NCBI RefSeq assembly: GCF_029543085.1
Contig: NZ_CP119967.1
Coordinates: 2,568,501 to 2,632,500 of the forward strand
Length of the DNA stretch: 64,000 nucleotides
Origin: Pseudomonas sp. A34-9
Lineage (GTDB): Bacteria; Pseudomonadota; Gammaproteobacteria; Pseudomonadales; Pseudomonadaceae
Reading direction: 5' to 3'
Part shown: one piece after another, positions 1-64,000 of the stretch
Numbering within the stretch: the first letter of the stretch is position 1
Layout: the number at the start of each line of letters is the position of its first letter
Translations under genes and position numbers: made by a program
Notes under the pieces: model-generated
Seen by the model: the letters and a program-made list of their open reading frames with translations, nothing else
Told to the model about the DNA's origin: nothing
Databases searched by the model: none

Positions 1-30
1 GGGTGTCCAGAATCATTAAGCCAGATCAAC

Positions 31-300
31 CCCAACCCTCTCCCCCAGGGGGGCGAGGGGGAAAGGGAGCCAATTGGGGATTTCTCAAATCCTGAGTTCG
101 ACTCGAAATTTTCAGGTCGATGTGTGCTTGTCAACAATTCGGTCAGTCCCCTCTCCCTTGGGCTAGGGCTAGGGCGAAGGGAGATGATCGGGGGTTCTTC
201 AGCTTGTGGGCTCGACTCAGCATTTTCAGGTCGCCGTATTCAGGCCTGACAACTCGGTCAGTTCCCTCTCCCTTGGGAGAGGGCTAGGGTGAGGGGCTTG
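31..300. repeat. Dispersed CT-rich repeat, partly tandem (~114 bp period)
   Basis: Three copies of a CCCTCTCCC...GGGAGAGGG type palindrome lie at about 31-60, 148-182 and 262-297. The last two share flanks (TTTTCAGGTCG, then CGGTCAGT) spaced about 114-115 bp apart, so part of the stretch is a tandem duplication. Related copies occur at 39517-39551 and 39655-39693. I see no gene in 1-330. It lies downstream of the sirtuin gene, where a transcription-end role is possible but unproven. Confidence 0.7.
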
Positions 301-330
301 GATCCTGAGTCGAGCGCAGAGTGCAGCAAC

Positions 331-1173
331 TCACCGAATCAACTGCCGTACCAATAAAGGCAAAAGCTGTTCACACGACGCTTCAATCTTCAAATCCAGC
401 AAATCATCCGCACGGGTCTTGCCGAGATTGATCGCCATCAGCGGTTTTCCGCGTTCGGCAATCACCCGGCACAGGCGAAACGCCGAGTAAGCCATCAACG
501 AAGACCCCACCACCAACATCCCCGCCGCATTTTCTGCCGCCGCCATCGCCCGTGCCGCCGTAGGCTGCGCAACGTTTTCGCCGAAAAACACCACGTCCGG
601 TTTCATCCGTTCGCCAAAGCAATGCGGACAGTGCGGCACCTGAAAGCGCGCCTCGAACGCCGGGTCGAGCAGGGTGTCGCCATCCGGTGCCTGCACCGCG
701 TCGACCCCGGCCAGATACGGATTATGCAACTCCATCAGTTGTTGAATCGCGTCGCGCTCGCTGCGCTGACCGCAGTCCAGGCACAACACCCGGTGCAGGC
801 TGCCGTGCAGTTCGATCACATCGTGACTGCCGGCCTGATCGTGCAGGGTGTCGACGTTCTGGGTAATCAAGGCGCTGATCAGCCCATGGCGCTGCAAACC
901 GGCCAACGCTTCGTGCGCAGCATTGGGCTGTGCCTGACGCACCCTCGGCCAACCGAGCATGGCCCGCGCCCAATAGCGGCGGCGCGACTCGGGGGCGGCG
1001 AGGAATTCCTGGTACATCATCGGTCGTCGGCCACGGCGTACACCGTCGCTGTCGCGGTAATCCGGAATGCCCGACGGTGTGCTGATGCCGGCCCCGGTCA
1101 ATACGATGAAGTCGCCATCAGCCATCACCTCTTGCAGGGTATCGAGGTGTTCGCGGGTCGGGCTGTCGAGCAT
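331..1173 (-). CDS. SIR2-family NAD-dependent protein deacylase (sirtuin)
   Basis: This 280-residue protein is a sirtuin, which removes acyl groups from lysine using NAD+ and releases nicotinamide. Visible landmarks are the NAD-binding GAGIS at residues 27-31 followed by GIPDYR, the TQNVD motif at 104-108, the probable catalytic His123 in ELHGS, and a zinc site made of C131/C134 (CLDC) and C182/C185 (CPHC). All four cysteines and the histidine are present, so it should be active. Length is normal for a bacterial single-domain sirtuin. The next minus-strand gene upstream is a separate methyltransferase 54 bp away. The substrate cannot be told from sequence. Confidence 0.93.
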   Translation of the reverse strand: MLDSPTREHLDTLQEVMADGDFIVLTGAGISTPSGIPDYRDSDGVRRGRRPMMYQEFLAAPESRRRYWARAMLGWPRVRQAQPNAAHEALAGLQRHGLISALITQNVDTLHDQAGSHDVIELHGSLHRVLCLDCGQRSERDAIQQLMELHNPYLAGVDAVQAPDGDTLLDPAFEARFQVPHCPHCFGERMKPDVVFFGENVAQPTAARAMAAAENAAGMLVVGSSLMAYSAFRLCRVIAERGKPLMAINLGKTRADDLLDLKIEASCEQLLPLLVRQLIR

Positions 1174-1227
1174 GGTCAGCGCTCCGAAGTGGGCAGTGCC
1201 AGCAGGTTAGCACGCGACCCGCGTGGC

Positions 1228-2274
1228 TTACTTGCGCGCCTCCAGAATCAGGTTGAACGGTGTCTGCGTGGCCCGGCGGAAGTGCTTGAAGCCGGCTTCG
1301 GCAAACACTTTGCGCAGACGCATTTCCCCGGCCTGCGCGCCCAGGCCGAGGCCGACTTCCTGCGACAGCGAATTGGGCGTGCAGATAAACGTCGAGGCGG
1401 CGTAAAACAGCCGTCCGACCGGGTTGATGTTGTCGTCCAGCGTGTCATTGGCAAACGGCTCGACCAGCAACACCGTGCCGTCGTCTTTCAGCGAGTCATA
1501 GGCGTGGCGCGCGGCGCCGACCGGGTCGCCCATGTCATGCAGGCAGTCGAAATAGCAGATCAGGTCGTAATCATTGCCGGGGTAGCTCTTCGCCGAGCCC
1601 TGGAAGAACTTCGCGCGGCTGCTGACCCCAGCTTCCTCGGCGCGTTGGCTAGCGACGGTGACCGAGGGCGCGTGATAGTCGTAGCCGACGAAGCGCGAGT
1701 TGGGGAACGCCTGGGCCATGATCACCGTCGAGGCGCCGTGACCGCAGCCGATGTCGGCGACTTTCGCGCCTTGTTCAAGCTTGGCCACCACACCGTCCAG
1801 TGCCGGCAGCCATTCGGCGATCAGGTGGCCTTTATAACCGGGCCGGAAGAACCGCTCCGTGCCGGTGAACATGCACGGATGATGATCGCCCCATGGCAGG
1901 GCGCCATTGCCGCGCATGGCTTTGACCAGTTTGTCCTTGTCATGAAAAAACGACGCCACCACCCCGAGTCCGCCAGCGACGTAGACCGGTGAGTCTTCGA
2001 CGGCCAACGCCAGCGCTTGTTCTTCCGGTAAACGAAACTGGCCGTCGTGGTGCTCCATGTAGCCGGACGCGGCGTGAGCGCTGAGCCATTCGCGCACCAG
2101 ACGCGGGTTGCAGGTGGTTTTGGCGGCGAGGGCATCGGCGCTGATTGGTTGACTGTCGGCCATGGCCCGGTACAAACCGAGTTCTTCGCCGACGATGACA
2201 TTGGCCAGCATCGCCGCGCCGCCCATATCGTTGACCAGTTTGCCCATGAATTCGTTGAGCTTCGCCTCATCCAT
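1228..2274 (-). CDS. Class I SAM-dependent methyltransferase with N-terminal winged-helix domain
   Basis: The 348-residue product has an N-terminal winged-helix-like region (about residues 20-90, as in dimerising O-methyltransferases and Rv2258c-type proteins) and a C-terminal Rossmann methyltransferase domain with the SAM-binding motif VADIGCGHGAST. The start at 2274 is chosen because AGGAG lies 8 bases upstream and family similarity begins at MDEAKLNEF; an upstream extension in frame looks non-coding. The substrate is unknown; this fold group includes enzymes acting on small molecules. It reads toward the sirtuin gene and may be co-transcribed with it. Confidence 0.85.
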   Translation of the reverse strand: MDEAKLNEFMGKLVNDMGGAAMLANVIVGEELGLYRAMADSQPISADALAAKTTCNPRLVREWLSAHAASGYMEHHDGQFRLPEEQALALAVEDSPVYVAGGLGVVASFFHDKDKLVKAMRGNGALPWGDHHPCMFTGTERFFRPGYKGHLIAEWLPALDGVVAKLEQGAKVADIGCGHGASTVIMAQAFPNSRFVGYDYHAPSVTVASQRAEEAGVSSRAKFFQGSAKSYPGNDYDLICYFDCLHDMGDPVGAARHAYDSLKDDGTVLLVEPFANDTLDDNINPVGRLFYAASTFICTPNSLSQEVGLGLGAQAGEMRLRKVFAEAGFKHFRRATQTPFNLILEARK

Positions 2275-2476
2275 TATGTGTGCTCCTGAAACAGGATCAC
2301 GGTCCGGCGGCGTCGATGGTCGAGGCGTGCGCCACCGGGCGGTGGTCACGGGTATGGGCAGGGCACCGCTGACGTCCTGCGTCCCCCTCGACTGGGTAAT
2401 GAAGAAGTCTAGCCCCGGTCCGGGCGTGATGCTGGATTTGTGGACAGTGAAAAACCTGTGGGAGCGGCAATAACTC

Positions 2477-2492
2477 TGTATCACTGTGTATC
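2477..2492 (+). promoter_or_regulatory. Direct repeat TGTATC-N4-TGTATC, probable OmpR-type regulator box
   Basis: Two TGTATC hexamers start 10 bp apart (2477 and 2487), the spacing expected for a tandem OmpR/PhoB-type dimer. The site lies about 107 bp upstream of the MNIO gene start, in the 324-bp gap 2275-2598 between divergent genes. The same TGTATC-N4-TGTATC arrangement recurs upstream of the DUF2790 gene at 6466-6481, on the other side of the two-component system, which makes that system the obvious candidate regulator. The rest of this gap shows no gene. Confidence 0.6.
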
Positions 2493-2598
2493 GCCGTGAT
2501 GGGGGGACACACAGGGCTGCAAATGCTCAGTCATCTGCACACAAACCCAATACATCCGGCGGCTCAAATGTGGAAAATCCACTGCTGAGATACATCCC

Positions 2599-3438
2599 AT
2601 GCATACGTCGCCCTCATCACTGCCACCCAGCGTCGGCCTCGGCCTGCGCCGAGGCCTGCTCAAAGACCTGCAAGTTGCGCGCAGCGGCGATTTCGACTTT
2701 CTCGAAGTCGCTCCGGAAAACTGGATCGGCGTCGGCGGCGCCCATGGCGCGGCGTTGCGTGAACTGGCCGAGCGCTACCCGTTGTCCTGTCACGGTTTGT
2801 CGCTGTCACTCGGCGGACCGGCGCCGCTGGATGTCGGGTTCTTGCAGGAGGTCCGGGTGTTTCTCGACCATTACAACGTGCCGCTGTACAGCGAGCACCT
2901 GAGTTATTGCAGTGATGACGGTCATCTGTATGACTTGCTGCCATTGCCGTTCGCCGAAGAAGCGGTGTACCACGTCGCCGCGCGAATCCGTCAGGCTCAG
3001 GACATTCTCGGCAGGCGTCTGGCCGTGGAAAATGTCTCTTACTACGCCGCGCCGCGTCAGGACATGGACGAAGTGACCTTCACCAACGCCGTGCTGCGCG
3101 AGGCCGATTGCGACTTGCTGCTGGACGTCAACAATGTCTACGTCAACGCGATCAATCACGGATTCGATCCGCAAATCTTTCTTGCCGGCATCGAGCCGGG
3201 CCGGGTGGTCGGCATGCATGTGGCCGGGCATTTCGATGAGTCCGATACGCTGAAAATTGACACCCATGGTGCCTCGGTGAAGCCGGCGGTCTGGGCATTG
3301 CTGGCCGAGGCCTACGCGCGGTTCGGTGCGCAACCCACTTTATTGGAGCGGGATTTCAACTTCCCGGCATTTTCCGAACTGGTCGCCGAGTTGCAGACCA
3401 TTCGCCACTTGCAAGCGGCGGGGCGCCATCGTGGATAA
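2599..3438 (+). CDS. MNIO-family (DUF692) multinuclear iron oxidative enzyme, BufB-like
   Basis: The 279-residue product matches the DUF692/MNIO family, TIM-barrel enzymes using two or three iron ions to modify cysteine-containing ribosomal peptides, usually with a DUF2063 partner. Typical segments are [35 protein letters not shown] and MHVAGHFD, which hold the predicted iron-binding His, Glu, Asp and Asn residues. The partner gene follows with overlapping ends. In bufferin-type loci a small DUF2282 precursor gene lies just upstream, but none is visible here. The ribosome site is weak. A TGTATC double box lies upstream. Family assignment is firm; the substrate is inferred to be a peptide but not identified. 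Confidence 0.88.
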
Positions 3439-4180
3439 CCTGCTACAGCAACAACGGGCGCTGACCCGGTATTTGCGCGATCCCGAACATCAATCGCCAC
3501 CGGCCGACATGAACGTGGCGCGGGTCAACGTCTATCGCGATCTGGTGTTCAACAACGTTTCGCAATTATTGCGCGGCACGTTTCCGGTGTTGATCCGCAT
3601 CATTGGGGAACAACGCTGGGGCCTGCTGGTGCGAGGTTTCTTGCGCGACTGGCGGGCGCAGACCCCAAAGTTTGCAGAGATAGCCGAAACGTTTCTCGAC
3701 TATCTCGCTGCGCAACCGCAGGTGTTGCGCGAGGGCGAGTGGCCGGCGTTTTTGCTGGAGCTGGCGCATTACGAATGGGTCGAGATGGTCTTGCAGCAAT
3801 CGGATGCTCAAGCGCTGCCGTCGACGGATCCGGCGCTGTTGCTGGCACGGCCGCTGCAAATCTCGGCGTTGGCCTGGCCTCTGGCGTATGTGTGGCCGGT
3901 GCATGAACTCGATCCGGATAATCAGCCCGCCACGCCACCGGGGCAACCGACGTTTTTGCTGGTGCGGCGCACGGCAGACTGGAGTGTGAGGTTTTCCGAA
4001 CTGAGCCCGCTGGCCTGGCGCTTGCTGCAGCGCATCACCGAGTTTGCGTCGTTGACGGGGCGCGAACAGTTGCAAGGTCTGGCACAGGAGGCGGGGCAGC
4101 CCGCCAGCCATTCGTTCATCGACAGTGGTCTGGCGTTGTTGCAGCAGATGCATGAGGACAGCGTGATCGGCATTTCTTGA
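3431..4180 (+). CDS. DUF2063 (HvfC/BufC-like) DNA-binding-fold partner protein
   Basis: This 249-residue protein has the DUF2063 N-terminal signature ([13 protein letters not shown], then [24 protein letters not shown]). DUF2063 proteins act as recognition partners of MNIO enzymes, binding the precursor peptide. The GTG start at 3431 overlaps the end of the MNIO gene by 8 bases, so translation is probably coupled. The frame remains open further upstream but that part lies wholly inside the MNIO gene and shows no family similarity. Role is inferred from family and gene pairing. Confidence 0.85.
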
Positions 4181-4196
4181 TCCGCTACAAACCCCG

Positions 4197-4281
4197 GTAG
4201 GAGCTGTCGAGTGAAACGAGGCTGCGATCTTTTGATCCTGATCTTCAAGATCAAAAGATCGCAGCGTCCCGCAGCTCCTAC
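4197..4281. repeat. Palindromic repeat (GTAGGAGCTG.../...CAGCTCCTAC family)
   Basis: An imperfect inverted repeat of about 85 bp with arms GTAGGAGCTG and CAGCTCCTAC and inner arms around GCGATCTTTTGATC. Other members lie at 23363, 44277, 49671, 61691 and 63411. It separates the convergent DUF2063 and histidine-kinase genes and supplies the kinase stop codon (TAG at 4278-4280 read on the minus strand), so it may also act as a terminator. Confidence 0.85.
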
Positions 4282-5588
4282 AGGGGATGTAGGGGGAGTT
4301 TCAGTTCCGCACACAACCCGCCACCCTCGCGGTTGCTCAAAGTCAGTGAGCCGCCCAACGCCATGGCCAGTTGCTGGGCGATAGCCAGCCCCAGTCCGGT
4401 GCCGCCGGTATCGCGATTACGCGAGTTTTCCACGCGGTAGAACGGTTGCAGCACTTGCGCCAGTTCGGATTCAGCGATGCCCGGCCCTCGATCCATCACG
4501 GTGATCGCCAGGCTGCCCTTGTTGGCTTCGACCCACACTTCGGCGGCGCCGGCGAATTTCAGCGCGTTGTCGGTCAGGTTCACCAGAACCCGGCGCAAGG
4601 CATGGGGCCGAGTGTCGATGACCGCCGCGCTCTTGCCGACCAGGTTCACCTGCTTGCCCATGTCCTGATAGTCGAATACCAGGCTTTCGAGGAAGGAATC
4701 CATGTTGGTGCGGCGGCTTTCCTCGGTCGAGCCATGGATGCTGCGGGCATAAGCCACGCCTTCGCGCACCAGATGCTCCATCTCGCTGAGGTCATTCCAC
4801 AGTTTGTCTTTCTCGGCGGAGTCGTCCATGAACTCGGCGCGCAGTTTCATCCGCGTGATCGGCGTTTGCAGGTCATGGGAAATCGCCGCCAGCAGTTGCA
4901 TGCGCTCTTTGAGGTAGGCCGCGATGCGCGCCTGCATCGCGTTGAATGCTCGCGCGGCGTAGACCACTTCGGTGGGGCCGCTTTCGTCGAGGTTGATCGG
5001 GTGGGCGTTGGGGTCAAGGGTTTCCACGGCGTTGGCCAGCCGGGTCAGGGGGCGGACCGCAATGCGCACCGCCAGCCAGGTGCAGGCGAGCATCAGCGCC
5101 AGTTGGCCGAGCAAGACCACCGGCAACCAGGGCAACAACGGGGCCATGGCGGGGCGCACGTCGATGGTCACCGGGCTGCCGTCGCTCAGGCGCAAATGGC
5201 CTTGAAAGTGTTTCTTCGGCCCGGGAATATCGGTGAAGGTCAGCGGATAGCGTTCACCGATGGCTTCCGTGATCGAAGTGACAGCCACCGGCACATCACC
5301 GGCCTCGATCGGCGTGCCCGGCTCGCCTTCGCTCAACAGGTAGCCGTAATTGGCTCGTGCCAGACGCGTGAGCCAGTCGGGGCGCTCTTCGGCGGGCAGG
5401 CGATCGAGGATTGCAATCGCCGTCGAGACGTCGGTTTCCAGATTGCCGAGCATGGTGTTTTTCGCACTTTGGTAACGCTCGTAATACTGCGCGCCGAACG
5501 ACAGCGCCTGGGCGAGCAGCAGGCCGATCAGGAAAATCAGCGACAGGCGCGAGGCGAGGGTGCGCGGCCAGTGCAGATTGATGCTCAT
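4278..5588 (-). CDS. Membrane sensor histidine kinase
   Basis: The 436-residue protein has a transmembrane segment at about 11-31, a periplasmic sensing region of roughly 120 residues, a second transmembrane segment near 158-178, a HAMP linker, a HisKA domain with the phospho-accepting His238 in AAISHDLQTP, and a HATPase domain with the N box (LVNLTDNALKF), DRGPGI and GTGLGLAI. It ends with a stop codon supplied by the adjacent palindromic repeat. Its start overlaps the stop of the response regulator gene by 4 bases. The signal is unknown; neighbours (MNIO pair, DipZ-like thiol protein) point to metal or redox stress at the envelope. Confidence 0.92.
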   Translation of the reverse strand: MSINLHWPRTLASRLSLIFLIGLLLAQALSFGAQYYERYQSAKNTMLGNLETDVSTAIAILDRLPAEERPDWLTRLARANYGYLLSEGEPGTPIEAGDVPVAVTSITEAIGERYPLTFTDIPGPKKHFQGHLRLSDGSPVTIDVRPAMAPLLPWLPVVLLGQLALMLACTWLAVRIAVRPLTRLANAVETLDPNAHPINLDESGPTEVVYAARAFNAMQARIAAYLKERMQLLAAISHDLQTPITRMKLRAEFMDDSAEKDKLWNDLSEMEHLVREGVAYARSIHGSTEESRRTNMDSFLESLVFDYQDMGKQVNLVGKSAAVIDTRPHALRRVLVNLTDNALKFAGAAEVWVEANKGSLAITVMDRGPGIAESELAQVLQPFYRVENSRNRDTGGTGLGLAIAQQLAMALGGSLTLSNREGGGLCAELKLPLHPL

Positions 5589-6325
5589 GCCGGGGCACCG
5601 AGGATCTCGACCGGCAGCGAGAACACGTAACCTTCGCTGCGCACGGTCTTGATGTAGGCCGGCTCGCGCGCATCATCGAGCAGACGCTGACGCAAACGGC
5701 TGACCAGCAAATCGATGGAACGGTCGAACAGATCCGCGTCACGGCCTTGGGTCAGGTTGAGCAGTTGATCGCGACTGAGCACCCGTTGCGGGTGATCGAG
5801 AAACACCCGCAGCAAACGGTATTCGGCGCCGCTGAGGGCGACCATGGTGCCGTCCTTGTCCAGCAGGTGACGGGCCGAAGTGTCCAGCTGCCAACGGCCG
5901 AAGGCGAGCAGTCGACCGGCTTCGGTGACCACCAGATTCGGCGGCAGCATGCGCGTGCGACGCAGCACGGCGTTGATCCGCGCGAGCAATTCGCGGGCGG
6001 CGAAGGGTTTGGTCAGGTAATCGTCGGCGCCCATTTCCAGGCCGATGATGCGGTCGGTTTCATCGTTGCGCGCGGTCAGCATCAACACTGGCGTGGCCTT
6101 TTGTTTGCCCACGCGCAGTTCACGGCATAACTGCAGGCCATCGTCGCCGGGCATCATGATGTCGAGCACGATCAGGTCGACGGTGTTGGCTTCAAGAAAG
6201 CTGCGCATCTGCCGGCCATCGGCGACCACCGTGGTGCGCAGGCCGTTTTTCTTCAGGTAGTTGCCAACCAGTTCGCGGATCTCGCGGTCGTCGTCGACGA
6301 TGAGAATGTGATCGACATGGTCCAT
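5585..6325 (-). CDS. OmpR-family response regulator
   Basis: The 246-residue product has a receiver domain with acidic residues DDD at 11-13, the phospho-acceptor Asp55 in LDIMMPG and the conserved Lys in YLTKPF, followed by an OmpR-type winged helix (LSGAEYRLLRVFLDHPQRVLSR region, VRSEGYVF near the end). The start at 6325 is preceded by AGAGG; an in-frame extension upstream lacks a ribosome site. It is cotranscribed with the kinase (4-base overlap). It probably binds the TGTATC-N4-TGTATC boxes at 2477 and 6398-6481, the latter also lying in its own upstream region, which suggests autoregulation. Confidence 0.93.
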   Translation of the reverse strand: MDHVDHILIVDDDREIRELVGNYLKKNGLRTTVVADGRQMRSFLEANTVDLIVLDIMMPGDDGLQLCRELRVGKQKATPVLMLTARNDETDRIIGLEMGADDYLTKPFAARELLARINAVLRRTRMLPPNLVVTEAGRLLAFGRWQLDTSARHLLDKDGTMVALSGAEYRLLRVFLDHPQRVLSRDQLLNLTQGRDADLFDRSIDLLVSRLRQRLLDDAREPAYIKTVRSEGYVFSLPVEILGAPA

Positions 6326-6397
6326 CGGGTTCGAGCCTCTATCAAAGGGGAATGCCGAGCAGTCTATCGAGCCTGCTGCGGCTCGCCTGCCTGCCTT

Positions 6398-6413
6398 TGT
6401 ATTGCAGTGTATC
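6398..6413 (+). promoter_or_regulatory. Direct repeat TGTATT-N4-TGTATC, candidate regulator box
   Basis: This is a near-match to the TGTATC-N4-TGTATC box, with hexamers at 6398 and 6408 and one mismatch. It lies 73 bp upstream of the response regulator start and could serve the regulator's own promoter. Confidence 0.5.
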
Positions 6414-6465
6414 TGCCGTGACAACGGATACATGAGCACGCAAAAACGCGGTTATTTCAGGGTTT

Positions 6466-6500
6466 TGTATCGCTGTGTATCCACTGCTGGCCGGGATACA
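6466..6500 (+). promoter_or_regulatory. Inverted pair of TGTATC boxes between divergent promoters
   Basis: A perfect TGTATC-GCTG-TGTATC direct repeat at 6466-6481 faces an inverted copy at about 6494-6508 (GGATACACAGCGAT), giving a large palindrome in the 297-bp gap between the response regulator and the DUF2790 gene. The pattern matches the box upstream of the MNIO operon. It is the likely operator for the divergent regulator and DUF2790-DipZ transcription units. Confidence 0.6.
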
Positions 6501-6622
6501 CAGCGATGGAAACACGGCTTTTCCTGACACAGACGCGATACCTGGCGGGCCTCAAATAGGCTCCATCGAGGCCCTCACCGATCGCCTCGGCTCAAACCCA
6601 CTGAAGCCTTGAGGAATACGCC

Positions 6623-6886
6623 ATGAGCAACAAATCCGTAATCGCCGCCTGCCTGTTTGCCGCCCTGAACATCTGCACGCTGTCGGCCCGCGCCGAAGCC
6701 GATGTCACCCCGCAAACCTACACCTACGGCACCCACCTGGATATCCAGAAGGTGATCTCGCTGAAACAGGACAACTCGGTGACGTGCGGCATTGTCCAGG
6801 CGCGCATGACTTATCTCGATTCGACCGGCCAGACCCGCGTGCTCGATTACAGCAAATTTGCCGACGGCTGCCACAACGACAACTGA
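6623..6886 (+). CDS. DUF2790 secreted small protein
   Basis: The 87-residue protein has a signal peptide of about 24 residues ending at SARA-EA, then a DUF2790 domain with YTYGTHLDI and a short cysteine pair (VTCGIV, DGCHND) that could form one disulfide in the periplasm. DUF2790 proteins are common small stress-linked proteins in Pseudomonas of unknown biochemical role. GAGGAA sits upstream of the ATG. It heads an apparent operon with the next small protein and the DipZ-like gene, behind the TGTATC palindrome. Confidence 0.85.
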   Translation: MSNKSVIAACLFAALNICTLSARAEADVTPQTYTYGTHLDIQKVISLKQDNSVTCGIVQARMTYLDSTGQTRVLDYSKFADGCHNDN

Positions 6887-6932
6887 GTCTTCAACGGCAA
6901 CCAGGCCAACTCTTTATAGAAGGAACAACACC

Positions 6933-7187
6933 ATGAACAACCTCTCGCGCTTTTTCACCGCCATCGCGTTCTCCCTGGCCGGCGTCGGCGCCCATGCCAA
7001 CGCTGCGGTTGAACAGCATAGCTGCCACAGCGGCACCTGCTTGCAACTGACCCCGGTGGCCAGGCAGGGCAGCGATGGTCTGATTGCGGCGGACGGCTCC
7101 AGCCGCACGCCCCAAGGCCAGATGTTTGCCGAGAACGGCGCCAGCCGTACGCCGCAGAGCCACTGGCTGGAAACCCAGAGCGTTTGA
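6933..7187 (+). CDS. Small secreted protein of unknown function
   Basis: An 84-residue protein beginning with a clear signal peptide (MNNLSRFFTAIAFSLAGVGAHA, cleavage likely after AHA or ANA). The mature part carries two cysteines in HSCHSGTCLQL and two similar segments, GSSRTPQGQ and GASRTPQSH, giving a small internal repeat. AGAAGGAAC lies ahead of the ATG. I do not recognise the family beyond its likeness to small Pseudomonas envelope proteins. It sits 46 bp after the DUF2790 gene and 37 bp before the DipZ-like gene, so it is probably part of the same operon, and its Cys-His cluster makes it a conceivable substrate for the thiol or MNIO proteins nearby. Confidence 0.75.
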   Translation: MNNLSRFFTAIAFSLAGVGAHANAAVEQHSCHSGTCLQLTPVARQGSDGLIAADGSSRTPQGQMFAENGASRTPQSHWLETQSV

Positions 7188-7224
7188 ACACCTCATCACA
7201 GTCATTGAACCAAGGTGATTCACT

Positions 7225-8436
7225 ATGTACCTCATCGCATTCCTCGGCGGTCTGCTGACCGTACTCAGCCCCTGCATCCTGCCGGTGGTGCCGTTTCTGT
7301 TTGCCGGTACCCAACGCAGCCGCGCGGCGATTTTGTTGACCCTCGGCGGCATGGCCCTGACCTTTGCCTTGATTGCGAGCCTCGCCGTGGTCAGCAGCGA
7401 GTGGGTGGTTCAGGCCAGCAACAGCGGACGTTACGTCGCACTGATCGTGATGAGTGTGTTCGCTCTGTCGCTGATGTCGGCGCGGATTGGCGACTGGCTG
7501 ACGCGGCCCTTCGTGATGCTCGGCAATCGCCTCGATCCGGGCGCGCGCAAGAAGGCCGGACCGATGGGCTCGATCATGCTCGGCGTGGCCACGGGGTTGC
7601 TGTGGGCGCCGTGTGCCGGTCCGATTCTCGGGGTGATTCTCAGCGGGGCCATGTTGCAAGGTGCCAATGCGCAGACCAGCCTGTTGCTGTTGGCCTACGG
7701 CGCCGGCAGTGCATTGTCGCTGGGCACGCTGATTTTCACCGGGCGCCGCTTGGTCAACCGCTTGAAACCGTCGATCCCTGTCACCGGTTGGCTGCGCCGT
7801 GGGGCCGGTGTGGCGGTGCTCGCCACTGCCGCCGTGATTGCCACGGGCACCGATAAAACCTTGCTGGCCAACACGTCATCCGCAGGCGTGGCGCGTGTCG
7901 AAAAAAGCCTGTTGGAAAACGTGCCGAAAGTGCTCGATTACGTCGTCAGCAAAGTCCGCGCGGACTCGCCGATGGAGCAGGGCCAAGGGGCGATGCCCTC
8001 ACTCTCCGGCGCGGTGCAATGGCTCAACTCGCCTGAGCTGAACGCCGATTCCTTGCGCGGCAAAGTGGTGCTGGTGGATTTCTGGACCTACGACTGCATC
8101 AACTGTCAGCACACCTTGCCGTACGTCAAAGACTGGGCGCAGAAATACGAAAAGGACGGGCTCGTAGTGATCGGCGTGCACACCCCGGAATACGGCTATG
8201 AGCGAATCATCGACAACGTTAAAGATCAGGTGAAAAAACTTGGCATTACCTACCCGGTGGCCATCGATAACAACTATGCGATCTGGCGCAACTTCGACAA
8301 TCAATACTGGCCGGCGCATTACCTGATCGACGCCAGGGGGCAGGTGCGTTACAGCCACTTCGGCGAAGGTCGCTACGAAACGCAGGAGCAGATGATCCAG
8401 CAGTTGCTCAAGGAGGCGAAGGCACCTGCCGCTTGA
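7225..8436 (+). CDS. DipZ-like cytochrome c biogenesis/thiol-disulfide protein (CcdA-thioredoxin fusion)
   Basis: The 403-residue protein fuses an N-terminal CcdA-type membrane domain (cysteine motifs LSPCILP near residue 12 and APCAGP near 131, about six transmembrane segments) to a periplasmic thioredoxin-fold domain with the active site CINC in WTYDCINCQHTLPY. Such proteins carry electrons from cytoplasmic thioredoxin across the membrane to reduce periplasmic disulfides. Longer DipZ proteins have an extra C-terminal domain, which is absent here; the thioredoxin domain runs nearly to the end. It closes an operon with two cysteine-containing secreted proteins and lies beside the two-component system. 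Confidence 0.88.
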   Translation: MYLIAFLGGLLTVLSPCILPVVPFLFAGTQRSRAAILLTLGGMALTFALIASLAVVSSEWVVQASNSGRYVALIVMSVFALSLMSARIGDWLTRPFVMLGNRLDPGARKKAGPMGSIMLGVATGLLWAPCAGPILGVILSGAMLQGANAQTSLLLLAYGAGSALSLGTLIFTGRRLVNRLKPSIPVTGWLRRGAGVAVLATAAVIATGTDKTLLANTSSAGVARVEKSLLENVPKVLDYVVSKVRADSPMEQGQGAMPSLSGAVQWLNSPELNADSLRGKVVLVDFWTYDCINCQHTLPYVKDWAQKYEKDGLVVIGVHTPEYGYERIIDNVKDQVKKLGITYPVAIDNNYAIWRNFDNQYWPAHYLIDARGQVRYSHFGEGRYETQEQMIQQLLKEAKAPAA

Positions 8437-8453
8437 TCAGCAAAACCAATGGC

Positions 8454-8915
8454 TCAGAGGTCACGCGCCATGAGCCATTGCTCGTTGTCCCAAGCGCGAA
8501 AACGCTGCAGAACCTGCCAGCCGCGTTTGGCGTAGTAATCCTGCTTTGTCTGCGTGTGCAGGTACAAACGGGCAAACCCGCAGTCTTTCGCCTCCTGACA
8601 AATCCCTTCAATCAAGCGTTCCGCCAGCCCTTGCCCGCGCGCGCCAGGGCTGACGAATACGCAGGCCAGCCATGGGCCGAGATCAGGGCGCGAGGCGAGG
8701 TCATCGCGTGCCAGCGCCGCGCCGCCGACCAGCTGTTCACCGTCCATGGCGATCAGGCAGGACCAGTCACCATTACCTTGGCCTTGGGCAAATTCACGCT
8801 GCCATTCGGCCAGCGGTTGGTCGACGTATTCGTAAGGGAATTGTTGATGAATCCATTGGGCATAGTGGTCGCTGTGCTGCATGTGATGCGCGAGCCAATC
8901 AATTTTCAGTGACAT
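8454..8915 (-). CDS. GNAT-family N-acetyltransferase
   Basis: A 153-residue single-domain GNAT protein that would transfer an acetyl group from acetyl-CoA. The acetyl-CoA loop is visible as VSPGARGQGLAERLI, preceded by the strand PWLACVFV, and the usual tail KQDYYAKRGWQVL is present. The start at 8915 is taken from where family similarity begins (MSLKIDWLAHHMQ); its ribosome site is weak and a longer in-frame start at 9023 cannot be excluded. It converges with the DipZ-like gene with a 17-bp gap. Substrate unknown. Confidence 0.85.
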   Translation of the reverse strand: MSLKIDWLAHHMQHSDHYAQWIHQQFPYEYVDQPLAEWQREFAQGQGNGDWSCLIAMDGEQLVGGAALARDDLASRPDLGPWLACVFVSPGARGQGLAERLIEGICQEAKDCGFARLYLHTQTKQDYYAKRGWQVLQRFRAWDNEQWLMARDL

Positions 8916-9139
8916 CCGACGAGTCCGTTCGAGAAGCGAGCGAACATCAGAAACCAATCGCCGAGCGTTGGCAATCCTGAAGGTGTTCCAGCCGCTTAAC
9001 AGATTCGCGCCACTCATCGGCAAACCCCGTGTTTCAGGGGTTGCCGGACGATCGGCAGCGACGCCAACCGGTTGCAGCGCGATAGTGGACGAGCAGGGTC
9101 ACTGCCGGCCCTGCCACATAAAAAGAACGCGAGGTTGCC

Positions 9140-9412
9140 ATGCCGAAATTCGTGATTGAACGCGAGATTCCAGGAGCCGGAAAGCTGTCGGATGCAGAAC
9201 TCAAGGCCGTGTCGCAAACGTCCTGTCAGGCGTTGCGTGATCTCGGGCCGCAGGTGCAGTGGCTGCAGAGTTACGTCACGGCTGACAAAGTTTATTGCGT
9301 GTACATCGCGCCCGACGAAGAGCAAGTGCGCGAACACGCCAGGCTCGGTGGGTTTCCTGCCAACAGTGTGGCGCGTGTGGTGACGGTCATCGATCCGACG
9401 ACGGCCGAATGA
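9140..9412 (+). CDS. DUF4242 small protein
   Basis: A 90-residue protein with the DUF4242 pattern: MPKFVIEREIPGAG at the start, a central WLQSYVTADKVYCVYIAPDE and a downstream EHARLGGFPANSVARV. Members are ferredoxin-like small proteins, some annotated as nickel-binding, with no settled function. GAGG is present 5 bases ahead of the ATG. It is followed after 34 bp by a methyltransferase and is likely co-transcribed. Confidence 0.8.
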   Translation: MPKFVIEREIPGAGKLSDAELKAVSQTSCQALRDLGPQVQWLQSYVTADKVYCVYIAPDEEQVREHARLGGFPANSVARVVTVIDPTTAE

Positions 9413-9446
9413 TCACCGGTTCCCCCCAGCAGCGGAGTTCACGTTC

Positions 9447-10259
9447 ATGAGTACCCCGATTGATCTGACTGCCTTGAAGGAACGCCAGAAAGTCGCGTGG
9501 GCCAGTGGCGACTACGCCGTGATTGGCACGACGTTGCAAATCGTCGGTGAAAACCTCGCCGAGGCTTGCGACCTGCGTTGCGACGAGGAGGTACTGGATG
9601 TCGCCGCCGGCAACGGTAATGCGACGCTGGCGGCGGCACGGCGCGGTTGTCTGGTCACCTCGACCGACTACGTCGCGGCATTGCTGGAGCGCGGGCAGGA
9701 TCGTGCCCGGGCGGAGCATCTGGAAGTGACTTTTCAGGTGGCCGATGCCGAAGCGCTGCCGTTCGCCGACGAGAGTTACGACGTGGTGCTGTCGACCTTT
9801 GGCGTGATGTTCGCGCCGGATCAGGACAAGGCTGCTGCTGAACTCGGCCGGGTTTGTCGCCTTGGCGGCCGGATTGGTCTGGCCAACTGGACACCGGAAG
9901 GTTTTGTTGGCCAGATGTTCAAGACCCTTGGCCGGCATCTGCCACCGCCTGCCGGTGCCCAGCCCCCCTCGAATTGGGGCTCCGATGCGTGGCTGCACAA
10001 GCATTTCGACGACCGTGATTTTCTGCTGCGCGTGACGCGGCGCGAGTTCAACTTCCGCTATCGCTCGGCCGCGCATTTCATCGACATCTTCCGCCATTGG
10101 TACGGGCCGGTGCATAAGGCCTTTGCGGCACTACCGCCGGAGAGCGGGCAGGCGCTGGAGAGTGATCTGGCGGATTTGCTCAATCGATTGAATCGGGCGG
10201 GGGAAGGTTCATTGGTGGTGCCGAGTGAGTATCTGGAGGTGGTGATCACTAAACGCTGA
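9447..10259 (+). CDS. Class I SAM-dependent methyltransferase (UbiE/Methyltransf_11 type)
   Basis: The 270-residue product carries SAM motif I as VLDVAAGNGNATLAAARRG, the acidic residue of motif II in TSTDYV, and a motif LPFADESYDVVLSTFGVMFAPD typical of UbiE-like enzymes acting on small molecules. GGAG stands 9 bases before the ATG. It follows the DUF4242 gene closely. The substrate is not evident from sequence or context. Confidence 0.87.
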   Translation: MSTPIDLTALKERQKVAWASGDYAVIGTTLQIVGENLAEACDLRCDEEVLDVAAGNGNATLAAARRGCLVTSTDYVAALLERGQDRARAEHLEVTFQVADAEALPFADESYDVVLSTFGVMFAPDQDKAAAELGRVCRLGGRIGLANWTPEGFVGQMFKTLGRHLPPPAGAQPPSNWGSDAWLHKHFDDRDFLLRVTRREFNFRYRSAAHFIDIFRHWYGPVHKAFAALPPESGQALESDLADLLNRLNRAGEGSLVVPSEYLEVVITKR

Positions 10260-10266
10260 AATCAAT

Positions 10267-10356
10267 TGTGGGAGCGAGCTTGCTCGCGAAAGCGGTGTTC
10301 CAGTCGACGAAAAAGTTGACTGATGTACCGTCTTCGCGAGCAAGCTCGCTCCCACA
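10267..10356. repeat. REPIN (inverted GTGGGAGCGAGCTTGCTCGCG pair)
   Basis: Two REP sequences TGTGGGAGCGAGCTTGCTCGC face each other across about 45 bp between the convergent methyltransferase and phosphatidylcholine synthase genes. The arms are nearly perfect, so the transcript can fold as one long hairpin. It is a mobile REPIN-type element of Pseudomonas. Confidence 0.9.
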
Positions 10357-10381
10357 GGGGCAGGTACTTTGGCAGTTGAGC

Positions 10382-11104
10382 CTATTTCACCTGCGGCCGC
10401 TCAAACCACTCCAGCGCCGTGCGCCAGATGCAGATCCCCAGAAAGTACGCCGACATCAGCAACCACAAGCCCATCACCATCGGATTGATTACCGGATGGT
10501 TGAGCACCAGCGACAGGCTGCACAGCAGCCAGATCGCCGTCACCGCAATGTTGATCGGCATGAACCGGCGTACGCGGAACGGGTGCAAAAACTTCATCCG
10601 CGTCACGGTCAGCAACGCCAGGCCAATTACCGTCAGGAACGTAATCCAGGGCCCCGGACCGATGATGTACAAACACAGCGCGACCACATTCCACGCCGCC
10701 GGAAACCCGACAAAGTAGTTGTCCTTGCTCTTCATATTGACGTTGCAGAAGCAGAACAGCGACGACACCAGAATCAGCGACACGGTGAGCAGCAGGGTGT
10801 AGTCGGGCAATGGAATGTAGCGATAGATGAACAGCGCCGGAATGAACACGTACGTCAGGTAATCGATCACCAGATCAAGGATCGAACCGTCGAAGCTCGG
10901 CAGCACCGATTGCACATTGACCTTGCGCGCCAGCGCGCCGTCGAGGCCATCGACAATCAGCGCCACGCCCAGCCACATCAGGCAATGGGTCGGCTGGTTT
11001 TCCAACAGGGCGAGGGTGGCCAGAAAGGCAGTGACCACGCCAGTCGCAGTAAAACCATGGGCGCCCCATGCTTTGAGCCTGGCGATGTGTACAGTCGATA
11101 TCAC
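10382..11104 (-). CDS. pcs: Phosphatidylcholine synthase (CDP-alcohol phosphatidyltransferase)
   Basis: This 240-residue integral membrane enzyme would condense CDP-diacylglycerol with choline to make phosphatidylcholine. The CDP-alcohol transferase motif is visible as DGLDGALARK followed by FDGSILDLVIDYLT, in the form found in Pcs proteins, with about eight hydrophobic segments. The GTG start at 11104 has GGAGA about 8 bases upstream and matches the usual N-terminus (KAWGAHGFTATG soon after); an in-frame ATG at 11167 lies further up and is less likely. Length fits the family (about 240). It is monocistronic. Confidence 0.9.
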   Translation of the reverse strand: MISTVHIARLKAWGAHGFTATGVVTAFLATLALLENQPTHCLMWLGVALIVDGLDGALARKVNVQSVLPSFDGSILDLVIDYLTYVFIPALFIYRYIPLPDYTLLLTVSLILVSSLFCFCNVNMKSKDNYFVGFPAAWNVVALCLYIIGPGPWITFLTVIGLALLTVTRMKFLHPFRVRRFMPINIAVTAIWLLCSLSLVLNHPVINPMVMGLWLLMSAYFLGICIWRTALEWFERPQVK

Positions 11105-11362
11105 GGGGGCGTTCTCCAGAAAGTGAAGCAAGCCGGGTATCACCCTTGGCGGGAAGGGCGCCGGCAAACCGGGTCGGGGTTGCAGCTATCGACCGGTCTG
11201 GCCGGGATAAGGTTCACCATTGATCAATCTTAGCTGGCCGGCAAAAAATACGCGGACGAAATCCATCGGAGCATTGAGTGTCAGCCAAACGGTGCTGGCG
11301 CGATGGCTTAAGGGGTCTATCGTTGCCAGACGCAGTCACTGCCAATGCTTGAGGATGACGTC

Positions 11363-12124
11363 ATGAACACCAGCGATTTGCTTGAACAACTGCTGCGAGG
11401 CCAAGCCTCGGCGGGACAACAATCTGCCAACCCGGCTGGCGGCTTGGGCGGCTTGGGTGGGTTGCTGGGCGGCCTGCTCGGTGGCGGCTCGGGCGCGGCC
11501 AGCGGCGGCGGATCCGCCGGTGGACTTGGCGGCTTGGGCGGCCTGCTCGGTGGTTTGCTCGGCGGCGGTGCCGGTGGTGGTCTGGGCGGTGCCTTGGGTG
11601 GGGCGCCAGGTGGCGGCACGCAAAGCCGCTCCGGCGGGACCAATTATGCGGCGCTGGCGTCGTTGGGCATGATGGCGTTCCAGGCGTATCAGGCCTGGCA
11701 ACGCAGCCAGGCCAGCGCGGCCCCGCAACAGATTCCACAGACGGCGAATCTCCTTGCTGGCCCGGACGTCGAAGAACACAGCCACGCGGTGCTTCGCGCG
11801 TTGATTGCGGCGGCCAAGGCTGACGGTGAGATCGACGCCCGGGAACAACAGATGATCAGCGGGGAAATCAGCAAACACACCGACGACCCCCAATTGCAGC
11901 AATGGTTTGAGGACGAAGTCGCGAAACCGCTGGACGCCAACGAAGTTGCGCAGGCCGCCAACGGCGATCCGGCCATGGCCGCTGAAATGTATCTGGTCAG
12001 CGTGATCCTCGTGGATGACGAGCAGGACGCCGAGCGCAGTTATCTGGATGAACTGGCAGCCGCGTTGAATATCGACCCGCAGTTGCAGGTGCATCTCGAA
12101 CAACAGGCCAAAGGCCAGGCCTGA
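11363..12124 (+). CDS. TerB-like/DUF533 protein with glycine-rich linker
   Basis: The 253-residue protein begins with MNTSDLLEQLLRGQ, continues with a long Gly-rich low-complexity stretch (about residues 20-95, repeats of GGLGGLLGGLL), a short hydrophobic segment (YAALASLGMMAFQAYQAW), and a C-terminal TerB/DUF533 helical domain (VLRALIAAAKADGEIDAREQQMI). TerB-type domains are linked to metal and envelope stress, but the role of this membrane-associated subgroup is unknown. The start at 11363 has GAGGA upstream; an ATG 18 bases earlier is less well placed. Confidence 0.85.
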   Translation: MNTSDLLEQLLRGQASAGQQSANPAGGLGGLGGLLGGLLGGGSGAASGGGSAGGLGGLGGLLGGLLGGGAGGGLGGALGGAPGGGTQSRSGGTNYAALASLGMMAFQAYQAWQRSQASAAPQQIPQTANLLAGPDVEEHSHAVLRALIAAAKADGEIDAREQQMISGEISKHTDDPQLQQWFEDEVAKPLDANEVAQAANGDPAMAAEMYLVSVILVDDEQDAERSYLDELAAALNIDPQLQVHLEQQAKGQA

Positions 12125-12129
12125 CAGCA

Positions 12130-12176
12130 GAATCAAAAGATCGTCCGATCGCGGCCCGAGCCTTCGGCAGCTCCTA
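12130..12176. repeat. Degenerate half of the GATCAAAAGATCGCAGC...GCAGCTCCTA repeat
   Basis: The stretch ATCAAAAGATCG followed by GCCTTCGGCAGCTCCTA resembles the right arm of the palindromic repeat family, but the left arm is missing and the middle is altered. It lies just after the TerB-like gene. Confidence 0.55.
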
Positions 12177-12311
12177 AAGGTTGTTTCAGTGCATCTGACG
12201 GCCGTCCGTCCGGGCAATTTTCACGTCGATTGAATTTTTCACAGGCGCCGCCTCTCTGCTGCTGTAGAGGCGTGTGGAACAACGTCCTGCCAATCGACCG
12301 AGAACTTTGCC

Positions 12312-13688
12312 ATGACTGTCCTGACACACCTGCAAGCTGCGCCTGCCCAACCGCATGCGATGAACCCCGCCGGGAGCATCCGGCAGATCTATGAAGCGCT
12401 GTTGCGCGATGATAATTGCCAGGACCTTGCGCAGGCGTTTTTGCAGGAGCAACTGCAACTTGCCGCGCAGCTCAGCGATTCTTTGCCCGAAGATCCGACG
12501 ACGTGGCACGCCTGGGTGGCCGAACATTGCGCCGATGTCGCCCGGCAATACGCCGACTATCTGCAACAACGCAAGGCCGGTGGGCCTCGGCAGTTCTTCC
12601 GTGGCAAGGCGCAGGCGCTGTATTTTCTGCAAGCGGTGGCACCGACCAAACTGGTCGACGGCGCCTGGCTTGCTGGCCTGTTACCGCGCTGGCAGGACCC
12701 GCGTTTCCAAGGCTTGTTGCGAACCTTTCTGGAAGAACTGGGCGAAGGCAATCCAGCGCAAAATCACGTGGTGATTTACCAGAAATTGCTCGCCGAACAC
12801 GACTTGCAGGACAGCAGCGCCATCGACGATGAACGCTACCTGCAAGGCGCGATACAACTGGCGCTCGGTGTCTGTGGCGCTGATTACTTGCCCGAGGTGA
12901 TCGGCTACAACCTCGGCTACGAACAATTGCCTTTGCACTTGTTGATCAGCAGTTACGAACTCAGTGAGCTAGGCATCGATCCTTACTACTTCACCCTGCA
13001 TGTGACCATCGACAACGCCAGCACCGGCCATGCGCAAAAAGCCGTGCAGGCGGCGCTCGATCTGCTGCCACTTGAGGCTGATCGCGCCGAGTTTCTGCGC
13101 CGCGTAGCGCTGGGCTATCGGCTCAACGACCTGGGGCAGGGCAGTCGCGCGATCATTGAAGGTTTCGACCTTGAGCATGAATTGCTGGCGATGCTTGAAC
13201 GCAAGTGCCCATTCGCCCAACACATGCACTCCGACTACTGCCGCTTCGAAGGGCAGACCGTCAATCAGTGGCTGGCGGCACCGGAGCAATTGCCCGGTTT
13301 TCTCCAGGCATTGCAGAACAAAGGCTGGATCAAGCGCCACGAAGACCCGCAGGCCAGTCGTTTTTGGCAACTGATCGCGGGCGACGGTGCGGCGATGTTT
13401 GGCGTGTTCAATGCCTACGAAAAACAACTGATGCACGACTGGATCGCCGGCGACTGGACGCCGTCAGATAAAGCCAAACCTGTTCGACGGCACAGTCAAA
13501 CCGCAGCGCCCATCGAAGGGCTTGAACAGGATCCCGACGTACAGGCGCTCAACGCTGCGCTGCAAGGTCAGGACGGCTTGGCGCAGATGGCGATTCTGAT
13601 CCCCTGGCTCGCCCCGGCCCGCCATGCACACCCGGCCGGACTGCTCGCCACGCGGCGTTTTATCGAACTCAAATCCCGCTTGCCTTAA
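12312..13688 (+). CDS. Haem-oxygenase-like diiron oxidase family protein (iron-containing redox enzyme)
   Basis: The 458-residue protein matches the iron-containing redox enzyme family with a haem-oxygenase-like fold (HDO type). Candidate iron ligands can be read in LEELGEGNPAQNH (Glu and His) and in the hallmark YYFTLHVTIDNASTGHA (His, Asp, His). Enzymes of this group catalyse O2-dependent oxidations such as N-oxygenation, decarboxylation and C-C cleavage. The C-terminal ~150 residues include an additional region (QALQNKGWIKRH...) not needed for the fold. The methyltransferase gene follows after 11 bp, implying that the two act on the same molecule or peptide. Substrate unknown. Confidence 0.82.
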   Translation: MTVLTHLQAAPAQPHAMNPAGSIRQIYEALLRDDNCQDLAQAFLQEQLQLAAQLSDSLPEDPTTWHAWVAEHCADVARQYADYLQQRKAGGPRQFFRGKAQALYFLQAVAPTKLVDGAWLAGLLPRWQDPRFQGLLRTFLEELGEGNPAQNHVVIYQKLLAEHDLQDSSAIDDERYLQGAIQLALGVCGADYLPEVIGYNLGYEQLPLHLLISSYELSELGIDPYYFTLHVTIDNASTGHAQKAVQAALDLLPLEADRAEFLRRVALGYRLNDLGQGSRAIIEGFDLEHELLAMLERKCPFAQHMHSDYCRFEGQTVNQWLAAPEQLPGFLQALQNKGWIKRHEDPQASRFWQLIAGDGAAMFGVFNAYEKQLMHDWIAGDWTPSDKAKPVRRHSQTAAPIEGLEQDPDVQALNAALQGQDGLAQMAILIPWLAPARHAHPAGLLATRRFIELKSRLP

Positions 13689-13699
13689 GGACCTTGCCG

Positions 13700-14653
13700 A
13701 TGAATCAGGAAGAAAAACTCTGCCCCAACGACCTCGTGCTGCTGCACCTCGGCCGGCGCTTGTTGGCAGACGGATATCGGTTCACCACGCCGACGCCGTT
13801 GACCCATCAACGGGTCAACCAGCGTGACGAGGGCCAGATGGCCGACTCTTTGCGCGATGTGTTCGGCTGGTCGCGTCCGTTCGCGCCGGGGTTGTTGTCG
13901 GCCGATGAACAGCGGCAACTGCAAGACGCGCAGGTCATTGATAGTTACGAAGGCCACTTGAAGAGCAGGGTGCGCTGGTCAAGTCTGGATGATTTGCTCT
14001 TCGTGCATTCGGCGTTCCCCACCGAGGCGGCTGACGCGGTGTTTTTCGGCCCCGACACCTACCGTTTTGCGCAACTGATCCATGCCCACCTGCAGCAGAA
14101 CTTCGCCCCCATCCATCGCGCGGTGGACATCGGTTGTGGGGCTGGCGTCGGTGCGATTCTGATCGGCCGTGCCCGTCGCGAGGCACAGGTGCTGGCGCTG
14201 GACATCAACCCTGCGGCGTTGCGTCTGACCGCGATCAATGCCGCGCTGGCGGAAGTCGCCAACGTCGAAGTGCACGCCAGTGATCTGTTGCAGGGCGTCG
14301 ATGGCGAGTTCGACCTGATTGTCGCCAACCCACCCTACATGGCCGATCCGGCGGAGCGCGCGTATCGCCATGGTGGCGGAACGCTGGGGGCAGGGCTGTC
14401 GTTGCGCATTGTCGAACAAGCGCTGAATCGACTGGCGCCCGGCGGCTCGCTGTTGCTCTACACCGGTGTGGCGATGGTCGATGGGCGCGATCCGTTTCTC
14501 GACACCGTGCTGCCACGACTGGACGAGCAGCGCTTTGGCTGGACGTACCGCGAACTCGATCCGGATGTCTTCGGCGAAGAACTGCTCAACCCCGGCTATC
14601 AACGGGTCGACCGGATCGCAGTGGTGGCGCTGACCGTGACCCGGATGGGCTGA
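13700..14653 (+). CDS. Class I methyltransferase with NPPY motif, partner of the diiron oxidase
   Basis: The 317-residue protein has a C-terminal SAM-binding domain (AVDIGCGAGVGAILIGRA) and the motif IVANPPYMADP typical of N5-glutamine or N6-adenine methyltransferases of the PrmC/HemK kind. The N-terminal 130 residues do not look like PrmC and may bind a different substrate. AAGGA precedes the ATG at 13700; a TTG two codons upstream is less likely. It starts 11 bp after the oxidase-family gene, forming a tight pair. Confidence 0.85.
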   Translation: MNQEEKLCPNDLVLLHLGRRLLADGYRFTTPTPLTHQRVNQRDEGQMADSLRDVFGWSRPFAPGLLSADEQRQLQDAQVIDSYEGHLKSRVRWSSLDDLLFVHSAFPTEAADAVFFGPDTYRFAQLIHAHLQQNFAPIHRAVDIGCGAGVGAILIGRARREAQVLALDINPAALRLTAINAALAEVANVEVHASDLLQGVDGEFDLIVANPPYMADPAERAYRHGGGTLGAGLSLRIVEQALNRLAPGGSLLLYTGVAMVDGRDPFLDTVLPRLDEQRFGWTYRELDPDVFGEELLNPGYQRVDRIAVVALTVTRMG

Positions 14654-14670
14654 AACAAGGCAGGTGCACG

Positions 14671-17262
14671 ATGAACAGGAACCTCGACGACTACAACCGC
14701 ATGCGCGATTTTTCGGCGACGTCGGAACCGGCCGCGGTCAAGCGCTCAGGGCGTAAAACCGGCGCCGATCACGCGTTGCAGTTCTGCATCCAGAAGCACG
14801 ACGCTTCGCACCTGCATTACGACTTTCGCCTGGAACTCGATGGCGCACTGAAGAGTTGGGCGGTGCCGAAAGGGCCGTCGCTCGATCCCAAGGTCAAGCG
14901 GCTGGCGGTGCATGTCGAGGATCATCCGCTGGATTACGCAACGTTCGAGGGCAGCATTCCCGAAGGGCACTACGGTGCCGGGGATGTGATCGTCTGGGAT
15001 CGTGGCGTGTGGATTCCGCTGGAAGATGCGCACAAGGCCTACGAAAAGGGCAAGCTCAAGTTCGAGCTGCAGGGCGAAAAGCTTGCCGGCATCTGGAATC
15101 TGGTGCGCACGCACATGCCGGGCAAGAAGGAGCAGTGGTTTCTGATCAAGCACCAGGACGCTGCTGCGCGGCCGCAGGATGACTACGACGTGCTGGTTGC
15201 CGAGCCGGACAGTGTGCTGAGCGAGCGCACGATAGTGGGCAAACCGAAACTGGCCGCCGAGCAAAGCAAACCGCTGAAAAAGCCCCCGGCCAAGGTGCGC
15301 AAACCTGCGACCGGCAAGCTCACTGGCGCGCACAAGGCCAGACTGCCGGCGCAGCTCAAGCCGGAACTGGCGACGCTGGTCGACAGTGCGCCCGAAGGGC
15401 AGTGGAGCTATGAGATCAAATTCGACGGCTACCGGATCATGGCGCGCATTGATCATAATCAGGTGCAACTGTTTACTCGCAACGGTCACGACTGGACCCA
15501 CAAGTTACCGCAACAGGCCGCTGCCCTGGCCGCGCTGGGATTGGAATCAGCATGGCTGGACGGTGAAATGGTCATCGCCAATGAACAAGGCGTACCGGAC
15601 TTTCAGGCCCTGCAAAATGCTTTTGAAGCTGGGAGCAGCGGCAACATTCTCTACTACCTGTTCGATCTGCCGTATCTCAACGGTGTCGACCTGCGTGAAG
15701 TGCCGGTCGAAGAGCGGCGCGCCGCGCTGGCCACGGTGCTCGGCAATCATCAGCAACCCTTGTTGCGCTTCTCCGAAGCCTTCGACGAAACCCCCGATGC
15801 ACTGCTCAACAGTGCCTGCCAGATGCAGATGGAAGGCCTGATTGGCAAACGCCTCGGCTCGCCGTATGTGTCGCGGCGCAGTGGCGACTGGATCAAGCTC
15901 AAGTGCAAGCACCGTCAGGAGTTTGTGATCGTCGGCTACACCGATCCGAAAGGTTCGCGCAGTGCATTCGGCGCCTTGTTGCTGGGGCTGCATGACCGCG
16001 ACAGCGGCGAATTGCGCTACGCCGGCAAGGTCGGCACAGGCTTCAGCGAGTCGACGTTGAAAAGCATTCTGGCTCAACTCAAACCGTTGCAGGCGAAGAA
16101 GGCGGCGGTGGTCAACCCACCCAGCGGCTTCGAGGTCAAAGGCGTGCATTGGCTCAAGCCGAAACTGCTGGCGGAAGTCGCGTTTGCTGAAATGACCAAG
16201 GACGGTTCGGTGCGCCACGCCGTGTTCCATGGCTTGCGCGATGACAAACCGGCCAAAGACATCACTGAGGAGCGAGTGAACTCCGTGAAGACTGCAGAGA
16301 AGAAAACGGCAACGAAGAAACCGACGAAAAAAGCCCCGGTGAGCAACGCTGACACGGCGCCGTCACAGCTCGGCCTGGCCAACGGCAAGGTGCGCATTAC
16401 GCACCCGGACCGGGTGATCGACGCGGTCAGCGGTACGACCAAGATGCAACTGGCCGAGTATTACGCCAGCGTCGCCGAATGGATCCTGCCGCAACTCAAG
16501 GATCGCCCGGTGGCCCTGGTGCGCGCTCCAGACGGCATTGCCGGCGAACTGTTCTTCCAGAAAAACGCCGAACGCCTGGCGATCCCTGGCATCACCACGC
16601 TGGACAAGGATGTCACCGGGCAACCGGTGATGCTGATCAACAATGCCGAAGCGCTGATCGGCGCGGTGCAGATGAGCACCGTTGAACTGCACACCTGGAA
16701 TGCGACCACGATCGATCTGGACAAGCCCGATCGCTTTGTCCTCGACCTCGACCCGGACCCGTCGTTGCCGTGGAAAAGCATGGTCGAAGCGACGGCGCTG
16801 ACATTGACCGTGCTCGATGAATTGGGATTGAAAGCGTTCCTTAAAACCAGTGGCGGCAAGGGTATTCACCTCGTCGTGCCACTAACCCGAAAACTCGGCT
16901 GGGATGAAGTCAAGGATTTCAGCCACGCCATCGTCAATCATATTGCCAAGCTGTTGCCGGACCGGTTTTCTGCGGTCTCGGGGCCGAAAAATCGCGTCGG
17001 GCGGATCTTTATCGATTACCTGCGCAACGGTCTGGGCGCCACCACCATCTGCGCTTACGCCGCGCGCACCCGCGAAGGCTTGCCGGTGTCGGTGCCGCTG
17101 TTTCGCGAAGAGGTCGCCGAGATCAAGGGTGGCAATCAGTGGAACGTGCACAACGTTCATGAGCGGTTGGCGGAGGTTGGCGACGAGCCGTGGGCTGACA
17201 TGAAGAAAACCCGCCAGAGCATCACCGCCGAGATGCGCAAACGCCTGGGGCTGAAAAAGTGA
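14671..17262 (+). CDS. ligD: ATP-dependent DNA ligase D (PE-LIG-POL)
   Basis: This 863-residue LigD performs bacterial non-homologous end joining with Ku. Order of domains is the Pseudomonas one: 3'-phosphoesterase (about 35-150; HYDFRLELDG, PEGHYGAGDVIVWD), ATP ligase (about 225-530; catalytic Lys249 in EIKFDGYR), and primase-polymerase (about 570-860; DLDPDP near residue 692 as the metal-binding pair). Lysine- and alanine-rich linkers at about 195-225 and 535-560 separate them. AGGTG lies ahead of the ATG. No Ku gene lies in this window. Its stop directly abuts the stop of the convergent next gene (TGATCA junction). Confidence 0.96.
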   Translation: MNRNLDDYNRMRDFSATSEPAAVKRSGRKTGADHALQFCIQKHDASHLHYDFRLELDGALKSWAVPKGPSLDPKVKRLAVHVEDHPLDYATFEGSIPEGHYGAGDVIVWDRGVWIPLEDAHKAYEKGKLKFELQGEKLAGIWNLVRTHMPGKKEQWFLIKHQDAAARPQDDYDVLVAEPDSVLSERTIVGKPKLAAEQSKPLKKPPAKVRKPATGKLTGAHKARLPAQLKPELATLVDSAPEGQWSYEIKFDGYRIMARIDHNQVQLFTRNGHDWTHKLPQQAAALAALGLESAWLDGEMVIANEQGVPDFQALQNAFEAGSSGNILYYLFDLPYLNGVDLREVPVEERRAALATVLGNHQQPLLRFSEAFDETPDALLNSACQMQMEGLIGKRLGSPYVSRRSGDWIKLKCKHRQEFVIVGYTDPKGSRSAFGALLLGLHDRDSGELRYAGKVGTGFSESTLKSILAQLKPLQAKKAAVVNPPSGFEVKGVHWLKPKLLAEVAFAEMTKDGSVRHAVFHGLRDDKPAKDITEERVNSVKTAEKKTATKKPTKKAPVSNADTAPSQLGLANGKVRITHPDRVIDAVSGTTKMQLAEYYASVAEWILPQLKDRPVALVRAPDGIAGELFFQKNAERLAIPGITTLDKDVTGQPVMLINNAEALIGAVQMSTVELHTWNATTIDLDKPDRFVLDLDPDPSLPWKSMVEATALTLTVLDELGLKAFLKTSGGKGIHLVVPLTRKLGWDEVKDFSHAIVNHIAKLLPDRFSAVSGPKNRVGRIFIDYLRNGLGATTICAYAARTREGLPVSVPLFREEVAEIKGGNQWNVHNVHERLAEVGDEPWADMKKTRQSITAEMRKRLGLKK

Positions 17263-17676
17263 TCAGGTGTCGCGCAGCAAGTCGTGCGCGTTGAGCAATT
17301 CGAAAGCGATTTGCGGGTGGTTTTCCAGGCCGCGACGGATAGCGGCCGGAATCGCTGCGCGCGTCTTGCGGCACAGGCCGGGTAACTCGTCGATCTGAAT
17401 GGCAATGCCCCGCATCGTGCGCACTTCGTTGAAACCGGGAGCGACGTCGACGCGAATGCCCAGTTGCTCGAACATTCGCTGTTGCAGGCGTTTGAGATCA
17501 TCGAGGTCTTTGAGCATTTCCAGGCGAGCGAGCAGGCGCTTCTCTTCCTCACGGGTCAGACGCAGGATGCGCAAGTCCGCGCCGGGCGTCTGCAGCAACG
17601 GGTCGCGCCCGCAAATGCAGGCGCCGGGCGGGCAGGGTGAGCGCAAGGGCACAGAAGTCGTCATGGCCTCCATCAT
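17263..17676 (-). CDS. Conserved hypothetical protein with Cys-rich N-terminus
   Basis: A 137-residue protein (133 if started at the internal ATG at 17664) that I do not recognise. Near the N-terminus it has CPPGACICGRDPLL, a compact three-cysteine cluster, then a highly charged helical stretch (LTREEEKRLLARLEMLKDLDDLKRLQQRM), which looks like a coiled coil, and a mixed C-terminal half. The cysteine cluster suggests a metal or redox site. GGAGG is only 2 bases ahead of the 17664 start, so the exact start is open. It is convergent with ligD with no gap. Confidence 0.7.
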   Translation of the reverse strand: MMEAMTTSVPLRSPCPPGACICGRDPLLQTPGADLRILRLTREEEKRLLARLEMLKDLDDLKRLQQRMFEQLGIRVDVAPGFNEVRTMRGIAIQIDELPGLCRKTRAAIPAAIRRGLENHPQIAFELLNAHDLLRDT

Positions 17677-17744
17677 AGAGGCCGTCGGACCGTTTTGCCT
17701 ATGCGCCTTCAGCGGCCATCCATCGGCTGCTTTATCCGTGACGG

Positions 17745-18059
17745 CTACTGATTCAGGCCTTCGTAATGCACCAGAATCGCGTTGGCCAGATCTTCATCGC
17801 TGGCGTTGAGTCCAGGGTTGTTCTGGCGGACCTGTTGCAGCACCGATTCAAGATAAACCCCACGAATGGCCCCGCCACTGGCGACAAATGCAGACAAGTC
17901 GTCACGGGCTGGAATCACCATTTTGTGATCCTTGAAGGTCGAGTACAGCGACGCGGAGACACCGGCCGAAGTAGCGACGTCGCCCGCATCAACACGGGCC
18001 AACGCCGAACCGACTGGCAGGCATAAGAGTAAAGAAGAAACGAGCACTAACTTGCGCAT
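17745..18059 (-). CDS. DUF2388 secreted small protein
   Basis: A 104-residue protein with a signal peptide (MRKLVLVSSLLLCLPVGSALA) and a DUF2388 domain in which DDLSAFVASGGAIRGVYLESVLQQVRQ is typical. The family is Pseudomonas-rich, exported, and of unknown function. GGAGG lies about 10 bases before the ATG at 18059. It stands alone on the minus strand between the Cys-rich hypothetical and sodC. Confidence 0.87.
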   Translation of the reverse strand: MRKLVLVSSLLLCLPVGSALARVDAGDVATSAGVSASLYSTFKDHKMVIPARDDLSAFVASGGAIRGVYLESVLQQVRQNNPGLNASDEDLANAILVHYEGLNQ

Positions 18060-18219
18060 GACGGTGTTCCTCCACAAGCGCGAAGCAAAAAGGGAAGGAC
18101 TGCATAATGTGAGAGGGGCGCGGTGAGCGGGAGTTCCGTGGCGCTGGAAAGTCTGCGTTATTGCAAGACAGACGCGGGCAACACCATGGCGGGTTGCCCG
18201 GCCTTCAGACTGCGACGGC

Positions 18220-18741
18220 TCAGATCACCCCGCAGGCCATGCGATCACCGCCACCGCCCAGCGGTTTGGGCATGTCGGCGTGGTTGTCGCCACCGGCGTG
18301 GATCATCAGCGCGTGGCCCTTGATCTCGGAAATTTTTTTCAGACGCGGCGCCAGCACCGGATAGTTGGCGATGCCGTCAGCGCTCACGTAAACCGCCGGA
18401 AGATCACCCAAATGACCGTCGGCGTAAGGGCCGAGGTGCTTGGCGGTTTTTTGCGGATCGAAATGTCCGCCTGCGGCCAGTGCGGCGCCTTTCACGCCGT
18501 CCTTCATGCCGGCTTCACAGCTACCGTTTTCATGCACGTGAAAACCGTGCACGCCGGCCGGCAGGGATTTCAGGTCGGGCGTGAACAACAGGCCATATGC
18601 CGTCTCACTGATGGTGACCGAGCCGATAGCCTGTGGCGCACCGTCGGCGCTGACCAGATTGATCGCGACTTTTTCCGTCGCCGCCTGTGCGGTGCCGATG
18701 GCGAAGGTGCCGAGCAAACCCAACCACAATGCGCGTTTCAT
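18220..18741 (-). CDS. sodC: Superoxide dismutase [Cu-Zn], periplasmic
   Basis: The 173-residue protein begins with a signal peptide ending at GTAQAA and detoxifies superoxide in the periplasm. Metal ligands are visible in GFHVHENGSC (copper His pair), GGHFDPQ with HLGPYADGHLGDLP (bridging and zinc His and Asp) and HAGGDNHAD (last copper His). The two structural cysteines (GSCEAG and MACGVI) are present. The start at 18741 fits the AAAGGAAAA ribosome site better than the ATG at 18747. It is monocistronic. Confidence 0.95.
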   Translation of the reverse strand: MKRALWLGLLGTFAIGTAQAATEKVAINLVSADGAPQAIGSVTISETAYGLLFTPDLKSLPAGVHGFHVHENGSCEAGMKDGVKGAALAAGGHFDPQKTAKHLGPYADGHLGDLPAVYVSADGIANYPVLAPRLKKISEIKGHALMIHAGGDNHADMPKPLGGGGDRMACGVI

Positions 18742-18986
18742 AAGCATTTTCCTTTTGCTGCAAGAGTGTTCAGAACGACGGACTCAATAGCCTGCCGGCA
18801 TTAACCGGCGATGAAGGCACATCCTCCGGCGTTGCAAAGTGTGACTTGCCGCGCAATCGGAAAGTTTTGCTGCCTTTGGCCAGCATGCCGACACCTGCTG
18901 ACACGCTCTGGCGCGGCAGACCTGCGCAAATAGGCTTAACTGAAGGCTGACAAGCGCTTACGGGCGTGACGAGGGAGGAAAATCCG

Positions 18987-20600
18987 GTGTCGATCAAACT
19001 GCGTTTAGTGTTGCTGATTGTGACAAGTCTGCTGACAGCCTTGATCGTGAGTCTGGTCAGTTACATCGGCAATCAGCGGATGGCCTCGGCGGTCAGCGAT
19101 AACGCGGTCAGCATGAGCGCGCTGCGCAACCACATGGAAGCCGACATGATGCACGACGCCCTGCGCGCCGATGTCTACTCGGCGATGCTGGTGGGGTTGG
19201 GCAAGAGCACCAGTACGGCGTCCGAGGTGCGCGATTCGATCAACGAGCATGCGGGGCATTTTCGTGAGGTGCTCGAGGAGAACCTCAAGCTGCCAATCAA
19301 CCCGACATTGCGCACGGCGCTGGAGCAGATCAAACCGAGCCTCGATACCTACATCAACGCGGGCGAGCGGATCGTCGGTTTGGCGTTGGACAATCCCGAT
19401 GCCGCTCAGCAGGAACTGGGCACCTTCAACACTGCGTTTGGCCAGCTTGAAGCGCAAATGGCCGCGTTGAGCGAGTTGATCGAGTCCAATACGCGGCAGA
19501 CCAGCGCAGGCACCGAAACCGCCATCCGCAATGCCAACGTTGCGCTCGGCGTGGTGTTGCTCGCCAGTCTTGTGCTGCTCTTGATTCAGGGGCGCTGGGT
19601 CATCCTGAGCATCATGGGGCCGTTGAAGACCGCCAGCCGTATCGCCGAAAGCATCGCCCACGGCAACCTCAGCGAGCCGATTGCCGAACCGTCCGGCAAG
19701 GATGAAGCCAGTGTCTTGATTCGTACGTTGGCGACCATGCAGCGCGATTTGCGCAACATGATCGATGTGGTGCGGCGCAATGCTCACGGCGTCAGTGGCA
19801 TGAGCGAACAACTCAGCCATGGTTGCCATCAGGTCGCCGACAGCAGCCAGCAGCAAAGCGTCGCTGCCGGCACCATGGCTGCGGCGGCCAGCCAGATGAC
19901 CGCGAGCATCGAGGAAATCACCCGCCACGCCGAACGTGCCCTGAGCATGGCCAGTCAGGCCGAGACGCTGGCCAAGGAGGGCGGCGGAGTGATCCATCAA
20001 GTGGTCAGCGACATGGACGATATCGCCCGATCAGCGCAACAGTCGGCCCAGGTGATCCGCACGCTGGATCAGGAATCCGAAGCCATTTTCAACATCATTC
20101 AGGTGATCAAGAGCATTGCCGACCAGACCAACCTGCTGGCGCTCAATGCTGCCATTGAAGCGGCCCGGGCCGGGGAACAGGGCAGGGGCTTTGCGGTGGT
20201 CGCGGATGAAGTGCGCAGCCTGGCGGCGCGCACCAGCGCCTCGACCCAGGAAATCGCCGCGATGGTTGCGCGCATTCAACACAGCACCCGTGAGGCGGTC
20301 AGCAGCATGGAGGCGGGCGTCGCGCAGGTCGACAAAGGCATGGCGGTGACGGCGGATGTCGAGCGGGCGATACGTGAAATTCTCGACGCGACGCTGAGCA
20401 CGACGCAACTGGTCAACGACATCACCCGCACGATTGGCGAGCAGAGCCAGGCCAGTAACGAGATTGCGCATCAGGTGGAAATGATCGCGGGGATGTCCGA
20501 AGGCAACAGCCGGGTGATCGGGCAAACGGCGAATACCACTGATGAGTTGTCGAGGCTGGCGGGGCAGTTGGCGCAGTCGGTGGATCGGTTTCGGTTGTAA
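18987..20600 (+). CDS. Methyl-accepting chemotaxis protein
   Basis: A 537-residue receptor with transmembrane helix at about 4-26, a periplasmic four-helix-bundle-like ligand domain (about 30-180), a second transmembrane helix near 190-210, a HAMP domain, and the cytoplasmic signalling hairpin with the invariant tip [34 protein letters not shown]. It would link an external signal to CheA/CheW. The GTG start at 18987 is 8 bases after GGAGG, and a longer in-frame start lacks such a site. No ligand can be named. Confidence 0.93.
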
Positions 20601-20620
20601 CCAGGAAGATGTGTAGTGCT

Positions 20621-20709
20621 TGGGCTGCCGCCTTCGCGAGCAGGCTCGCTCCCACCTTTGGAATGCGTTCCCTTGTGGGAGCGAGCCTGCTCGCGAAGAC
20701 GGCAGCCCA
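20621..20709. repeat. REPIN with outward-arranged arms
   Basis: The inverted repeat has arms TGGGCTGCCG / CGGCAGCCCA enclosing TTCGCGAGCAGGCTCGCTCCCAC and its complement. The REP orientation is reversed relative to most REPINs in the window (GCGAG cores lie outside). It separates the chemotaxis receptor and the convergent NTF2-like gene. Confidence 0.85.
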
Positions 20710-20741
20710 GTCAACATCTATTCAGAGTCAGTTAACCCCGA

Positions 20742-21173
20742 TCAGAACTTGAACGCCTGCCGCCCCACCAACAACCACTGGCCGTCCTGCTTCTGCCAGA
20801 TCTGAAAGTTCTCGATTTCCGTCGGCACCACTTCAGTCCCTTTCAACGCCTGCGCTGAAAAGTGGTGGCGCACCAGCGCGGTATCGCCGGACAGGGTAAT
20901 GGTCTGGTTCTGCATTTCCAGGGTCTTGAACGCGCTCTTGCCGGTTTCGATGTCGGCAATGAATTCCTTTTTGTCCTGAATCTTGCCGCTGGAATGGCCG
21001 TAGGTCAGGTTGGGCGCGGTGAGGGCGTTCAGTTCGGCGATGTCCTTGTGCAGCATCGCCTGGGTCAGATGGTCCACCGCTTGGGCGACATCCTTTTCCG
21101 CCGGGGCAGACGCGGCCATGGCGTAACCGTTGAAGGCACAGAGAAAACTGATCAGGAGTCGGGTCTTGGTCAT
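20742..21173 (-). CDS. Exported NTF2-like (SnoaL/DUF4440) protein
   Basis: A 143-residue protein with a signal peptide (MTKTRLLISFLCAFNGYAMAASA) and an NTF2-like fold (VDHLTQAMLHKDIAELNALTAPNLTYGHSSGKIQDKKEFI, then ALVRHHFSAQ and IENFQIWQKQDGQWLLVGRQ). The family forms cone-shaped pockets used for binding or small reactions; no catalytic signature is clear. The start at 21173 follows AAGGAAAT; a longer frame upstream has no ribosome site. Confidence 0.8.
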   Translation of the reverse strand: MTKTRLLISFLCAFNGYAMAASAPAEKDVAQAVDHLTQAMLHKDIAELNALTAPNLTYGHSSGKIQDKKEFIADIETGKSAFKTLEMQNQTITLSGDTALVRHHFSAQALKGTEVVPTEIENFQIWQKQDGQWLLVGRQAFKF

Positions 21174-21644
21174 GAAGGTTATTTCCTTGTTGTTATGGGA
21201 GACGACTGATTCATCAGTCATCGTACAACCTAGCAGATAATCTTCAGATAAGGCACTGCTTCAAAGTGCGGATCGTCCGGGGTTATGTTCAGCCTTCGCC
21301 GGCCGATAGAGTCCTGAGCGGAAAAAGACTCTCAAGTCGGGAACAGACGCGCGGGTTTGCCCTGACGTGATATTCTTCGCGCCAACTTGGTTTGACCTTA
21401 TTCAGTTTGCTTGCCTGCGGGCGGGCCGACGGAATCCCTGTCGCTCAAGTAGCTGAGCCAATAATGATAAGAAGTCAGTTCAGAAGGGACATTAACTGAG
21501 GTCGATGCAGCATGTCGGCCTTGTGTGCCCACCCGTCAAAATTGAAGTGTGCCGGAATCTGCGACGCTAGCCTGAGCGTCATCAAAGCGGATCGCATACT
21601 GATAACAGCGGCGGGCGGAAGGCGTTTTATCATAGGTGCAACAG
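21174..21644. other. 471-bp gene-free stretch upstream of mqo
   Basis: No convincing gene is seen here. It holds the divergent promoters of the NTF2-like gene and mqo. TTGACC at about 21391 is a possible -35 element, and CCAATAATGATAAGAAG near 21460 has a loose Fur- or AT-rich-box character. The long leader suggests regulation, but no riboswitch could be identified by eye. Confidence 0.4.
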
Positions 21645-23291
21645 ATGTTTAAAAAAGTGAACACAGCCCTGCTGGGTCTGGCTTTGGCGATGGGGATGAC
21701 ATCCGCCAATGCTGACGAAGCAAAGAAAGTCGACGTTCTGCTGATCGGCGGCGGCATCATGAGCACCACCCTCGGTGTGTGGATCAATGAGCTGGAGCCA
21801 AGCTGGTCGATGGAAATGGTCGAGCGCCTCGACGGCGTCGCCCTGGAAAGCTCCAACGGCTGGAACAACGCCGGTACCGGTCACTCGGCGCTCGCTGAGC
21901 TGAACTACACCCCGGAAGACGACAAAGGCAACGTGACGATCCCGAAAGCCGTCGAGATCAACGAAGCGTTCCAGGTCTCCCGTCAGTTCTGGGCCTGGCA
22001 GGTTCAGCAAGGCGTTCTGAAGAACCCTCGCTCGTTCATCAACACCACGCCGCACATGAGCTTTGTGTGGGGCGATGACAACATCAAGTTCCTGAAAAAG
22101 CGCTACGAAGCCCTGCAAGCGAGCCCGCTGTTCGCCGGCATGCAGTACTCCGAAGACCCGGCTGTGATCAAGAAGTGGGTTCCGCTGATGATGGAAGGGC
22201 GTGACCCGAACCAGAAAATCGCGGCCACCTGGAGCCCGCTGGGTACCGACATGAACTTCGGCGAAATCACCCGCCAGTTCGCCACGTACCTGCAGACCAA
22301 GCCTAACTTCGATCTGAAACTGTCCAGCGAAGTGCAGGACATCACCAAGAACGAAGACGGCACCTGGCGCGTCAGCTACAAAAACCTGAAAGACGGCACC
22401 AAAACCGAAACCGACGCCAAGTTCGTGTTCATCGGCGCGGGCGGCGGTGCATTGCACCTGCTGCAGAAGTCCGGCATTCCTGAAGCCAAGGAATACGCTG
22501 GCTTCCCGGTTGGTGGTTCGTTCCTGGTGACCGATAACCCGGCCATCGCTGAACAGCACCTGGCCAAGGCCTACGGTAAAGCATCGGTTGGCGCACCACC
22601 GATGTCCGTTCCGCACCTGGACACCCGTGTTCTGGACGGCAAGCGCGTCATCCTGTTTGGCCCGTTCGCGACCTTCAGCACCAAGTTCCTCAAGGAAGGT
22701 TCGTACCTGGACCTGCTGACCAGCACCACCACCCACAACATCTGGCCTATGACCAAGGTCGGCATCAAGGAATACCCGCTGGTCGAGTACCTGGCTGGCC
22801 AACTGATGCTGTCGGATGAAGACCGTCTGAACGCGCTGAAGGAATACTTCCCGAACGCCAAAGCCGAAGACTGGCGCCTGTGGCAAGCCGGCCAACGCGT
22901 GCAAATCATCAAGCGTGATGAAGCCGCTGGCGGCGTGCTGAAACTGGGCACCGAAATCGTTGCTGCACAAGACGGCTCCATCGCCGGCCTGCTGGGCGCA
23001 TCGCCAGGCGCGTCGACCGCTGCACCGATCATGCTGAGCGTGCTGCAGAAAGTCTTCAAAGACAAAGTGGCTACCCCTGAGTGGCAAACCAAGCTGCACC
23101 AGATCGTGCCAAGCTACGGCACTCAGCTGAACAGCGATCCGGCCAAAGTGGCTGCGGAGTGGGCTTACACCGCCAAGATCCTCGAACTGCCGACGCCTCC
23201 GGTGATTGGTCAGGCTGCTGCTCCGGCTGCACCTGCAGCTCAAAAAGCTGAAGCTCCGAAGGAAAACGCTGCACGTGACATGGCGCTGTAA
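21645..23291 (+). CDS. mqo: Malate:quinone oxidoreductase with export signal
   Basis: The 548-residue FAD enzyme oxidises malate to oxaloacetate and passes electrons to quinone. The FAD motif [16 protein letters not shown] begins near residue 28, after a signal-like N-terminus ([23 protein letters not shown]), so the protein is probably exported, as in the MqoA type of Pseudomonas. Family segments [20 protein letters not shown] and [14 protein letters not shown] are intact. A C-terminal Ala-, Pro- and Lys-rich tail of about 25 residues follows the catalytic domain. AGGTG precedes the ATG at 21645. A strong terminator follows. Confidence 0.94.
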
Positions 23292-23310
23292 CTAGACGCC
23301 TGACACACAA

Positions 23311-23346
23311 AGCCCACTGAACCGGCGACGGTCAGTGGGCTTTTTT
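23311..23346 (+). terminator. Rho-independent terminator of mqo
   Basis: AGCCCACTGA pairs with TCAGTGGGCT across an 11-base loop and is followed directly by TTTTT, a textbook intrinsic terminator 20 bases after the mqo stop. Confidence 0.95.
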
Positions 23347-23362
23347 ATGGCAAATATTTTTC

Positions 23363-23460
23363 TAGGAGCTGCCGAGTGAAACGAGGCTGCGATCTTTTGA
23401 TTTTGATCTTGCTTTTGAAAGATCAAAATCAAAAGGTCGCAGCCTGCGGCAGCTCCTACA
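23363..23460. repeat. Palindromic repeat (TAGGAGCTGCCG family)
   Basis: About 98 bp with arms TAGGAGCTGCCG...GGCTGCGATCTTTTGATTTT and the complementary right arm ending CGGCAGCTCCTACA. It lies between mqo and the convergent NTF2-like gene. Confidence 0.88.
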
Positions 23461-23475
23461 GGGTTTTTCAGGTGC

Positions 23476-23904
23476 TCAGGATTTGGCCTTTGCCAGATAA
23501 GCGCCGAGTCGCCGCCCCATCTCTTCCCCCAACGCCTGCAACCCACTCAGCGGCCGCACCATCACTTCAAACTCGACAATCTTCCCGCTCTCATCAAAGC
23601 GAATCATGTCGATGCCTTTCAGCTCCTTCGAACCCACCTTGGCGCTGAACTCCAGAATCACATTCAAGCCATCGGCAGTCGCCAGTTCACGGTGATAGGT
23701 GAAGTCTTCAAACACCTCGAACACGGTATTGAGGATCATCGACACCACTGGCGCGCCCGGATAAGGCGTGTGCGCCATCGGCGAGCGAAACACGGCTTGC
23801 GGGTCGAGCAGGCCGGGCAGGGCGCTGAGGTTGCCGGTGCGGATCATTTCGTGCCATTTGCCCAGCGATGCGGCGACGTTGGGTTGCAGGTTCAGATCGG
23901 TCAT
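23476..23904 (-). CDS. NTF2/SnoaL-like cytoplasmic protein
   Basis: A 142-residue protein of the nuclear-transport-factor-2 fold (SnoaL-like): KWHEMIRTGNLSALPGLLDPQAVFRSPM, then ILEFSAKVGSKELKGIDMIRFDESGKIVEFEVMVRPLSG, the usual end of the domain. There is no signal peptide. GGAG lies 6 bases before the ATG at 23904; a GTG two codons upstream is possible. Members include steroid-isomerase-like and polyketide-cyclase-like enzymes, but catalytic residues cannot be assigned. Confidence 0.82.
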   Translation of the reverse strand: MTDLNLQPNVAASLGKWHEMIRTGNLSALPGLLDPQAVFRSPMAHTPYPGAPVVSMILNTVFEVFEDFTYHRELATADGLNVILEFSAKVGSKELKGIDMIRFDESGKIVEFEVMVRPLSGLQALGEEMGRRLGAYLAKAKS

Positions 23905-24171
23905 GTTCACTCCAGGATTTTTCTTGTTGTTGTCGCGACGGCAATGACTCTAGATCAACCACGGCGAAATTGAACCCTTGTGCCGCGATCTGAATATCGG
24001 CCCATGGCCCATGCGGATCAGATGTGTATCTGATCCGTATTTTTTCACTGGATCTGCCTCTGTTACCGGCTCAGTCATCCGCTCAAAATAGCCCCACAGC
24101 TCGGTCACTCGCGGCAGTCCTTCATCCCGAAGCGCCCAGTGCACCGCAAGCTCGGCATTGAGGAGAGCAAC

Positions 24172-24255
24172 ATGAACAAGATGGCGATTTTTCTGGGTGG
24201 ATTCCTGACATTGACCATTCTGATCGGCCTGCTCGCAACGATTTCTCCGGTCTGA
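24172..24255 (+). CDS. Predicted 27-residue single-span membrane protein
   Basis: This short open frame starts MNKMAIFLGGFLTLTILIGL and is hydrophobic almost throughout, ending SPV. A strong ribosome site, GAGGAG, lies 6 bases before the ATG. The composition and the start site make it a likely tiny inner-membrane protein, possibly a regulator of a membrane complex. It lies between the NTF2-like gene and the 63-residue gene, in a stretch otherwise free of genes. No function can be given. Confidence 0.6.
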   Translation: MNKMAIFLGGFLTLTILIGLLATISPV

Positions 24256-24410
24256 AGACATATTGCTACGCCAGTTGAAACTCCATGGGCTTGTAACGAG
24301 CGAAATCGAGTTTCGAGTCTGGAGGCTGACGGCGCGGATCGCTTTTATCGCGGTGGCGGCGACAGTGGGCGGCTGAGGGCGGTGCGTCGGCCTCAATGAT
24401 CAAGGCATCT

Positions 24411-24502
24411 TTGCTGGTCTCTTCGCAAGCGAGCTCGCACCCACAAGGTATGAAGCGTTCACCCTCAATCACTGTGGGAGCGAGCCTGCTCGCGAAAGCG
24501 GA
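24411..24502. repeat. Imperfect REPIN
   Basis: A degenerate left arm (TCTTCGCAAGCGAGCTCGCACCCACA) faces a canonical right arm (GTGGGAGCGAGCCTGCTCGCGA) across about 35 bp. The left arm is decayed, suggesting an old copy. No other feature is seen in 24256-24505. Confidence 0.8.
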
Positions 24503-24505
24503 GTA

Positions 24506-24697
24506 TCAGCCACCGCTGTTGCGACGACGTTCAATACCCTCCGGGCCGCCGATGTCCAGCAGCCTTCTTTCCACCAGGACATTTTCAAGGGCCTGACGCT
24601 CGACCGGCGCCATTTGGTGCTCACGTTTCTTCAGCTCCAGCAGAATCGGGCTGGACCAGGTGCGGTAAGTCTGTTCGATGGTGCGACGCGACGTCAT
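24506..24697 (-). CDS. Conserved small hypothetical protein (63 residues)
   Basis: A charged 63-residue protein starting MTSRRTIEQTYRTWSSPILL and rich in Arg, Glu and Gln, predicted mostly helical and soluble. AAGGAG precedes the ATG at 24697, which is why the shorter start is chosen over an upstream in-frame ATG. The pattern resembles small Pseudomonas proteins of unknown role; no function is offered. It marks the left border of the AT-richer helicase gene insertion. Confidence 0.68.
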   Translation of the reverse strand: MTSRRTIEQTYRTWSSPILLELKKREHQMAPVERQALENVLVERRLLDIGGPEGIERRRNSGG

Positions 24698-25038
24698 CAG
24701 TCTCTCCTTGATCAAGAGCCCGGTGTTGCGGGGCAGGGGCTCAATCCGATGAGGTATTAACGTTAGTCGACAAAGCCGGAAGTCGCGAATGCCCAAGTTT
24801 GTGGGGGTTGGTTTGCTCAGGTGGACCATATGATATGAAGCACGCATGCAGAAGGATTAAACAAGCAACTTTCTTGTTCATCAAAGGGCTAAATCTAAAG
24901 ACTCGACTGTAGGAGAGCCCTTATCCCTACCTTTGATCGAAAAAGCAGTTTCAAAATCTATCCTTGTCGGTGAGTATGGCCTCTGTTTTTAAGTATTCAG
25001 AAGTCGTTTCGTCGAATTTGCCATGGAGAAAATGGTTC
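24698..25038. other. Gene-free stretch upstream of the giant helicase gene
   Basis: No gene is seen. From about 24830 the DNA becomes distinctly AT-richer than the flanking chromosome and stays so into the helicase gene, so a left boundary of transferred DNA probably lies near here. It must contain the helicase gene promoter, but no clear -35/-10 pair is obvious. Confidence 0.45.
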
Positions 25039-28000
25039 ATGACCATCAAGATCGAGGGAGTGATCGCCAGCAAGATTGGCTTCGCTTCTCACCAAAATTC
25101 TGTCCCGGTCCTCAGAGAGCTGACCGTACACAACGATGGTGAAGCTGATTACAGCGATCTTGAGCTGGAGCTTGTCGCGGATCCTCCTTTCCTTGAAGGC
25201 AAGACTTGGCGACTGGATCGATTAAACAAAGATTCGACGCTGCATATTTCAGAGCGCAATTTAAAGCTGAATGCCGCTTATCTCGCCGATTTGACGGAAA
25301 GCCTTAGTGCGACCCTTGTGCTACGCCTACGTTGCAGCGGTGAAGTTCTCAATAGTCAAAGCTTCCCGGTTGAGCTGTTGGCAAGAAATGAATGGGGGGG
25401 TGTTAACTCCATGCCAGAACTGCTGCCGGCGTTTGCGATGCCAAATGATCCTGCGGTAGATCGGATACTCAAATCTGCTTCTGATGTTCTGCGCCGAGCT
25501 GGCAAAGCGGATGGCATCAACGGTTACGAAAGTAAGTCCAGAACCAGAACCTGGGAGCTCACCTCCGCAATATGGTCAGCAGTCTGCGGGCTTAAATTGA
25601 GCTATGCGCTGCCGCCGGCAAGCTTTGAGACTTTCGGCCAGAAAGTCAGAACCCCCAGCCTCATATTGGAGGGCGGTGTTGCAACATGCCTGGACACAGC
25701 GTTGCTTTTTGCCGCAGCACTGGAGCAAGCCGGGCTGAACGCACTTCTGTTGCTGACCAAAGGTCATGCTTTTGCAGGTGTTTGGTTGCAGCCTCAGGAG
25801 TTTTCCCAACTGATTACAGATGAGGCCTCCGCGGTACGAAAGCGGATTGACCTGAAAGAGGCACTCGTATTTGAAACCACTCTGGCAACGCAATTCCCTG
25901 TGCCAGGTTTCAGTCAGGCGATTAGTACAGCTGAAAGACAGGTCAACGATGATGATTTCATCATGGCCATTGATATGCATCGAGCACGCATGCAGCGTAT
26001 CCGTCCTTTGGCAACGTCAATTCCGGCGTCGAAGTCCGATGTGGGTCAAGAGTCCGGGGTAGAGTTCGTAGCGTTGGAAATACCACCACAATTACCGGGT
26101 TTTGACGTCGAAATTCCGACTGACTCAGAAACACCCGCCGGTAAGCTGACGCTGTGGCAACGTAAGCTTCTCGACCTGACTACTCGAAATCGACTATTAC
26201 ATTTGCCGGATAGTGCTAAAGGTGTGCGCTTGATCTGTCCTGAGCCCGCCGAGCTAGAAGACCAATTGGCCAGCGGCAAGCGCATCAGGATCGTTTCTAT
26301 ACCGGATCTGGAGGCTGGAGGTCGAGATGCGGCACTCTATGAGCAACAAAATCGAGAGTCGCTCAGAGATGAATACGCTCGCAGTGCATTGTCTCGTGGT
26401 GAGGTACTGGCCACCCTTGAAAAACCTAAACTCGAAGTAGCGCTGATTGACCTGTACCGCAAAGCTCGAAGTGATCTTGATGAAGGCGGAGCGAATACTC
26501 TCTTTCTTGCACTCGGGTTTTTAAAGTGGAAAAAGTCGGCAGACGACCCAAAAACCTATTCCGCTCCTTTAATTTTGCTACCCGTAAAACTTGATCGTAA
26601 AAGTGCGTTGTCCGGCGTGACGATGACTTTGCTTGAGGATGAGCCTCGCTTCAATTTGACCCTGCTCGAACTGTTACGACATGACTTTGAACTCGTTATT
26701 CCGGGGCTTGAGGGTGACCTTCCCACCGACGACAGTGGCATTGATGTCACTGGGATCTGGAATACGGTGCGCCGTGCTATCAGAGATGTGCCGGGCTTCG
26801 AGGTCACCACAGAGCTCGTGTTGGGAACGTTCTCCTTCGCGAAATATTTGATGTGGCAGGATCTGGCTGCTCGCTCTGAGCAGCTTTTGAAGAGCCCGAT
26901 GGTCAAGCATTTGCTGGAGAGAAGTGTTGGCGGTGAAGGTTTTGCTACGTCGGGGGAGTTTCCGCAGCCTCACGAGTTGGATAGAAAAGTCAGACCGGCC
27001 GATCTGTTCACACCGTTACCGGCTGACTCCTCCCAATTGGCTGCAGTTGTTGCCTCCGCCAGTGGTTGTGATTTCGTTCTTGATGGACCTCCCGGCACCG
27101 GTAAGTCCCAAACCATCGCCAACATGATCGCCCACAACCTGGCCCTAGGTCGCAGGGTCTTGTTCGTCGCAGAAAAAATGGCCGCTTTGGATGTTGTTTA
27201 TCGTCGGCTCGAAGAAAAAGGGCTAGGCGAATTCTGTCTTGAGCTGCACTCCAGCAAAACATCCAAGGTTGAAGTACTTAAACAACTGGAGCGGGCTTGG
27301 GATGTTCGCGATGCCTTGACTGCTGATGAGTGGGCTGTAGAAACGGCAAAACTGCACAAACTACGAAATCGATTGAACGAAGTCGTGGAAACCTTGCATC
27401 GTCGGCAACTTAATGGATTAACAGTCCATCAGGCGATAGGTCGTGTCGTACGGGATGGGCACGCCGCATTGCCACGTATTGCATGGCCAGAGGGAACTTC
27501 TCACGACGCGGAAGATTACGCGCGCCTGCGTGATCTTGCCCGGCGTCTCGACTTGAATAGTCAGGCTGCCCGCGATCTGTCAGCGGACTTCTCGCTCATC
27601 GCTCCCACCGAATGGTCTAATGGCTGGCAAGAGTCGATCGCTGCAGTATCAAGGGAGCTGCCGGGAGTCATTGAACGGCTGAAGATCGCCTGTAATAACT
27701 TGTTGAGAGCCACCGATCTTCCCCTAGCCGTTACAAGTGGAGAGGACATCGAGCGTTTTTGCCAGTTTGTTGCGCTCTTGGTAGATACGCACGGTATCGA
27801 TCTCTCTTTTGCATTCACGTTGAATGCAAGTGCCAAGATAGTTGCAGCCAAGAAAGCTGTGCAGATCCTCACAAATTACCGTGAAATTGAACGCTCGCTG
27901 TCGGTGCGTTACGCCTCAGAAGCCTGCCGCACCATCAACCTCGAACAACTCAAAAACGACTGGGAAACTGGCAAGACCAAATTTTGGTTCCTCGCTACTT

Positions 28001-30891
28001 TGGCCAAGAAAAAGGTGGGTAAAAACCTAGCGGGTCAGGGCGGAGCGGTTGGACTACCGAACGTTGAGCAGGATCTTGCCAGACTGCTCGAAATGCGTGA
28101 TCTGCTTATCTCCCTAGACAGCTTGTCTGCAGATATAAACGCTGTGCCTGGATGGAGCGGCGTTTCTAGTGATCAATCCGCGATGGCAGTAGCATGGGAG
28201 CTCGCTGAACGCCTTCGAACGTTGATCAGCTCTAACGCTGAGTCCCCTGAAGATCTTATTGCACTGCGCGGAGCCACTCAAAAGCTTGTGGTTGAAGCCA
28301 ATGAGTTATTGGGCGGGGGTGGCTTTATCGCCGCAGCGCTTCACCAGTTAAAAGATGCATTGGAAGTGTTCAATCAAACGAGCAAACGCTTCAATGAACT
28401 GAGTAACCGCCCGGCAGAGGGCAAATTAACAATTGAGTCATTGCTTGATGCGTCCAGTGCTATTTCTCGTCATGAGTTGAAGTTAAAAGCCTGGTGCGAT
28501 TGGTGTCGGGTGCGTGAAGAGGCAATAGCAGCCGGGCTTCAGCCGTTAAGTGATGCATTGGCAATTAAAGGGTTACCAGAGGGCGGGACTGTAGACGCGT
28601 TCGAAACATCTTATGCACGCTGGTTTGCAAGGGTGATGATCGACGCGGAACCGCTGCTGCGTAATTTCGTGCCAGCGGAGCACACTAGCGATATTGAGGC
28701 GTTTGTACGTCTGGATGAAGATCTTTCCAAGCTTACTGTTCGATACATTCGAGCGAAGCTTTGTGGATTGATCCCGTCGAAAAACGAGATCGGCAAGCAA
28801 GGTGGTTTCGGCATCCTGAAGCACGAGCTGCAAAAATCACGTCGGCACAAACCCGTGCGACAGCTTGCTGTTGAGATGGGCGATGCCATGTCGAAACTCG
28901 CTCCTTGCATGCTGATGAGCCCTCTTTCGATTGCGCAATATCTTCCAACGGACCTCGCACTTTTTGACTTGGTGATATTCGATGAGGCTTCGCAAATTGC
29001 TCCATGGGATGCCATAGGTTCAATCGCGAGGGGTAAGCAGGTGGTCATTGCGGGTGATCCCCGTCAGATGCCTCCAACCAACTTTTTCAATCGCGCCGCA
29101 TCTGCCACCGAAGATGATACTGCTGAGGACATGGAGAGCATTTTGGATGAGTGTCTGGGCGCAGGCATCCCAAGTCATAGCTTAAGTTGGCACTATCGGA
29201 GTCGCCATGAAAGCTTGATCGCATTCTCGAACCATCGCTACTACGACAGTAATCTAATTACTTTCCCTGCAGCTGAAACGCGTGCCAGTGCTGTGGAGTG
29301 GCGACGTGTTGATGGCGTCTACGCGAAAGGCAAGGGCAGGCACAATCAGGCCGAAGCCGAGGCCATCGTTACCGAGACTGTGAAGCGATTGATGGATCCA
29401 GCGTTTGTAGCGAGCGGTCATACTATTGGGATCATCACACTCAATAGCGACCAGCAAAGACTGATTAACGATCTGTTGGATAGGGCGCGGCAACAGTTCC
29501 CCCAGATTGAGCCCTTTTTCCAGCATGACATTGCCGAACCTGTCGTCGTAAAAAACTTGGAGACAGTCCAGGGCGATGAGCGCGATTTGATCATGCTAGG
29601 TATCGGATATGGCCCAACCGAGCCTGGTGCGCAGGTTATGTCGATGAACTTCGGCCCATTGAACAAAGAAGGCGGATGGCGTCGTTTGAACGTGGCGATA
29701 ACCCGTGCACGCAGGGAGATGATGGTTTTCTCATCTTTTGATTCTTCGATGATTGATTTGAATCGCACCAACGCCCGGGCTGTTCGCGATCTTAAGCACT
29801 TCATTGAATTTGCGCAGAGAGGGCCAAGGGCTCTTGCTGAGGCAGTGCAGGGTTCAGTGGGTGGTTATGACTCTCCTTTTGAGGAAGCTGTTGCTCAAGA
29901 GCTGAGACGAAAAGGCTGGCAAGTCGTACCACAAATTGGGGTATCTCGTTTCCGAATTGATCTAGGCATTGTCCATCCGGACAGACCTGGTGATTATCTG
30001 GTTGGTGTTGAATGTGACGGTGCGACCTATCACAGTGCGGCCACCGCGCGAGATCGCGACAAGGTTCGTAGCGCAATCCTGCAAGGGTTGGGCTGGAAGC
30101 TGGTTCGGCTCTGGTCTACAGAGTGGTGGATTGATAAGTCTGGTGCGCTGGATCGCTTGCATGCAACGCTCGAAGCTCTTTTGGATGAATCGCGTGCGAC
30201 TGCTCTTGTTAGCAAAACAGTTGAGCAGGAATACTCAATACCTCATTTGTCATTGGTGCATAGTGCTGCATTGCCGAATGACGTAGAACAAGAGGAAATT
30301 TCTGCTGTATCAGAGGGCGATGCTTCTGACGAACTACCTCCCGAAGTCAAAATCGCAAAGTCGTTTGCACTGCAGGCCTCACCCGCAATCAAGGATGAAT
30401 ACCGCGTTACCGACTTCACAAGCGTGGGCGACAGAATCAATGCGGAGGCGTTTTACTCGCCTGAATATGATGCAGTTCTTGCTGAATTGATTGCACATGT
30501 TTTGTTGCAGGAAGCTCCTATCCTCGATTCAGTGTTGGTTCAGCGCGTAGCCCGGGCACATGGCTTTCAACGCTCTGGGCGTCTCATTCGAGAGCGAGTT
30601 CTTGATCTGACAGAGCAAAATCATCATCTGAAAAGTGATCCAGTTGATGGCCAATTTGTTTGGCATTCCGAAAGTGATATTGCTGGTTGGAACAAATATC
30701 GGATACCAGCGACATTGGATGATGGCAGGTCGGTGGAGGAGATCGCCGCTGAGGAACTATTAATGGTTGCGTCTTTGATTTCCGCCGGCGACATGCCTTT
30801 GGAAATTGCCAAAACTTTCGGCGTAAAGCGCTTGACTGGAGCTGCGCGTGAAAGGATAGAGCTGGCAATCAAGTCGATGTCAGACCTGTAA
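25039..30891 (+). CDS. Giant DUF4011 / superfamily I helicase / Vsr-like nuclease / DUF3320 protein, probable anti-phage
   Basis: A ~1950-residue multidomain protein. In order: an N-terminal beta-rich region, a transglutaminase-like segment with C217 and H243 (GVATCLDTALLF, TKGHAFAGVW), DUF4011 (about 370-440, WQRKLLDLTTRNRLLHL), an ATPase with Walker A GPPGTGKS at 683-690, a long coiled insertion, Walker B DEAS at 1315-1318 with GDPRQMPP, later helicase motifs (SWHYRSRHESLI, ETVQGDERD, NVAITRARREM), a PD-(D/E)XK/Vsr-like nuclease (D1641 in FRIDLGIV, E1658-C-D in VECDG) and a DUF3320-like C-terminus. This layout resembles single-gene DUF4011-helicase-Vsr defence proteins. The start at 25039 is inferred from GGAGAAAA; TTG or ATG starts 63-75 bases upstream are possible. 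Confidence 0.85.
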   Translation: MTIKIEGVIASKIGFASHQNSVPVLRELTVHNDGEADYSDLELELVADPPFLEGKTWRLDRLNKDSTLHISERNLKLNAAYLADLTESLSATLVLRLRCSGEVLNSQSFPVELLARNEWGGVNSMPELLPAFAMPNDPAVDRILKSASDVLRRAGKADGINGYESKSRTRTWELTSAIWSAVCGLKLSYALPPASFETFGQKVRTPSLILEGGVATCLDTALLFAAALEQAGLNALLLLTKGHAFAGVWLQPQEFSQLITDEASAVRKRIDLKEALVFETTLATQFPVPGFSQAISTAERQVNDDDFIMAIDMHRARMQRIRPLATSIPASKSDVGQESGVEFVALEIPPQLPGFDVEIPTDSETPAGKLTLWQRKLLDLTTRNRLLHLPDSAKGVRLICPEPAELEDQLASGKRIRIVSIPDLEAGGRDAALYEQQNRESLRDEYARSALSRGEVLATLEKPKLEVALIDLYRKARSDLDEGGANTLFLALGFLKWKKSADDPKTYSAPLILLPVKLDRKSALSGVTMTLLEDEPRFNLTLLELLRHDFELVIPGLEGDLPTDDSGIDVTGIWNTVRRAIRDVPGFEVTTELVLGTFSFAKYLMWQDLAARSEQLLKSPMVKHLLERSVGGEGFATSGEFPQPHELDRKVRPADLFTPLPADSSQLAAVVASASGCDFVLDGPPGTGKSQTIANMIAHNLALGRRVLFVAEKMAALDVVYRRLEEKGLGEFCLELHSSKTSKVEVLKQLERAWDVRDALTADEWAVETAKLHKLRNRLNEVVETLHRRQLNGLTVHQAIGRVVRDGHAALPRIAWPEGTSHDAEDYARLRDLARRLDLNSQAARDLSADFSLIAPTEWSNGWQESIAAVSRELPGVIERLKIACNNLLRATDLPLAVTSGEDIERFCQFVALLVDTHGIDLSFAFTLNASAKIVAAKKAVQILTNYREIERSLSVRYASEACRTINLEQLKNDWETGKTKFWFLATLAKKKVGKNLAGQGGAVGLPNVEQDLARLLEMRDLLISLDSLSADINAVPGWSGVSSDQSAMAVAWELAERLRTLISSNAESPEDLIALRGATQKLVVEANELLGGGGFIAAALHQLKDALEVFNQTSKRFNELSNRPAEGKLTIESLLDASSAISRHELKLKAWCDWCRVREEAIAAGLQPLSDALAIKGLPEGGTVDAFETSYARWFARVMIDAEPLLRNFVPAEHTSDIEAFVRLDEDLSKLTVRYIRAKLCGLIPSKNEIGKQGGFGILKHELQKSRRHKPVRQLAVEMGDAMSKLAPCMLMSPLSIAQYLPTDLALFDLVIFDEASQIAPWDAIGSIARGKQVVIAGDPRQMPPTNFFNRAASATEDDTAEDMESILDECLGAGIPSHSLSWHYRSRHESLIAFSNHRYYDSNLITFPAAETRASAVEWRRVDGVYAKGKGRHNQAEAEAIVTETVKRLMDPAFVASGHTIGIITLNSDQQRLINDLLDRARQQFPQIEPFFQHDIAEPVVVKNLETVQGDERDLIMLGIGYGPTEPGAQVMSMNFGPLNKEGGWRRLNVAITRARREMMVFSSFDSSMIDLNRTNARAVRDLKHFIEFAQRGPRALAEAVQGSVGGYDSPFEEAVAQELRRKGWQVVPQIGVSRFRIDLGIVHPDRPGDYLVGVECDGATYHSAATARDRDKVRSAILQGLGWKLVRLWSTEWWIDKSGALDRLHATLEALLDESRATALVSKTVEQEYSIPHLSLVHSAALPNDVEQEEISAVSEGDASDELPPEVKIAKSFALQASPAIKDEYRVTDFTSVGDRINAEAFYSPEYDAVLAELIAHVLLQEAPILDSVLVQRVARAHGFQRSGRLIRERVLDLTEQNHHLKSDPVDGQFVWHSESDIAGWNKYRIPATLDDGRSVEEIAAEELLMVASLISAGDMPLEIAKTFGVKRLTGAARERIELAIKSMSDL

Positions 30892-30911
30892 TTTTTTGAA
30901 GCGGTACAACG

Positions 30912-30948
30912 AAAAAGGAGAGCATGGTGGTTGCCTGCTCTCCTTTTT
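30912..30948. terminator. Bidirectional intrinsic terminator
   Basis: AAAAAGGAGAGCA pairs perfectly with TGCTCTCCTTTTT around an 11-base loop. The A-tract and T-tract make it work on both strands. It sits 20 bases after the giant gene and between it and the convergent deaminase gene, and marks the right border of the AT-rich block. Confidence 0.92.
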
Positions 30949-30977
30949 ATTGCCTGTTTACTCGGTCGACTGAAAGT

Positions 30978-31006
30978 TTGCTATCGCGAGCAGGCTCACT
31001 CCTACA
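30978..31006. repeat. Single REP sequence
   Basis: A lone copy reading GCTATCGCGAGCAGGCTCAC followed by TCCTACA, without an inverted partner, just past the deaminase stop codon. Confidence 0.75.
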
Positions 31007-31028
31007 TGGGTATTTTTGTGGGTTCGGA

Positions 31029-32417
31029 TCAGTCGTCGACCTTCATCATTTCCTGCACACCTTCCCACGCTTCGGCGCGCATGCGTTCGATGTCCAGGCC
31101 CGGAATCACCCCGTTATCCACGACCACGCGGCCGCCGACCAGACTGTATTTCACCGTAATCGGTTCTCCCGCCACCACCGGGGCGACGGCGCTGTCGTGG
31201 AAGCCATAGAAGCGTGGATGATCGAGGCTGTAGATCACCAGATCCGCAGCCTGACCGACTTCCAGTGTGCCGACCGCACCGAGCCCCAATACTTGCGCGC
31301 CGCCCGCCGTGCCCCAGTGAATGACATCTTCAGCGGTGGTCGCCGAGGCGCCTTGTTCGGCGCGGTGGATCAGCCACGCGGTGTTGGCTTCGCCGACCAT
31401 GCTTCCGGACTCGTTGGAGGCCACGCCATCCACGCCCAGGGAAATCGCCACGCCGGCCTCGTACATTTGCGGCACCGGCGCGACGCCGCTGCCCAGTCGG
31501 GCGTTGCTCACCGGGCAGTGGGCGATGCCGGTGCCGGTTTGCGCGAGCATGCGGATTTCGCCCGGTTGCAGGTGTACGGCGTGGGCGAACCAGACGTCGG
31601 GGCCGAGCCATTCGTGTTCGGCGACGAATTCCACCGGCAGGCAGTTGTATTTTTCGCGGCAGAAATTCACGTAGTTCTGCGTTTCCGACAGGTGCGTGTG
31701 CAATCGCAAACCGAGGCCGCGCGCGGTGTGAGCGAGTTCGCGCAACAGTGTCGGCGGCAGCGAGAAGGTTGGCGTGGTTGGGGCGACAACGACGCGACGC
31801 ATCGCGTCCGGGGTGTCCTGGTTATACAGCGATTTCAGTCGCTCGATATCGCCGACCATTTGCTCGAGGCTTTCCGGTTGCAGTGCGGTTTTCGAGAAGC
31901 CCGGGTGTGCGCTGGCCGATTCCAGCGCGCCGCCTCGGCACAGTACAAAGCGCAGGCCAAATTCATCGGCCATGTCGAACAACAGGTCGCCGGTCTCGGT
32001 GCTGCCGTGGGCGTGGTAGAGGTAATGGTGATCGGCGCAGGTGGTGACGCCGGACAGCAGCAATTCGACCATGCCCAGCCGTGCGGCGATCCGCGCCAAT
32101 TGCGGGGTGAAGCGGTTGAGGCGCGGGTAGGGCACGCTGGCCAGCCAGCCTTGCAGATCCTGATTGAGGCCTTCGGGCACGGCTTTGAGCAGGTTCTGGA
32201 ACAGGTGATGGTGAGTGTTGATCCAGCCCGGATAGACCACGCAGTTGCGCGCGTCGCTCACTTGTTCGCCGGGTTGTGGCTCAAGGTTGGCGGCTATTTG
32301 GGCGATGCGACCGTTGACCACGCGGATGTCCACGGCGCCGGCCCGCGCGCGGGGGCCGCGCAGGCCGGTCATCACCGCGACCGGGTTCTTGATCAGGATG
32401 TTCTGAAGTTGAGTCAT
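31029..32417 (-). CDS. Amidohydrolase, probable 8-oxoguanine deaminase
   Basis: The 462-residue metal-dependent deaminase shows the ATZ/TRZ-type features: HHH in WINTHHHLFQNLL (metal HxH), HTHLSET, HCPVSNARLGSG, and the catalytic Asp in LGVDGVASNES. The closest recalled family is the Pseudomonas 8-oxoguanine deaminase, which converts 8-oxoguanine to urate. Hydroxydechloroatrazine-type deaminases are the alternative. GGAGC precedes the ATG at 32417. It lies 13 bp downstream of an NCS2 nucleobase permease gene, which supports a purine-like substrate. Confidence 0.82.
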   Translation of the reverse strand: MTQLQNILIKNPVAVMTGLRGPRARAGAVDIRVVNGRIAQIAANLEPQPGEQVSDARNCVVYPGWINTHHHLFQNLLKAVPEGLNQDLQGWLASVPYPRLNRFTPQLARIAARLGMVELLLSGVTTCADHHYLYHAHGSTETGDLLFDMADEFGLRFVLCRGGALESASAHPGFSKTALQPESLEQMVGDIERLKSLYNQDTPDAMRRVVVAPTTPTFSLPPTLLRELAHTARGLGLRLHTHLSETQNYVNFCREKYNCLPVEFVAEHEWLGPDVWFAHAVHLQPGEIRMLAQTGTGIAHCPVSNARLGSGVAPVPQMYEAGVAISLGVDGVASNESGSMVGEANTAWLIHRAEQGASATTAEDVIHWGTAGGAQVLGLGAVGTLEVGQAADLVIYSLDHPRFYGFHDSAVAPVVAGEPITVKYSLVGGRVVVDNGVIPGLDIERMRAEAWEGVQEMMKVDD

Positions 32418-32430
32418 GGGCAGCTCCAAA

Positions 32431-33798
32431 CTAAAGGATGTGCGAGGCGGATTTGCTGGCGGTGGTTTCCGGCACGCTGACGCCATTCAGCGCGGCGTTG
32501 AGCAGCACCGACACCAGGCAAGCGATAACCACGCTGCTGTGCAGGAACGGCTGCGACCACTCGGGGAGTTGTTTGAACAAGGTGGGTGCGAGCACCGGTA
32601 CCAGCGCGGCGGCGATGGTGAAACCGACGATCAGCACGTTGTAGCGATTGCGCTCATAGTCGACTTTGGCGAGGGTCTGAATGCCCGCCGCCGCGACCAC
32701 ACCGAACATGGCGATGCCGGCGCCACCGAGGGCGGCAGTCGGCATCGAGGCGATGATCGCGCCGGCCTTCGGCACCAACGCAATCGAGCACATCAGCAAG
32801 CCGCTGACCGCGACCACCCAACGGCTGCGTACGCCGGTGAGGATCACCAGGCCGACGTTTTCCATAAAGGCGATAAAGGGAAATGCGGCGAACATGCCGG
32901 CGATGGTGCTGGCCAGGCCATTGGCGCGCAGGCCGTTGATGACCTGTTTATCTTCCACCGGTTTTTCGACGATGTCGCCGATGGCCACGAACAGCCCCAT
33001 CGACTCGACCATCTGCACGATCATCACCACCACCATGGTCGCGATAGGGATCAGGCTGAAGGTCGGCAAGCCGAAATAGAACGGGTAGGGCACGGTCAGC
33101 CATGGCGCTTCTTCGACGCTGTGAAAACTGCCCATGCCCAGACCGTAGGCCAGACCGGCACCGATCAGCATGCCGATCAACACTGCCATGTTGCGCAGCA
33201 GTGGGCTGCCATAACGGTTGACCAGCAGGATTGTGAGTAACACCACCACCGCCACACCGAGGAACGCCGGCGCGCCGAAGTTGCTCGCGTTGCGCCCGCC
33301 ACCGACCCATTCATAAGCAATCGGGAACAGCTGCAGACCGATCACCGTGACGATGCAACCGGTGACCACGGGCGGGAAGAAGCGCCGCAATCGACCCACA
33401 AATGGCGCCATCAACATTGTGAAAATCCCGGCGCCGATCACCGCCCCGCAGACCCCGGCAAATCCCACCTCGGGGTTGCTGCCGATGGCGATCACCGGGC
33501 CGACGCTGCTGAACGCCACGCCCTGCAGAATCGGCAGGCGCACGCCGAATTTCCAGAAACCGACGGTTTGCAACAGGGTGGCAATGCCGGAACAGAACAG
33601 CGTGGTGCTGATCAGCACCACCGTGTCGGCGTGGGACATTTTCAGGGCACTGGCAACAATCAACGGCACGGCGATGGCGCCGATGTACGAGACGGCCATG
33701 TGTTGCAGGCCGAGGGTGAGCATCTGTCGTACCGGCAGAATGCGGTCGACGGGATGCACGGTGGATGCGCTGTTCGATGGGGATGTGGCTGACGACAT
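32431..33798 (-). CDS. NCS2-family uracil/xanthine-type permease
   Basis: A 455-residue membrane carrier with about 14 hydrophobic segments. The NAT/NCS2 signature is visible as ENVGLVILTGVRSR, and LQHMAVSYIGAIAVPLIVA at the N-terminus is characteristic. It should import a nucleobase or urate-like compound with protons. AGAGGTG precedes the ATG at 33798; an in-frame extension upstream runs into a REPIN and is rejected. It is followed closely by the deaminase gene. Confidence 0.88.
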   Translation of the reverse strand: MSSATSPSNSASTVHPVDRILPVRQMLTLGLQHMAVSYIGAIAVPLIVASALKMSHADTVVLISTTLFCSGIATLLQTVGFWKFGVRLPILQGVAFSSVGPVIAIGSNPEVGFAGVCGAVIGAGIFTMLMAPFVGRLRRFFPPVVTGCIVTVIGLQLFPIAYEWVGGGRNASNFGAPAFLGVAVVVLLTILLVNRYGSPLLRNMAVLIGMLIGAGLAYGLGMGSFHSVEEAPWLTVPYPFYFGLPTFSLIPIATMVVVMIVQMVESMGLFVAIGDIVEKPVEDKQVINGLRANGLASTIAGMFAAFPFIAFMENVGLVILTGVRSRWVVAVSGLLMCSIALVPKAGAIIASMPTAALGGAGIAMFGVVAAAGIQTLAKVDYERNRYNVLIVGFTIAAALVPVLAPTLFKQLPEWSQPFLHSSVVIACLVSVLLNAALNGVSVPETTASKSASHIL

Positions 33799-33880
33799 GG
33801 GGAAACACCTCTGGCTGTTTTTATGCGGTAGAGAGGGGTATTCGTCTGATGCCTCGGACCTGGGAACACTGAAGATCCCT

Positions 33881-33970
33881 TGTGGGAGCGAGCCTGCTCG
33901 CGAAAGCGTTGTGTCAGTCGACATCACTGTTCAATGGCCCACCGCATTCGCGAGCAGGCTCGCTCCCACA
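33881..33970. repeat. REPIN
   Basis: Inverted TGTGGGAGCGAGCCTGCTCGC arms enclosing about 45 bp, between the permease gene and the CobW gene on the minus strand. Confidence 0.92.
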
Positions 33971-34047
33971 GGTTTTGCAGCGTTTCGCTGATCGGCATCA
34001 GTCATTCGTGCTGCGAAGCCGCCATCCACCGGCTCCGATGCCTTGTT

Positions 34048-35109
34048 TCAGCCTGCCAGGCAGGCGGCGAAGCCCTGGTTCAGCGCCGCGCGATCCAGGT
34101 CGCGGCCGATGAACACGATCTTGCTTGAGCGCGGCTCCGTGCCCCATGCGGTCGAGGCACGGAACTCCACCAGGCTGTGCACGCCTTGCAGCACGTAGCG
34201 CTGGTCTTCGTTGGCCACCGCGAGTACGCCTTTCATGCGATAAAGATTGTCGGCCTGAGAGGAGCGCAGCTCGCTGATCCAGCGATGGAACGCCATCAGG
34301 TTGACCGCGCCGTCCACGGCGATGCCTACCGATGACACGCTTGGGTCGTGTTGGTGATCCTGCTCTTCAATAGAGTGCTCTGCGTGATGCTCATGGTCGT
34401 GGTGATCGTGATCATGCTGGTCCGCGCCGATTTCCATCAGCTTCTGCGTGCATTCAAACGCACCGATACCGAGGATTTTGCTCAGGTCGATTTGCGCATG
34501 GGTCGAGGTCACCAGATCCGCTGTGGCGTTCAAACCCCTGATCTTGCCGCGCAGGGTTTCCACCTCGTCGCTGCTGACCAGATCGACCTTGTTGATGACA
34601 ATCCGGTCGGCGCAAACAATCTGATCCACCGCCTGATTGTCGACGCCGTCCAGCTGCAAATCCTCCAGGTGTTGGGCGATGTGCTTGGCGTCGACCATGG
34701 TCACGATCGCGTCGAGTTCGACTTCATCGGCGATCGGGTCATTGATGAAAAAACTCTGCGCCACCGGGTACGGATCGGCCAGGCCGCTGGTTTCGATAAG
34801 GATGTGATCAAGGCGCACCGGGCGCGCCACCAATTCGCGAACGATGCGCACCAGATCCTCGCGAACCTCGGCGGTGCAGCACACGCAGCCGTTGACCATT
34901 TCGTAGATTTCTTCGGTTTCCGAGCTGAGGACGAGGTCGCCGTCGATGCCGACTTCACCGAATTCGTTTTCGATCACAGCGATTTTGCGTCCGTGGTTTT
35001 CCTTGAGGATGTAGTTGAGCAGGGTGGTTTTACCGGCACCGAGGAAACCGGTGAGGATGGTCACGGGGATTTTGGTGTTGCGGGTTGGCGCGTTGAAAGG
35101 GGTGTTCAT
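34048..35109 (-). CDS. CobW/COG0523-family metallochaperone GTPase
   Basis: A 353-residue GTPase that should deliver a metal, probably zinc, to a client enzyme. Motifs are GFLGAGKTT (P loop), the metal-binding GCVCCT, GEVGID, NKVD (guanine recognition), and a histidine- and aspartate-rich loop around QHDHDHHDHEHH. The C-terminal CobW domain follows. AAGGAG precedes the ATG at 35109. Its place among zinc-type amidohydrolases suggests it loads one of them. A REPIN lies on each side. Confidence 0.93.
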   Translation of the reverse strand: MNTPFNAPTRNTKIPVTILTGFLGAGKTTLLNYILKENHGRKIAVIENEFGEVGIDGDLVLSSETEEIYEMVNGCVCCTAEVREDLVRIVRELVARPVRLDHILIETSGLADPYPVAQSFFINDPIADEVELDAIVTMVDAKHIAQHLEDLQLDGVDNQAVDQIVCADRIVINKVDLVSSDEVETLRGKIRGLNATADLVTSTHAQIDLSKILGIGAFECTQKLMEIGADQHDHDHHDHEHHAEHSIEEQDHQHDPSVSSVGIAVDGAVNLMAFHRWISELRSSQADNLYRMKGVLAVANEDQRYVLQGVHSLVEFRASTAWGTEPRSSKIVFIGRDLDRAALNQGFAACLAG

Positions 35110-35152
35110 GGTGAGGCTCCTTATCTGTGTTTTTTGTCGGAGTACGATCAAC

Positions 35153-35242
35153 TGTGGGAGCGAGCCTGCTCGCGAATGCGGTGTGTCATTGAGCGGTGAT
35201 GCCGACTGACCCACCGCTTTCGCGAGCAGGCTCGCTCCCACA
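35153..35242. repeat. REPIN overlapping the 3' end of the UbiX gene
   Basis: Inverted REP arms (TGTGGGAGCGAGCCTGCTCGC) at both ends. The right half, 35186-35242, lies inside the UbiX reading frame and encodes its last ~19 residues. Confidence 0.9.
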
Positions 35243-35815
35243 GGGTTCTGGGTGTTCTTGCCAGCGTCGCGCAGTGCCGGCATCAAGGCCAAACAAGTCG
35301 AGCACCCGACCAAGGCTGTGATCGACCATCTGCCCGAGGCTTTCCGGGCGGGCGTAGAAGGCTGGCACCGGCGGGGCGATGATCCCGCCCATCTCGGTGA
35401 CGGCGGTCATGTTGCGCAGGTGAGCGAGGGTCAGCGGGGTTTCGCGGGCCATCAGCACCAGCGTGCGGCGCTCCTTGAGGGTGACGTCGGCGGCGCGGCC
35501 AATCAGCCCCGATGACGTGCCGGTGGCAATCTCCGCCAACGTGCGCATCGAACATGGCGCGACCACCATGCCGAGACAGCGAAACGAGCCGCTGGCGATC
35601 CCGGCGGCGACGTCGTCGGCGCGGTGGTAATGACTGGCCAGTGCGGTGACGTCGGCCAGTTTATAGTCGGTTTCGTGGGCCATGGTCAGGAGTGCGGCAC
35701 GGCTGATGATCAGGTGGCTTTCGATGTCCAGCTCATTCAGCAATTGCAGTAAACGCACGCCGTAGATGAAGCCGGACGCGCCGCTGATGCCGACCACCAT
35801 CCGTTGCCGGTTCAC
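35186..35815 (-). CDS. UbiX-family flavin prenyltransferase
   Basis: The 209-residue enzyme prenylates FMN to give the cofactor of UbiD decarboxylases. GISGASGFIYGVRLL (FMN site), HLIISRAA, VVAPCSMRTLAEIATG, and ARETPLTLAHLRNM are all typical. The GTG start overlaps the UbiD stop codon by 4 bases. The final ~19 residues (from about EPCGSEPARES) are encoded by a REPIN rather than by family sequence, so the original C-terminus has probably been replaced. It pairs with the UbiD gene just upstream, as expected for a dedicated cofactor supply. Confidence 0.9.
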   Translation of the reverse strand: MNRQRMVVGISGASGFIYGVRLLQLLNELDIESHLIISRAALLTMAHETDYKLADVTALASHYHRADDVAAGIASGSFRCLGMVVAPCSMRTLAEIATGTSSGLIGRAADVTLKERRTLVLMARETPLTLAHLRNMTAVTEMGGIIAPPVPAFYARPESLGQMVDHSLGRVLDLFGLDAGTARRWQEHPEPCGSEPARESGGSVGITAQ

Positions 35816-37197
35816 GATTCAAGCCCTTTGAGCAGAACCCGCGCGCGCTCCAGAACTTCCTGATCAAGCTGCGCCTTGATCCCGTCAAAACCCGAACCAC
35901 GCGTGGCATCCAGGCCCATCCGCGAAGTCGTGCCATTGACCGAGGACGAAGGATCGAGCGGACTGCCCGGCAAACCATCAATGGTAAAAATATCCAGGTG
36001 CGGCTGGAAGTGCGTGGCCAGGGCCCACAGCACCTGACTGTCATCACTGATGTCGATATCGCTGTCTACCGCGATCACGGTTTTCAGGTACGGATCCCAG
36101 CCGAGCAGGGCCAGCATGATCTGCCGTGCCTCGCCGTCGCGGCTTTGGTCCAGTGCGACGTAGCAGTGAAAGTGCGTGCCGGAATTGGGGTAATGCACGG
36201 CGGTGACGGCGGGGAAGCGTGCCTTGAGTTTTTCGCTCATCTCGGCTTCGCGGGGCAGACGGGCGAGCGTCAGATGCTCGGCGTAGCGCCCGCCCATCAC
36301 GTCGACCAGCCAGGCGTCTTTGCGCCTTAACAGGGTGTCGACGCGCAGCACATTGTTGGTCGAGCGATCCGAGGAATAACCGCTGAATTCGCCGAACGGG
36401 CCTTCCTCGGCATAAGCCGCCGGGTCGATGGCGCCTTCCAGAACGAACTCGGCATACGCTGGCACACCGATGCCGTAGCGCGGCGTTTTCACCAGTTCCA
36501 GCGGCGCGCCGAACAGTCCGCCGGCTACGGCGCGTTCATCGCTGCCGTACGGCAAGCGTGCAGCGGCGGCGAGCATGAACAGCGGATGTGCACCAACCAC
36601 CATCGCCACGCGTAATTCTTCGCCACGTTCGCGGGCGGTTTGCAGCATCCGCCACAGATGACCGCGTGAATGCAGGCTGGTGGCGAGCGCCTGGCGGGCG
36701 TGGCGCATCGAGCGGTGGTAGCTCATGTTGGCGATGCCGGTCAGCGGGTCTTCGGCAACGATGATCGCGTTGGTGATGTACGGTCCGCGATCGCTGTCGA
36801 AATGCTTGAGCATCGGCAGCAGCGCCAGATCCAGCGCTTCGCCTTCGAACACTTCATCGAGGATCGGGCCGCTTTCCACGTAACGCGGTGCGATGGGCCG
36901 GTTGGCGCGGGTTTGAAAGGTTTCGTGCAACTGCGCAGGCGTTACGCCGAACAGGCGGGCGATGCGGGTTCGCGAGGCGAACAGGTTGGTTGCCACCGGT
37001 ACGCCGAGGTTGCCGACGTGTTCGCAGATCAGCAGCGGATCGCGGCCCTGGGCGGCGAGGGCATCGACCAGGGCGGTGACGTCCTGATCGGCGGAAATGG
37101 CTTGGGTGACGGTCAGCACATCGTCCGGGTACTCACGGCGATAGGCGTCGATGAACACGTGGAAGTCCTGAGAATCACCGAGCGTCGAACGGGTCAT
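35812..37197 (-). CDS. UbiD-family decarboxylase
   Basis: The 461-residue prenyl-FMN enzyme reversibly decarboxylates aromatic or alpha,beta-unsaturated acids. Visible family signatures are NMSYHRSMRHARQALATS, GPFGEFSGYSSDRSTN (with active-site Glu) and VIAVDSDIDISDDSQV. Length is slightly short of UbiD proteins acting in ubiquinone synthesis (about 490), and the gene lies in a catabolic cluster, so a pathway-specific substrate is more likely. GAGGTG is upstream of the ATG. It overlaps ubiX-like by 4 bases. Confidence 0.92.
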   Translation of the reverse strand: MTRSTLGDSQDFHVFIDAYRREYPDDVLTVTQAISADQDVTALVDALAAQGRDPLLICEHVGNLGVPVATNLFASRTRIARLFGVTPAQLHETFQTRANRPIAPRYVESGPILDEVFEGEALDLALLPMLKHFDSDRGPYITNAIIVAEDPLTGIANMSYHRSMRHARQALATSLHSRGHLWRMLQTARERGEELRVAMVVGAHPLFMLAAAARLPYGSDERAVAGGLFGAPLELVKTPRYGIGVPAYAEFVLEGAIDPAAYAEEGPFGEFSGYSSDRSTNNVLRVDTLLRRKDAWLVDVMGGRYAEHLTLARLPREAEMSEKLKARFPAVTAVHYPNSGTHFHCYVALDQSRDGEARQIMLALLGWDPYLKTVIAVDSDIDISDDSQVLWALATHFQPHLDIFTIDGLPGSPLDPSSSVNGTTSRMGLDATRGSGFDGIKAQLDQEVLERARVLLKGLES

Positions 37198-37335
37198 GGT
37201 GTCACCTCGTAAAAAGCAGGCACGCAGGGGTGAGGGGGCATTCGCGCAGCCAGCCGTTGGCCTGCCGGTCGAGCGAAACGCCGGTTCATCTTCGTGCCTG
37301 TAAAGTCGCTGTGTTCCGGTCGTAACACTGAGCCC

Positions 37336-37425
37336 TGTGGGAGCGAGCCTGCTCGCGAATGCGGTAGGTCATTCAAAATTGATGGCGACTGACTCACCGC
37401 TTTCGCGAGCAGGCTCGCTCCCACA
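37336..37425. repeat. REPIN
   Basis: Inverted TGTGGGAGCGAGCCTGCTCGC arms spanning 90 bp in the gap between the UbiD and first amidohydrolase genes. Confidence 0.92.
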
Positions 37426-37442
37426 TTGGGTTTTGTGTGTGG

Positions 37443-38348
37443 CTACAAGTACGTGGTGGTCAGGCGTATGTCGGCCTCGGCCAGATCCTTGGGCGGTGGC
37501 GTCGGTTCGATCCCGCACAACCGGGCAATGTTGTTGCCCAGATAGTCCTCGAGATGATCCTCATCAATCCCCAGGCCTTGCGGTGCCGGCGAGCACAACA
37601 CCTCAAGTTCGCGCAGCCACATCCCCGGCTCGTTCGGCGGTGAGTCCGTGCCGAACACGATCTTGTTGCGCGGCAGTTCCTTGGCGAATTCGACGATCCG
37701 CGACTGGAAGCACCAGCCCGATTCGCAGTACACGTTCGGCGTGTCCATAGCCATCCAGAACGCTTCGAACGAGTAGTTGCCGCCGGTCTGGATACCGAAG
37801 TGACCGATGATGAAATTGACCATCGGGAATTCGCGGATGATCGGGTAGAACATCGTCGGAATCGTGTACGGGCCGTCGCCGGTGTGGATCAGCACGACAA
37901 TGTTGTACTTGGCGCAGACCTTCATCGCCGGACGCAGCCAGTCGAGTGCGCGGTCCGGGCGATAGCCGTGCATGTTGGCGTGCAGCTTGAGCATCTTGAA
38001 GCCGTATTCCTTGATATGGAATTCCAGCTCCGCCGCACCGTTTTCCGGTCCCCAGCGCGGGTTGAAGTTGAAGTTGCCGATGAAGCGATCCGGGTACTTC
38101 ACGCAGAGTTCGGCGACGTAGGACATGTAGTCGCGCACGCCCTCACGGCCCCGGCGGTTGCCGTCGCGATAACCGGTGTTGCCCGGTGGCGGCTGGATGA
38201 AACCCATGTCGATGCGGCGCGGCTTGCCGTTGATCATGTACGGGCCGTCCATCAACTTGAGCATGCGCTCGCCGGTGAACGGTTCGCCGGTGTGGCGCCA
38301 GGCCTCGTCGACCAGGTTGGTGGGGTGCAGATGGGTATCGATAATCAT
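37443..38348 (-). CDS. Amidohydrolase_2 (TIM-barrel) enzyme, intact metal site
   Basis: The 301-residue protein belongs to the PF04909 group (which includes ACMSD and gamma-resorcylate decarboxylase). It starts MIIDTHLHPTNLVDEAW, with the HxH metal ligands, and continues with KLHANMHGYRPDRALDW, HTGDGPYTIP, HFGIQTGGNYS and the aspartate in FGTDSPPNEPGMW. AGGAG precedes the ATG. Its start is 4 bases after the stop of its paralog, so they are co-transcribed. It may hydrolyse or decarboxylate a ring-derived acid; the substrate is unknown. Confidence 0.87.
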   Translation of the reverse strand: MIIDTHLHPTNLVDEAWRHTGEPFTGERMLKLMDGPYMINGKPRRIDMGFIQPPPGNTGYRDGNRRGREGVRDYMSYVAELCVKYPDRFIGNFNFNPRWGPENGAAELEFHIKEYGFKMLKLHANMHGYRPDRALDWLRPAMKVCAKYNIVVLIHTGDGPYTIPTMFYPIIREFPMVNFIIGHFGIQTGGNYSFEAFWMAMDTPNVYCESGWCFQSRIVEFAKELPRNKIVFGTDSPPNEPGMWLRELEVLCSPAPQGLGIDEDHLEDYLGNNIARLCGIEPTPPPKDLAEADIRLTTTYL

Positions 38349-38352
38349 CGGT

Positions 38353-39282
38353 TCAGCTCCTGGCCAGTTGAGTGGTGACGGGGCGCTTGAGTTGCGCCTC
38401 TGCTTCGGAAACGGAACGCGGTGGCGGGGTTGGCTCGAGGCCGATCATCCGCGCGGTGTTGTTGCCCAGATAGTCTTCGAGGGTGTCCTCGTCGAGGTTC
38501 AGGCCTTGCGGCGGTTCGTGGCAGAGCACTTCGAGCAGGCGCAACCACATGCCCGGTTCGTTCGGCGGTGTGTCGGTGCCGAAGAGGATCTTGTGCGTCG
38601 GCAAGACCTTGGCGAATTCGACGATCCGCGATTGCAGGCACCAGCCGGATTCGCAGTAGACGTTGGGCAACTCCATCGCCCATTGCATCGGTTCGAACAC
38701 GTAGACTCCGCCGGTCTGCACGCCGAAGTGGGCCATGATGAAATCGACGTTGGGAAACTCCTTGATCATCGGCACCCATTCCGACGGGATGCTGTATGGC
38801 CCGTCGCCGGTGTGCAGCTTGACCGGAATGCCCAGCTCGGCGCATTTCTCGAAGCACGGACGCACCCAGTCGAGGGCACGGTCAGGCCGGTAGGCGTGCA
38901 TGTTGGCCTGCATTTGCACCATCTTGAAGCCGTGTTCCTTGACGTAGCGTTCGATCGCTTCGACGCCGTTTTCAACGCCGCAGCGCGGGTTGTAGACGAA
39001 GCAGCCGATGAAGCGATCCGGGTAGGTCTGGACCATTTTCAGGGTGTAGGCCATGTAGGCATCGATGGATTCACGGCCGGTGAGGTCACCGTCGGTCCAG
39101 GTGTAGATCGTGTTGCCTTGCGGTGGCTGGATGAAGGCTTTGTCGATACGGCGCGGCTTGCCGTTGACCATGTACGGGCCATCCATCATCTCCAGCAGAC
39201 GCTCGCCGGTGAACGGGTCACCGTCATGCCTCCAGGCGAGGTCCACGAGATCCGTGGGATAGCAGCTGATATCGATGATCAT
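38353..39282 (-). CDS. Amidohydrolase_2 paralog lacking the N-terminal HxH metal motif
   Basis: A 309-residue close paralog of the next gene, sharing long segments such as GERLLEMMDGPYMVNGKPRR, HAYRPDRALDW, HFGVQTGG and FGTDTPPNEPGMWLR. Its N-terminus reads MIIDISCYPTDLVDLAW: the two histidines of the paralog's DTHLH are replaced by Ser and Tyr. The other histidines (KLHTGDGP, AHFG) and the Asp are kept. It may form a hetero-oligomer with its partner, use a different metal set, or be a non-catalytic subunit. AGGAG precedes the ATG at 39282. Confidence 0.85.
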   Translation of the reverse strand: MIIDISCYPTDLVDLAWRHDGDPFTGERLLEMMDGPYMVNGKPRRIDKAFIQPPQGNTIYTWTDGDLTGRESIDAYMAYTLKMVQTYPDRFIGCFVYNPRCGVENGVEAIERYVKEHGFKMVQMQANMHAYRPDRALDWVRPCFEKCAELGIPVKLHTGDGPYSIPSEWVPMIKEFPNVDFIMAHFGVQTGGVYVFEPMQWAMELPNVYCESGWCLQSRIVEFAKVLPTHKILFGTDTPPNEPGMWLRLLEVLCHEPPQGLNLDEDTLEDYLGNNTARMIGLEPTPPPRSVSEAEAQLKRPVTTQLARS

Positions 39283-39516
39283 TGCAGTCGATCTCCTGAT
39301 AGCGGGGAAGGGAGCCTTGCGGCTCTCGGCATCCACGTCCCGGGCAATCGGCCGTTTCTATGCGCAAGACACGCGCATTCCCTCGCCTGTTCGCATCCGG
39401 CCCGGGTGGGTGGTTGCTGAGGGCGAGTATTGGAAAGGGGGGCGGGGTTCGTACAATATTAATTGGGTGGGGTGGTGATACTTCTGGGATATGGGTCTTG
39501 GATCAAGAGCCTTGCC

Positions 39517-39693
39517 CTCACCCCAGCCCTCTCCCGGAGGGAGAGGGAGCCTACGGAGGTGTCTTGCGGTTTACATCGACCTGAAAGACCCAGTCGATTA
39601 TGGATTCACAGCTGAGCGTTCACGTCGGCGTAATTCGTCAATATTCCCCGATCGGTCCCCTCTACCTCTGGGAGAGGGCTAGGGTGAGGGCAG
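39517..39693. repeat. Inverted CT-rich repeat pair
   Basis: CCCTCACCCCAGCCCTCTCCC at 39517 faces GGGAGAGGGCTAGGGTGAGGG at 39671, an inverted pair of the repeat seen at 31-300. The right copy lies partly inside the LysR reading frame and supplies its C-terminus and stop. Position 39283-39661 otherwise holds no gene. Confidence 0.8.
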
Positions 39694-40585
39694 CATTCTC
39701 AAGCGTACTCAGAGCCAACTGTTTGATCGCTTCAACCACCGGCGCGACCCGCTCTGCCTGCCCATGCGGCCACACCGCGTAGAGGTTGTAATGCGCCGCA
39801 ATCTGCGCCTCGTTCAGCGCCACCAACCGCCCACTGCGCAACGCATCAGCGGCCAGTAATCCACGCACCAGTCCCGCGCCAACCCCGGCCTCAGCCGCGG
39901 CAATCAGGTTCGCCGCATTATCAAAAATCACCCGCGCCGGCGGTTCGACGGGCGGCATTCCGGCCGCATCCAGCCACGGAATCCAGGAGCGTCGCGTATA
40001 GCCCAACAGCGGCAGTTCGAGGATTTGCGCCGGGCTCAACGGCACCTGTAAACCGTAGCGCTCAAGCAACGCCGGCGAAGCCACCGCCAACACCCGGTCG
40101 CCGCAAATCTGCGTCATCTCACAGTCATCCCAATCGCCATAGCCATAACGCAACGCCAGATCGACCCGCTCAAACGTACTGCGATCACTGCGCGGCATCG
40201 ACAGCAGCGTCACCTCGTAATCCGGCAGTCCATCGAGCAACTGCGGCAAGCGCGGATTGAGCCAGCTCTGCGCCAGTTCACTGTCGACATCCAGGGTCAG
40301 GCGTTGCGCCACGCTGCGGTTCTTCACCGAAGAGATCGCCCGGTCGATTTGCGCCAGGCCATCCGACAACACACTGGCAAACAACTGTCCGGCGTCAGTC
40401 AGGTTGCTGCCGCCGCCTTCACGGACGAACAGCGGCTGGCCAATGAAATCTTCCAGCGCGCGGATCTGCTGGCTGATCGCGCTGTGCGTGAGGTCGAGCT
40501 TGCGCGCCGCACTGGAGAAACTGCCGCTGCGCGCCGCGTGGATAAACGCGCTCATGGACTGCACCGACGGGTATCGCTTGTACAT
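39662..40585 (-). CDS. LysR-family transcriptional regulator
   Basis: A 307-residue regulator with the winged helix at the N-terminus ([44 protein letters not shown]) and a substrate-binding domain. It is divergent from the molybdenum hydroxylase genes (118-bp gap) and upstream, on the same strand, of the amidohydrolase pair, so it may control either unit. The last ~10 residues ([10 protein letters not shown]) are encoded by the CT-rich repeat, so the original end has been altered. Confidence 0.9.
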
Positions 40586-40703
40586 GTTGTTAGTCCTGCT
40601 TACAGCGGTTGGCAGAAATCGTCGCTGGCCGCGTGTTGCTCAGGGTTCCAATAATCGGTCACCAGGCCCGCACAAAGACGGGCCGCTCTTTTGGAGCCTG
40701 ACA

Positions 40704-41168
40704 ATGATTGCATTCACGGTTAACGGCGAACGACGCGAGCTGGATGAAGCGTCCTCCTCCATGCCCTTGTTATGGGTACTGCGTGATCAACTGAAACTCA
40801 CCGGCACCAAGTTCGGTTGCGGCATGGGCCTGTGCGGTGCCTGCACCGTGCACCTGGACGGTGTCGCGGTACGTTCCTGCCAGTTGCCGGCGGCCGCCGT
40901 CGCGGGCCACAGCATCACCACCATCGAAGGCCTGTCGCCGACGGAAAACCATCCGCTGCAACTGGCCTGGGTCGCCGAAGATGTGCCGCAATGCGGCTAC
41001 TGTCAATCCGGGCAGATCATGTCCGCCGCTGCGTTGCTCAACACCGGTGCGGCGGTGACCGACGATTCGATCCGCAATGCGATGTCCGGGAATATCTGCC
41101 GCTGCGGCACCTACGGGCGCATCAACAAAGCGATCAAACGTGCGGCGAATGCGCCGAAGGAGGCGTGA
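40704..41168 (+). CDS. [2Fe-2S] subunit of a molybdenum hydroxylase (IorA-like)
   Basis: A 154-residue protein with two [2Fe-2S] clusters: the plant-type motif [15 protein letters not shown] and the second cluster [10 protein letters not shown] with CRCGTY. It is the small electron-transfer subunit of a xanthine-oxidase-family enzyme. GGAG lies 8 bases before the ATG. The stop overlaps the start of the large subunit (ATGA). A 20-base hairpin (GGCCCG...CGGGCC, 40666-40685) stands just before the ribosome site. Confidence 0.92.
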
Positions 41169-43381
41169 TGAGCCTCATCGACGATACCCGCCTCGAACTG
41201 CCACGGCGGGTTTTTCTCAAGCAAGCGGCGACGGTTGCTTCAGGCTTGGCGATTGCCCTGTATTTGCCCGGCGGCATGGCGGCCACTGACCCGAAAGCCC
41301 CGGCACCGGCCAGAGAATTCGAGCCGAATGCCTGGGTGCGCATCTTTCCCGACGGTACGGTGAAACTGGTGGTGCACAAGCACGATTCCGGCACCGGCAC
41401 GCAAACGGCGCTGGCCGCGTGCGTGGCGGAAGAGCTGGACGTCAACCCGATGACCGTACAGGTGATCACCCCGGAAGATCCGTTTTTCGAAACCTATATG
41501 CATCCGGTCTGGAAGGTCTTTTCCACGGGCGGCAGCACCAGCGTTTCCCTCGAATACGATCGCTTGCGCATGGCCGGTGCTACGGCGCGGGCGCTATTGA
41601 TTACGGCGGCAGCCAAGCAGTGGAAAGTCAGCCCTGACAGTTGCACCACCGAAGAAGGCCGAGTCGTCCACACCGCGAGCCAGCGCAGCCTCGGTTATGG
41701 CGAACTGGTCGGCGTCGCGGCGAATCTGTCCGCCCCGAGCAACGTCACGCTGAAGGATCCGGCGCAGTTCAAATACATCGGCAAACTGCGCCACAAGCGC
41801 GATGCGGCGGCCAAGGTCTGCGGGCGGTTCAAGTACAGCATCGACGTGCAATTGCCGGCCATGCTGGTGGCGGTGATCCAGCGCGCGCCGGTGGTCGGGG
41901 CAACAGTGCTCAGCGTCGATTCTGCTGCGGCTCTGAAAGTGCCGGGCGTGCGCAAAGTGCTGGCGATTCCGGGGCGGCCCAATGTACTCGGCGGCAATCT
42001 GGAAGGTGTCGCCGTGTTGGCAGATACGTTCTGGGCAGCGCAGCAGGGCCGCAAGGTGCTGGAGATCAAATGGAGCGATTCGCCGCTGGCCGGGTTCGAC
42101 AGTGAGCAATTGTTCAGCGCTCAGGCCCGAGCCATCGGCGATCCTCAAGCGCAAACCGTCAAAGCCATGACCCACGGCGATGTCGCCGGGCAATGGGCGG
42201 GCGCGGCGAAGCTGATCGAAGCCGATTACACCATGCCCTACAAGGTGCAAAACCCGCTGGAGCCGATCTGTATCACCGCACAGGTCAAGGACAAGGCAAT
42301 CACTTACTGGGGCGGCGTGCAGGTGCCGTCCTCGGCGCTGGAGGCAGCGCAAACCGTGTGCGGGATCGACAAGGCCAACGTGACCATTCATGAGCTGGTC
42401 TCCGGCGGCAGCTTCGGTGCACGGGAGGCGAAATACTGGTTGTTTGAAGTCGCGTATCTGGCGCAGAAAACCGGTGTGCCGGTGAAGCTGCTCAACAGCC
42501 GCGAAGATGAAATGCACGCGCTGTTCAATCATCCGGCGACGCTGCATCGGGTCAAAGGCGCGCTCGACGCCCAGGGCAAACTCAGCGCGCTGCAACTGCA
42601 CGCGGTGTCACCGGCCTCACCGGAACAGTGGGAGCCGGGCTATTTCGAACGCCCCGACAAGATGGATTACAGCACCACGGAGGCGATCACCGCGTGGGAC
42701 TTCGCCTACCGTCCGCCGCATCTGGAGCTGAACTGGGTCAAGCACGAAAGCAACGTGCCCAGTGGTTGGTATCGCTCGGTGAGTTTCATCCCGAATGTGT
42801 TCGCCGTGGAAAGCTTCATGGATGAACTGGCTCACGCTGCCGGTGAAGATCCATTGGCATTCAGGCTGGCCAATATGCAGGAGCGGCCACGGCACGTGGC
42901 AGTGCTGAAGCAAGCGGCCGAGCGCGCCGGTTGGGGCAAACCGTTGCCACCCGGCACGGCCCTGGGGATCGCGACCAATCAGGGTTACACCAGTTTTATC
43001 GCGGTGGTTGCGCGAGTGGCGACGGTTGACGGCAAGGCCCAGGTCGAGAAGCTCACCTGCGTGGTCGATTGCGGTTTGGCGGTCTCGCCGGGCGGTGTCG
43101 AAGAGCAGATTTATGGCGGCTTGATGTGGGGTTTCGGCCATGCGTTGTTCGACCGCCTCGACATCAAACAAGGCCGGGTGGCGCAGAGCAATTTCCACGA
43201 CTACCGCGTCACGCGCATGTCCGACATGCCGGCCACCGATATCCTCGTACTGGATGGCGAACCAGACAAACCGGGTGGCGTCGGTGAGTTGGGCAGTCCA
43301 TCGGTGGTGCCGGCCATCGCCAATGCCCTGTTCGCGCTGACCGGCGTGCGCCAACGTTCGACGCCATTGAACCTGGGGTAA
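41168..43381 (+). CDS. Molybdopterin-binding large subunit (IorB-like), Tat-exported
   Basis: The 737-residue subunit would bind a molybdenum cofactor and hydroxylate an N-heterocycle or aldehyde with water as oxygen source. It begins with a twin-arginine export signal (LPRRVFLKQAATVASGLAIAL), so the enzyme is likely periplasmic. Conserved segments GSFGAREAKYW and the terminal GGVGELGSPSVVPAIANAL, which holds the catalytic Glu, are present. No FAD subunit is encoded, as in isoquinoline 1-oxidoreductase, which passes electrons to a cytochrome. The start overlaps the small-subunit stop by one base. Confidence 0.9.
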   Translation: MSLIDDTRLELPRRVFLKQAATVASGLAIALYLPGGMAATDPKAPAPAREFEPNAWVRIFPDGTVKLVVHKHDSGTGTQTALAACVAEELDVNPMTVQVITPEDPFFETYMHPVWKVFSTGGSTSVSLEYDRLRMAGATARALLITAAAKQWKVSPDSCTTEEGRVVHTASQRSLGYGELVGVAANLSAPSNVTLKDPAQFKYIGKLRHKRDAAAKVCGRFKYSIDVQLPAMLVAVIQRAPVVGATVLSVDSAAALKVPGVRKVLAIPGRPNVLGGNLEGVAVLADTFWAAQQGRKVLEIKWSDSPLAGFDSEQLFSAQARAIGDPQAQTVKAMTHGDVAGQWAGAAKLIEADYTMPYKVQNPLEPICITAQVKDKAITYWGGVQVPSSALEAAQTVCGIDKANVTIHELVSGGSFGAREAKYWLFEVAYLAQKTGVPVKLLNSREDEMHALFNHPATLHRVKGALDAQGKLSALQLHAVSPASPEQWEPGYFERPDKMDYSTTEAITAWDFAYRPPHLELNWVKHESNVPSGWYRSVSFIPNVFAVESFMDELAHAAGEDPLAFRLANMQERPRHVAVLKQAAERAGWGKPLPPGTALGIATNQGYTSFIAVVARVATVDGKAQVEKLTCVVDCGLAVSPGGVEEQIYGGLMWGFGHALFDRLDIKQGRVAQSNFHDYRVTRMSDMPATDILVLDGEPDKPGGVGELGSPSVVPAIANALFALTGVRQRSTPLNLG

Positions 43382-43387
43382 ACCGCC

Positions 43388-44281
43388 ATGGATTTGCGTC
43401 TGCTGCGGTACTTCATGGCGTTGGCCGATGAGTTGCACTTCGGTCGCGCTGCCGAACGCCTGCACATCTGCCAGCCACCGTTGAGCCAGCAGATTCGCCT
43501 GCTGGAGGAGGAACTGGGCACGCCGCTGTTCGAGCGCAGTCATCATCGGGTTGAACTGACGGCGGCGGGGCAGATGCTCAAGGAGCAGGCACCGCTGGTG
43601 TTTGAACAGCTTGAGCGGGCGCTGGACCTGACGCGACAGACCGGACGCGGGCAACTGGGCGAGCTGGAAATCGGCATGATCAGTTCGGTAATGGTCGGCG
43701 TGCTGCCCAAGGCCCTGCATCTGTTTCGTGAGCGCTATCCGCAGGTCAACTGGCGTCTGCATGAAATGACCCCGGCGGCACAGGTCAAGGCGTTGAAGGA
43801 AAAACGCATCGATGCCTGTGTGTTTCGTGTCGGTTACGACGATCCGCAGTTGCGCAATGAACTGCTGATCTACGAGCCGATCCATGTGGTGATGCCGGCG
43901 GATCATCCGCTGGCTGATCGCGAGGTGCTGGCGCCGGCGGATCTGGCGCAAGAGCCGTTCGTGGCGCTGGAGTTGAAGCAGTCGCGGTTCGCCCATTTTC
44001 TGTATCAGTGCTGCATTCAGGCCGGGTTCACGCCGCAGATCAGGCAGCAGGTGATCGAGGTGCAGACCTTGCTGAGCCTGGTGCGTGCCGGGTTTGGCGT
44101 GGCGCTGTTGCCGGCGTCCATCGAGCAATTGGCCCCGGCGGGGTTGGTGTTTCGGCGCTTGACCCCGGCGCTGCCGGAGGTGCCGTTGTATGCCACTTAT
44201 CGGGCGGACGATGCTTCGCCGGTGCTCAAGCTGTTTCTCGACACCCTCCGAGAACTCAGCGGCAACCCCAAACCCCTGTAG
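43388..44281 (+). CDS. LysR-family transcriptional regulator
   Basis: A 297-residue regulator of the BenM/CatM-like branch: MDLRLLRYFMALADELHFGRAAERLHICQPPLSQQIRLLEEELG makes the helix-turn-helix, followed by a ligand domain. It is 6 bp downstream of the large subunit gene and so belongs to that operon, implying that it senses a substrate of the pathway. Its stop codon TAG is provided by the start of the palindromic repeat at 44277 (CCCCTGTAG). Confidence 0.9.
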   Translation: MDLRLLRYFMALADELHFGRAAERLHICQPPLSQQIRLLEEELGTPLFERSHHRVELTAAGQMLKEQAPLVFEQLERALDLTRQTGRGQLGELEIGMISSVMVGVLPKALHLFRERYPQVNWRLHEMTPAAQVKALKEKRIDACVFRVGYDDPQLRNELLIYEPIHVVMPADHPLADREVLAPADLAQEPFVALELKQSRFAHFLYQCCIQAGFTPQIRQQVIEVQTLLSLVRAGFGVALLPASIEQLAPAGLVFRRLTPALPEVPLYATYRADDASPVLKLFLDTLRELSGNPKPL

Positions 44282-44363
44282 GAGCTGCCGAAGGCTGCGA
44301 TCTTTCGACTTTGATTTTTTACAGATCAAGATCAAAAGATCGCAGCCTTCGGCAGCTCCTACA
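44277..44363. repeat. Palindromic repeat (TGTAGGAGCTGCCGAAGG family)
   Basis: Arms TGTAGGAGCTGCCGAAGGC and its complement flank a less perfect middle with TTTGATTTTTTACAGATCAAGATC. It follows the LysR gene and probably acts as a transcription end signal there. Confidence 0.9.
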
Positions 44364-44451
44364 GAGGGATTTGGTGTGTGTGAAAAGGGTGGCACGATCA
44401 CAAACCCGTGCGGTCGTACTCTTCACATGGCGTATCACTTGTGGAGATCCA

Positions 44452-45948
44452 ATGAGCCAGGAAGTCCTGACCACCGAAACCAATCGCCGCCAGTTGCAGC
44501 AGATCATTGCCGGGCTGTCCGACGGGGTGATTCTGCTGGAGCTGGATAAGAGCATTCTCTGGGCCAACGAAGCGGCACTGGCCATGCACGGTGTCAGCCG
44601 GATCACCGATCTGGGCCACAATGCCGACGAATACGCCAAAAAATTCAATCTGCGCTATCGCAACAATCACTCGATCAGCGCCGAAAACTATCCGATCAGC
44701 CGGGTCGCGCGCTGTGAAAGTTTCAGTGACGTACTGATCGAAGTGTCCCCGATCGACGACCCCGAGCGCATCTGGGTGCACAGTGTGCGCAGCATGATCC
44801 TCACCGATCGCGAAGGGCAGCCCGAGTCGCTGGTGCTGATCATGAGCGACGTCACTGACTGGGCCAATGCCGAGCAGCGCTTCGAAAGGACGTTCAACGC
44901 CAATCCGGCACCGGCGGTGATCTGTCGTCTCAGCGACCTGCGCTACATCAAAGTCAATCCGGGGTTTCTGGAGATGACCGGGTACACCCGTGAGCAAGTG
45001 ATTGGCACTTCCTCTTATGAAATCGATATTTTTGAGCAGGCCGAACACCGGGATCTGGCGATCCAGCGTCTGCGCGACGTTGCGACCATCCCGCAAATGC
45101 AGGCTGAACTGCGCCTGCCCGATGGCAGCAGCAAGCAAGTGATCGTCGCCGGCCAGCCGCTGACGCTCAACGATGAGGATTGCATGCTGTTTTCCTTTGT
45201 CGACATGGAGTTGCGGCACAAGGCCGAGGTGGCGCTGCGCCAGAGTGAGGAACGTTTTGCCAAGGCCTTTCGCCTGACGCCGGTACCGATCCTGATCTGC
45301 AGTGCCGACGAGCAACAGGTGATCGACGTCAATCAGGCGTTCCTCGAAACCCTGGCCTATGACAGCGAGGACGTGCTCGGCAAAACCGTCACGCAGCTGG
45401 ATTTCATCGATGACGGCGGCGCGCGCACACGGTTGTTGGCCGCGCTGGCGAAAAACGGTCGGGTGGATCGCGTGGATGTGCGGGTGCGCAGGAAGGATGC
45501 GGACCTGCTCGAGTGTGCGCTGTCCGCCGACACCGTGAATATTCAGGATATGCCGTGTTATTTGCTGGTGTTGATGGACATCACCGAGCGCAAGCGCACC
45601 GAGCTGGAGCTGGTGGCGGCGATTGAGGAAGTGATGAAAGACGCTTCCTGGTTCAGCCGTACGTTGATCGAGAAACTGGCCAATGTGAAGAAGGTCAATT
45701 CGCCGCAACTGCCCAGCGTGTCGTTCACCGATCTGACGGCGCGCGAGCGTGATGTGCTGGGGTTGATCTGTGAAGGGCTGGCGGACAAGGAGATCGCGGC
45801 GCGACTGAAACTGGCGCCGAATACGGTGCGCAATCATGTGGCGACGGTGTATTCCAAGCTGGATGTGCACAGCCGCAGTGAGGCGATTGTCTGGGCGCGG
45901 GAGCGTGGGCTGTTTTCCGGGGAGCGGGGCGCCAAGGGCCAGCGCTGA
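44452..45948 (+). CDS. Multi-PAS LuxR-type transcriptional regulator
   Basis: The 498-residue protein has three PAS-like sensor domains in series (about 8-115, 145-255 and 270-385, e.g. GLSDGVILLELDKSILWANEAAL and KAFRLTPVPILICSADEQQVIDVNQAF) and a C-terminal LuxR helix-turn-helix (LTARERDVLGLICEGLADKEIAARLKLAPNTVRNHV...). It lacks membrane spans, so it senses a cytoplasmic signal, perhaps redox, haem or a small ligand. GGAG lies 7 bases before the ATG at 44452. Unlike FixJ/NarL it has no receiver domain. Confidence 0.88.
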   Translation: MSQEVLTTETNRRQLQQIIAGLSDGVILLELDKSILWANEAALAMHGVSRITDLGHNADEYAKKFNLRYRNNHSISAENYPISRVARCESFSDVLIEVSPIDDPERIWVHSVRSMILTDREGQPESLVLIMSDVTDWANAEQRFERTFNANPAPAVICRLSDLRYIKVNPGFLEMTGYTREQVIGTSSYEIDIFEQAEHRDLAIQRLRDVATIPQMQAELRLPDGSSKQVIVAGQPLTLNDEDCMLFSFVDMELRHKAEVALRQSEERFAKAFRLTPVPILICSADEQQVIDVNQAFLETLAYDSEDVLGKTVTQLDFIDDGGARTRLLAALAKNGRVDRVDVRVRRKDADLLECALSADTVNIQDMPCYLLVLMDITERKRTELELVAAIEEVMKDASWFSRTLIEKLANVKKVNSPQLPSVSFTDLTARERDVLGLICEGLADKEIAARLKLAPNTVRNHVATVYSKLDVHSRSEAIVWARERGLFSGERGAKGQR

Positions 45949-46083
45949 GGTGCAAATGCACTAGTTCGACAGGTGCAAATTGAGGTGTTGGCGGTCGACG
46001 GCTGTTCTTAGTCTGGCGGGGTGCGATACGAGTCTTTTCGGCTCGGGATCGCGGCCCTTCGCAGTCGTTAAAGGAACAGTCTG

Positions 46084-46341
46084 ATGATAAATCTTGCGCA
46101 GTTGCGCGCGCAGCTTGAGCGCAGTTTTTCGCCGCTGGCGTGTGAGTGTCTGGTGGATGGGGATCATTCGCTGACCGTGAAGCTTTATCACCCGGTGTCG
46201 GGGCAGGTCGATCTGGTGATCAGTGGGCTGAAACTTAATGCGCTGCGCACGCCGGAGTCGGTGGAGGCGTTGATTGAAGAGTTGCGGTATGAGCTTGAGA
46301 GCAATTCTTTGCGTTCTGCTCGGGATCCGGATTTGGCTTAG
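46084..46341 (+). CDS. DUF1652 small protein
   Basis: An 85-residue protein with the Pseudomonas DUF1652 pattern: LAQLRAQLERSFSPLACECLVDGDHSLTVKLYHPVSGQVDLVISGL then SVEALIEELRYELE. AAAGGAAC precedes the ATG. Function is unknown. It stands alone between the PAS-LuxR gene and the insertion sequence. Confidence 0.85.
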   Translation: MINLAQLRAQLERSFSPLACECLVDGDHSLTVKLYHPVSGQVDLVISGLKLNALRTPESVEALIEELRYELESNSLRSARDPDLA

Positions 46342-46399
46342 GCGTTTTAGGCTTGGCGGCCTTTGGGCCGGCCATGCTTTTGGGGGTTTGGGGGTATAT

Positions 46400-46488
46400 C
46401 CGTTTCTTCGGGTGTTGCTGAGTAGGGTTCCGCCCTTACGGCGGGTCACTTTTTCCAGACGCCGAAAAAGTAACCAAAAAGGCTTGCT
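46400..46488. repeat. Left part of a dispersed Pseudomonas repeat split by the IS
   Basis: The sequence around GGTTCCGCCCTTACGGCGGGTCAC and CCGAAAAAGTAACCAAAAAGG resembles a GC-rich intergenic repeat common in Pseudomonas genomes. It appears to be continuous with the repeat at 47813-48010 once the insertion sequence is removed. The assignment rests on remembered resemblance. Confidence 0.5.
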
Positions 46489-47812
46489 GGTATGACTCAC
46501 CCACATAGGTAACAAAACAGTTCAAGCACATAGGTAACAGTTTTTAACTGGCACTGGTCGATTCCGAGGATCTGACCATGCCGTGGCGAGAGCTGAAACC
46601 TATGGACCTTAAAGTGATGTTCATCGCCGACTATCTGTCCGGTCGGCTCAACTTCAGTCAACTCTGTGCGGCTCACAGCATCAGTCGCAAGACTGGCTAC
46701 AAGTGGGTGGCCCGCTACAACGCGGACAGCATCAATGGCTTGGCGGAGTGCAGTCGCAAGCGTCATTCTCAAGCACAGGCTGTGCCGTTTGCGGTCAAAG
46801 AAGCCATTCTTGAGCTGCGGCGCCAAGGTCAAACCACGCCGGGCCCGAAAAAGATCCAGACAGCCCTGCAAGAGCGGTTTCCAGATCAGCCGCCGCCCTC
46901 CAAAACCACGATCTACAACGTGCTTAAAAAAGCGGGGCTAGTGGTGTCTCGACGGTTGCGTCAGCGTGTCGCTGTCTATCCAAAACCACTCCAGAAAGCC
47001 GACCTTCCTAATCAGCTCTGGAGCGCTGATTACAAAGGCCAATACCTGACAGGAGACGGTGTCTGGTGTTACCCGTTGACGGTAATGGATCACGCCAGTC
47101 GATTTTTACTGGCTTGTGAAAGTATGCCGAGCACGACTTTCAAGGACGCCAAAGCCACCTTCGAACGGTTATTTAAGACGTATGGGATGCCTGAGCGGAT
47201 CCGCACTGATAACGGTGTCCCTTTTGCCAGCGGCGGGCGTGCGGGGTTATCACAATTATCCATTTGGTGGGCTCGTCTAGGCATCATTCATGAGCGGACT
47301 CAACCTGGGCGACCTGAGCAAAACGGACGGCATGAACGCATGCACCGCACGCTTAAAAGTACATTGCCAAGACCGCCGGAAATTGAGTGGGGAGCTCAGC
47401 AGAAGCATTTTGATCTGTTCATGCAGCACTATAATCATGAGCGTTTTCATGAGGCATTGGGGCAGAAAACCCCGGCCTCTTGCTACATCAGCTCTTCACG
47501 GGTATTTCCGAGAAAGTTGCCGGAGATGAAATACCCCAGCCATGTTGAGGCATACCGAACGGACTCCAACGGCGTAGTGAACAAAGGAAGGCTCAGAATC
47601 TATGTGGGCTATGTCCTGAAACATCAGATAGTCGGATTGGAGAGCATCAGCGAGGGTGTTTGGGACATCATCTTTGGGCCTGTTCTACTGGGACGTGTTG
47701 ATGAACGAGACGCTAAGGATGGTTATCTGACGCTCAAAGTAATCAAAAATAAGTGATCAGGTGTTACCCATGTGCCTGAACTTAACTGTTACCTATGTGG
47801 TTGTCCCGTTCA
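46489..47812 (+). mobile_element. IS481-type insertion sequence
   Basis: A ~1.3-kb element with one transposase gene. Each end carries a doublet of the same 14-mer: CCACATAGGTAACA at 46501 and GCACATAGGTAACA at 46526 on the left, TGTTACCCATGTGC at 47762 and TGTTACCTATGTGG at 47787 on the right, with 25-bp spacing on both sides. A TGCT tetranucleotide flanks the proposed outer borders (46485-46488 and 47813-47816) and could be the target duplication. The exact ends are inferred from this flank rather than from perfect terminal repeats. Confidence 0.75.
46578..47756 (+). CDS. IS481-family transposase
   Basis: The 392-residue transposase has an N-terminal helix-turn-helix (FSQLCAAHSISRKTGYKWVARY), a second helical domain (KTTIYNVLKKAGLV) and an integrase-core DDE domain: first Asp in LWSADYKGQYL, second Asp in RIRTDNGVPFAS, and Glu in GRPEQNGRHERMH. 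The reading frame is full length and undamaged, so the element may still move. Confidence 0.93.
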   Translation: MPWRELKPMDLKVMFIADYLSGRLNFSQLCAAHSISRKTGYKWVARYNADSINGLAECSRKRHSQAQAVPFAVKEAILELRRQGQTTPGPKKIQTALQERFPDQPPPSKTTIYNVLKKAGLVVSRRLRQRVAVYPKPLQKADLPNQLWSADYKGQYLTGDGVWCYPLTVMDHASRFLLACESMPSTTFKDAKATFERLFKTYGMPERIRTDNGVPFASGGRAGLSQLSIWWARLGIIHERTQPGRPEQNGRHERMHRTLKSTLPRPPEIEWGAQQKHFDLFMQHYNHERFHEALGQKTPASCYISSSRVFPRKLPEMKYPSHVEAYRTDSNGVVNKGRLRIYVGYVLKHQIVGLESISEGVWDIIFGPVLLGRVDERDAKDGYLTLKVIKNK

Positions 47813-48010
47813 TGCTCCTACGTTCGGCCCGCTCGCTGAGGCTCGGGGTTCCTTCGTTCCGGGATTGATCCGGGCGCAGCGCCTACGGTTTGCTTCGCTG
47901 CACCTCCTCTCGCTGTGTTTGGCTTCGCCAAACGGTCGCTGCGCTCCCACCCCCGGATCAATCCCTCCACTCAGCCTTCCGATGTCGCCCGTAGATCAAG
48001 ATCAAAAGCC
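47813..48010. repeat. Right part of the IS-split dispersed repeat with a long hairpin
   Basis: GGGATTGATCCGGG (47861-47874) pairs with CCCGGATCAATCCC (47952-47965), forming a 105-bp inverted structure that encloses a smaller hairpin (GTTTGG-CTTC-GCCAAAC). The region has no open gene and reads as a structured repeat of the kind scattered in Pseudomonas. Confidence 0.65.
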
Positions 48011-48090
48011 GCAGCCGAGCTAACGCTCATCCTGTTGAGTGGTGAGGGGCAGAAGCGGTGCGGGGTGGGCGCTGCCTGCTTTTGCTTTTT

Positions 48091-48625
48091 TGTAGGAGCG
48101 AGCTTGCTCGCGAAGGCGGCCTGACAGCCGACCAATGGTCTAGCGGATGTACTCAATCCCAATGTAGGAGTGAGCCTGCTGGCGATTGCGGCTTGGCAGC
48201 CAACCCATCTTTGCCAGGTGTACTCAGGTCAACTGTGGGAGCGAGCTTGCTCGCGAAAGCGGTCTTACGGCCAACCAATCCTTTGCTGGATGCACCCAAC
48301 TCCACTGTAGGAGCTAGCCTGCTGGCGATTGCGGCTTGGCAGCCAACCCATCTTTGCCAAGTGTACTCAGGTCAACTGTGGGAGCGAGCTTGCTCGCGAA
48401 AGCGGCCTGACAGCCGACCAATGATCTAGCGGATGTACTCAATCCCAATGTAGGAGGGAGCCTGCTCGCGATTGCGGCTTGGCAGCCAACCCATCTTTGC
48501 CAGGTGTACTCAGGTCAACTGTGGGAGCAAGCTTGCTCGCGAAGGCGGTCTTACGGCCAACCAATTCTTTGCTGGATGCACCCAACTCCACTGTAGGAGC
48601 TAGCCTGCTGGCGATTGCGGCCTGG
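48091..48625 (+). repeat. Tandem REP array with a 286-bp higher-order unit
   Basis: Eight REP sequences in the same orientation start at 48091, 48163, 48234, 48306, 48377, 48449, 48521 (by 1 base) and 48592, i.e. every 71-72 bp. The first four and last four correspond one to one with an exact offset of 286 bp. Within each half, the spacers after members 2 and 4 match closely, and the spacers after 1 and 3 are diverged relatives. The array therefore looks like doubling of 71 to 143 to 286 to 572 bp. Spacers are repetitive, not unique, so this is no CRISPR. No gene lies in 47813-48810. Confidence 0.92.
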
Positions 48626-48810
48626 CTGGCAAAGCGGATCTCCGTCTGCCAACCCGCTCAAACCGCAACGCAAAATCGACAGCCATAACCACCCAATCCG
48701 GCCAATTCACTGGCGCTTGCAGGGGCCTCGGCTATAAAGAATGAGTGGTCAGGTCTTCCGTGGTCGGTTGGGTCGCGGAAGTTGCTCTTCCATTCATCGC
48801 GGGTCGTCCT

Positions 48811-49023
48811 ATGAACAATCTTGGGAAACGCGTGTTGCCGTTGGCTTTTTTTGCCGTTTTGCTGGCGGGTTGTGCCAGTCCTCCACCCCCTCCACCGGTT
48901 GCGCCACCTCCGCCACCGGAACGTACTTGCCAGGTGCTCGAAAACACTGAAGTCGCCGGTGACGTGTACGCCGACGGGCAGGTTACTCGACACATCACGA
49001 CCACCCGTTGCGTCACGCAGTAG
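48811..49023 (+). CDS. Small proline-rich lipoprotein
   Basis: A 70-residue protein with a lipoprotein signal peptide (VLPLAFFAVLLAGC, lipid-modified C21), a tract with two runs of prolines (PPPPPP and PPPPP), and a short C-terminal part with two cysteines (RTCQVL, TTRCVTQ) that may pair. It would be anchored in the outer membrane. The ribosome site is weak, and a longer upstream start is conceivable, but the lipobox fixes the mature form. No family is recognised. Confidence 0.75.
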   Translation: MNNLGKRVLPLAFFAVLLAGCASPPPPPPVAPPPPPERTCQVLENTEVAGDVYADGQVTRHITTTRCVTQ

Positions 49024-49658
49024 CGCCTGCGGGGCGTAGGTCTCGGGTTGAGCGGATTGTGCTGGTCGCCGACCTGGCCGGTACGGCGGTGTTTGCCGTG
49101 GAAGGTGCCATTGCGGCGATGCGCAGTCAGCTCGACCTGCTCGGGGTGATGGTGATTGCGTTTATCGTCGCCCTCGGCGGCGGGGTCACCCGTGACTTGC
49201 TGATTGGTGCGACGCCACCCAATGCCGTGGCCGACTGGCGCTACCCGGCGCTGGCGTTTTTCATGGGCGGGTTGGCGTTTGTCTTTCATGAGCAGGTGCT
49301 GGGCTGGTCCGGTTCAACGTTGATTGTGCTGGATGCAGCGGGGTTGGCGCTGTTTGCCGTGGCCGGTGCGCAAAAAGCGCTGAACTTCGGGATTACGCCG
49401 TTTGTGGCGATGCTGATGGGTACGATCACTGGCGTTGGTGGCGGGGTGATTCGCGACATTGTGCTGGCGCGGATACCGGTGGTGTTGCAGGTGGATTTGT
49501 ATGCGAGTTCGGCATTTTTAGGCGCGGCGGTGTTGATCGTTGCTCGCAAGCTGGGCGTTTCACCGGTAGCGGCGGCGTTGCTGGCGGGGGCGGTGTGTTT
49601 GACGTTGCGTTTGCTGTCGGTGCATTTCGGCTGGCAACTGCCCAAAGTCATTGCCTGA
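49008..49658 (+). CDS. TRIC/UPF0126-type membrane channel protein
   Basis: A membrane protein of up to 216 residues with two homologous halves, each of three hydrophobic segments and a signature: GVMVIAFIVALGGGVTRDLLIG and FVAMLMGTITGVGGGVIRDIVL. This repeat is characteristic of UPF0126 and of trimeric intracellular cation channels, proposed to conduct potassium. The start is uncertain: TTG at 49008 overlaps the lipoprotein gene by 16 bases, and GTG at 49059 is a shorter choice (199 residues); neither has a strong ribosome site. Confidence 0.85.
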   Translation: MRHAVAPAGRRSRVERIVLVADLAGTAVFAVEGAIAAMRSQLDLLGVMVIAFIVALGGGVTRDLLIGATPPNAVADWRYPALAFFMGGLAFVFHEQVLGWSGSTLIVLDAAGLALFAVAGAQKALNFGITPFVAMLMGTITGVGGGVIRDIVLARIPVVLQVDLYASSAFLGAAVLIVARKLGVSPVAAALLAGAVCLTLRLLSVHFGWQLPKVIA

Positions 49659-49670
49659 TACACAAATCCC

Positions 49671-49749
49671 TGTAGGAGCTGCCGAAGGCTGCGATCTTTT
49701 GATTTTTAGAAACAAGATCAAAAGATCGCAGCCTTCGGCAGCTCCTACA
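49671..49749. repeat. Palindromic repeat (TGTAGGAGCTGCCGAAGG family)
   Basis: Near-perfect arms of about 33 bp (TGTAGGAGCTGCCGAAGGC... with GATCTTTTGAT) around a short loop, between the convergent TRIC-like and short-chain dehydrogenase genes. Confidence 0.92.
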
Positions 49750-49780
49750 GGGACAAGATCAGTTCAAGTCCCGAGTGGGA

Positions 49781-50548
49781 TCAGGACAGGAACCCACCGT
49801 CCACATTCAGCGCAACCCCGGTGGTGTAGCTCGACGCATCGCTGGCCAGGTACAACACCGCACCGGCCATTTCACTCGGATCCGCCACGCGCTTGAGCGG
49901 GATCTGCGTCAGTGCCTGCTTGAGGATCGCATCGTTCTTCACCAGTGCCGAGGCGAACTTGGTGTCGGTCAGGCCCGGTAGCAAGGCATTGCAGCGGATG
50001 CCGAACTGCGCGCATTCCTTGGCAAATACCTTGGTCATGTTGATCACCGCCGCCTTGGTCACCGAGTAGATGCCCTGGAAGATCCCCGGCGAAATGCCGT
50101 TGATCGAGGCGACGTTGATGATGCTGCCACCACCGTTTTCGCGCATCAGTTTGCCGGCTTCCACCGACATGAAGAAATAGCCACGAATGTTCACATCGAC
50201 AGTCTTCTGGAAGGCACCGAGGTCAGTGTCCAGCACATTGCAGAACTGCGGATTGGTCGCGGCATTGTTGACCAGAATGTCGAGGCGACCGAACTGTTCC
50301 TTGATCCCGGCGAACACTTGGGCAATCTGTTCCATTTCACCGATGTGGCAGGCCACTGCGGTGGCTTTGCCGCCCGCAGCAATGATCGCATCGGCAACGT
50401 GTTGGCAGCCGTCGAGTTTACGGCTCGAGACGATCACGTGGGCGCCTTGCTGGGCGAGCAGTTTGGCGATGGCTTCACCGATGCCACGGCTGGCGCCGGA
50501 GACGAAAGCGATCTTGCCGTCGAGGTCGAACAACTGAGTCTTGGACAT
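49781..50548 (-). CDS. Short-chain dehydrogenase/reductase
   Basis: The 255-residue Rossmann enzyme has VSGASRGIGEAIAKLL (NAD(P) binding), NNAAT, the catalytic Ser in NVASINGI, YSVTK (Tyr and Lys) and the usual ending LYLASDASSYTTGVALNVDGGFLS. It is preceded by AGGAAC. The phosphotransferase gene lies 22 bp upstream on the same strand, so the pair forms an operon; similar pairs occur with acyl-CoA dehydrogenases in fatty-acid-like breakdown. The substrate is unknown. Confidence 0.92.
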   Translation of the reverse strand: MSKTQLFDLDGKIAFVSGASRGIGEAIAKLLAQQGAHVIVSSRKLDGCQHVADAIIAAGGKATAVACHIGEMEQIAQVFAGIKEQFGRLDILVNNAATNPQFCNVLDTDLGAFQKTVDVNIRGYFFMSVEAGKLMRENGGGSIINVASINGISPGIFQGIYSVTKAAVINMTKVFAKECAQFGIRCNALLPGLTDTKFASALVKNDAILKQALTQIPLKRVADPSEMAGAVLYLASDASSYTTGVALNVDGGFLS

Positions 50549-50570
50549 AAGGGTTCCTGGGTGGGGGCCG

Positions 50571-51638
50571 TCAGAGGCTCGATTTCGCAATGACCTGCAA
50601 GCTCATCTGCTCCAGCAGTTTGTTCATGTGAATGAACTGCGCGAAGCGTTTGTCCTGGGTCTGGCCGTGGTAGAAACGGTAGTAGATCTGCTGCACGATG
50701 CCGGCCAGGCGAAACAGGCCGTAGGTGTAGTAGAAGTCGAAATTGTCGATCTGGATGCCCGAACGTTCGGCGTAGTAATCGACGAACTCGCGGCGGGTGA
50801 GCATGCCCGGCGCATGGCTCGGCTGGCGGCGCATCAGTTGCACCGGCGCCGGGTCGTCCGCCTGAATCCAATAGGCGAGGGTGTTGCCCAGGTCCATCAG
50901 CGGGTCGCCGAGGGTGGTCAGTTCCCAATCGAGCACGCCGATGATCTGCATCGGGTTGTGCGGGTCGAGGATGACGTTGTCGAAGCGATAGTCGTTGTGG
51001 ACGATGCTTGAAGTCGGGTGGTCGGCGGGCATCTTGTCGTTGAGCCAGGCTTTCACGGCTTCCCAATGCGGCGCGTCCGGGGTCAGGGCTTTTTCGTAGC
51101 GCTCGCTCCAGCCTTTGATCTGACGGGCGACGTAGCCTTGCGGCTTGCCCAGATCACCGAGGCCACAGGCGCTGTAGTCGACGCGGTGCAGTTCGACGAA
51201 GCGGTCGATGAAGCTTTTGCACAAGGCTTCGGTTTTCGCCGAGTCGAGGCCCAGTTCCGGCGGCAGCTCCGAGCGCAGGATGATCCCCTTGACCCGTTCC
51301 ATCACATAGAACTCGGCACCGATCACTGATTCGTCGGTGCAATGTACGTAGGCTTTCGGGCAATACGGGAAGCCGTCGCGCAATTGATTGAGGATGCGGA
51401 ATTCGCGGCCCATGTCGTGGGCAGACTTGGCTTTGTGGCCAAACGGTGGGCGGCGCAGGACGAACTCCTGTTCCGGGTATTCCAGCAGGTAGGTCAGGTT
51501 CGACGCACCGCCGGGGAACTGGCTGATCGCCGGCAAGCCGCTCAGGCCCGGAATGTGCGCCTTGAGGTACGGATCGATCAGGCTGGCATCGAGTTCTTCG
51601 CCAGAGCGGATACGGGTGGACTGGTCAGTAAGCGCCAT
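50571..51638 (-). CDS. Aminoglycoside-phosphotransferase-like kinase of the acyl-CoA dehydrogenase type
   Basis: The 355-residue protein resembles the phosphotransferase (APH) family domain that is often fused to or paired with acyl-CoA dehydrogenases (ACAD10 type). Motifs are the ATP-binding PGGASNLTYLLE region, the catalytic HNDYRFDNVIL, and the metal-binding GVLDWELTTLGDPLMDLG. It probably phosphorylates a hydroxylated acyl compound, not an antibiotic. AAGGGAT precedes the ATG. It is linked to the short-chain dehydrogenase gene downstream. Confidence 0.9.
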   Translation of the reverse strand: MALTDQSTRIRSGEELDASLIDPYLKAHIPGLSGLPAISQFPGGASNLTYLLEYPEQEFVLRRPPFGHKAKSAHDMGREFRILNQLRDGFPYCPKAYVHCTDESVIGAEFYVMERVKGIILRSELPPELGLDSAKTEALCKSFIDRFVELHRVDYSACGLGDLGKPQGYVARQIKGWSERYEKALTPDAPHWEAVKAWLNDKMPADHPTSSIVHNDYRFDNVILDPHNPMQIIGVLDWELTTLGDPLMDLGNTLAYWIQADDPAPVQLMRRQPSHAPGMLTRREFVDYYAERSGIQIDNFDFYYTYGLFRLAGIVQQIYYRFYHGQTQDKRFAQFIHMNKLLEQMSLQVIAKSSL

Positions 51639-51811
51639 GCTTATCCCTTCTGCTTATTTTGGAGGCCAGACATCATTGGCTAATCTAATGGTGCACTCGG
51701 GCAGTCACAAGCCCAGGTCGGTCTTATAGGTTAGCGTGTTGCCGGATAATCAGCGTTCCGAATAAGCGCGACAGCCCCTGTGCAGGAGCTACCGCAGGAC
51801 TGGGGTTGTGG

Positions 51812-52780
51812 TCAGTGCACGCGTTGGTTGTCGAGCCTTGGAGGAAGTGCGATCGGTGTGAGTACCGGTTGCCCGGAGAAAAATGCCGTGAGGTTTTTGC
51901 CCACCAGTTCCACGGTGCCCTGAGTCGCTTCCGGAGACAGGCCGGCAACGTGCGGTGTCAGCAGCACATTGCTCAGGGTCTTCAGCGCATCCGGCACTTG
52001 CGGCTCGTGATCGAACACATCCAGCGCGGCGCCGGCAATCCGGCGTTGTTCAAGGGCCGTGATCAGATCCGCCGTGGCGATCACACTGGCGCGGGCAATG
52101 TTGACGATAAAGCCTTTCGGCCCCAATGCATCGAGTACCGCGCGGGTGATCAGATGCTGTGTACCGATGCCGCCCGGCGTGGCGACGATCAGGAAATCCG
52201 AGGCCCGCGCCAGTTCGGTCGGCGTCGAGCAGAACGCGTAAGGCACATCGTTGCGTAGCTGGCGGCTGTGATAGCTGATCTGCATGTCGAAGCCGAGATT
52301 TGCGCGTTTGGCAATCGCCATGCCCACCGCGCCCAGCCCGAGAATCCCCAGCCGTTTACCGGCCAGCGATGGCCGCATGATCTTCGGCCATTCACCCCGG
52401 CGCACCGCAGCGTCGCAACGCGGAATATCCCGTACCAGCGCCAATAACATGGCCATCGCGTGGTCGGCCACCGACGAGGCATTGACCCCGGCGCCGTTGG
52501 TGACGGTGATGCCGCGGTCGCTCGCGGCCTGCAGGTCGACGTGCTCGTAGCCGGCGCCAATGACCGTGATGATTTTCAACGCCGGCAGGGCGGCAATTTC
52601 GTCGGCGGTCAGGCCCAGCGGGCCACGGGTCAGCACCGCGTCGATGCGGCTACCGTGGGTAGCGATCGCTTGCGCACGTTCGGCGGGTGTGGGGGCGAGG
52701 ATCAGGTGAAAGCCCTGATGTTCGAGAATCGGCAAGTAGTCATTGATGGTTTCAACCAGTACCAGAACGGTTGCGGGCAT
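51812..52780 (-). CDS. D-2-hydroxyacid dehydrogenase
   Basis: The 322-residue NAD(P)-dependent enzyme reduces 2-oxo acids such as glyoxylate or hydroxypyruvate. The nucleotide fold is GILGLGAVGMAIAKRA; catalytic Arg is in VNIARASVIA, Glu in DHEPQVP and His in LTPHVAGLSPEA. AGGAG precedes the ATG. It is close in type to glyoxylate/hydroxypyruvate reductases. The gap to the next minus-strand gene (isochorismatase type) is about 140 bp. Confidence 0.9.
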   Translation of the reverse strand: MPATVLVLVETINDYLPILEHQGFHLILAPTPAERAQAIATHGSRIDAVLTRGPLGLTADEIAALPALKIITVIGAGYEHVDLQAASDRGITVTNGAGVNASSVADHAMAMLLALVRDIPRCDAAVRRGEWPKIMRPSLAGKRLGILGLGAVGMAIAKRANLGFDMQISYHSRQLRNDVPYAFCSTPTELARASDFLIVATPGGIGTQHLITRAVLDALGPKGFIVNIARASVIATADLITALEQRRIAGAALDVFDHEPQVPDALKTLSNVLLTPHVAGLSPEATQGTVELVGKNLTAFFSGQPVLTPIALPPRLDNQRVH

Positions 52781-52918
52781 TGCGCGGCTCCTGTGAACGT
52801 CGGGGTCGGGGCATCAAATGTGTTTCAGAGTGCTGATTCCAGAGCGGTTTGGCAATGCTGGCCGCTATCCCGCATCAGGCAGTGTAGGAGCTGATGTGGG
52901 GAGCGGCCTGGCGCTTCG

Positions 52919-53443
52919 TCAGAAGCTGACGTCGGCACAGTTGATCAGTCGGGCGAAGGCCGCGCCGAGGGTGGCGTTGTGATGGTCAATGATGGCTTGG
53001 GCTGGCAGCGCTGGCGTGTCCATGCAAGTGTGGGCATCGGCGACCAGCAGCGGTTTGAAACCTGAATCGGCGGCGGCGCGGCAGGTGCTGTCGATGCAGA
53101 ACTGGCTTTTCATGCCGACTATATATAGGTCGTCGACTTGCGCGGCGCTGAGTTGCTGCGCCAGCCCGGTAGCGTGGAAGGCGTTGGGGCGGGATTTATC
53201 GAAGAGGGTGTCGATTTCAGCGTCCAGTTCAAGCGCTGGCAGCAATTGCCAGAAGGGGCTGCCGGCGGCGATTGGCGAACCCTGCGGGCCGGTGTGGCGC
53301 ACGGCGAAGATCGGCACTCGATGCTGGCGAGCCTGAGCGATCAGGTGGCGGATATTGGCGAGCACCCGTTCGCCGTCGTGGGGCGTTTCCGGCCCGTGGA
53401 ACAGACCGACCTGCATATCGATGATCAACAGTGCTGCGGGCAT
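52919..53443 (-). CDS. Isochorismatase-family cysteine hydrolase
   Basis: The 174-residue protein has the family triad: Asp in LLIIDMQVGLF, Lys near DKSRPNAFHATGL, and Cys in GMKSQFCIDSTCRAAAD. It could hydrolyse isochorismate, nicotinamide or another amide. The start at 53443 is preceded by AAGGAG. The 5' region (53444-53653) shows a promoter, a short Trp-containing leader frame and an intrinsic terminator, so expression is probably controlled by attenuation. Confidence 0.9.
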   Translation of the reverse strand: MPAALLIIDMQVGLFHGPETPHDGERVLANIRHLIAQARQHRVPIFAVRHTGPQGSPIAAGSPFWQLLPALELDAEIDTLFDKSRPNAFHATGLAQQLSAAQVDDLYIVGMKSQFCIDSTCRAAADSGFKPLLVADAHTCMDTPALPAQAIIDHHNATLGAAFARLINCADVSF

Positions 53444-53480
53444 GGTGGTTCTCCTTGATTGCTGCAGATGCCGCACGGAC

Positions 53481-53522
53481 GGGAGAAACAACAAGGCCCC
53501 GTCCATTGCTGGCGGGGCCTTG
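53481..53522 (-). terminator. Terminator hairpin, candidate attenuator
   Basis: CAAGGCCCCG pairs with CGGGGCCTTG around an 11-base loop and, on the minus strand, is followed by TTGTTTCT. It lies 18 bases after the stop codon of a 25-residue leader frame and about 50 bases before the isochorismatase start, the geometry of a classic attenuator. It could also end the tautomerase transcript. Confidence 0.85.
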
Positions 53523-53539
53523 GGTTTGCTGCGCTGGAG

Positions 53540-53617
53540 TTACCTCACGCGCCAACACCACGACCCGCCGGTGGCGGTTGTGGTGGTAGGGGTGAGTTGC
53601 AGCGCGCAAAGGTTCAT
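53540..53617 (-). CDS. Predicted 25-residue leader peptide with Trp-Cys-Trp
   Basis: The open frame starts MNLCALQL, continues with a Thr-rich middle and ends GGSWCWRVR followed by TAA. The two Trp codons (TGG TGT TGG) near the end are what a tryptophan-sensing leader peptide shows. Predicted transcription start falls at or next to the A of its ATG, so it may be translated leaderlessly. It lies upstream of the hairpin at 53481-53522 and of the isochorismatase gene. Confidence 0.62.
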   Translation of the reverse strand: MNLCALQLTPTTTTATGGSWCWRVR

Positions 53618-53623
53618 GGGCCG

Positions 53624-53653
53624 ATCATGCTGGCGCCGTCGCGCCACTGTCAA
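53624..53653 (-). promoter_or_regulatory. Promoter of the leader/isochorismatase unit
   Basis: On the minus strand a perfect TTGACA (53648-53653) is followed after 18 bases by CATGAT (53624-53629), two mismatches from TATAAT. The -35 box overlaps the tautomerase stop codon. The start point expected 6-7 bases after the -10 box coincides with the leader ATG at 53617. Confidence 0.6.
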
Positions 53654-54033
53654 CTGGCGTATTGAGCGATGCCTTTACCGAATGACCAGTTTTCCTTTTT
53701 TACTTCCACCAGGTTGATGAACACGTCTTCGAGGCGGATGCCCAATTGCGTGTTCAGGTTATGGGCGATGGTCTGGTACAGGGCTTTTTTCTGCTCCAGG
53801 GTTCGACCTTCGTTGAGGCTGATCTGGATGATCACCAGACGCTCACTGCGCTGGATGCCCAGGTATTGCGGGTCGAAGATGAAATGCTCGCCGTCGTGTT
53901 CGGCGAGGATCTGGAAGTTGTCATGCTCCGGGACATTGATCGTGCTGCGCATGGCGGCGTAGATCTGCTCGCCGATGCGTTTGGCGAAAGTGGGATCGGT
54001 GTGCTGTTTGATGTCGACGCGGACGAGGGGCAT
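53650..54033 (-). CDS. Tautomerase-family (4-oxalocrotonate-type) protein
   Basis: A 127-residue protein starting MPLVRVDIKQHTDP, so processing would expose the catalytic Pro1 of the tautomerase superfamily. It also holds LVIIQISLNEGRTLEQKKALYQTIAHNL and EDVFINLVEVKKENWSFGKG, typical of the longer double-domain-like members. It may isomerise enol/keto acids or dehalogenate. Its 3' end overlaps the promoter of the leader unit, and it is not clearly cotranscribed with its neighbours. Confidence 0.87.
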   Translation of the reverse strand: MPLVRVDIKQHTDPTFAKRIGEQIYAAMRSTINVPEHDNFQILAEHDGEHFIFDPQYLGIQRSERLVIIQISLNEGRTLEQKKALYQTIAHNLNTQLGIRLEDVFINLVEVKKENWSFGKGIAQYAS

Positions 54034-54284
54034 GGGCAGAGACTCCGGGGTTCAGGGGACTCATTGACGCTAGAACATCTCGAGTAAATTGAAAGGATGG
54101 GGGATGACCTCGCCGCTGTTTTTGTATGAGGCGACCTACGAAATTCGCGGATTTTGCCTACGAATTCGGCAGATCCATCTGCTATCCGGCGAACCGTTAA
54201 CGCGAAATCATGGGACAGCAATGGGAGGTGGTCCAGGGTGGAAAAGCTTCCCTTGCGTTAACCGCCAGCAGCCAAGGAAGGTTC

Positions 54285-54479
54285 ATGCATCTTGATGACC
54301 ACAAAAATGTGGAGCTCGAAAGGCTACAGACGGAAACCCAAAAGCTCGGCGCGGAGAGGCGCAAGTTCCTGGCGGAGGAAGCAAAACTGAAACTTGAGAC
54401 TTTTTTGTATCCCGTTGTGGTGGGGGCTGGGGCATTGACTGCGATCGCCACCGCCGTAGGGTTGTATTTGAAGCTGTAA
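54285..54479 (+). CDS. Small coiled-coil membrane protein (64 residues)
   Basis: Starts MHLDDHKNVELERLQTETQ, a charged amphipathic helix rich in Glu, Lys and Gln, and ends in one hydrophobic segment (PVVVGAGALTAIATAVGLYL). The form is a coiled coil anchored by a C-terminal membrane span. AAGGAAGG lies ahead of the ATG at 54285. Not recognised; it pairs with the next gene, which has the same design. The 250-bp stretch 54034-54284 upstream shows no clear gene. Confidence 0.65.
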   Translation: MHLDDHKNVELERLQTETQKLGAERRKFLAEEAKLKLETFLYPVVVGAGALTAIATAVGLYLKL

Positions 54480-54548
54480 GAGTGCGCGGCAGGTTGCCGT
54501 TGCGCCTACGCGTTGACCCAGAGCACCAAGAAAAGGGAAGGAGGCAGT

Positions 54549-54731
54549 ATGAGCACAGAGGAAAGCAGAGCCAGGATAGACCGTCTGTATCAAGAGGAGT
54601 TTGAGTTCAGAGAAGCCATGAAGCCCTTTCGCAAAGCCGAAAGGCGTGAAACGGTTTTGCTATTTAGTCTTGGAATGTTGATGGGCGCGGTGGGGATCGT
54701 TTTCGTGATGATGTTGGCCCGAGCCATCTGA
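54549..54731 (+). CDS. Small charged membrane protein (60 residues)
   Basis: Starts MSTEESRARIDRLYQEEFEFR, a charged helical head, and ends in a hydrophobic span (VLLFSLGMLMGAVGIVFVMML). A strong ribosome site (AAGGAGG) is 4 bases before the ATG at 54549. It follows the similar 64-residue gene by 69 bp and is probably co-transcribed. Function unknown; two such proteins in tandem look like a helper pair or phage-derived accessory genes. Confidence 0.68.
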   Translation: MSTEESRARIDRLYQEEFEFREAMKPFRKAERRETVLLFSLGMLMGAVGIVFVMMLARAI

Positions 54732-54964
54732 ATACCGTTGCACATGCCTGTTAACGACAGCGTGGATACTCATGTACGACAGATGATTTCTCAAAAACGA
54801 CACCCCTCTGATCTGCTCCGCACAACCATTCCTCAGCTAAGTCTTTGCTTCTGCTCATTTATCGCGGAGAATCGCGCCCCTGTTTCGGCCGGAGCATGTC
54901 TGTCGGTTTTTTCCGACGCGTCCTGACCGAGTGGCAAGTGACCGGAATGCGGAGATCCGACCGG

Positions 54965-56245
54965 ATGAATGATCAGGCCAATAGCGTCGAAGAGCGCTTT
55001 GACGCAGCAGCACCCGCTGAACTTTCGAGCTGGAATCGCCAGGACACCACCTGGATGTTGGGACTGTTTGGGACGGCCATCGGCGCCGGTACCCTGTTTT
55101 TGCCGATCAACGCAGGGCTGGGTGGCTTCTGGCCGCTGGTGATCCTCGCGCTGCTGGCCTTCCCTATGACGTTCTACGCACACCGTGGCCTGACCCGCTT
55201 TGTGCTCTCCGGTCGCGAAGGCGCCGACATCACCGACGTGGTCGAGGAGCATTTCGGCATCAAGGCCGGTGCGCTGATCACCTTGCTGTACTTCTTCGCG
55301 ATCTTCCCGATCCTGCTGATCTACAGCGTCGGTCTGACCAACACGGTCGCCAGTTTCCTCGAACACCAATTGCACATCACACCGCCGCCGCGCATCTGGC
55401 TGTCGTTGGTGCTGATCCTCGGCCTGCTGGCCGTGGTGCGTTGCGGCGAGCAGGCGATCGTCAAGGCGATGAGCCTGATGGTGTACCCGTTCATCGTCGC
55501 GCTGTTGTTCCTCGCGGTGTACCTGATTCCGCACTGGAACGGCGGCATCCTCGCCACCGCTTCGCAGGTGCCGGCACCGTCGGCGTTGCTGCACACCTTG
55601 TGGCTGGCGATTCCGGTGATGGTGTTTTCGTTCAACCACTCGCCGATCATCTCGGCGTTTGCAGTGGATCAGAAGCGTCGTTACGGCGCTAACGCCGACC
55701 AGCGCAGCTCGCAGATCCTCTGCCGTGCCCACCTGTTGATGGTGGTGATGGTGCTGTTCTTCGTCTTCAGTTGCGTGCTGACCCTGTCGCCGGAACAACT
55801 GGCCGAGGCCAAGGCGCAGAATCTGTCGATCCTGTCGTACCTGGCCAACCACTTCAGCAATCCGACCATCGCTTTCGCCGCGCCGTTGATTGCGTTTGTG
55901 GCGATCTCCAAGTCGTTCCTCGGTCACTACATCGGTGCCAGCGAAGGCCTGAAGGGCTTGATCATCAAAAGCGGCAAGCGTCCGGGCGCCAAGGCACTGG
56001 ATCGCATCGTCGCGGCGTTCATGCTGGTGATCTGCTGGATTGTGGCGACGCTGAACCCGAGCATTCTGGGCATGATCGAAACCATCGGCGGCCCGGTGAT
56101 CGCGGCGATTCTGTTCCTGATGCCGATGTACGCCATCCGTAAGGTGCCGGCGATGGCCCGCTATCGTGGTCAGGCGTCGAACGTGTTTGTCACCGCCGTG
56201 GGCCTGGTGGCAATTTCGGCGTTGATTTATTCCCTGACGGCGTAA
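54965..56245 (+). CDS. HAAAP-family serine/threonine permease
   Basis: A 426-residue carrier with about 11 membrane spans. The N-terminal LGLFGTAIGAGTLFLPINAGLGGFWP is the family's substrate-binding segment, and NHSPIISAFAVDQKRRYG is typical of the SdaC/TdcC group, which imports serine or threonine with a proton. GGAG is about 10 bases ahead of the ATG at 54965; an earlier in-frame ATG is unlikely. A strong terminator follows. Confidence 0.87.
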   Translation: MNDQANSVEERFDAAAPAELSSWNRQDTTWMLGLFGTAIGAGTLFLPINAGLGGFWPLVILALLAFPMTFYAHRGLTRFVLSGREGADITDVVEEHFGIKAGALITLLYFFAIFPILLIYSVGLTNTVASFLEHQLHITPPPRIWLSLVLILGLLAVVRCGEQAIVKAMSLMVYPFIVALLFLAVYLIPHWNGGILATASQVPAPSALLHTLWLAIPVMVFSFNHSPIISAFAVDQKRRYGANADQRSSQILCRAHLLMVVMVLFFVFSCVLTLSPEQLAEAKAQNLSILSYLANHFSNPTIAFAAPLIAFVAISKSFLGHYIGASEGLKGLIIKSGKRPGAKALDRIVAAFMLVICWIVATLNPSILGMIETIGGPVIAAILFLMPMYAIRKVPAMARYRGQASNVFVTAVGLVAISALIYSLTA

Positions 56246-56275
56246 GCCAAAGCCTCGGATACTCAGCTACAGTGG

Positions 56276-56308
56276 CCGCTGTGCGTGATGCGCACAGCGG
56301 TTTTTTTT
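56276..56308 (+). terminator. Intrinsic terminator of the permease gene
   Basis: CCGCTGTGCG pairs with CGCACAGCGG around a 5-base loop and is followed by eight T residues. It lies 30 bases after the permease stop and just before the SulP start. Confidence 0.95.
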
Positions 56309-56325
56309 CGTCTGGAGACAGTGGA

Positions 56326-57972
56326 TTGTCGAGCGCCCCGCAACTCGTTGAACAACCCGATCGCTGGCGGGATGTACTCGCCGGTCTGTCGATCGCCGGG
56401 CTGTTGCTGCCCGAAGCGGTGGCCTATTCGACCATCGCCGCGCTCGCGCCCCAGGCCGGGGTGATCGCCCTGTTTGCCGGGTTGCTCTGTTATGGGCTGT
56501 TTGGCACCAGTCGTTTTGCCATTGTTTCGGCGACATCATCTTCAGCAGCCGTACTGGCGGCGGCTACGGCAACGCTGGCCAATGGTGACCCGCAATTGCG
56601 CGCGACGCTGGCGGTCGGCCTGGTATTGGTCACGGGCGCGCTGTTTGTGCTGGCCGGGATCTTTCGTCTGGGCAGCGTTACGGCGTTCATTGCCAAACCG
56701 GTGTTGCGCGGGTTTGCCTTCGGCTTGGCGCTGACGATCATTCTCAAGCAGGTCGCCAGTGTGGTCGGCGTGCATCTGACCGACGCCAATCTGGTGCGCT
56801 TCGCCCCACAGTTGCTGGCGCAATTGCCGCAGTGGAACTGGCCGGCGGCGGCTGTTGCGGCAGTGGCATTGATTCTGTTGGCGGTGTTTTCGCGGTTGCC
56901 ACGATTGCCCGGTGGTTTGCTGGTGGTGGTGATCGGCATCGCTGCCGGACAATGGCTGAACCTGCCGGCGTACGGCGTGAAGATGATCGGCATTATCGAC
57001 CTCAGCCTGGAAGTGCCCAACCTGCCGGTATTACCGTTCGCCGACTGGCTGCGACTGGGGGAGGTGGGGTTTGCGCTGGTGATGATTCTGTACGCGGAGT
57101 CTTACGGCTCGATCAGTGCGTACGCGCTCAAACATGGTGACCGCGTGACGTCCAACCGCGATTTGCTGGCGCTGGGCGCGTCGAACCTGTTGTCCGGGTT
57201 GTTCCATGGCATGCCGGCGGGGGCGGGCTATTCGGCGACGTCGGCGAATGAAGCGGCGGGCGCCACATCACGTTGGGCCGGCGCGGTGGCGGCATTGGTG
57301 GTGCTGATCATCGTGCTGACCGTGTTGCCGTGGATCGCTTTGACCCCTGAGCCGGTATTGGCGGCGATTGTCATGCACGCGTTGGGTCGCGGTTTGAGTC
57401 TGCAGCCATTGGGGCGTTACTTCATCTGGCGTCGCGATCGCGTGCTGGTGCTGTGCGCGGTGGCCGCGGTGCTGGTGCTCGGCGTGCTGGACGGTTTGCT
57501 GGTGGCGGTGGCGATCAGTGTCTTGCTGATGCTCAAGCAGATGTCCTCGGCGGACATTCAAGTGCTCGGACGAATTGATGGCGGGCATGACTTCGTTGAT
57601 CAGCAGCGCCATCCGACGGCAATCACCGAGCCGGGGGTGTTGATCGTACGGCCGGGCGAGGCGTTGTTCTTTGCCAATGTCGAGCGGATCCTCGGTGCGG
57701 CGTTACGCTTGATTCGGCATGCGGATGCGCCGGTGCACACGGTGATTTTGAGTCTGGAGGAAACGCCGGATCTGGATGGCACCAGTATCGAGGCGATGCA
57801 GGAGTTTTTCCTGCGTGTGCATCAGGAGGGCAAGCGGCTGATTCTGGCCCGACTCAAGCATGGGGCGTTGGTGGTGCTGGAGGCGTTGCCCGAAGTGTCG
57901 GCCAATGGCGTGACGCTTAGCGGGCTGAGCGTTGATGGCGCGGTCCGGCAAGCCCTCAAACTCAACACATAA
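56326..57972 (+). CDS. SulP-family anion transporter with STAS domain
   Basis: A 548-residue carrier of the SLC26/SulP type, with about 12-14 spans (for example AGLSIAGLLLPEAVAYSTIAAL and MPAGAGYSATSANEAAGATS) and a C-terminal STAS domain (about 440-540; EETPDLDGTSIEAMQEF). It may import sulfate, bicarbonate or a dicarboxylate. TTG at 56326 is chosen because GGAG lies 9 bases upstream; an upstream frame would run through the terminator. It is transcribed separately from the permease gene. Confidence 0.88.
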   Translation: MSSAPQLVEQPDRWRDVLAGLSIAGLLLPEAVAYSTIAALAPQAGVIALFAGLLCYGLFGTSRFAIVSATSSSAAVLAAATATLANGDPQLRATLAVGLVLVTGALFVLAGIFRLGSVTAFIAKPVLRGFAFGLALTIILKQVASVVGVHLTDANLVRFAPQLLAQLPQWNWPAAAVAAVALILLAVFSRLPRLPGGLLVVVIGIAAGQWLNLPAYGVKMIGIIDLSLEVPNLPVLPFADWLRLGEVGFALVMILYAESYGSISAYALKHGDRVTSNRDLLALGASNLLSGLFHGMPAGAGYSATSANEAAGATSRWAGAVAALVVLIIVLTVLPWIALTPEPVLAAIVMHALGRGLSLQPLGRYFIWRRDRVLVLCAVAAVLVLGVLDGLLVAVAISVLLMLKQMSSADIQVLGRIDGGHDFVDQQRHPTAITEPGVLIVRPGEALFFANVERILGAALRLIRHADAPVHTVILSLEETPDLDGTSIEAMQEFFLRVHQEGKRLILARLKHGALVVLEALPEVSANGVTLSGLSVDGAVRQALKLNT

Positions 57973-57977
57973 TCCCT

Positions 57978-58066
57978 TGTAGGAGTGAGCCTGCTCGCGA
58001 TAGCGGTGTGTCAGTCGATACAAATGTATCTGACACACCGCTATCGCGAGCAGGCTCACTCCTACA
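57978..58066. repeat. REPIN with long flanking arms
   Basis: TGTAGGAGTGAGCCTGCTCGC faces its complement across a symmetrical middle (GATAGCGGTGTGTCAG/CTGACACACCGCTATC), making the whole 89-bp element an almost perfect palindrome between the SulP gene and acnB. Confidence 0.93.
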
Positions 58067-58087
58067 GGGGACGGTATTCCAAGGCAT

Positions 58088-58124
58088 AAAAAACGCCGCA
58101 CATCTGACGATGGGCGGCGTTTTT
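58088..58124 (-). terminator. Intrinsic terminator of acnB
   Basis: AAAAACGCCGC pairs with GCGGCGTTTTT across a 14-base loop. On the minus strand the stem follows the acnB stop codon at 58140 by about 16 bases and ends in T residues. Confidence 0.93.
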
Positions 58125-58139
58125 CAGCGCGTTGCAGCG

Positions 58140-60749
58140 TTAGGCTTGAACGACCGGGATGTTGGCGTTCGCAGCAGCTTCACGGAACTCGGCGATCTGG
58201 TCGAAGGACAGGTAGCGGTAGATATCGGCCGCCATGCTGTCGATCTTGCCAGCGTATTCCATGTACTCCTCGACGGTCGGCAGGCGACCCAGGATCGAAG
58301 CCACGGACGCCAGCTCAGCCGAAGCCAGGTAGACGTTCGCGCCGTCGCCCAGACGGTTCGGGAAGTTACGGGTCGACGTCGACACCACGGTGCTGTTCGG
58401 CTCAACGCGTGCCTGGTTACCCATGCACAGCGAGCAGCCTGGCATTTCCATGCGTGCGCCAGCCTTGCCGTAGATGCCGTAGTAGCCTTCTTCGGTCAAT
58501 TGGTGAGCGTCCATTTTGGTCGGCGGCGACAGCCACAGACGGGTTGGCAGCTGACCCTTGACCTGATCCAGCAGTTTACCGGCAGCGCGGAAGTGACCGA
58601 TGTTGGTCATGCACGAACCGATGAACACTTCGTCGATCTTCTCGCCAGCAACGCTGGACAGCAGACGGGCGTCGTCCGGATCGTTCGGCGCGCACAATAC
58701 CGGCTCGCTGATGTCGGCCAGATCGATTTCGATGATTTCGGCGTATTCGGCGTCGGCATCGGCTTCCATCAGCTCAGGGTTGGCAACCCAGGCTTCCATC
58801 GCTTGGGCACGACGTTCCAGGGTACGCGCATCGCCGTAACCTTCGCCGATCATCCAGCGCAGCAGGGTGATGTTGGAGTTCAGGTACTCGGTGATCGACT
58901 CTTTCGACAGCTTGATGGTGCAACCGGCAGCCGAACGTTCGGCCGAGGCGTCGGACAGTTCGAACGCCTGCTCCAGGGTCAGACCTTCCAGGCCTTCGAT
59001 TTCCAGGATGCGGCCGGAGAAGGCGTTTTTCTTGCCTTTCTTCTCGACGGTCAGCAGACCGTTCTGGATAGCGAAGTACGGAATGGCATGAACCAGGTCA
59101 CGCAGGGTGATGCCAGGTTTCATTTTGCCTTTGAAGCGCACCAGGATCGATTCCGGCATGTCCAGCGGCATAACGCCGGTGGCCGCAGCAAACGCAACCA
59201 GGCCAGAACCGGCCGGGAACGAAATGCCCATCGGGAAACGGGTGTGCGAGTCACCACCGGTACCGACGGTGTCTGGCAGCAGCATGCGGTTCAGCCACGA
59301 GTGGATGATGCCGTCGCCCGGACGCAGGGAAACGCCGCCGCGGGTCATGATGAAGTCAGGCAGGGTGTGGTGGGTGGTCACGTCGATCGGCTTTGGATAC
59401 GCCGCGGTGTGGCAGAAGGACTGCATCACCAGATCAGCCGAGAAGCCCAGGCACGCCAGGTCTTTCAGTTCGTCACGGGTCATTGGACCGGTGGTGTCCT
59501 GAGAACCCACGGTGGTCATTTTCGGTTCGCAGTAGGTGCCAGGACGGATGCCTTTGCCTTCTGCCAGACCGCAAGCCTTGCCGACCATTTTCTGCGCCAG
59601 GGTGTAACCCTTGGTGCTTTCAATCGGTGCATCAGGCTTCTTGAACAGGTCGAACGGTGGCAGACCCAGTTCGGCGCGAGCCTTCTCGGTCAGGCCACGG
59701 CCGATGATCAGCGGAATACGGCCGCCGGCACGCACTTCGTCCAACAGGACCGGGGTCTTCATTTCGAAGGTGGTCAGGACTTCGTCGGTGCCGTGTTTGC
59801 AGACTTTGCCAGCATGCGGATACAGGTCGATCACGTCGCCCATGTTCATGTTGGAAACGTCGAACTCGATTGGCAGTGCGCCAGCATCTTCCATGGTGTT
59901 GTAGAAGATCGGAGCGATTTTGCTGCCGAAGCAGAAACCGCCAGCACGCTTGTTCGGCACGTAAGGGACGTCATCGCCGAAGAACCACAGCACCGAGTTG
60001 GTGGCCGATTTACGCGACGAACCGGTACCGACCACGTCACCGACGTAGGCGATCGGGAAGCCTTGACCGCGCATTTCTTCGATCTGCTTCATCGGGCCGA
60101 TGGCGCCCTGCTGATCAGGAACGATGCCGTCACGGGCCATTTTCAGCATGGCCAGGGCGTGCAGCGGGATGTCTGGACGCGACCAGGCATCTGGAGCAGG
60201 GGACAGGTCGTCGGTGTTGGTTTCGCCGGTGACCTTGAACACGCGCAGGCTGATCTTGTCGGCCAGGGTCGGACGGTTCTTGAACCACTCGCCATCAGCC
60301 CAGGATTGCAGCACGGCTTTAGCGTGAACGTTGCCGTTCTTGGCTTTTTCCGCGACGTCGTGGAACGCATCGAACATCAGCAGGGTGTGCTTGAGTTGCG
60401 CGGCAGCGACTGGCGCCAGCTCGGCGTCGTCCAGCAGTTCAACCAGAGTGACGATGTTGTAGCCGCCCTGCATGGTGCCGAGCAGTTCTACAGCGCGCTT
60501 TTTGTCCAGCAGAAGGGAGGATACTTCGCCCTTGGCCAGTGCAGACAGGAAGCCGGCTTTGACATAGGCCGCTTCGTCCACGCCTGGTGGAATGCGATTG
60601 GTGATCAGGTCAACGAGAAATTCTTCTTCGCCAGCCGGAGGGTTTTTCAGCAGCTCGACCAGGCCTGCTGTTTGTTCGGCGTTAAGCGGCTGGGGAACGA
60701 TACCCAGGGCTGCACGCTCTTCGATATGTTTGCGGTAGGCTTCAAGCAC
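58140..60749 (-). CDS. acnB: Aconitate hydratase B
   Basis: The 869-residue [4Fe-4S] enzyme interconverts citrate and isocitrate in the TCA cycle. It has the AcnB order: N-terminal HEAT-like domain (about 1-160), swivel domain, then the catalytic domains, with cluster cysteines in [12 protein letters not shown] and [14 protein letters not shown]. Sequences [25 protein letters not shown] and [16 protein letters not shown] are diagnostic. The GTG start at 60749 is placed 9 bases after GAGG and yields the length expected for AcnB (E. coli about 865). A longer in-frame ATG upstream is not supported by similarity. Confidence 0.97.
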
Positions 60750-61217
60750 AGTTATTACCCTCATCAGTGGTCCCAAATGGGTGTCCGGGACGCTCATCCC
60801 GAAATTGCCGTACTCATGCTCCTCACGACGTTGTGGGTCGTTTGGCCAGAATTACCGGCAATTCCTTACAGAAGCTGCTTTCAAAGTTTTACGCCTGCAG
60901 AACGGGGAGCTGATGAGGGTTGGCGCTGGATTTTTCCCCGCTGGAAAAATCCCTCGCCAACACCGCTCTGAAGGAACGACTGTGCTCGTGACGCTTTGAA
61001 AACAGCTTCTAACGGACATTGGCGCCTTAAAAGGCTGGCTGATTCTACGGCAAAAAAAATTTAAAGGTAAGTCGGGCTCTATTGGACTTTCGTGGCAATG
61101 CGCGTGGCCGGGTCAAACGCGCGGTGTGTCTGAGACCCTGATGTTTGAGGGGTGATCAATGCCTGACAAAGGGCTAACATGCCGACCTGTTCCGCGTTTC
61201 AGTGTTTTGCCTATCTT
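60750..61217. other. 468-bp divergent region between acnB and the DUF1289 gene
   Basis: No gene is evident. The stretch includes the long acnB leader and an AT-rich patch (about 61045-61075), likely promoter DNA. No clear riboswitch or small RNA was found by eye. Confidence 0.4.
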
Positions 61218-61688
61218 ATGCCCAATCAGACCATCAAGACCCCCTGCGTCGGCCTCTGCTCCACTGTTTACGGTGATCTGGTGTGCCGTGGCTGCAAGCG
61301 TTTCCACCACGAAGTGATCCACTGGAATGGGTACAACGAGGAGGAAAAGCGCGCGGTGTGGTTGCGCCTGGAGCAATTGCTGTCACAAGTGATGGCAGGC
61401 AAGGTCGAGATTTTCGATTCGGCGCGCCTGCGCGAGCAGCTGGAACAACGCAAGATCCGCTTCGTACCGCATCAGTCGGAATATTGCTGGGCGTATCAGC
61501 TCATCGCCCGGGGGGCGCGAGTGATCATTAATCTGGAAGCGTACGGAATGGTGTTGCTGCCGGAGTTTCGCGACTGGAACCTGCCGGAATTGCGCGATGC
61601 CATTGATCGGGAATTCTTCCTGCTGTCGGAAGCGCACTACCAGCGCTACATCGCACCGGGCTTTCTCAAAGACGCCTTCGGCGCCTGA
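61218..61688 (+). CDS. DUF1289 protein
   Basis: The 156-residue protein begins with the DUF1289 module: TIKTPCVGLCSTVYGDLVCRGCKRFHHEVIHWNGY, with four cysteines at CxxxC and CxxC that probably bind zinc or an iron-sulfur cluster. The remaining ~100 residues are a helical extension found in the longer Pseudomonas members. The start at 61218 is preferred over an ATG 39 bases upstream because the module begins there. Role unknown. Confidence 0.87.
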   Translation: MPNQTIKTPCVGLCSTVYGDLVCRGCKRFHHEVIHWNGYNEEEKRAVWLRLEQLLSQVMAGKVEIFDSARLREQLEQRKIRFVPHQSEYCWAYQLIARGARVIINLEAYGMVLLPEFRDWNLPELRDAIDREFFLLSEAHYQRYIAPGFLKDAFGA

Positions 61689-61690
61689 AC

Positions 61691-61771
61691 ATCAAAAGAT
61701 CGCAGCCTTCGGCAGCTCCTGCATGGAAATGCGTTCTACCTGTAGGAGCTGCCGAAGGCTGCGATCTTTTG
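61691..61771. repeat. Outward-arranged pair of the TGTAGGAGCTGCCGAAGG repeat
   Basis: Here the GATCAAAAGATCGCAGCC arm lies on the left and the TGTAGGAGCTGCCGAAGGC arm on the right, the reverse of other copies. It sits between the convergent DUF1289 and universal stress protein genes. Confidence 0.87.
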
Positions 61772-61774
61772 CAC

Positions 61775-62638
61775 CTAATGTTTCACCGCCAACTCCACCA
61801 GATGATCCTCAACTTCCTGCGGCTTGAGCACCAGCACATCGCTCTCCAGCGCATCCAGCACCACTTCCGCCGTATTGCCGATCAACGCCCCTGACAGCCC
61901 GGTCCGTGCCACCGTGCCAATCACGGTGACTGCCGCCTGCAGCTTGTGCGCCATGAACGGAATCAACACATCCGCCGGGCCTTCTTCGATGTGCAGATGC
62001 TCATCATCGACATCGAATTCCGCCTGAAACGCTCGGCATTGCTCGCGATAACGTGCCGCGATGGTTTCGCTCAGTTGCAGCGTCGGGTCGGCAGCCGAGA
62101 GCATCGGCGATGGATGCGCCGCGATTACATGCAGATGCGCCTTGGCCAGACTGGCAATGTCATAGCCATGATCAATAATCGTTGTGTGCAAATGCCGGTG
62201 TTCACCATCGGCATTGCCCACATCCACCGCCGCCAGAATCACTTTGTCCTTCCAGGAACCTGCGGTTTTCACCAGCAGCACCGGGGTCGGGCAGTGACGC
62301 AGCAGTTTCCAGTCCGCCGGGGTCAGCAGGGCTTTTTTCAGTGAGCTGTCGGGGAAGTGCTGCTTGATCACCAGCCCGCAGCCCTCGGCCTGCTGCACAT
62401 CGATGATGGTTTCGTGCAGGCTCTCATTCCACGCCTGTTCGGTGGTCACGCTGTAGCCGTCGGCCAGCAGCGCGGCTTTGAGTACGCTGAGCATGCCGGC
62501 GTGGTCGTGTTTCTTGTCGCACACCAACAGGTGCAGGTGGGCCTGGGTCACGCCGGCGATCAACTTGGCGCGCTTGAGCGCCAGGCTTTCCGGATGTTCG
62601 GGTTCAATGACCACCAGAATGCTGCGAATGGCTTGCAT
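61775..62638 (-). CDS. Tandem-domain universal stress protein
   Basis: The 287-residue protein holds two Usp domains. The first starts MQAIRSILVVIEPEHPESLALK; the second has DKVILAAVDVGNADGEH at its start and ends TVIGTVARTGLSGALIGNTAEVVLDALESDVLVL, with the ATP-binding-like G-rich motif GLSGALIGNTAE. GGAGA lies ahead of the ATG at 62638. It would act under starvation or oxidative stress. It is divergent from miaE. Confidence 0.9.
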   Translation of the reverse strand: MQAIRSILVVIEPEHPESLALKRAKLIAGVTQAHLHLLVCDKKHDHAGMLSVLKAALLADGYSVTTEQAWNESLHETIIDVQQAEGCGLVIKQHFPDSSLKKALLTPADWKLLRHCPTPVLLVKTAGSWKDKVILAAVDVGNADGEHRHLHTTIIDHGYDIASLAKAHLHVIAAHPSPMLSAADPTLQLSETIAARYREQCRAFQAEFDVDDEHLHIEEGPADVLIPFMAHKLQAAVTVIGTVARTGLSGALIGNTAEVVLDALESDVLVLKPQEVEDHLVELAVKH

Positions 62639-62796
62639 GAGCGGAGTCTCCAGCAAAGAAAAGGCACGGCGTTGCACAACTATAGTTGCTGCTCATGAGG
62701 CTGCGACTTGATGCATATCAACGGTGGTGGCTGGTGGTCTGCGGGCAGGCCGGTATAATCGGCGCCCTTCGCTCGAACACCTTTACCGTGAGCCCC

Positions 62797-63405
62797 ATGA
62801 TCCTTCCCGAAATCCACGAATTCCTTGGCTGCCGCACGCCAGACGCCTGGGTCCAGGCCGCCCTGGCCGATCAGGAAACCCTGCTGATCGACCACAAGAA
62901 CTGCGAGTTCAAGGCTGCCAGCACCGCGCTGAGCCTGATAGCCAAGTACCATTCCCACGTCGACCTGATCAACATGATGTCGCGTCTGGCCCGGGAAGAA
63001 CTGGTGCACCACGAACAGGTCATGCGCATCATGAAGCGGCGCAAGATCGAACTGCGCCAGCTTCACGCCGGCCGTTATGCCTCGGGCTTGCGCAAGGTGG
63101 TGCGTAGCCATGAGCCGGTAAAACTGGTCGATACGCTGGTGGTCGGCGCGTTTATCGAAGCGCGCAGTTGCGAGCGATTCGAAGCCCTGGTGCCGCACCT
63201 GGACGAAGAGCTCGGCAAGTTCTACTTCGGCCTGCTGAAAAGCGAGGCACGGCATTTTCAGGGTTATCTGAAACTGGCCTATCAGTATGGCGATGCGAAG
63301 GATATTGCTCAGGTCATCGAAAAAGTCCGCGCCGCCGAGCAGGAGCTGATCGAGTCGCCGGATGAAGAATTCCGCTTCCACAGCGGCGTGCCTGCCACCA
63401 CATGA
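62797..63405 (+). CDS. miaE: tRNA-(ms2io6A)-hydroxylase
   Basis: The 202-residue non-haem diiron enzyme hydroxylates the isopentenyl group of ms2i6A37 in tRNA. Ligands for the two irons appear as CEFKAAS, LAREELVHHEQV, EARSCERF and KSEARHFQGY, the ExxH pairs of a ferritin-like bundle. The start at 62797 is inferred from the conserved N-terminus MILPEIHEFLGCRTPDAW, and its ribosome site is weak (GTGAG). Length is normal. Confidence 0.93.
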   Translation: MILPEIHEFLGCRTPDAWVQAALADQETLLIDHKNCEFKAASTALSLIAKYHSHVDLINMMSRLAREELVHHEQVMRIMKRRKIELRQLHAGRYASGLRKVVRSHEPVKLVDTLVVGAFIEARSCERFEALVPHLDEELGKFYFGLLKSEARHFQGYLKLAYQYGDAKDIAQVIEKVRAAEQELIESPDEEFRFHSGVPATT

Positions 63406-63410
63406 CTCCG

Positions 63411-63490
63411 TGTAGGAGCTGCCGAAGGCTGCGATCTTTTGCTTTTGAAGAAGCCGGATCAAAAGATCGCAGTCTTCGGCAGCTCCTACA
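63411..63490. repeat. Palindromic repeat (TGTAGGAGCTGCCGAAGG family)
   Basis: An 80-bp inverted repeat with arms TGTAGGAGCTGCCGAAGGC and complement, with GATCTTTTGC in the middle, just after miaE. Confidence 0.92.
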
Positions 63491-63546
63491 GATGAAGCGA
63501 TCAGCGTGTGAATGTTAAAAACTCTTAAGAGTATGAAACATCACCG

Positions 63547-63572
63547 AAAACCGGCCCCTGCGGCCGGTTTTT
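63547..63572 (+). terminator. Intrinsic terminator
   Basis: AAAACCGGCC pairs with GGCCGGTTTT around a short loop and ends in five T residues. It closes the miaE transcript, 140 bases after its stop. Confidence 0.9.
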
Positions 63573-63649
63573 GCTGCCCGCCATAAACGCCTTGCCCGCG
63601 ATTGCCGCCATAATGCCGACCACTTTACAGATGGGCGGCAGACGTCGTT

Positions 63650-64000
63650 ATGGATAACCTGGGTTTTGGCAAAGTCCTGCTGGTGGAAGACGATGAGCGT
63701 CTGGCGGCGCTGATCGCCCACTTCCTCGAACAACACGGCTACGAGGTGCGCACCGTGCTGCGCGGTGATCTGGCCGTGGCTGCCTTTCTGGAATTCAAGC
63801 CGAAAGTCGTGGTACTCGACCTGATGCTGCCGGGGCAGAGCGGTTTGCACGTGTGCCGCGAGATTCGCAGCGTGTCGGACACGCCGATCGTGATTTTGAC
63901 CGCCAAGGAAGATGATCTCGACCACATTCTCGGTCTGGAGTCCGGTGCCGATGACTACGTGATCAAGCCAATCAAGCCGCCGGTGTTGCTGGCCCGGTTG
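63650..64000 (+). CDS. OmpR-type response regulator, cut by the window end
   Basis: The first 117 residues of a response regulator: MDNLGFGKVLLVEDDERL, with the acidic pair in EDD, the phosphorylated Asp57 in LDLMLPGQSG, TAKEDD and the conserved Lys in DYVIKPIKPP. The receiver domain is nearly complete; the DNA-binding domain lies beyond the window. The ATG at 63650 follows a region with no strong ribosome site. A partner kinase is likely downstream. Confidence 0.88.
   Translation, partial: MDNLGFGKVLLVEDDERLAALIAHFLEQHGYEVRTVLRGDLAVAAFLEFKPKVVVLDLMLPGQSGLHVCREIRSVSDTPIVILTAKEDDLDHILGLESGADDYVIKPIKPPVLLARL

Follow-up and report, generated by a model that had tools for sequence, protein, structure and literature searches.

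The isochorismatase-family hydrolase gene studied here very probably lies behind a transcription attenuator in which a translating ribosome gauges the supply of charged tRNA-Thr. It was found in a window of 64,000 nucleotides (the whole stretch of DNA analyzed, numbered from its first letter) from Pseudomonas sp. A34-9, whose genome comprises 6.54 Mb in a single contig. As read from the window and its relatives, the locus has a conserved architecture and a run of threonine codons, and these codons coincide with the first pairing segment of an attenuator. We infer from this the start of transcription, translation of the leader, a response to threonine, and the direction of control. Transcription would start at or beside the leader ATG, and ribosomes would begin on a leaderless message. 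With threonyl-tRNA ample, the ribosome would clear the Thr codons, the run would pair with a Gly-Gly segment (1:2), and the terminator (3:4) would form and halt transcription before the hydrolase gene. With threonyl-tRNA short, the ribosome would stall on the run and cover segment 1, segment 2 would take the 5′ arm of the terminator (2:3), and this antiterminator would let transcription continue into the hydrolase gene. Threonine charging would then be a testable physiological cue for a hydrolase subfamily found in Pseudomonas, some Burkholderiales, and some Enterobacterales.

Layout of the leader and its hydrolase gene

All elements lie on the minus strand. A sigma-70-like promoter, TTGACA-N18-CATGAT (53624..53653; −35 at 53653-53648, −10 at 53629-53624, spacer of 18 nt), matches the consensus at 10 of 12 positions; the search that returned it gave 1 site versus 0.5 ± 0.7 in shuffled sequences, which is weak on its own. 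The predicted leader ORF, MNLCALQLTPTTTTATGGSWCWRVR (53540..53617; 25 codons plus stop), opens with an ATG at 53617, 6 nt past the end of the −10. Its codons 11 to 14, ACC ACC ACA ACC (53576..53587), encode four consecutive threonines and, judged by Thr conservation and a stall scan, would constitute segment 1 of the attenuator. The core of segment 2, GGCGGG (the Gly-Gly codons; 53564..53569), is near-invariant in alignments A1 and A2 and has two alternative partners in predicted folds: segment 1 by default and segment 3 as antiterminator. That partner in segment 3, CCCGCC (53511..53516), is the 5′ arm of the putative terminator and is invariant in the 56 sequences of A2, its presence being a requirement of the leader-finding script. 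We read the hairpin AAGGCCCCGCC-AGCAA-TGGACGGGGCCTT with its interrupted T tract (53486..53521) as an intrinsic terminator; the hairpin proper (53521-53493) begins 18 nt after the leader stop and has the tail TTGTTGTTT, with a G interrupting the T tract, and it was absent from the list produced by a simple terminator scan. The candidate regulated gene encodes an isochorismatase-family (cysteine) hydrolase of 174 amino acids (52919..53443; Pfam PF00857, 4.9e-35), with its ATG at 53443 and a Shine-Dalgarno (SD) sequence, AAGGAG, at 53456-53451. Upstream, and outside the unit, lies a gene for a tautomerase-family protein (53650..54033, from a domain match). The initial annotation had named the promoter, the 25-codon frame, the hairpin, and the hydrolase gene, and all four are present in the window where it placed them; it had overlooked the four consecutive Thr codons and the 6 Thr among the 25 residues.

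The leader region (176 nt) is predicted to fold at −81.9 kcal/mol versus −60.2 ± 3.9 for shuffled sequences (z = −5.5; 0 of 200). The case for a real unit is carried by conservation across the sequences compared, relatives having the promoter, the frame, the codon run, and the hairpin as well; an attenuation architecture with a terminator hairpin before this gene, as originally proposed, is supported. The same comparison leaves next to no probability for there being no switch at all, that is, for the hairpin being the terminator of the tautomerase gene, accompanied by an unrelated promoter and a chance ORF. The tautomerase stop codon does overlap the −35 and has the hairpin about 130 nt downstream, yet in relatives the unit is found with the hydrolase away from the tautomerase (in genomes G045 and G134 the tautomerase end is about 0.6 to 0.7 kb from the leader), and from genus to genus the frame, codon run, and promoter spacing are kept; this conservation with the hydrolase rules the arrangement out as fortuitous.

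The start of the message was examined in 104 distinct leaders found before hydrolase genes. In 94 of them a gap of 6 or 7 nt separates the end of the best −10 from the leader ATG, a peak absent when the same scan was run before the hydrolase ATG or in shuffled upstream sequences; 30 of 34 leaders preceding GNAT acetyltransferase genes have a gap of 6 nt. Of the 104 leaders, 1 has an SD-like motif ahead of it, versus 78 of the 104 hydrolase genes. The −10 spacing indicates that the leader message is probably leaderless, as had been suspected from the window, with transcription predicted to start at the leader ATG.

Threonine codons, tryptophan codons, and simulated stalling

Tryptophan had been put forward as the amino acid sensed, from a Trp-Cys-Trp motif in the window leader. 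Among the 104 distinct hydrolase-leader peptides (18 to 31 residues), however, 76 lack Trp, and every one contains at least 4 Thr (range, 4 to 10; 6 Thr in 51). The densest six-residue stretch holds 6 Thr in 33 leaders, 5 in 61, 4 in 9, and 3 in 1, the script having demanded 3 Thr in 6 residues and no candidate having failed that demand; a cluster of codons for a single amino acid in a short ORF, its translation predicted, was found in all 104. The five codons ending the run encode Thr in 69, 89, 90, 98, and 100% of leaders. Each of them varies most at its third base, as expected if the amino acid matters. Trp occurs in 28 leaders, twice in 4 of these; the tandem Trp codons proved not to be conserved in relatives, Trp-Cys-Trp being unique to the window and Trp-Trp occurring in two others. 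With assumed residue frequencies of 5% for Thr and 1.5% for Trp, the chance of a Thr run of at least 4 in the window leader is about 0.00015, and that of at least 2 Trp is 0.05. In the predicted fold of the window, Trp20 (TGG), Cys21 (TGT), and Trp22 (TGG) pair with codons 10 to 13, mostly ACC/ACA Thr codons; on this model, the Trp and Cys codons reflect the Thr codons with which their arm of the stem pairs.

Stalling was simulated by placing a ribosome footprint codon by codon on a transcript ending after segment 3 and computing the probability that leader sequence occupies the terminator's 5′ arm, P(2:3); the standard footprint extended 12 nt downstream, and 9 and 14 nt were also run. In the window, P(2:3) was 0.00 without a ribosome, intermediate ahead of the run (0.38 to 0.75 at codons 3 to 8), and 0.84 to 0.88 with codons 9 to 13 in the A site; it fell to 0.33 at Thr14 and to 0.00 at both Trp codons; near the stop, it was 0.20 at codon 25 and 0.72 there with the 14-nt footprint. 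The 9- and 14-nt footprints moved the peak by about one codon and left the Trp codons at 0.00. Across the 104 leaders, mean P(2:3) was 0.90 with the A site 3 to 4 codons before the last Thr, 0.04 to 0.07 at 3 to 9 codons past it, and 0.20 to 0.36 at 10 to 12 past; without a ribosome the median was 0.03 and the mean 0.23, the antiterminator forming ribosome-free in some leaders. Ten leaders found through their proteins gave a similar mean profile (0.81 to 0.86 at 1 to 5 codons before the last Thr, 0.03 to 0.15 at 3 to 9 after), with an irregular profile in L317 and a ribosome-free antiterminator in L312 (0.82), L321 (0.84), and L320 (0.62). An exclusive antiterminator freed by stalling at Thr codons was thus found in silico, with exceptions. 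Stalling at Trp-Cys-Trp, for which the window motif and the scattered Trp residues of other leaders would speak, is scarcely credible as the control of this gene: it is refuted by the relatives without Trp codons, and the stall scan with its three footprint sizes and the pairing of the TGG and TGT codons with the Thr region rule it out as well.

The terminator hairpin has a mean energy of −21.9 kcal/mol in the 104 leaders, and at least 4 T follow within the next 8 nt in 95 of them. Covariation had been proposed as a check on the hairpins; the terminator stem shows compensatory pair types at two positions (C-G, G-C, and A-U at one; G-C and A-U at the other), and none was found for the antiterminator helix, where own pairs scored −16.45 versus −16.35 kcal/mol for swapped ones and 510 of 2,000 permutations were as good. 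RNAalifold on the 28 near leaders gave no pair changed on both sides. The antiterminator arms, GGCGGG:CCCGCC, are both near-invariant, and swapping partners between leaders is free of cost; in these alignments the pairing is supported by invariance and position, not by covariation. A different competing structure suggested earlier, TGTTGGCG with CGCCAGCA, is not conserved, as the 27 other sequences of A1 differ from TGTTGGCG there.

A Thr run followed by Ala might instead stall ribosomes under peptidyl-transferase inhibitors such as chloramphenicol, which would make the leader a drug sensor and the hydrolase, GNAT, or MFS pump behind it a resistance gene. The kinds of gene behind the attenuator frame (hydrolase, GNAT, and one MFS transporter) and the ending SSMTASGG of most GNAT leaders fit such a sensor. 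So does the literature: chloramphenicol stalling is strongest after Ala, Ser, or Thr codons (PMC12121999), and in Pseudomonas aeruginosa the PA5471.1 leader peptide is proposed to attenuate transcription at armZ, with induction by ribosome-targeting drugs (PMC12057347). Yet one or two residues should, by our reasoning, suffice for a drug, whereas Thr residues in the varying numbers given above are kept; Phe, Leu, Ile, Pro, or Val interrupt the Thr run in some leaders; and the hairpin GACCGCC-GGCGGG encodes the T-A-x-G-G following the run, which places that motif under constraint as RNA. We consider a drug sensor improbable and retain attenuation by charged tRNA-Thr.

Relatives and the link between leader and hydrolase

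When 199 genomes of the genus were searched with DNA, 100 had some match, many to the tautomerase end or the hairpin alone; the loci from this search keep the promoter, ATG spacing, frame, and hairpin. Covariance model R1, built from 28 of these loci, matched 186 of 398 genomes of the genus. In a family sample it matched 18 of 148 genomes, and reading of L133-L144 placed true leaders in 4 of 19 genera, the window's own included; L140-L143 look by eye like chance terminators. L144 looks like a decayed leader without an ATG. Besides the source genome, R1 gave one weak match, L145, judged to be chance, in an order sample of 145 genomes, and a second model, R2, gave 10 weak matches in 9 genomes and no other true carrier in a class sample of 369 (L300-L303 and L305-L308 resemble chance terminators or coding sequence rich in Thr; L304 is a partial match of 50 nt). 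Strict filters left the class sample with about one genome per genus, and it missed several carrier genera named in the other searches, so it sets no bound on the distribution. A motif scan of named genomes, which required ACCGC, GGCGGG, and CCCGCC, found at least 118 stretches, with 80 loci given; the loci, at least 80, are mostly from Pseudomonas, with Caballeronia, Paraburkholderia, Cupriavidus, Rugamonas, Pseudogulbenkiania, Andreprevotia, and a Paucimonas bin. R1, R2, and the scan motif were built on these leaders, and their matches are no independent proof of the Thr run; the plasmid set found through proteins (see below) is.

Loci L002-L031, L063-L122, L133-L152, and L155-L234 were pooled, and L033-L062, L123-L132, and L278-L286 were left out; the first 60 R1 loci fetched came from among the matches listed. 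Dropped from the pool were L001 (a duplicate of the window), L025 and L029 (no script match), L226 (match at the locus end), and L140-L145. The downstream gene was recognized in 177 of 181 pooled entries (hydrolase, 135; GNAT, 40; MFS, 2), and the entries where it was not (L081, L093, L105, and L157) were also dropped, as were 9 rows (8 hydrolase, 1 GNAT) that the script failed to match, although a Thr or Met leader is visible in them by eye. After removal of duplicates and script misses, 151 leader sequences stood: 115 before hydrolase, 35 before GNAT, and 1 before MFS genes. The script set the leader start by where the Thr run lies or, in GNAT loci, at the ATG giving a length nearest 20. L081, L093, and L105 are attenuators whose downstream gene is broken or not recognized; together with the decayed L144, they suggest loss of the attenuator in some lineages.

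A protein search covering 119 genomes of the genus returned 77 places. They fall into two groups, with 42 close homologues (46 to 100% identity over nearly the whole protein) and 35 distant ones (33 to 42%, plus one partial match of 46%). The leader is present at 40 of the 42 close homologues (33 among the matches listed for R1 and 7 of 9 fetched); the two without it are in G078 (L278) and in G015 (L282), the latter with a hairpin remnant only. Nine of the 35 distant places were read, and none has the leader. A plasmid search, not selected on the leader and using the Pseudogulbenkiania hydrolase as query, returned 69 records at 1e-20, of which 15 loci were read. A Thr-run leader and then a hairpin precede 10 of the 11 homologues with at least 50% identity (from Paraburkholderia, Burkholderia cenocepacia, five Pantoea, Duffyella, Rahnella, and Pseudomonas silvicola), the Aeromonas plasmid homologue having no Thr-run leader, and 0 of the 4 read with less than 45% identity. 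Thr runs thus persist in Burkholderiales and Enterobacterales. Eight of the 10 plasmid leaders (L314-L321; e.g., MIKSVHPATTVTTTGTFGGVGVSVTGS) have diverged nearly throughout; what they keep is a Thr run, a Gly-Gly segment, and a hairpin. An intrinsic terminator between ORF and gene was read in the window and the 104 leaders and not in these eight, where no T tract follows the hairpin; intrinsic termination is therefore doubtful there, and another form of control may operate. In one Pantoea locus (L315, 3098-3217), a TPP riboswitch match lies just downstream of the hydrolase, before thiamine genes.

Related leaders stand before other genes. A second class, of about 20 residues, Met-rich and resembling MTYTRRMNMMCSSMTASGGP, precedes GNAT acetyltransferase genes in Pseudomonas (L063, L064, L104, L161, L163, L188, and others). 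Its 31 distinct peptides, with starts set by rule, have the same −10 spacing and a GGCGGG/CCCCGCC frame; their constant length of 20 leans on the start rule, with which the −10 spacing reported above agrees. Such leaders are possibly Met-sensing or nascent-peptide switches. Nine consecutive Thr codons occur in a leader before an MFS transporter gene (L084, L085, L153 at about 5449-6918, and L154; genome G078). The block sits on two contigs of G078; at 1e-50 the protein turned up in 1 of 149 genomes, and a relative was not found in plasmid records at 1e-40. It is weakly nearest to MdtH/YdeE, and its best NCBIfam matches are efflux pumps, far below cut-off. In L299 (about 1501-1683), one of the weak R2 matches of the class sample, a 26-residue ORF, MIRLTINKRTMKTKTLLAGSRLSVRV, and a terminator-like hairpin lie directly before an ORF that by eye resembles aspartate-semialdehyde dehydrogenase, possibly a separate attenuator.

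The hydrolase, its possible role, and known attenuators

The hydrolase has the family domain shared with EntB/PhzD-type proteins, and its four NCBIfam matches all fall below cut-off, so that no characterized equivalog was assigned; the tie to chorismate status proposed in the initial annotation is unsupported, no equivalog cut-off being reached. In alignment A3, D9 and K83 are invariant and C116 is nearly so, residues that we take to be the Asp-Lys-Cys catalytic triad expected of the family. The best PDB sequence match, 2a67, is named only as a family protein; others include biuret hydrolase, nicotinamidase, and N-carbamoylsarcosine amidohydrolase. The family spans amide, urea, and lactone hydrolases, and one member, HqiA, is a known lactonase, an indication that the family can open lactones (PMC5430456); by analogy, lactone or amide substrates are plausible for the window hydrolase.

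The hydrolase is no known Thr biosynthesis gene. At the hom-thrC locus of the source genome such a leader was absent from the 300 nt read, and R2 gave no match, which indicates that the leader is no organism-wide threonine control. As a tentative assignment, the enzyme may be an amidase or lactonase that acts in detoxification or salvage and is of benefit once threonine charging breaks down. We suggest defense or salvage because the attenuator frame also accompanies GNAT and MFS genes and because natural threonyl-tRNA synthetase inhibitors exist (obafluorin, from Pseudomonas fluorescens, and borrelidin; PMC10619133). More speculatively, and with considerable doubt on our part, the locus could be a starvation-triggered detoxification switch of plant- and soil-associated proteobacteria: failing tRNA-Thr charging would serve as the alarm for a natural product or antimetabolite blocking threonyl-tRNA synthetase (as obafluorin and borrelidin do) or threonine synthesis, and the hydrolase would destroy that compound. 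It is just as doubtful that, as such a scheme would have it, the frame was refitted as a Met-rich leader before GNAT and once as a 9-Thr leader before MFS. Were detoxification the function, these attenuators would be antimetabolite sensors, and the search for a substrate would narrow to threonine-related amides, lactones, and synthetase inhibitors.

Action of the leader peptide, or of the short terminated RNA, in trans as well would follow a precedent in Sinorhizobium, where a trans function of the leader peptide peTrpL is reported (PMC7298713); we hold this to be very improbable here, conservation of the peptide being poor outside its Thr-Ala-Gly-Gly core. An attenuator in cis can be set beside several known systems, and our search of the open-access literature found no description of this leader before an isochorismatase-family gene, although priority is not certain. 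The window hydrolase has its domain family in common with biuret hydrolase, YcaC, and the AHL lactonase HqiA and differs from them in lying below every NCBIfam equivalog cut-off. The PA5471.1/armZ system is alike in having a leader peptide proposed to attenuate transcription in Pseudomonas and unlike in being drug-responsive and controlling an anti-repressor. The Rfam Thr leader model, RF00506, scored the window at 24.7 bits versus a cut-off of 55 and gave a gathering-level leader match in none of 9 relatives' loci. The trpL attenuator of Sinorhizobium meliloti (peTrpL) likewise has an attenuator leader ORF, and that ORF is leaderless; the system is built on Trp codons and trp genes. Unlike the source of the window, its host is an alphaproteobacterium. 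With thrL of Escherichia coli (RF00506) the window shares a short Thr-codon-rich ORF, competing hairpins, a terminator, and the stalling logic; it differs in that its leader is probably leaderless and without an SD, stands before one hydrolase gene rather than thrABC, and falls below the Rfam cut-off. Set against thrL, the locus would be an attenuator that senses threonine without governing its biosynthesis, and it would do so in a gammaproteobacterium from a message that is probably leaderless.
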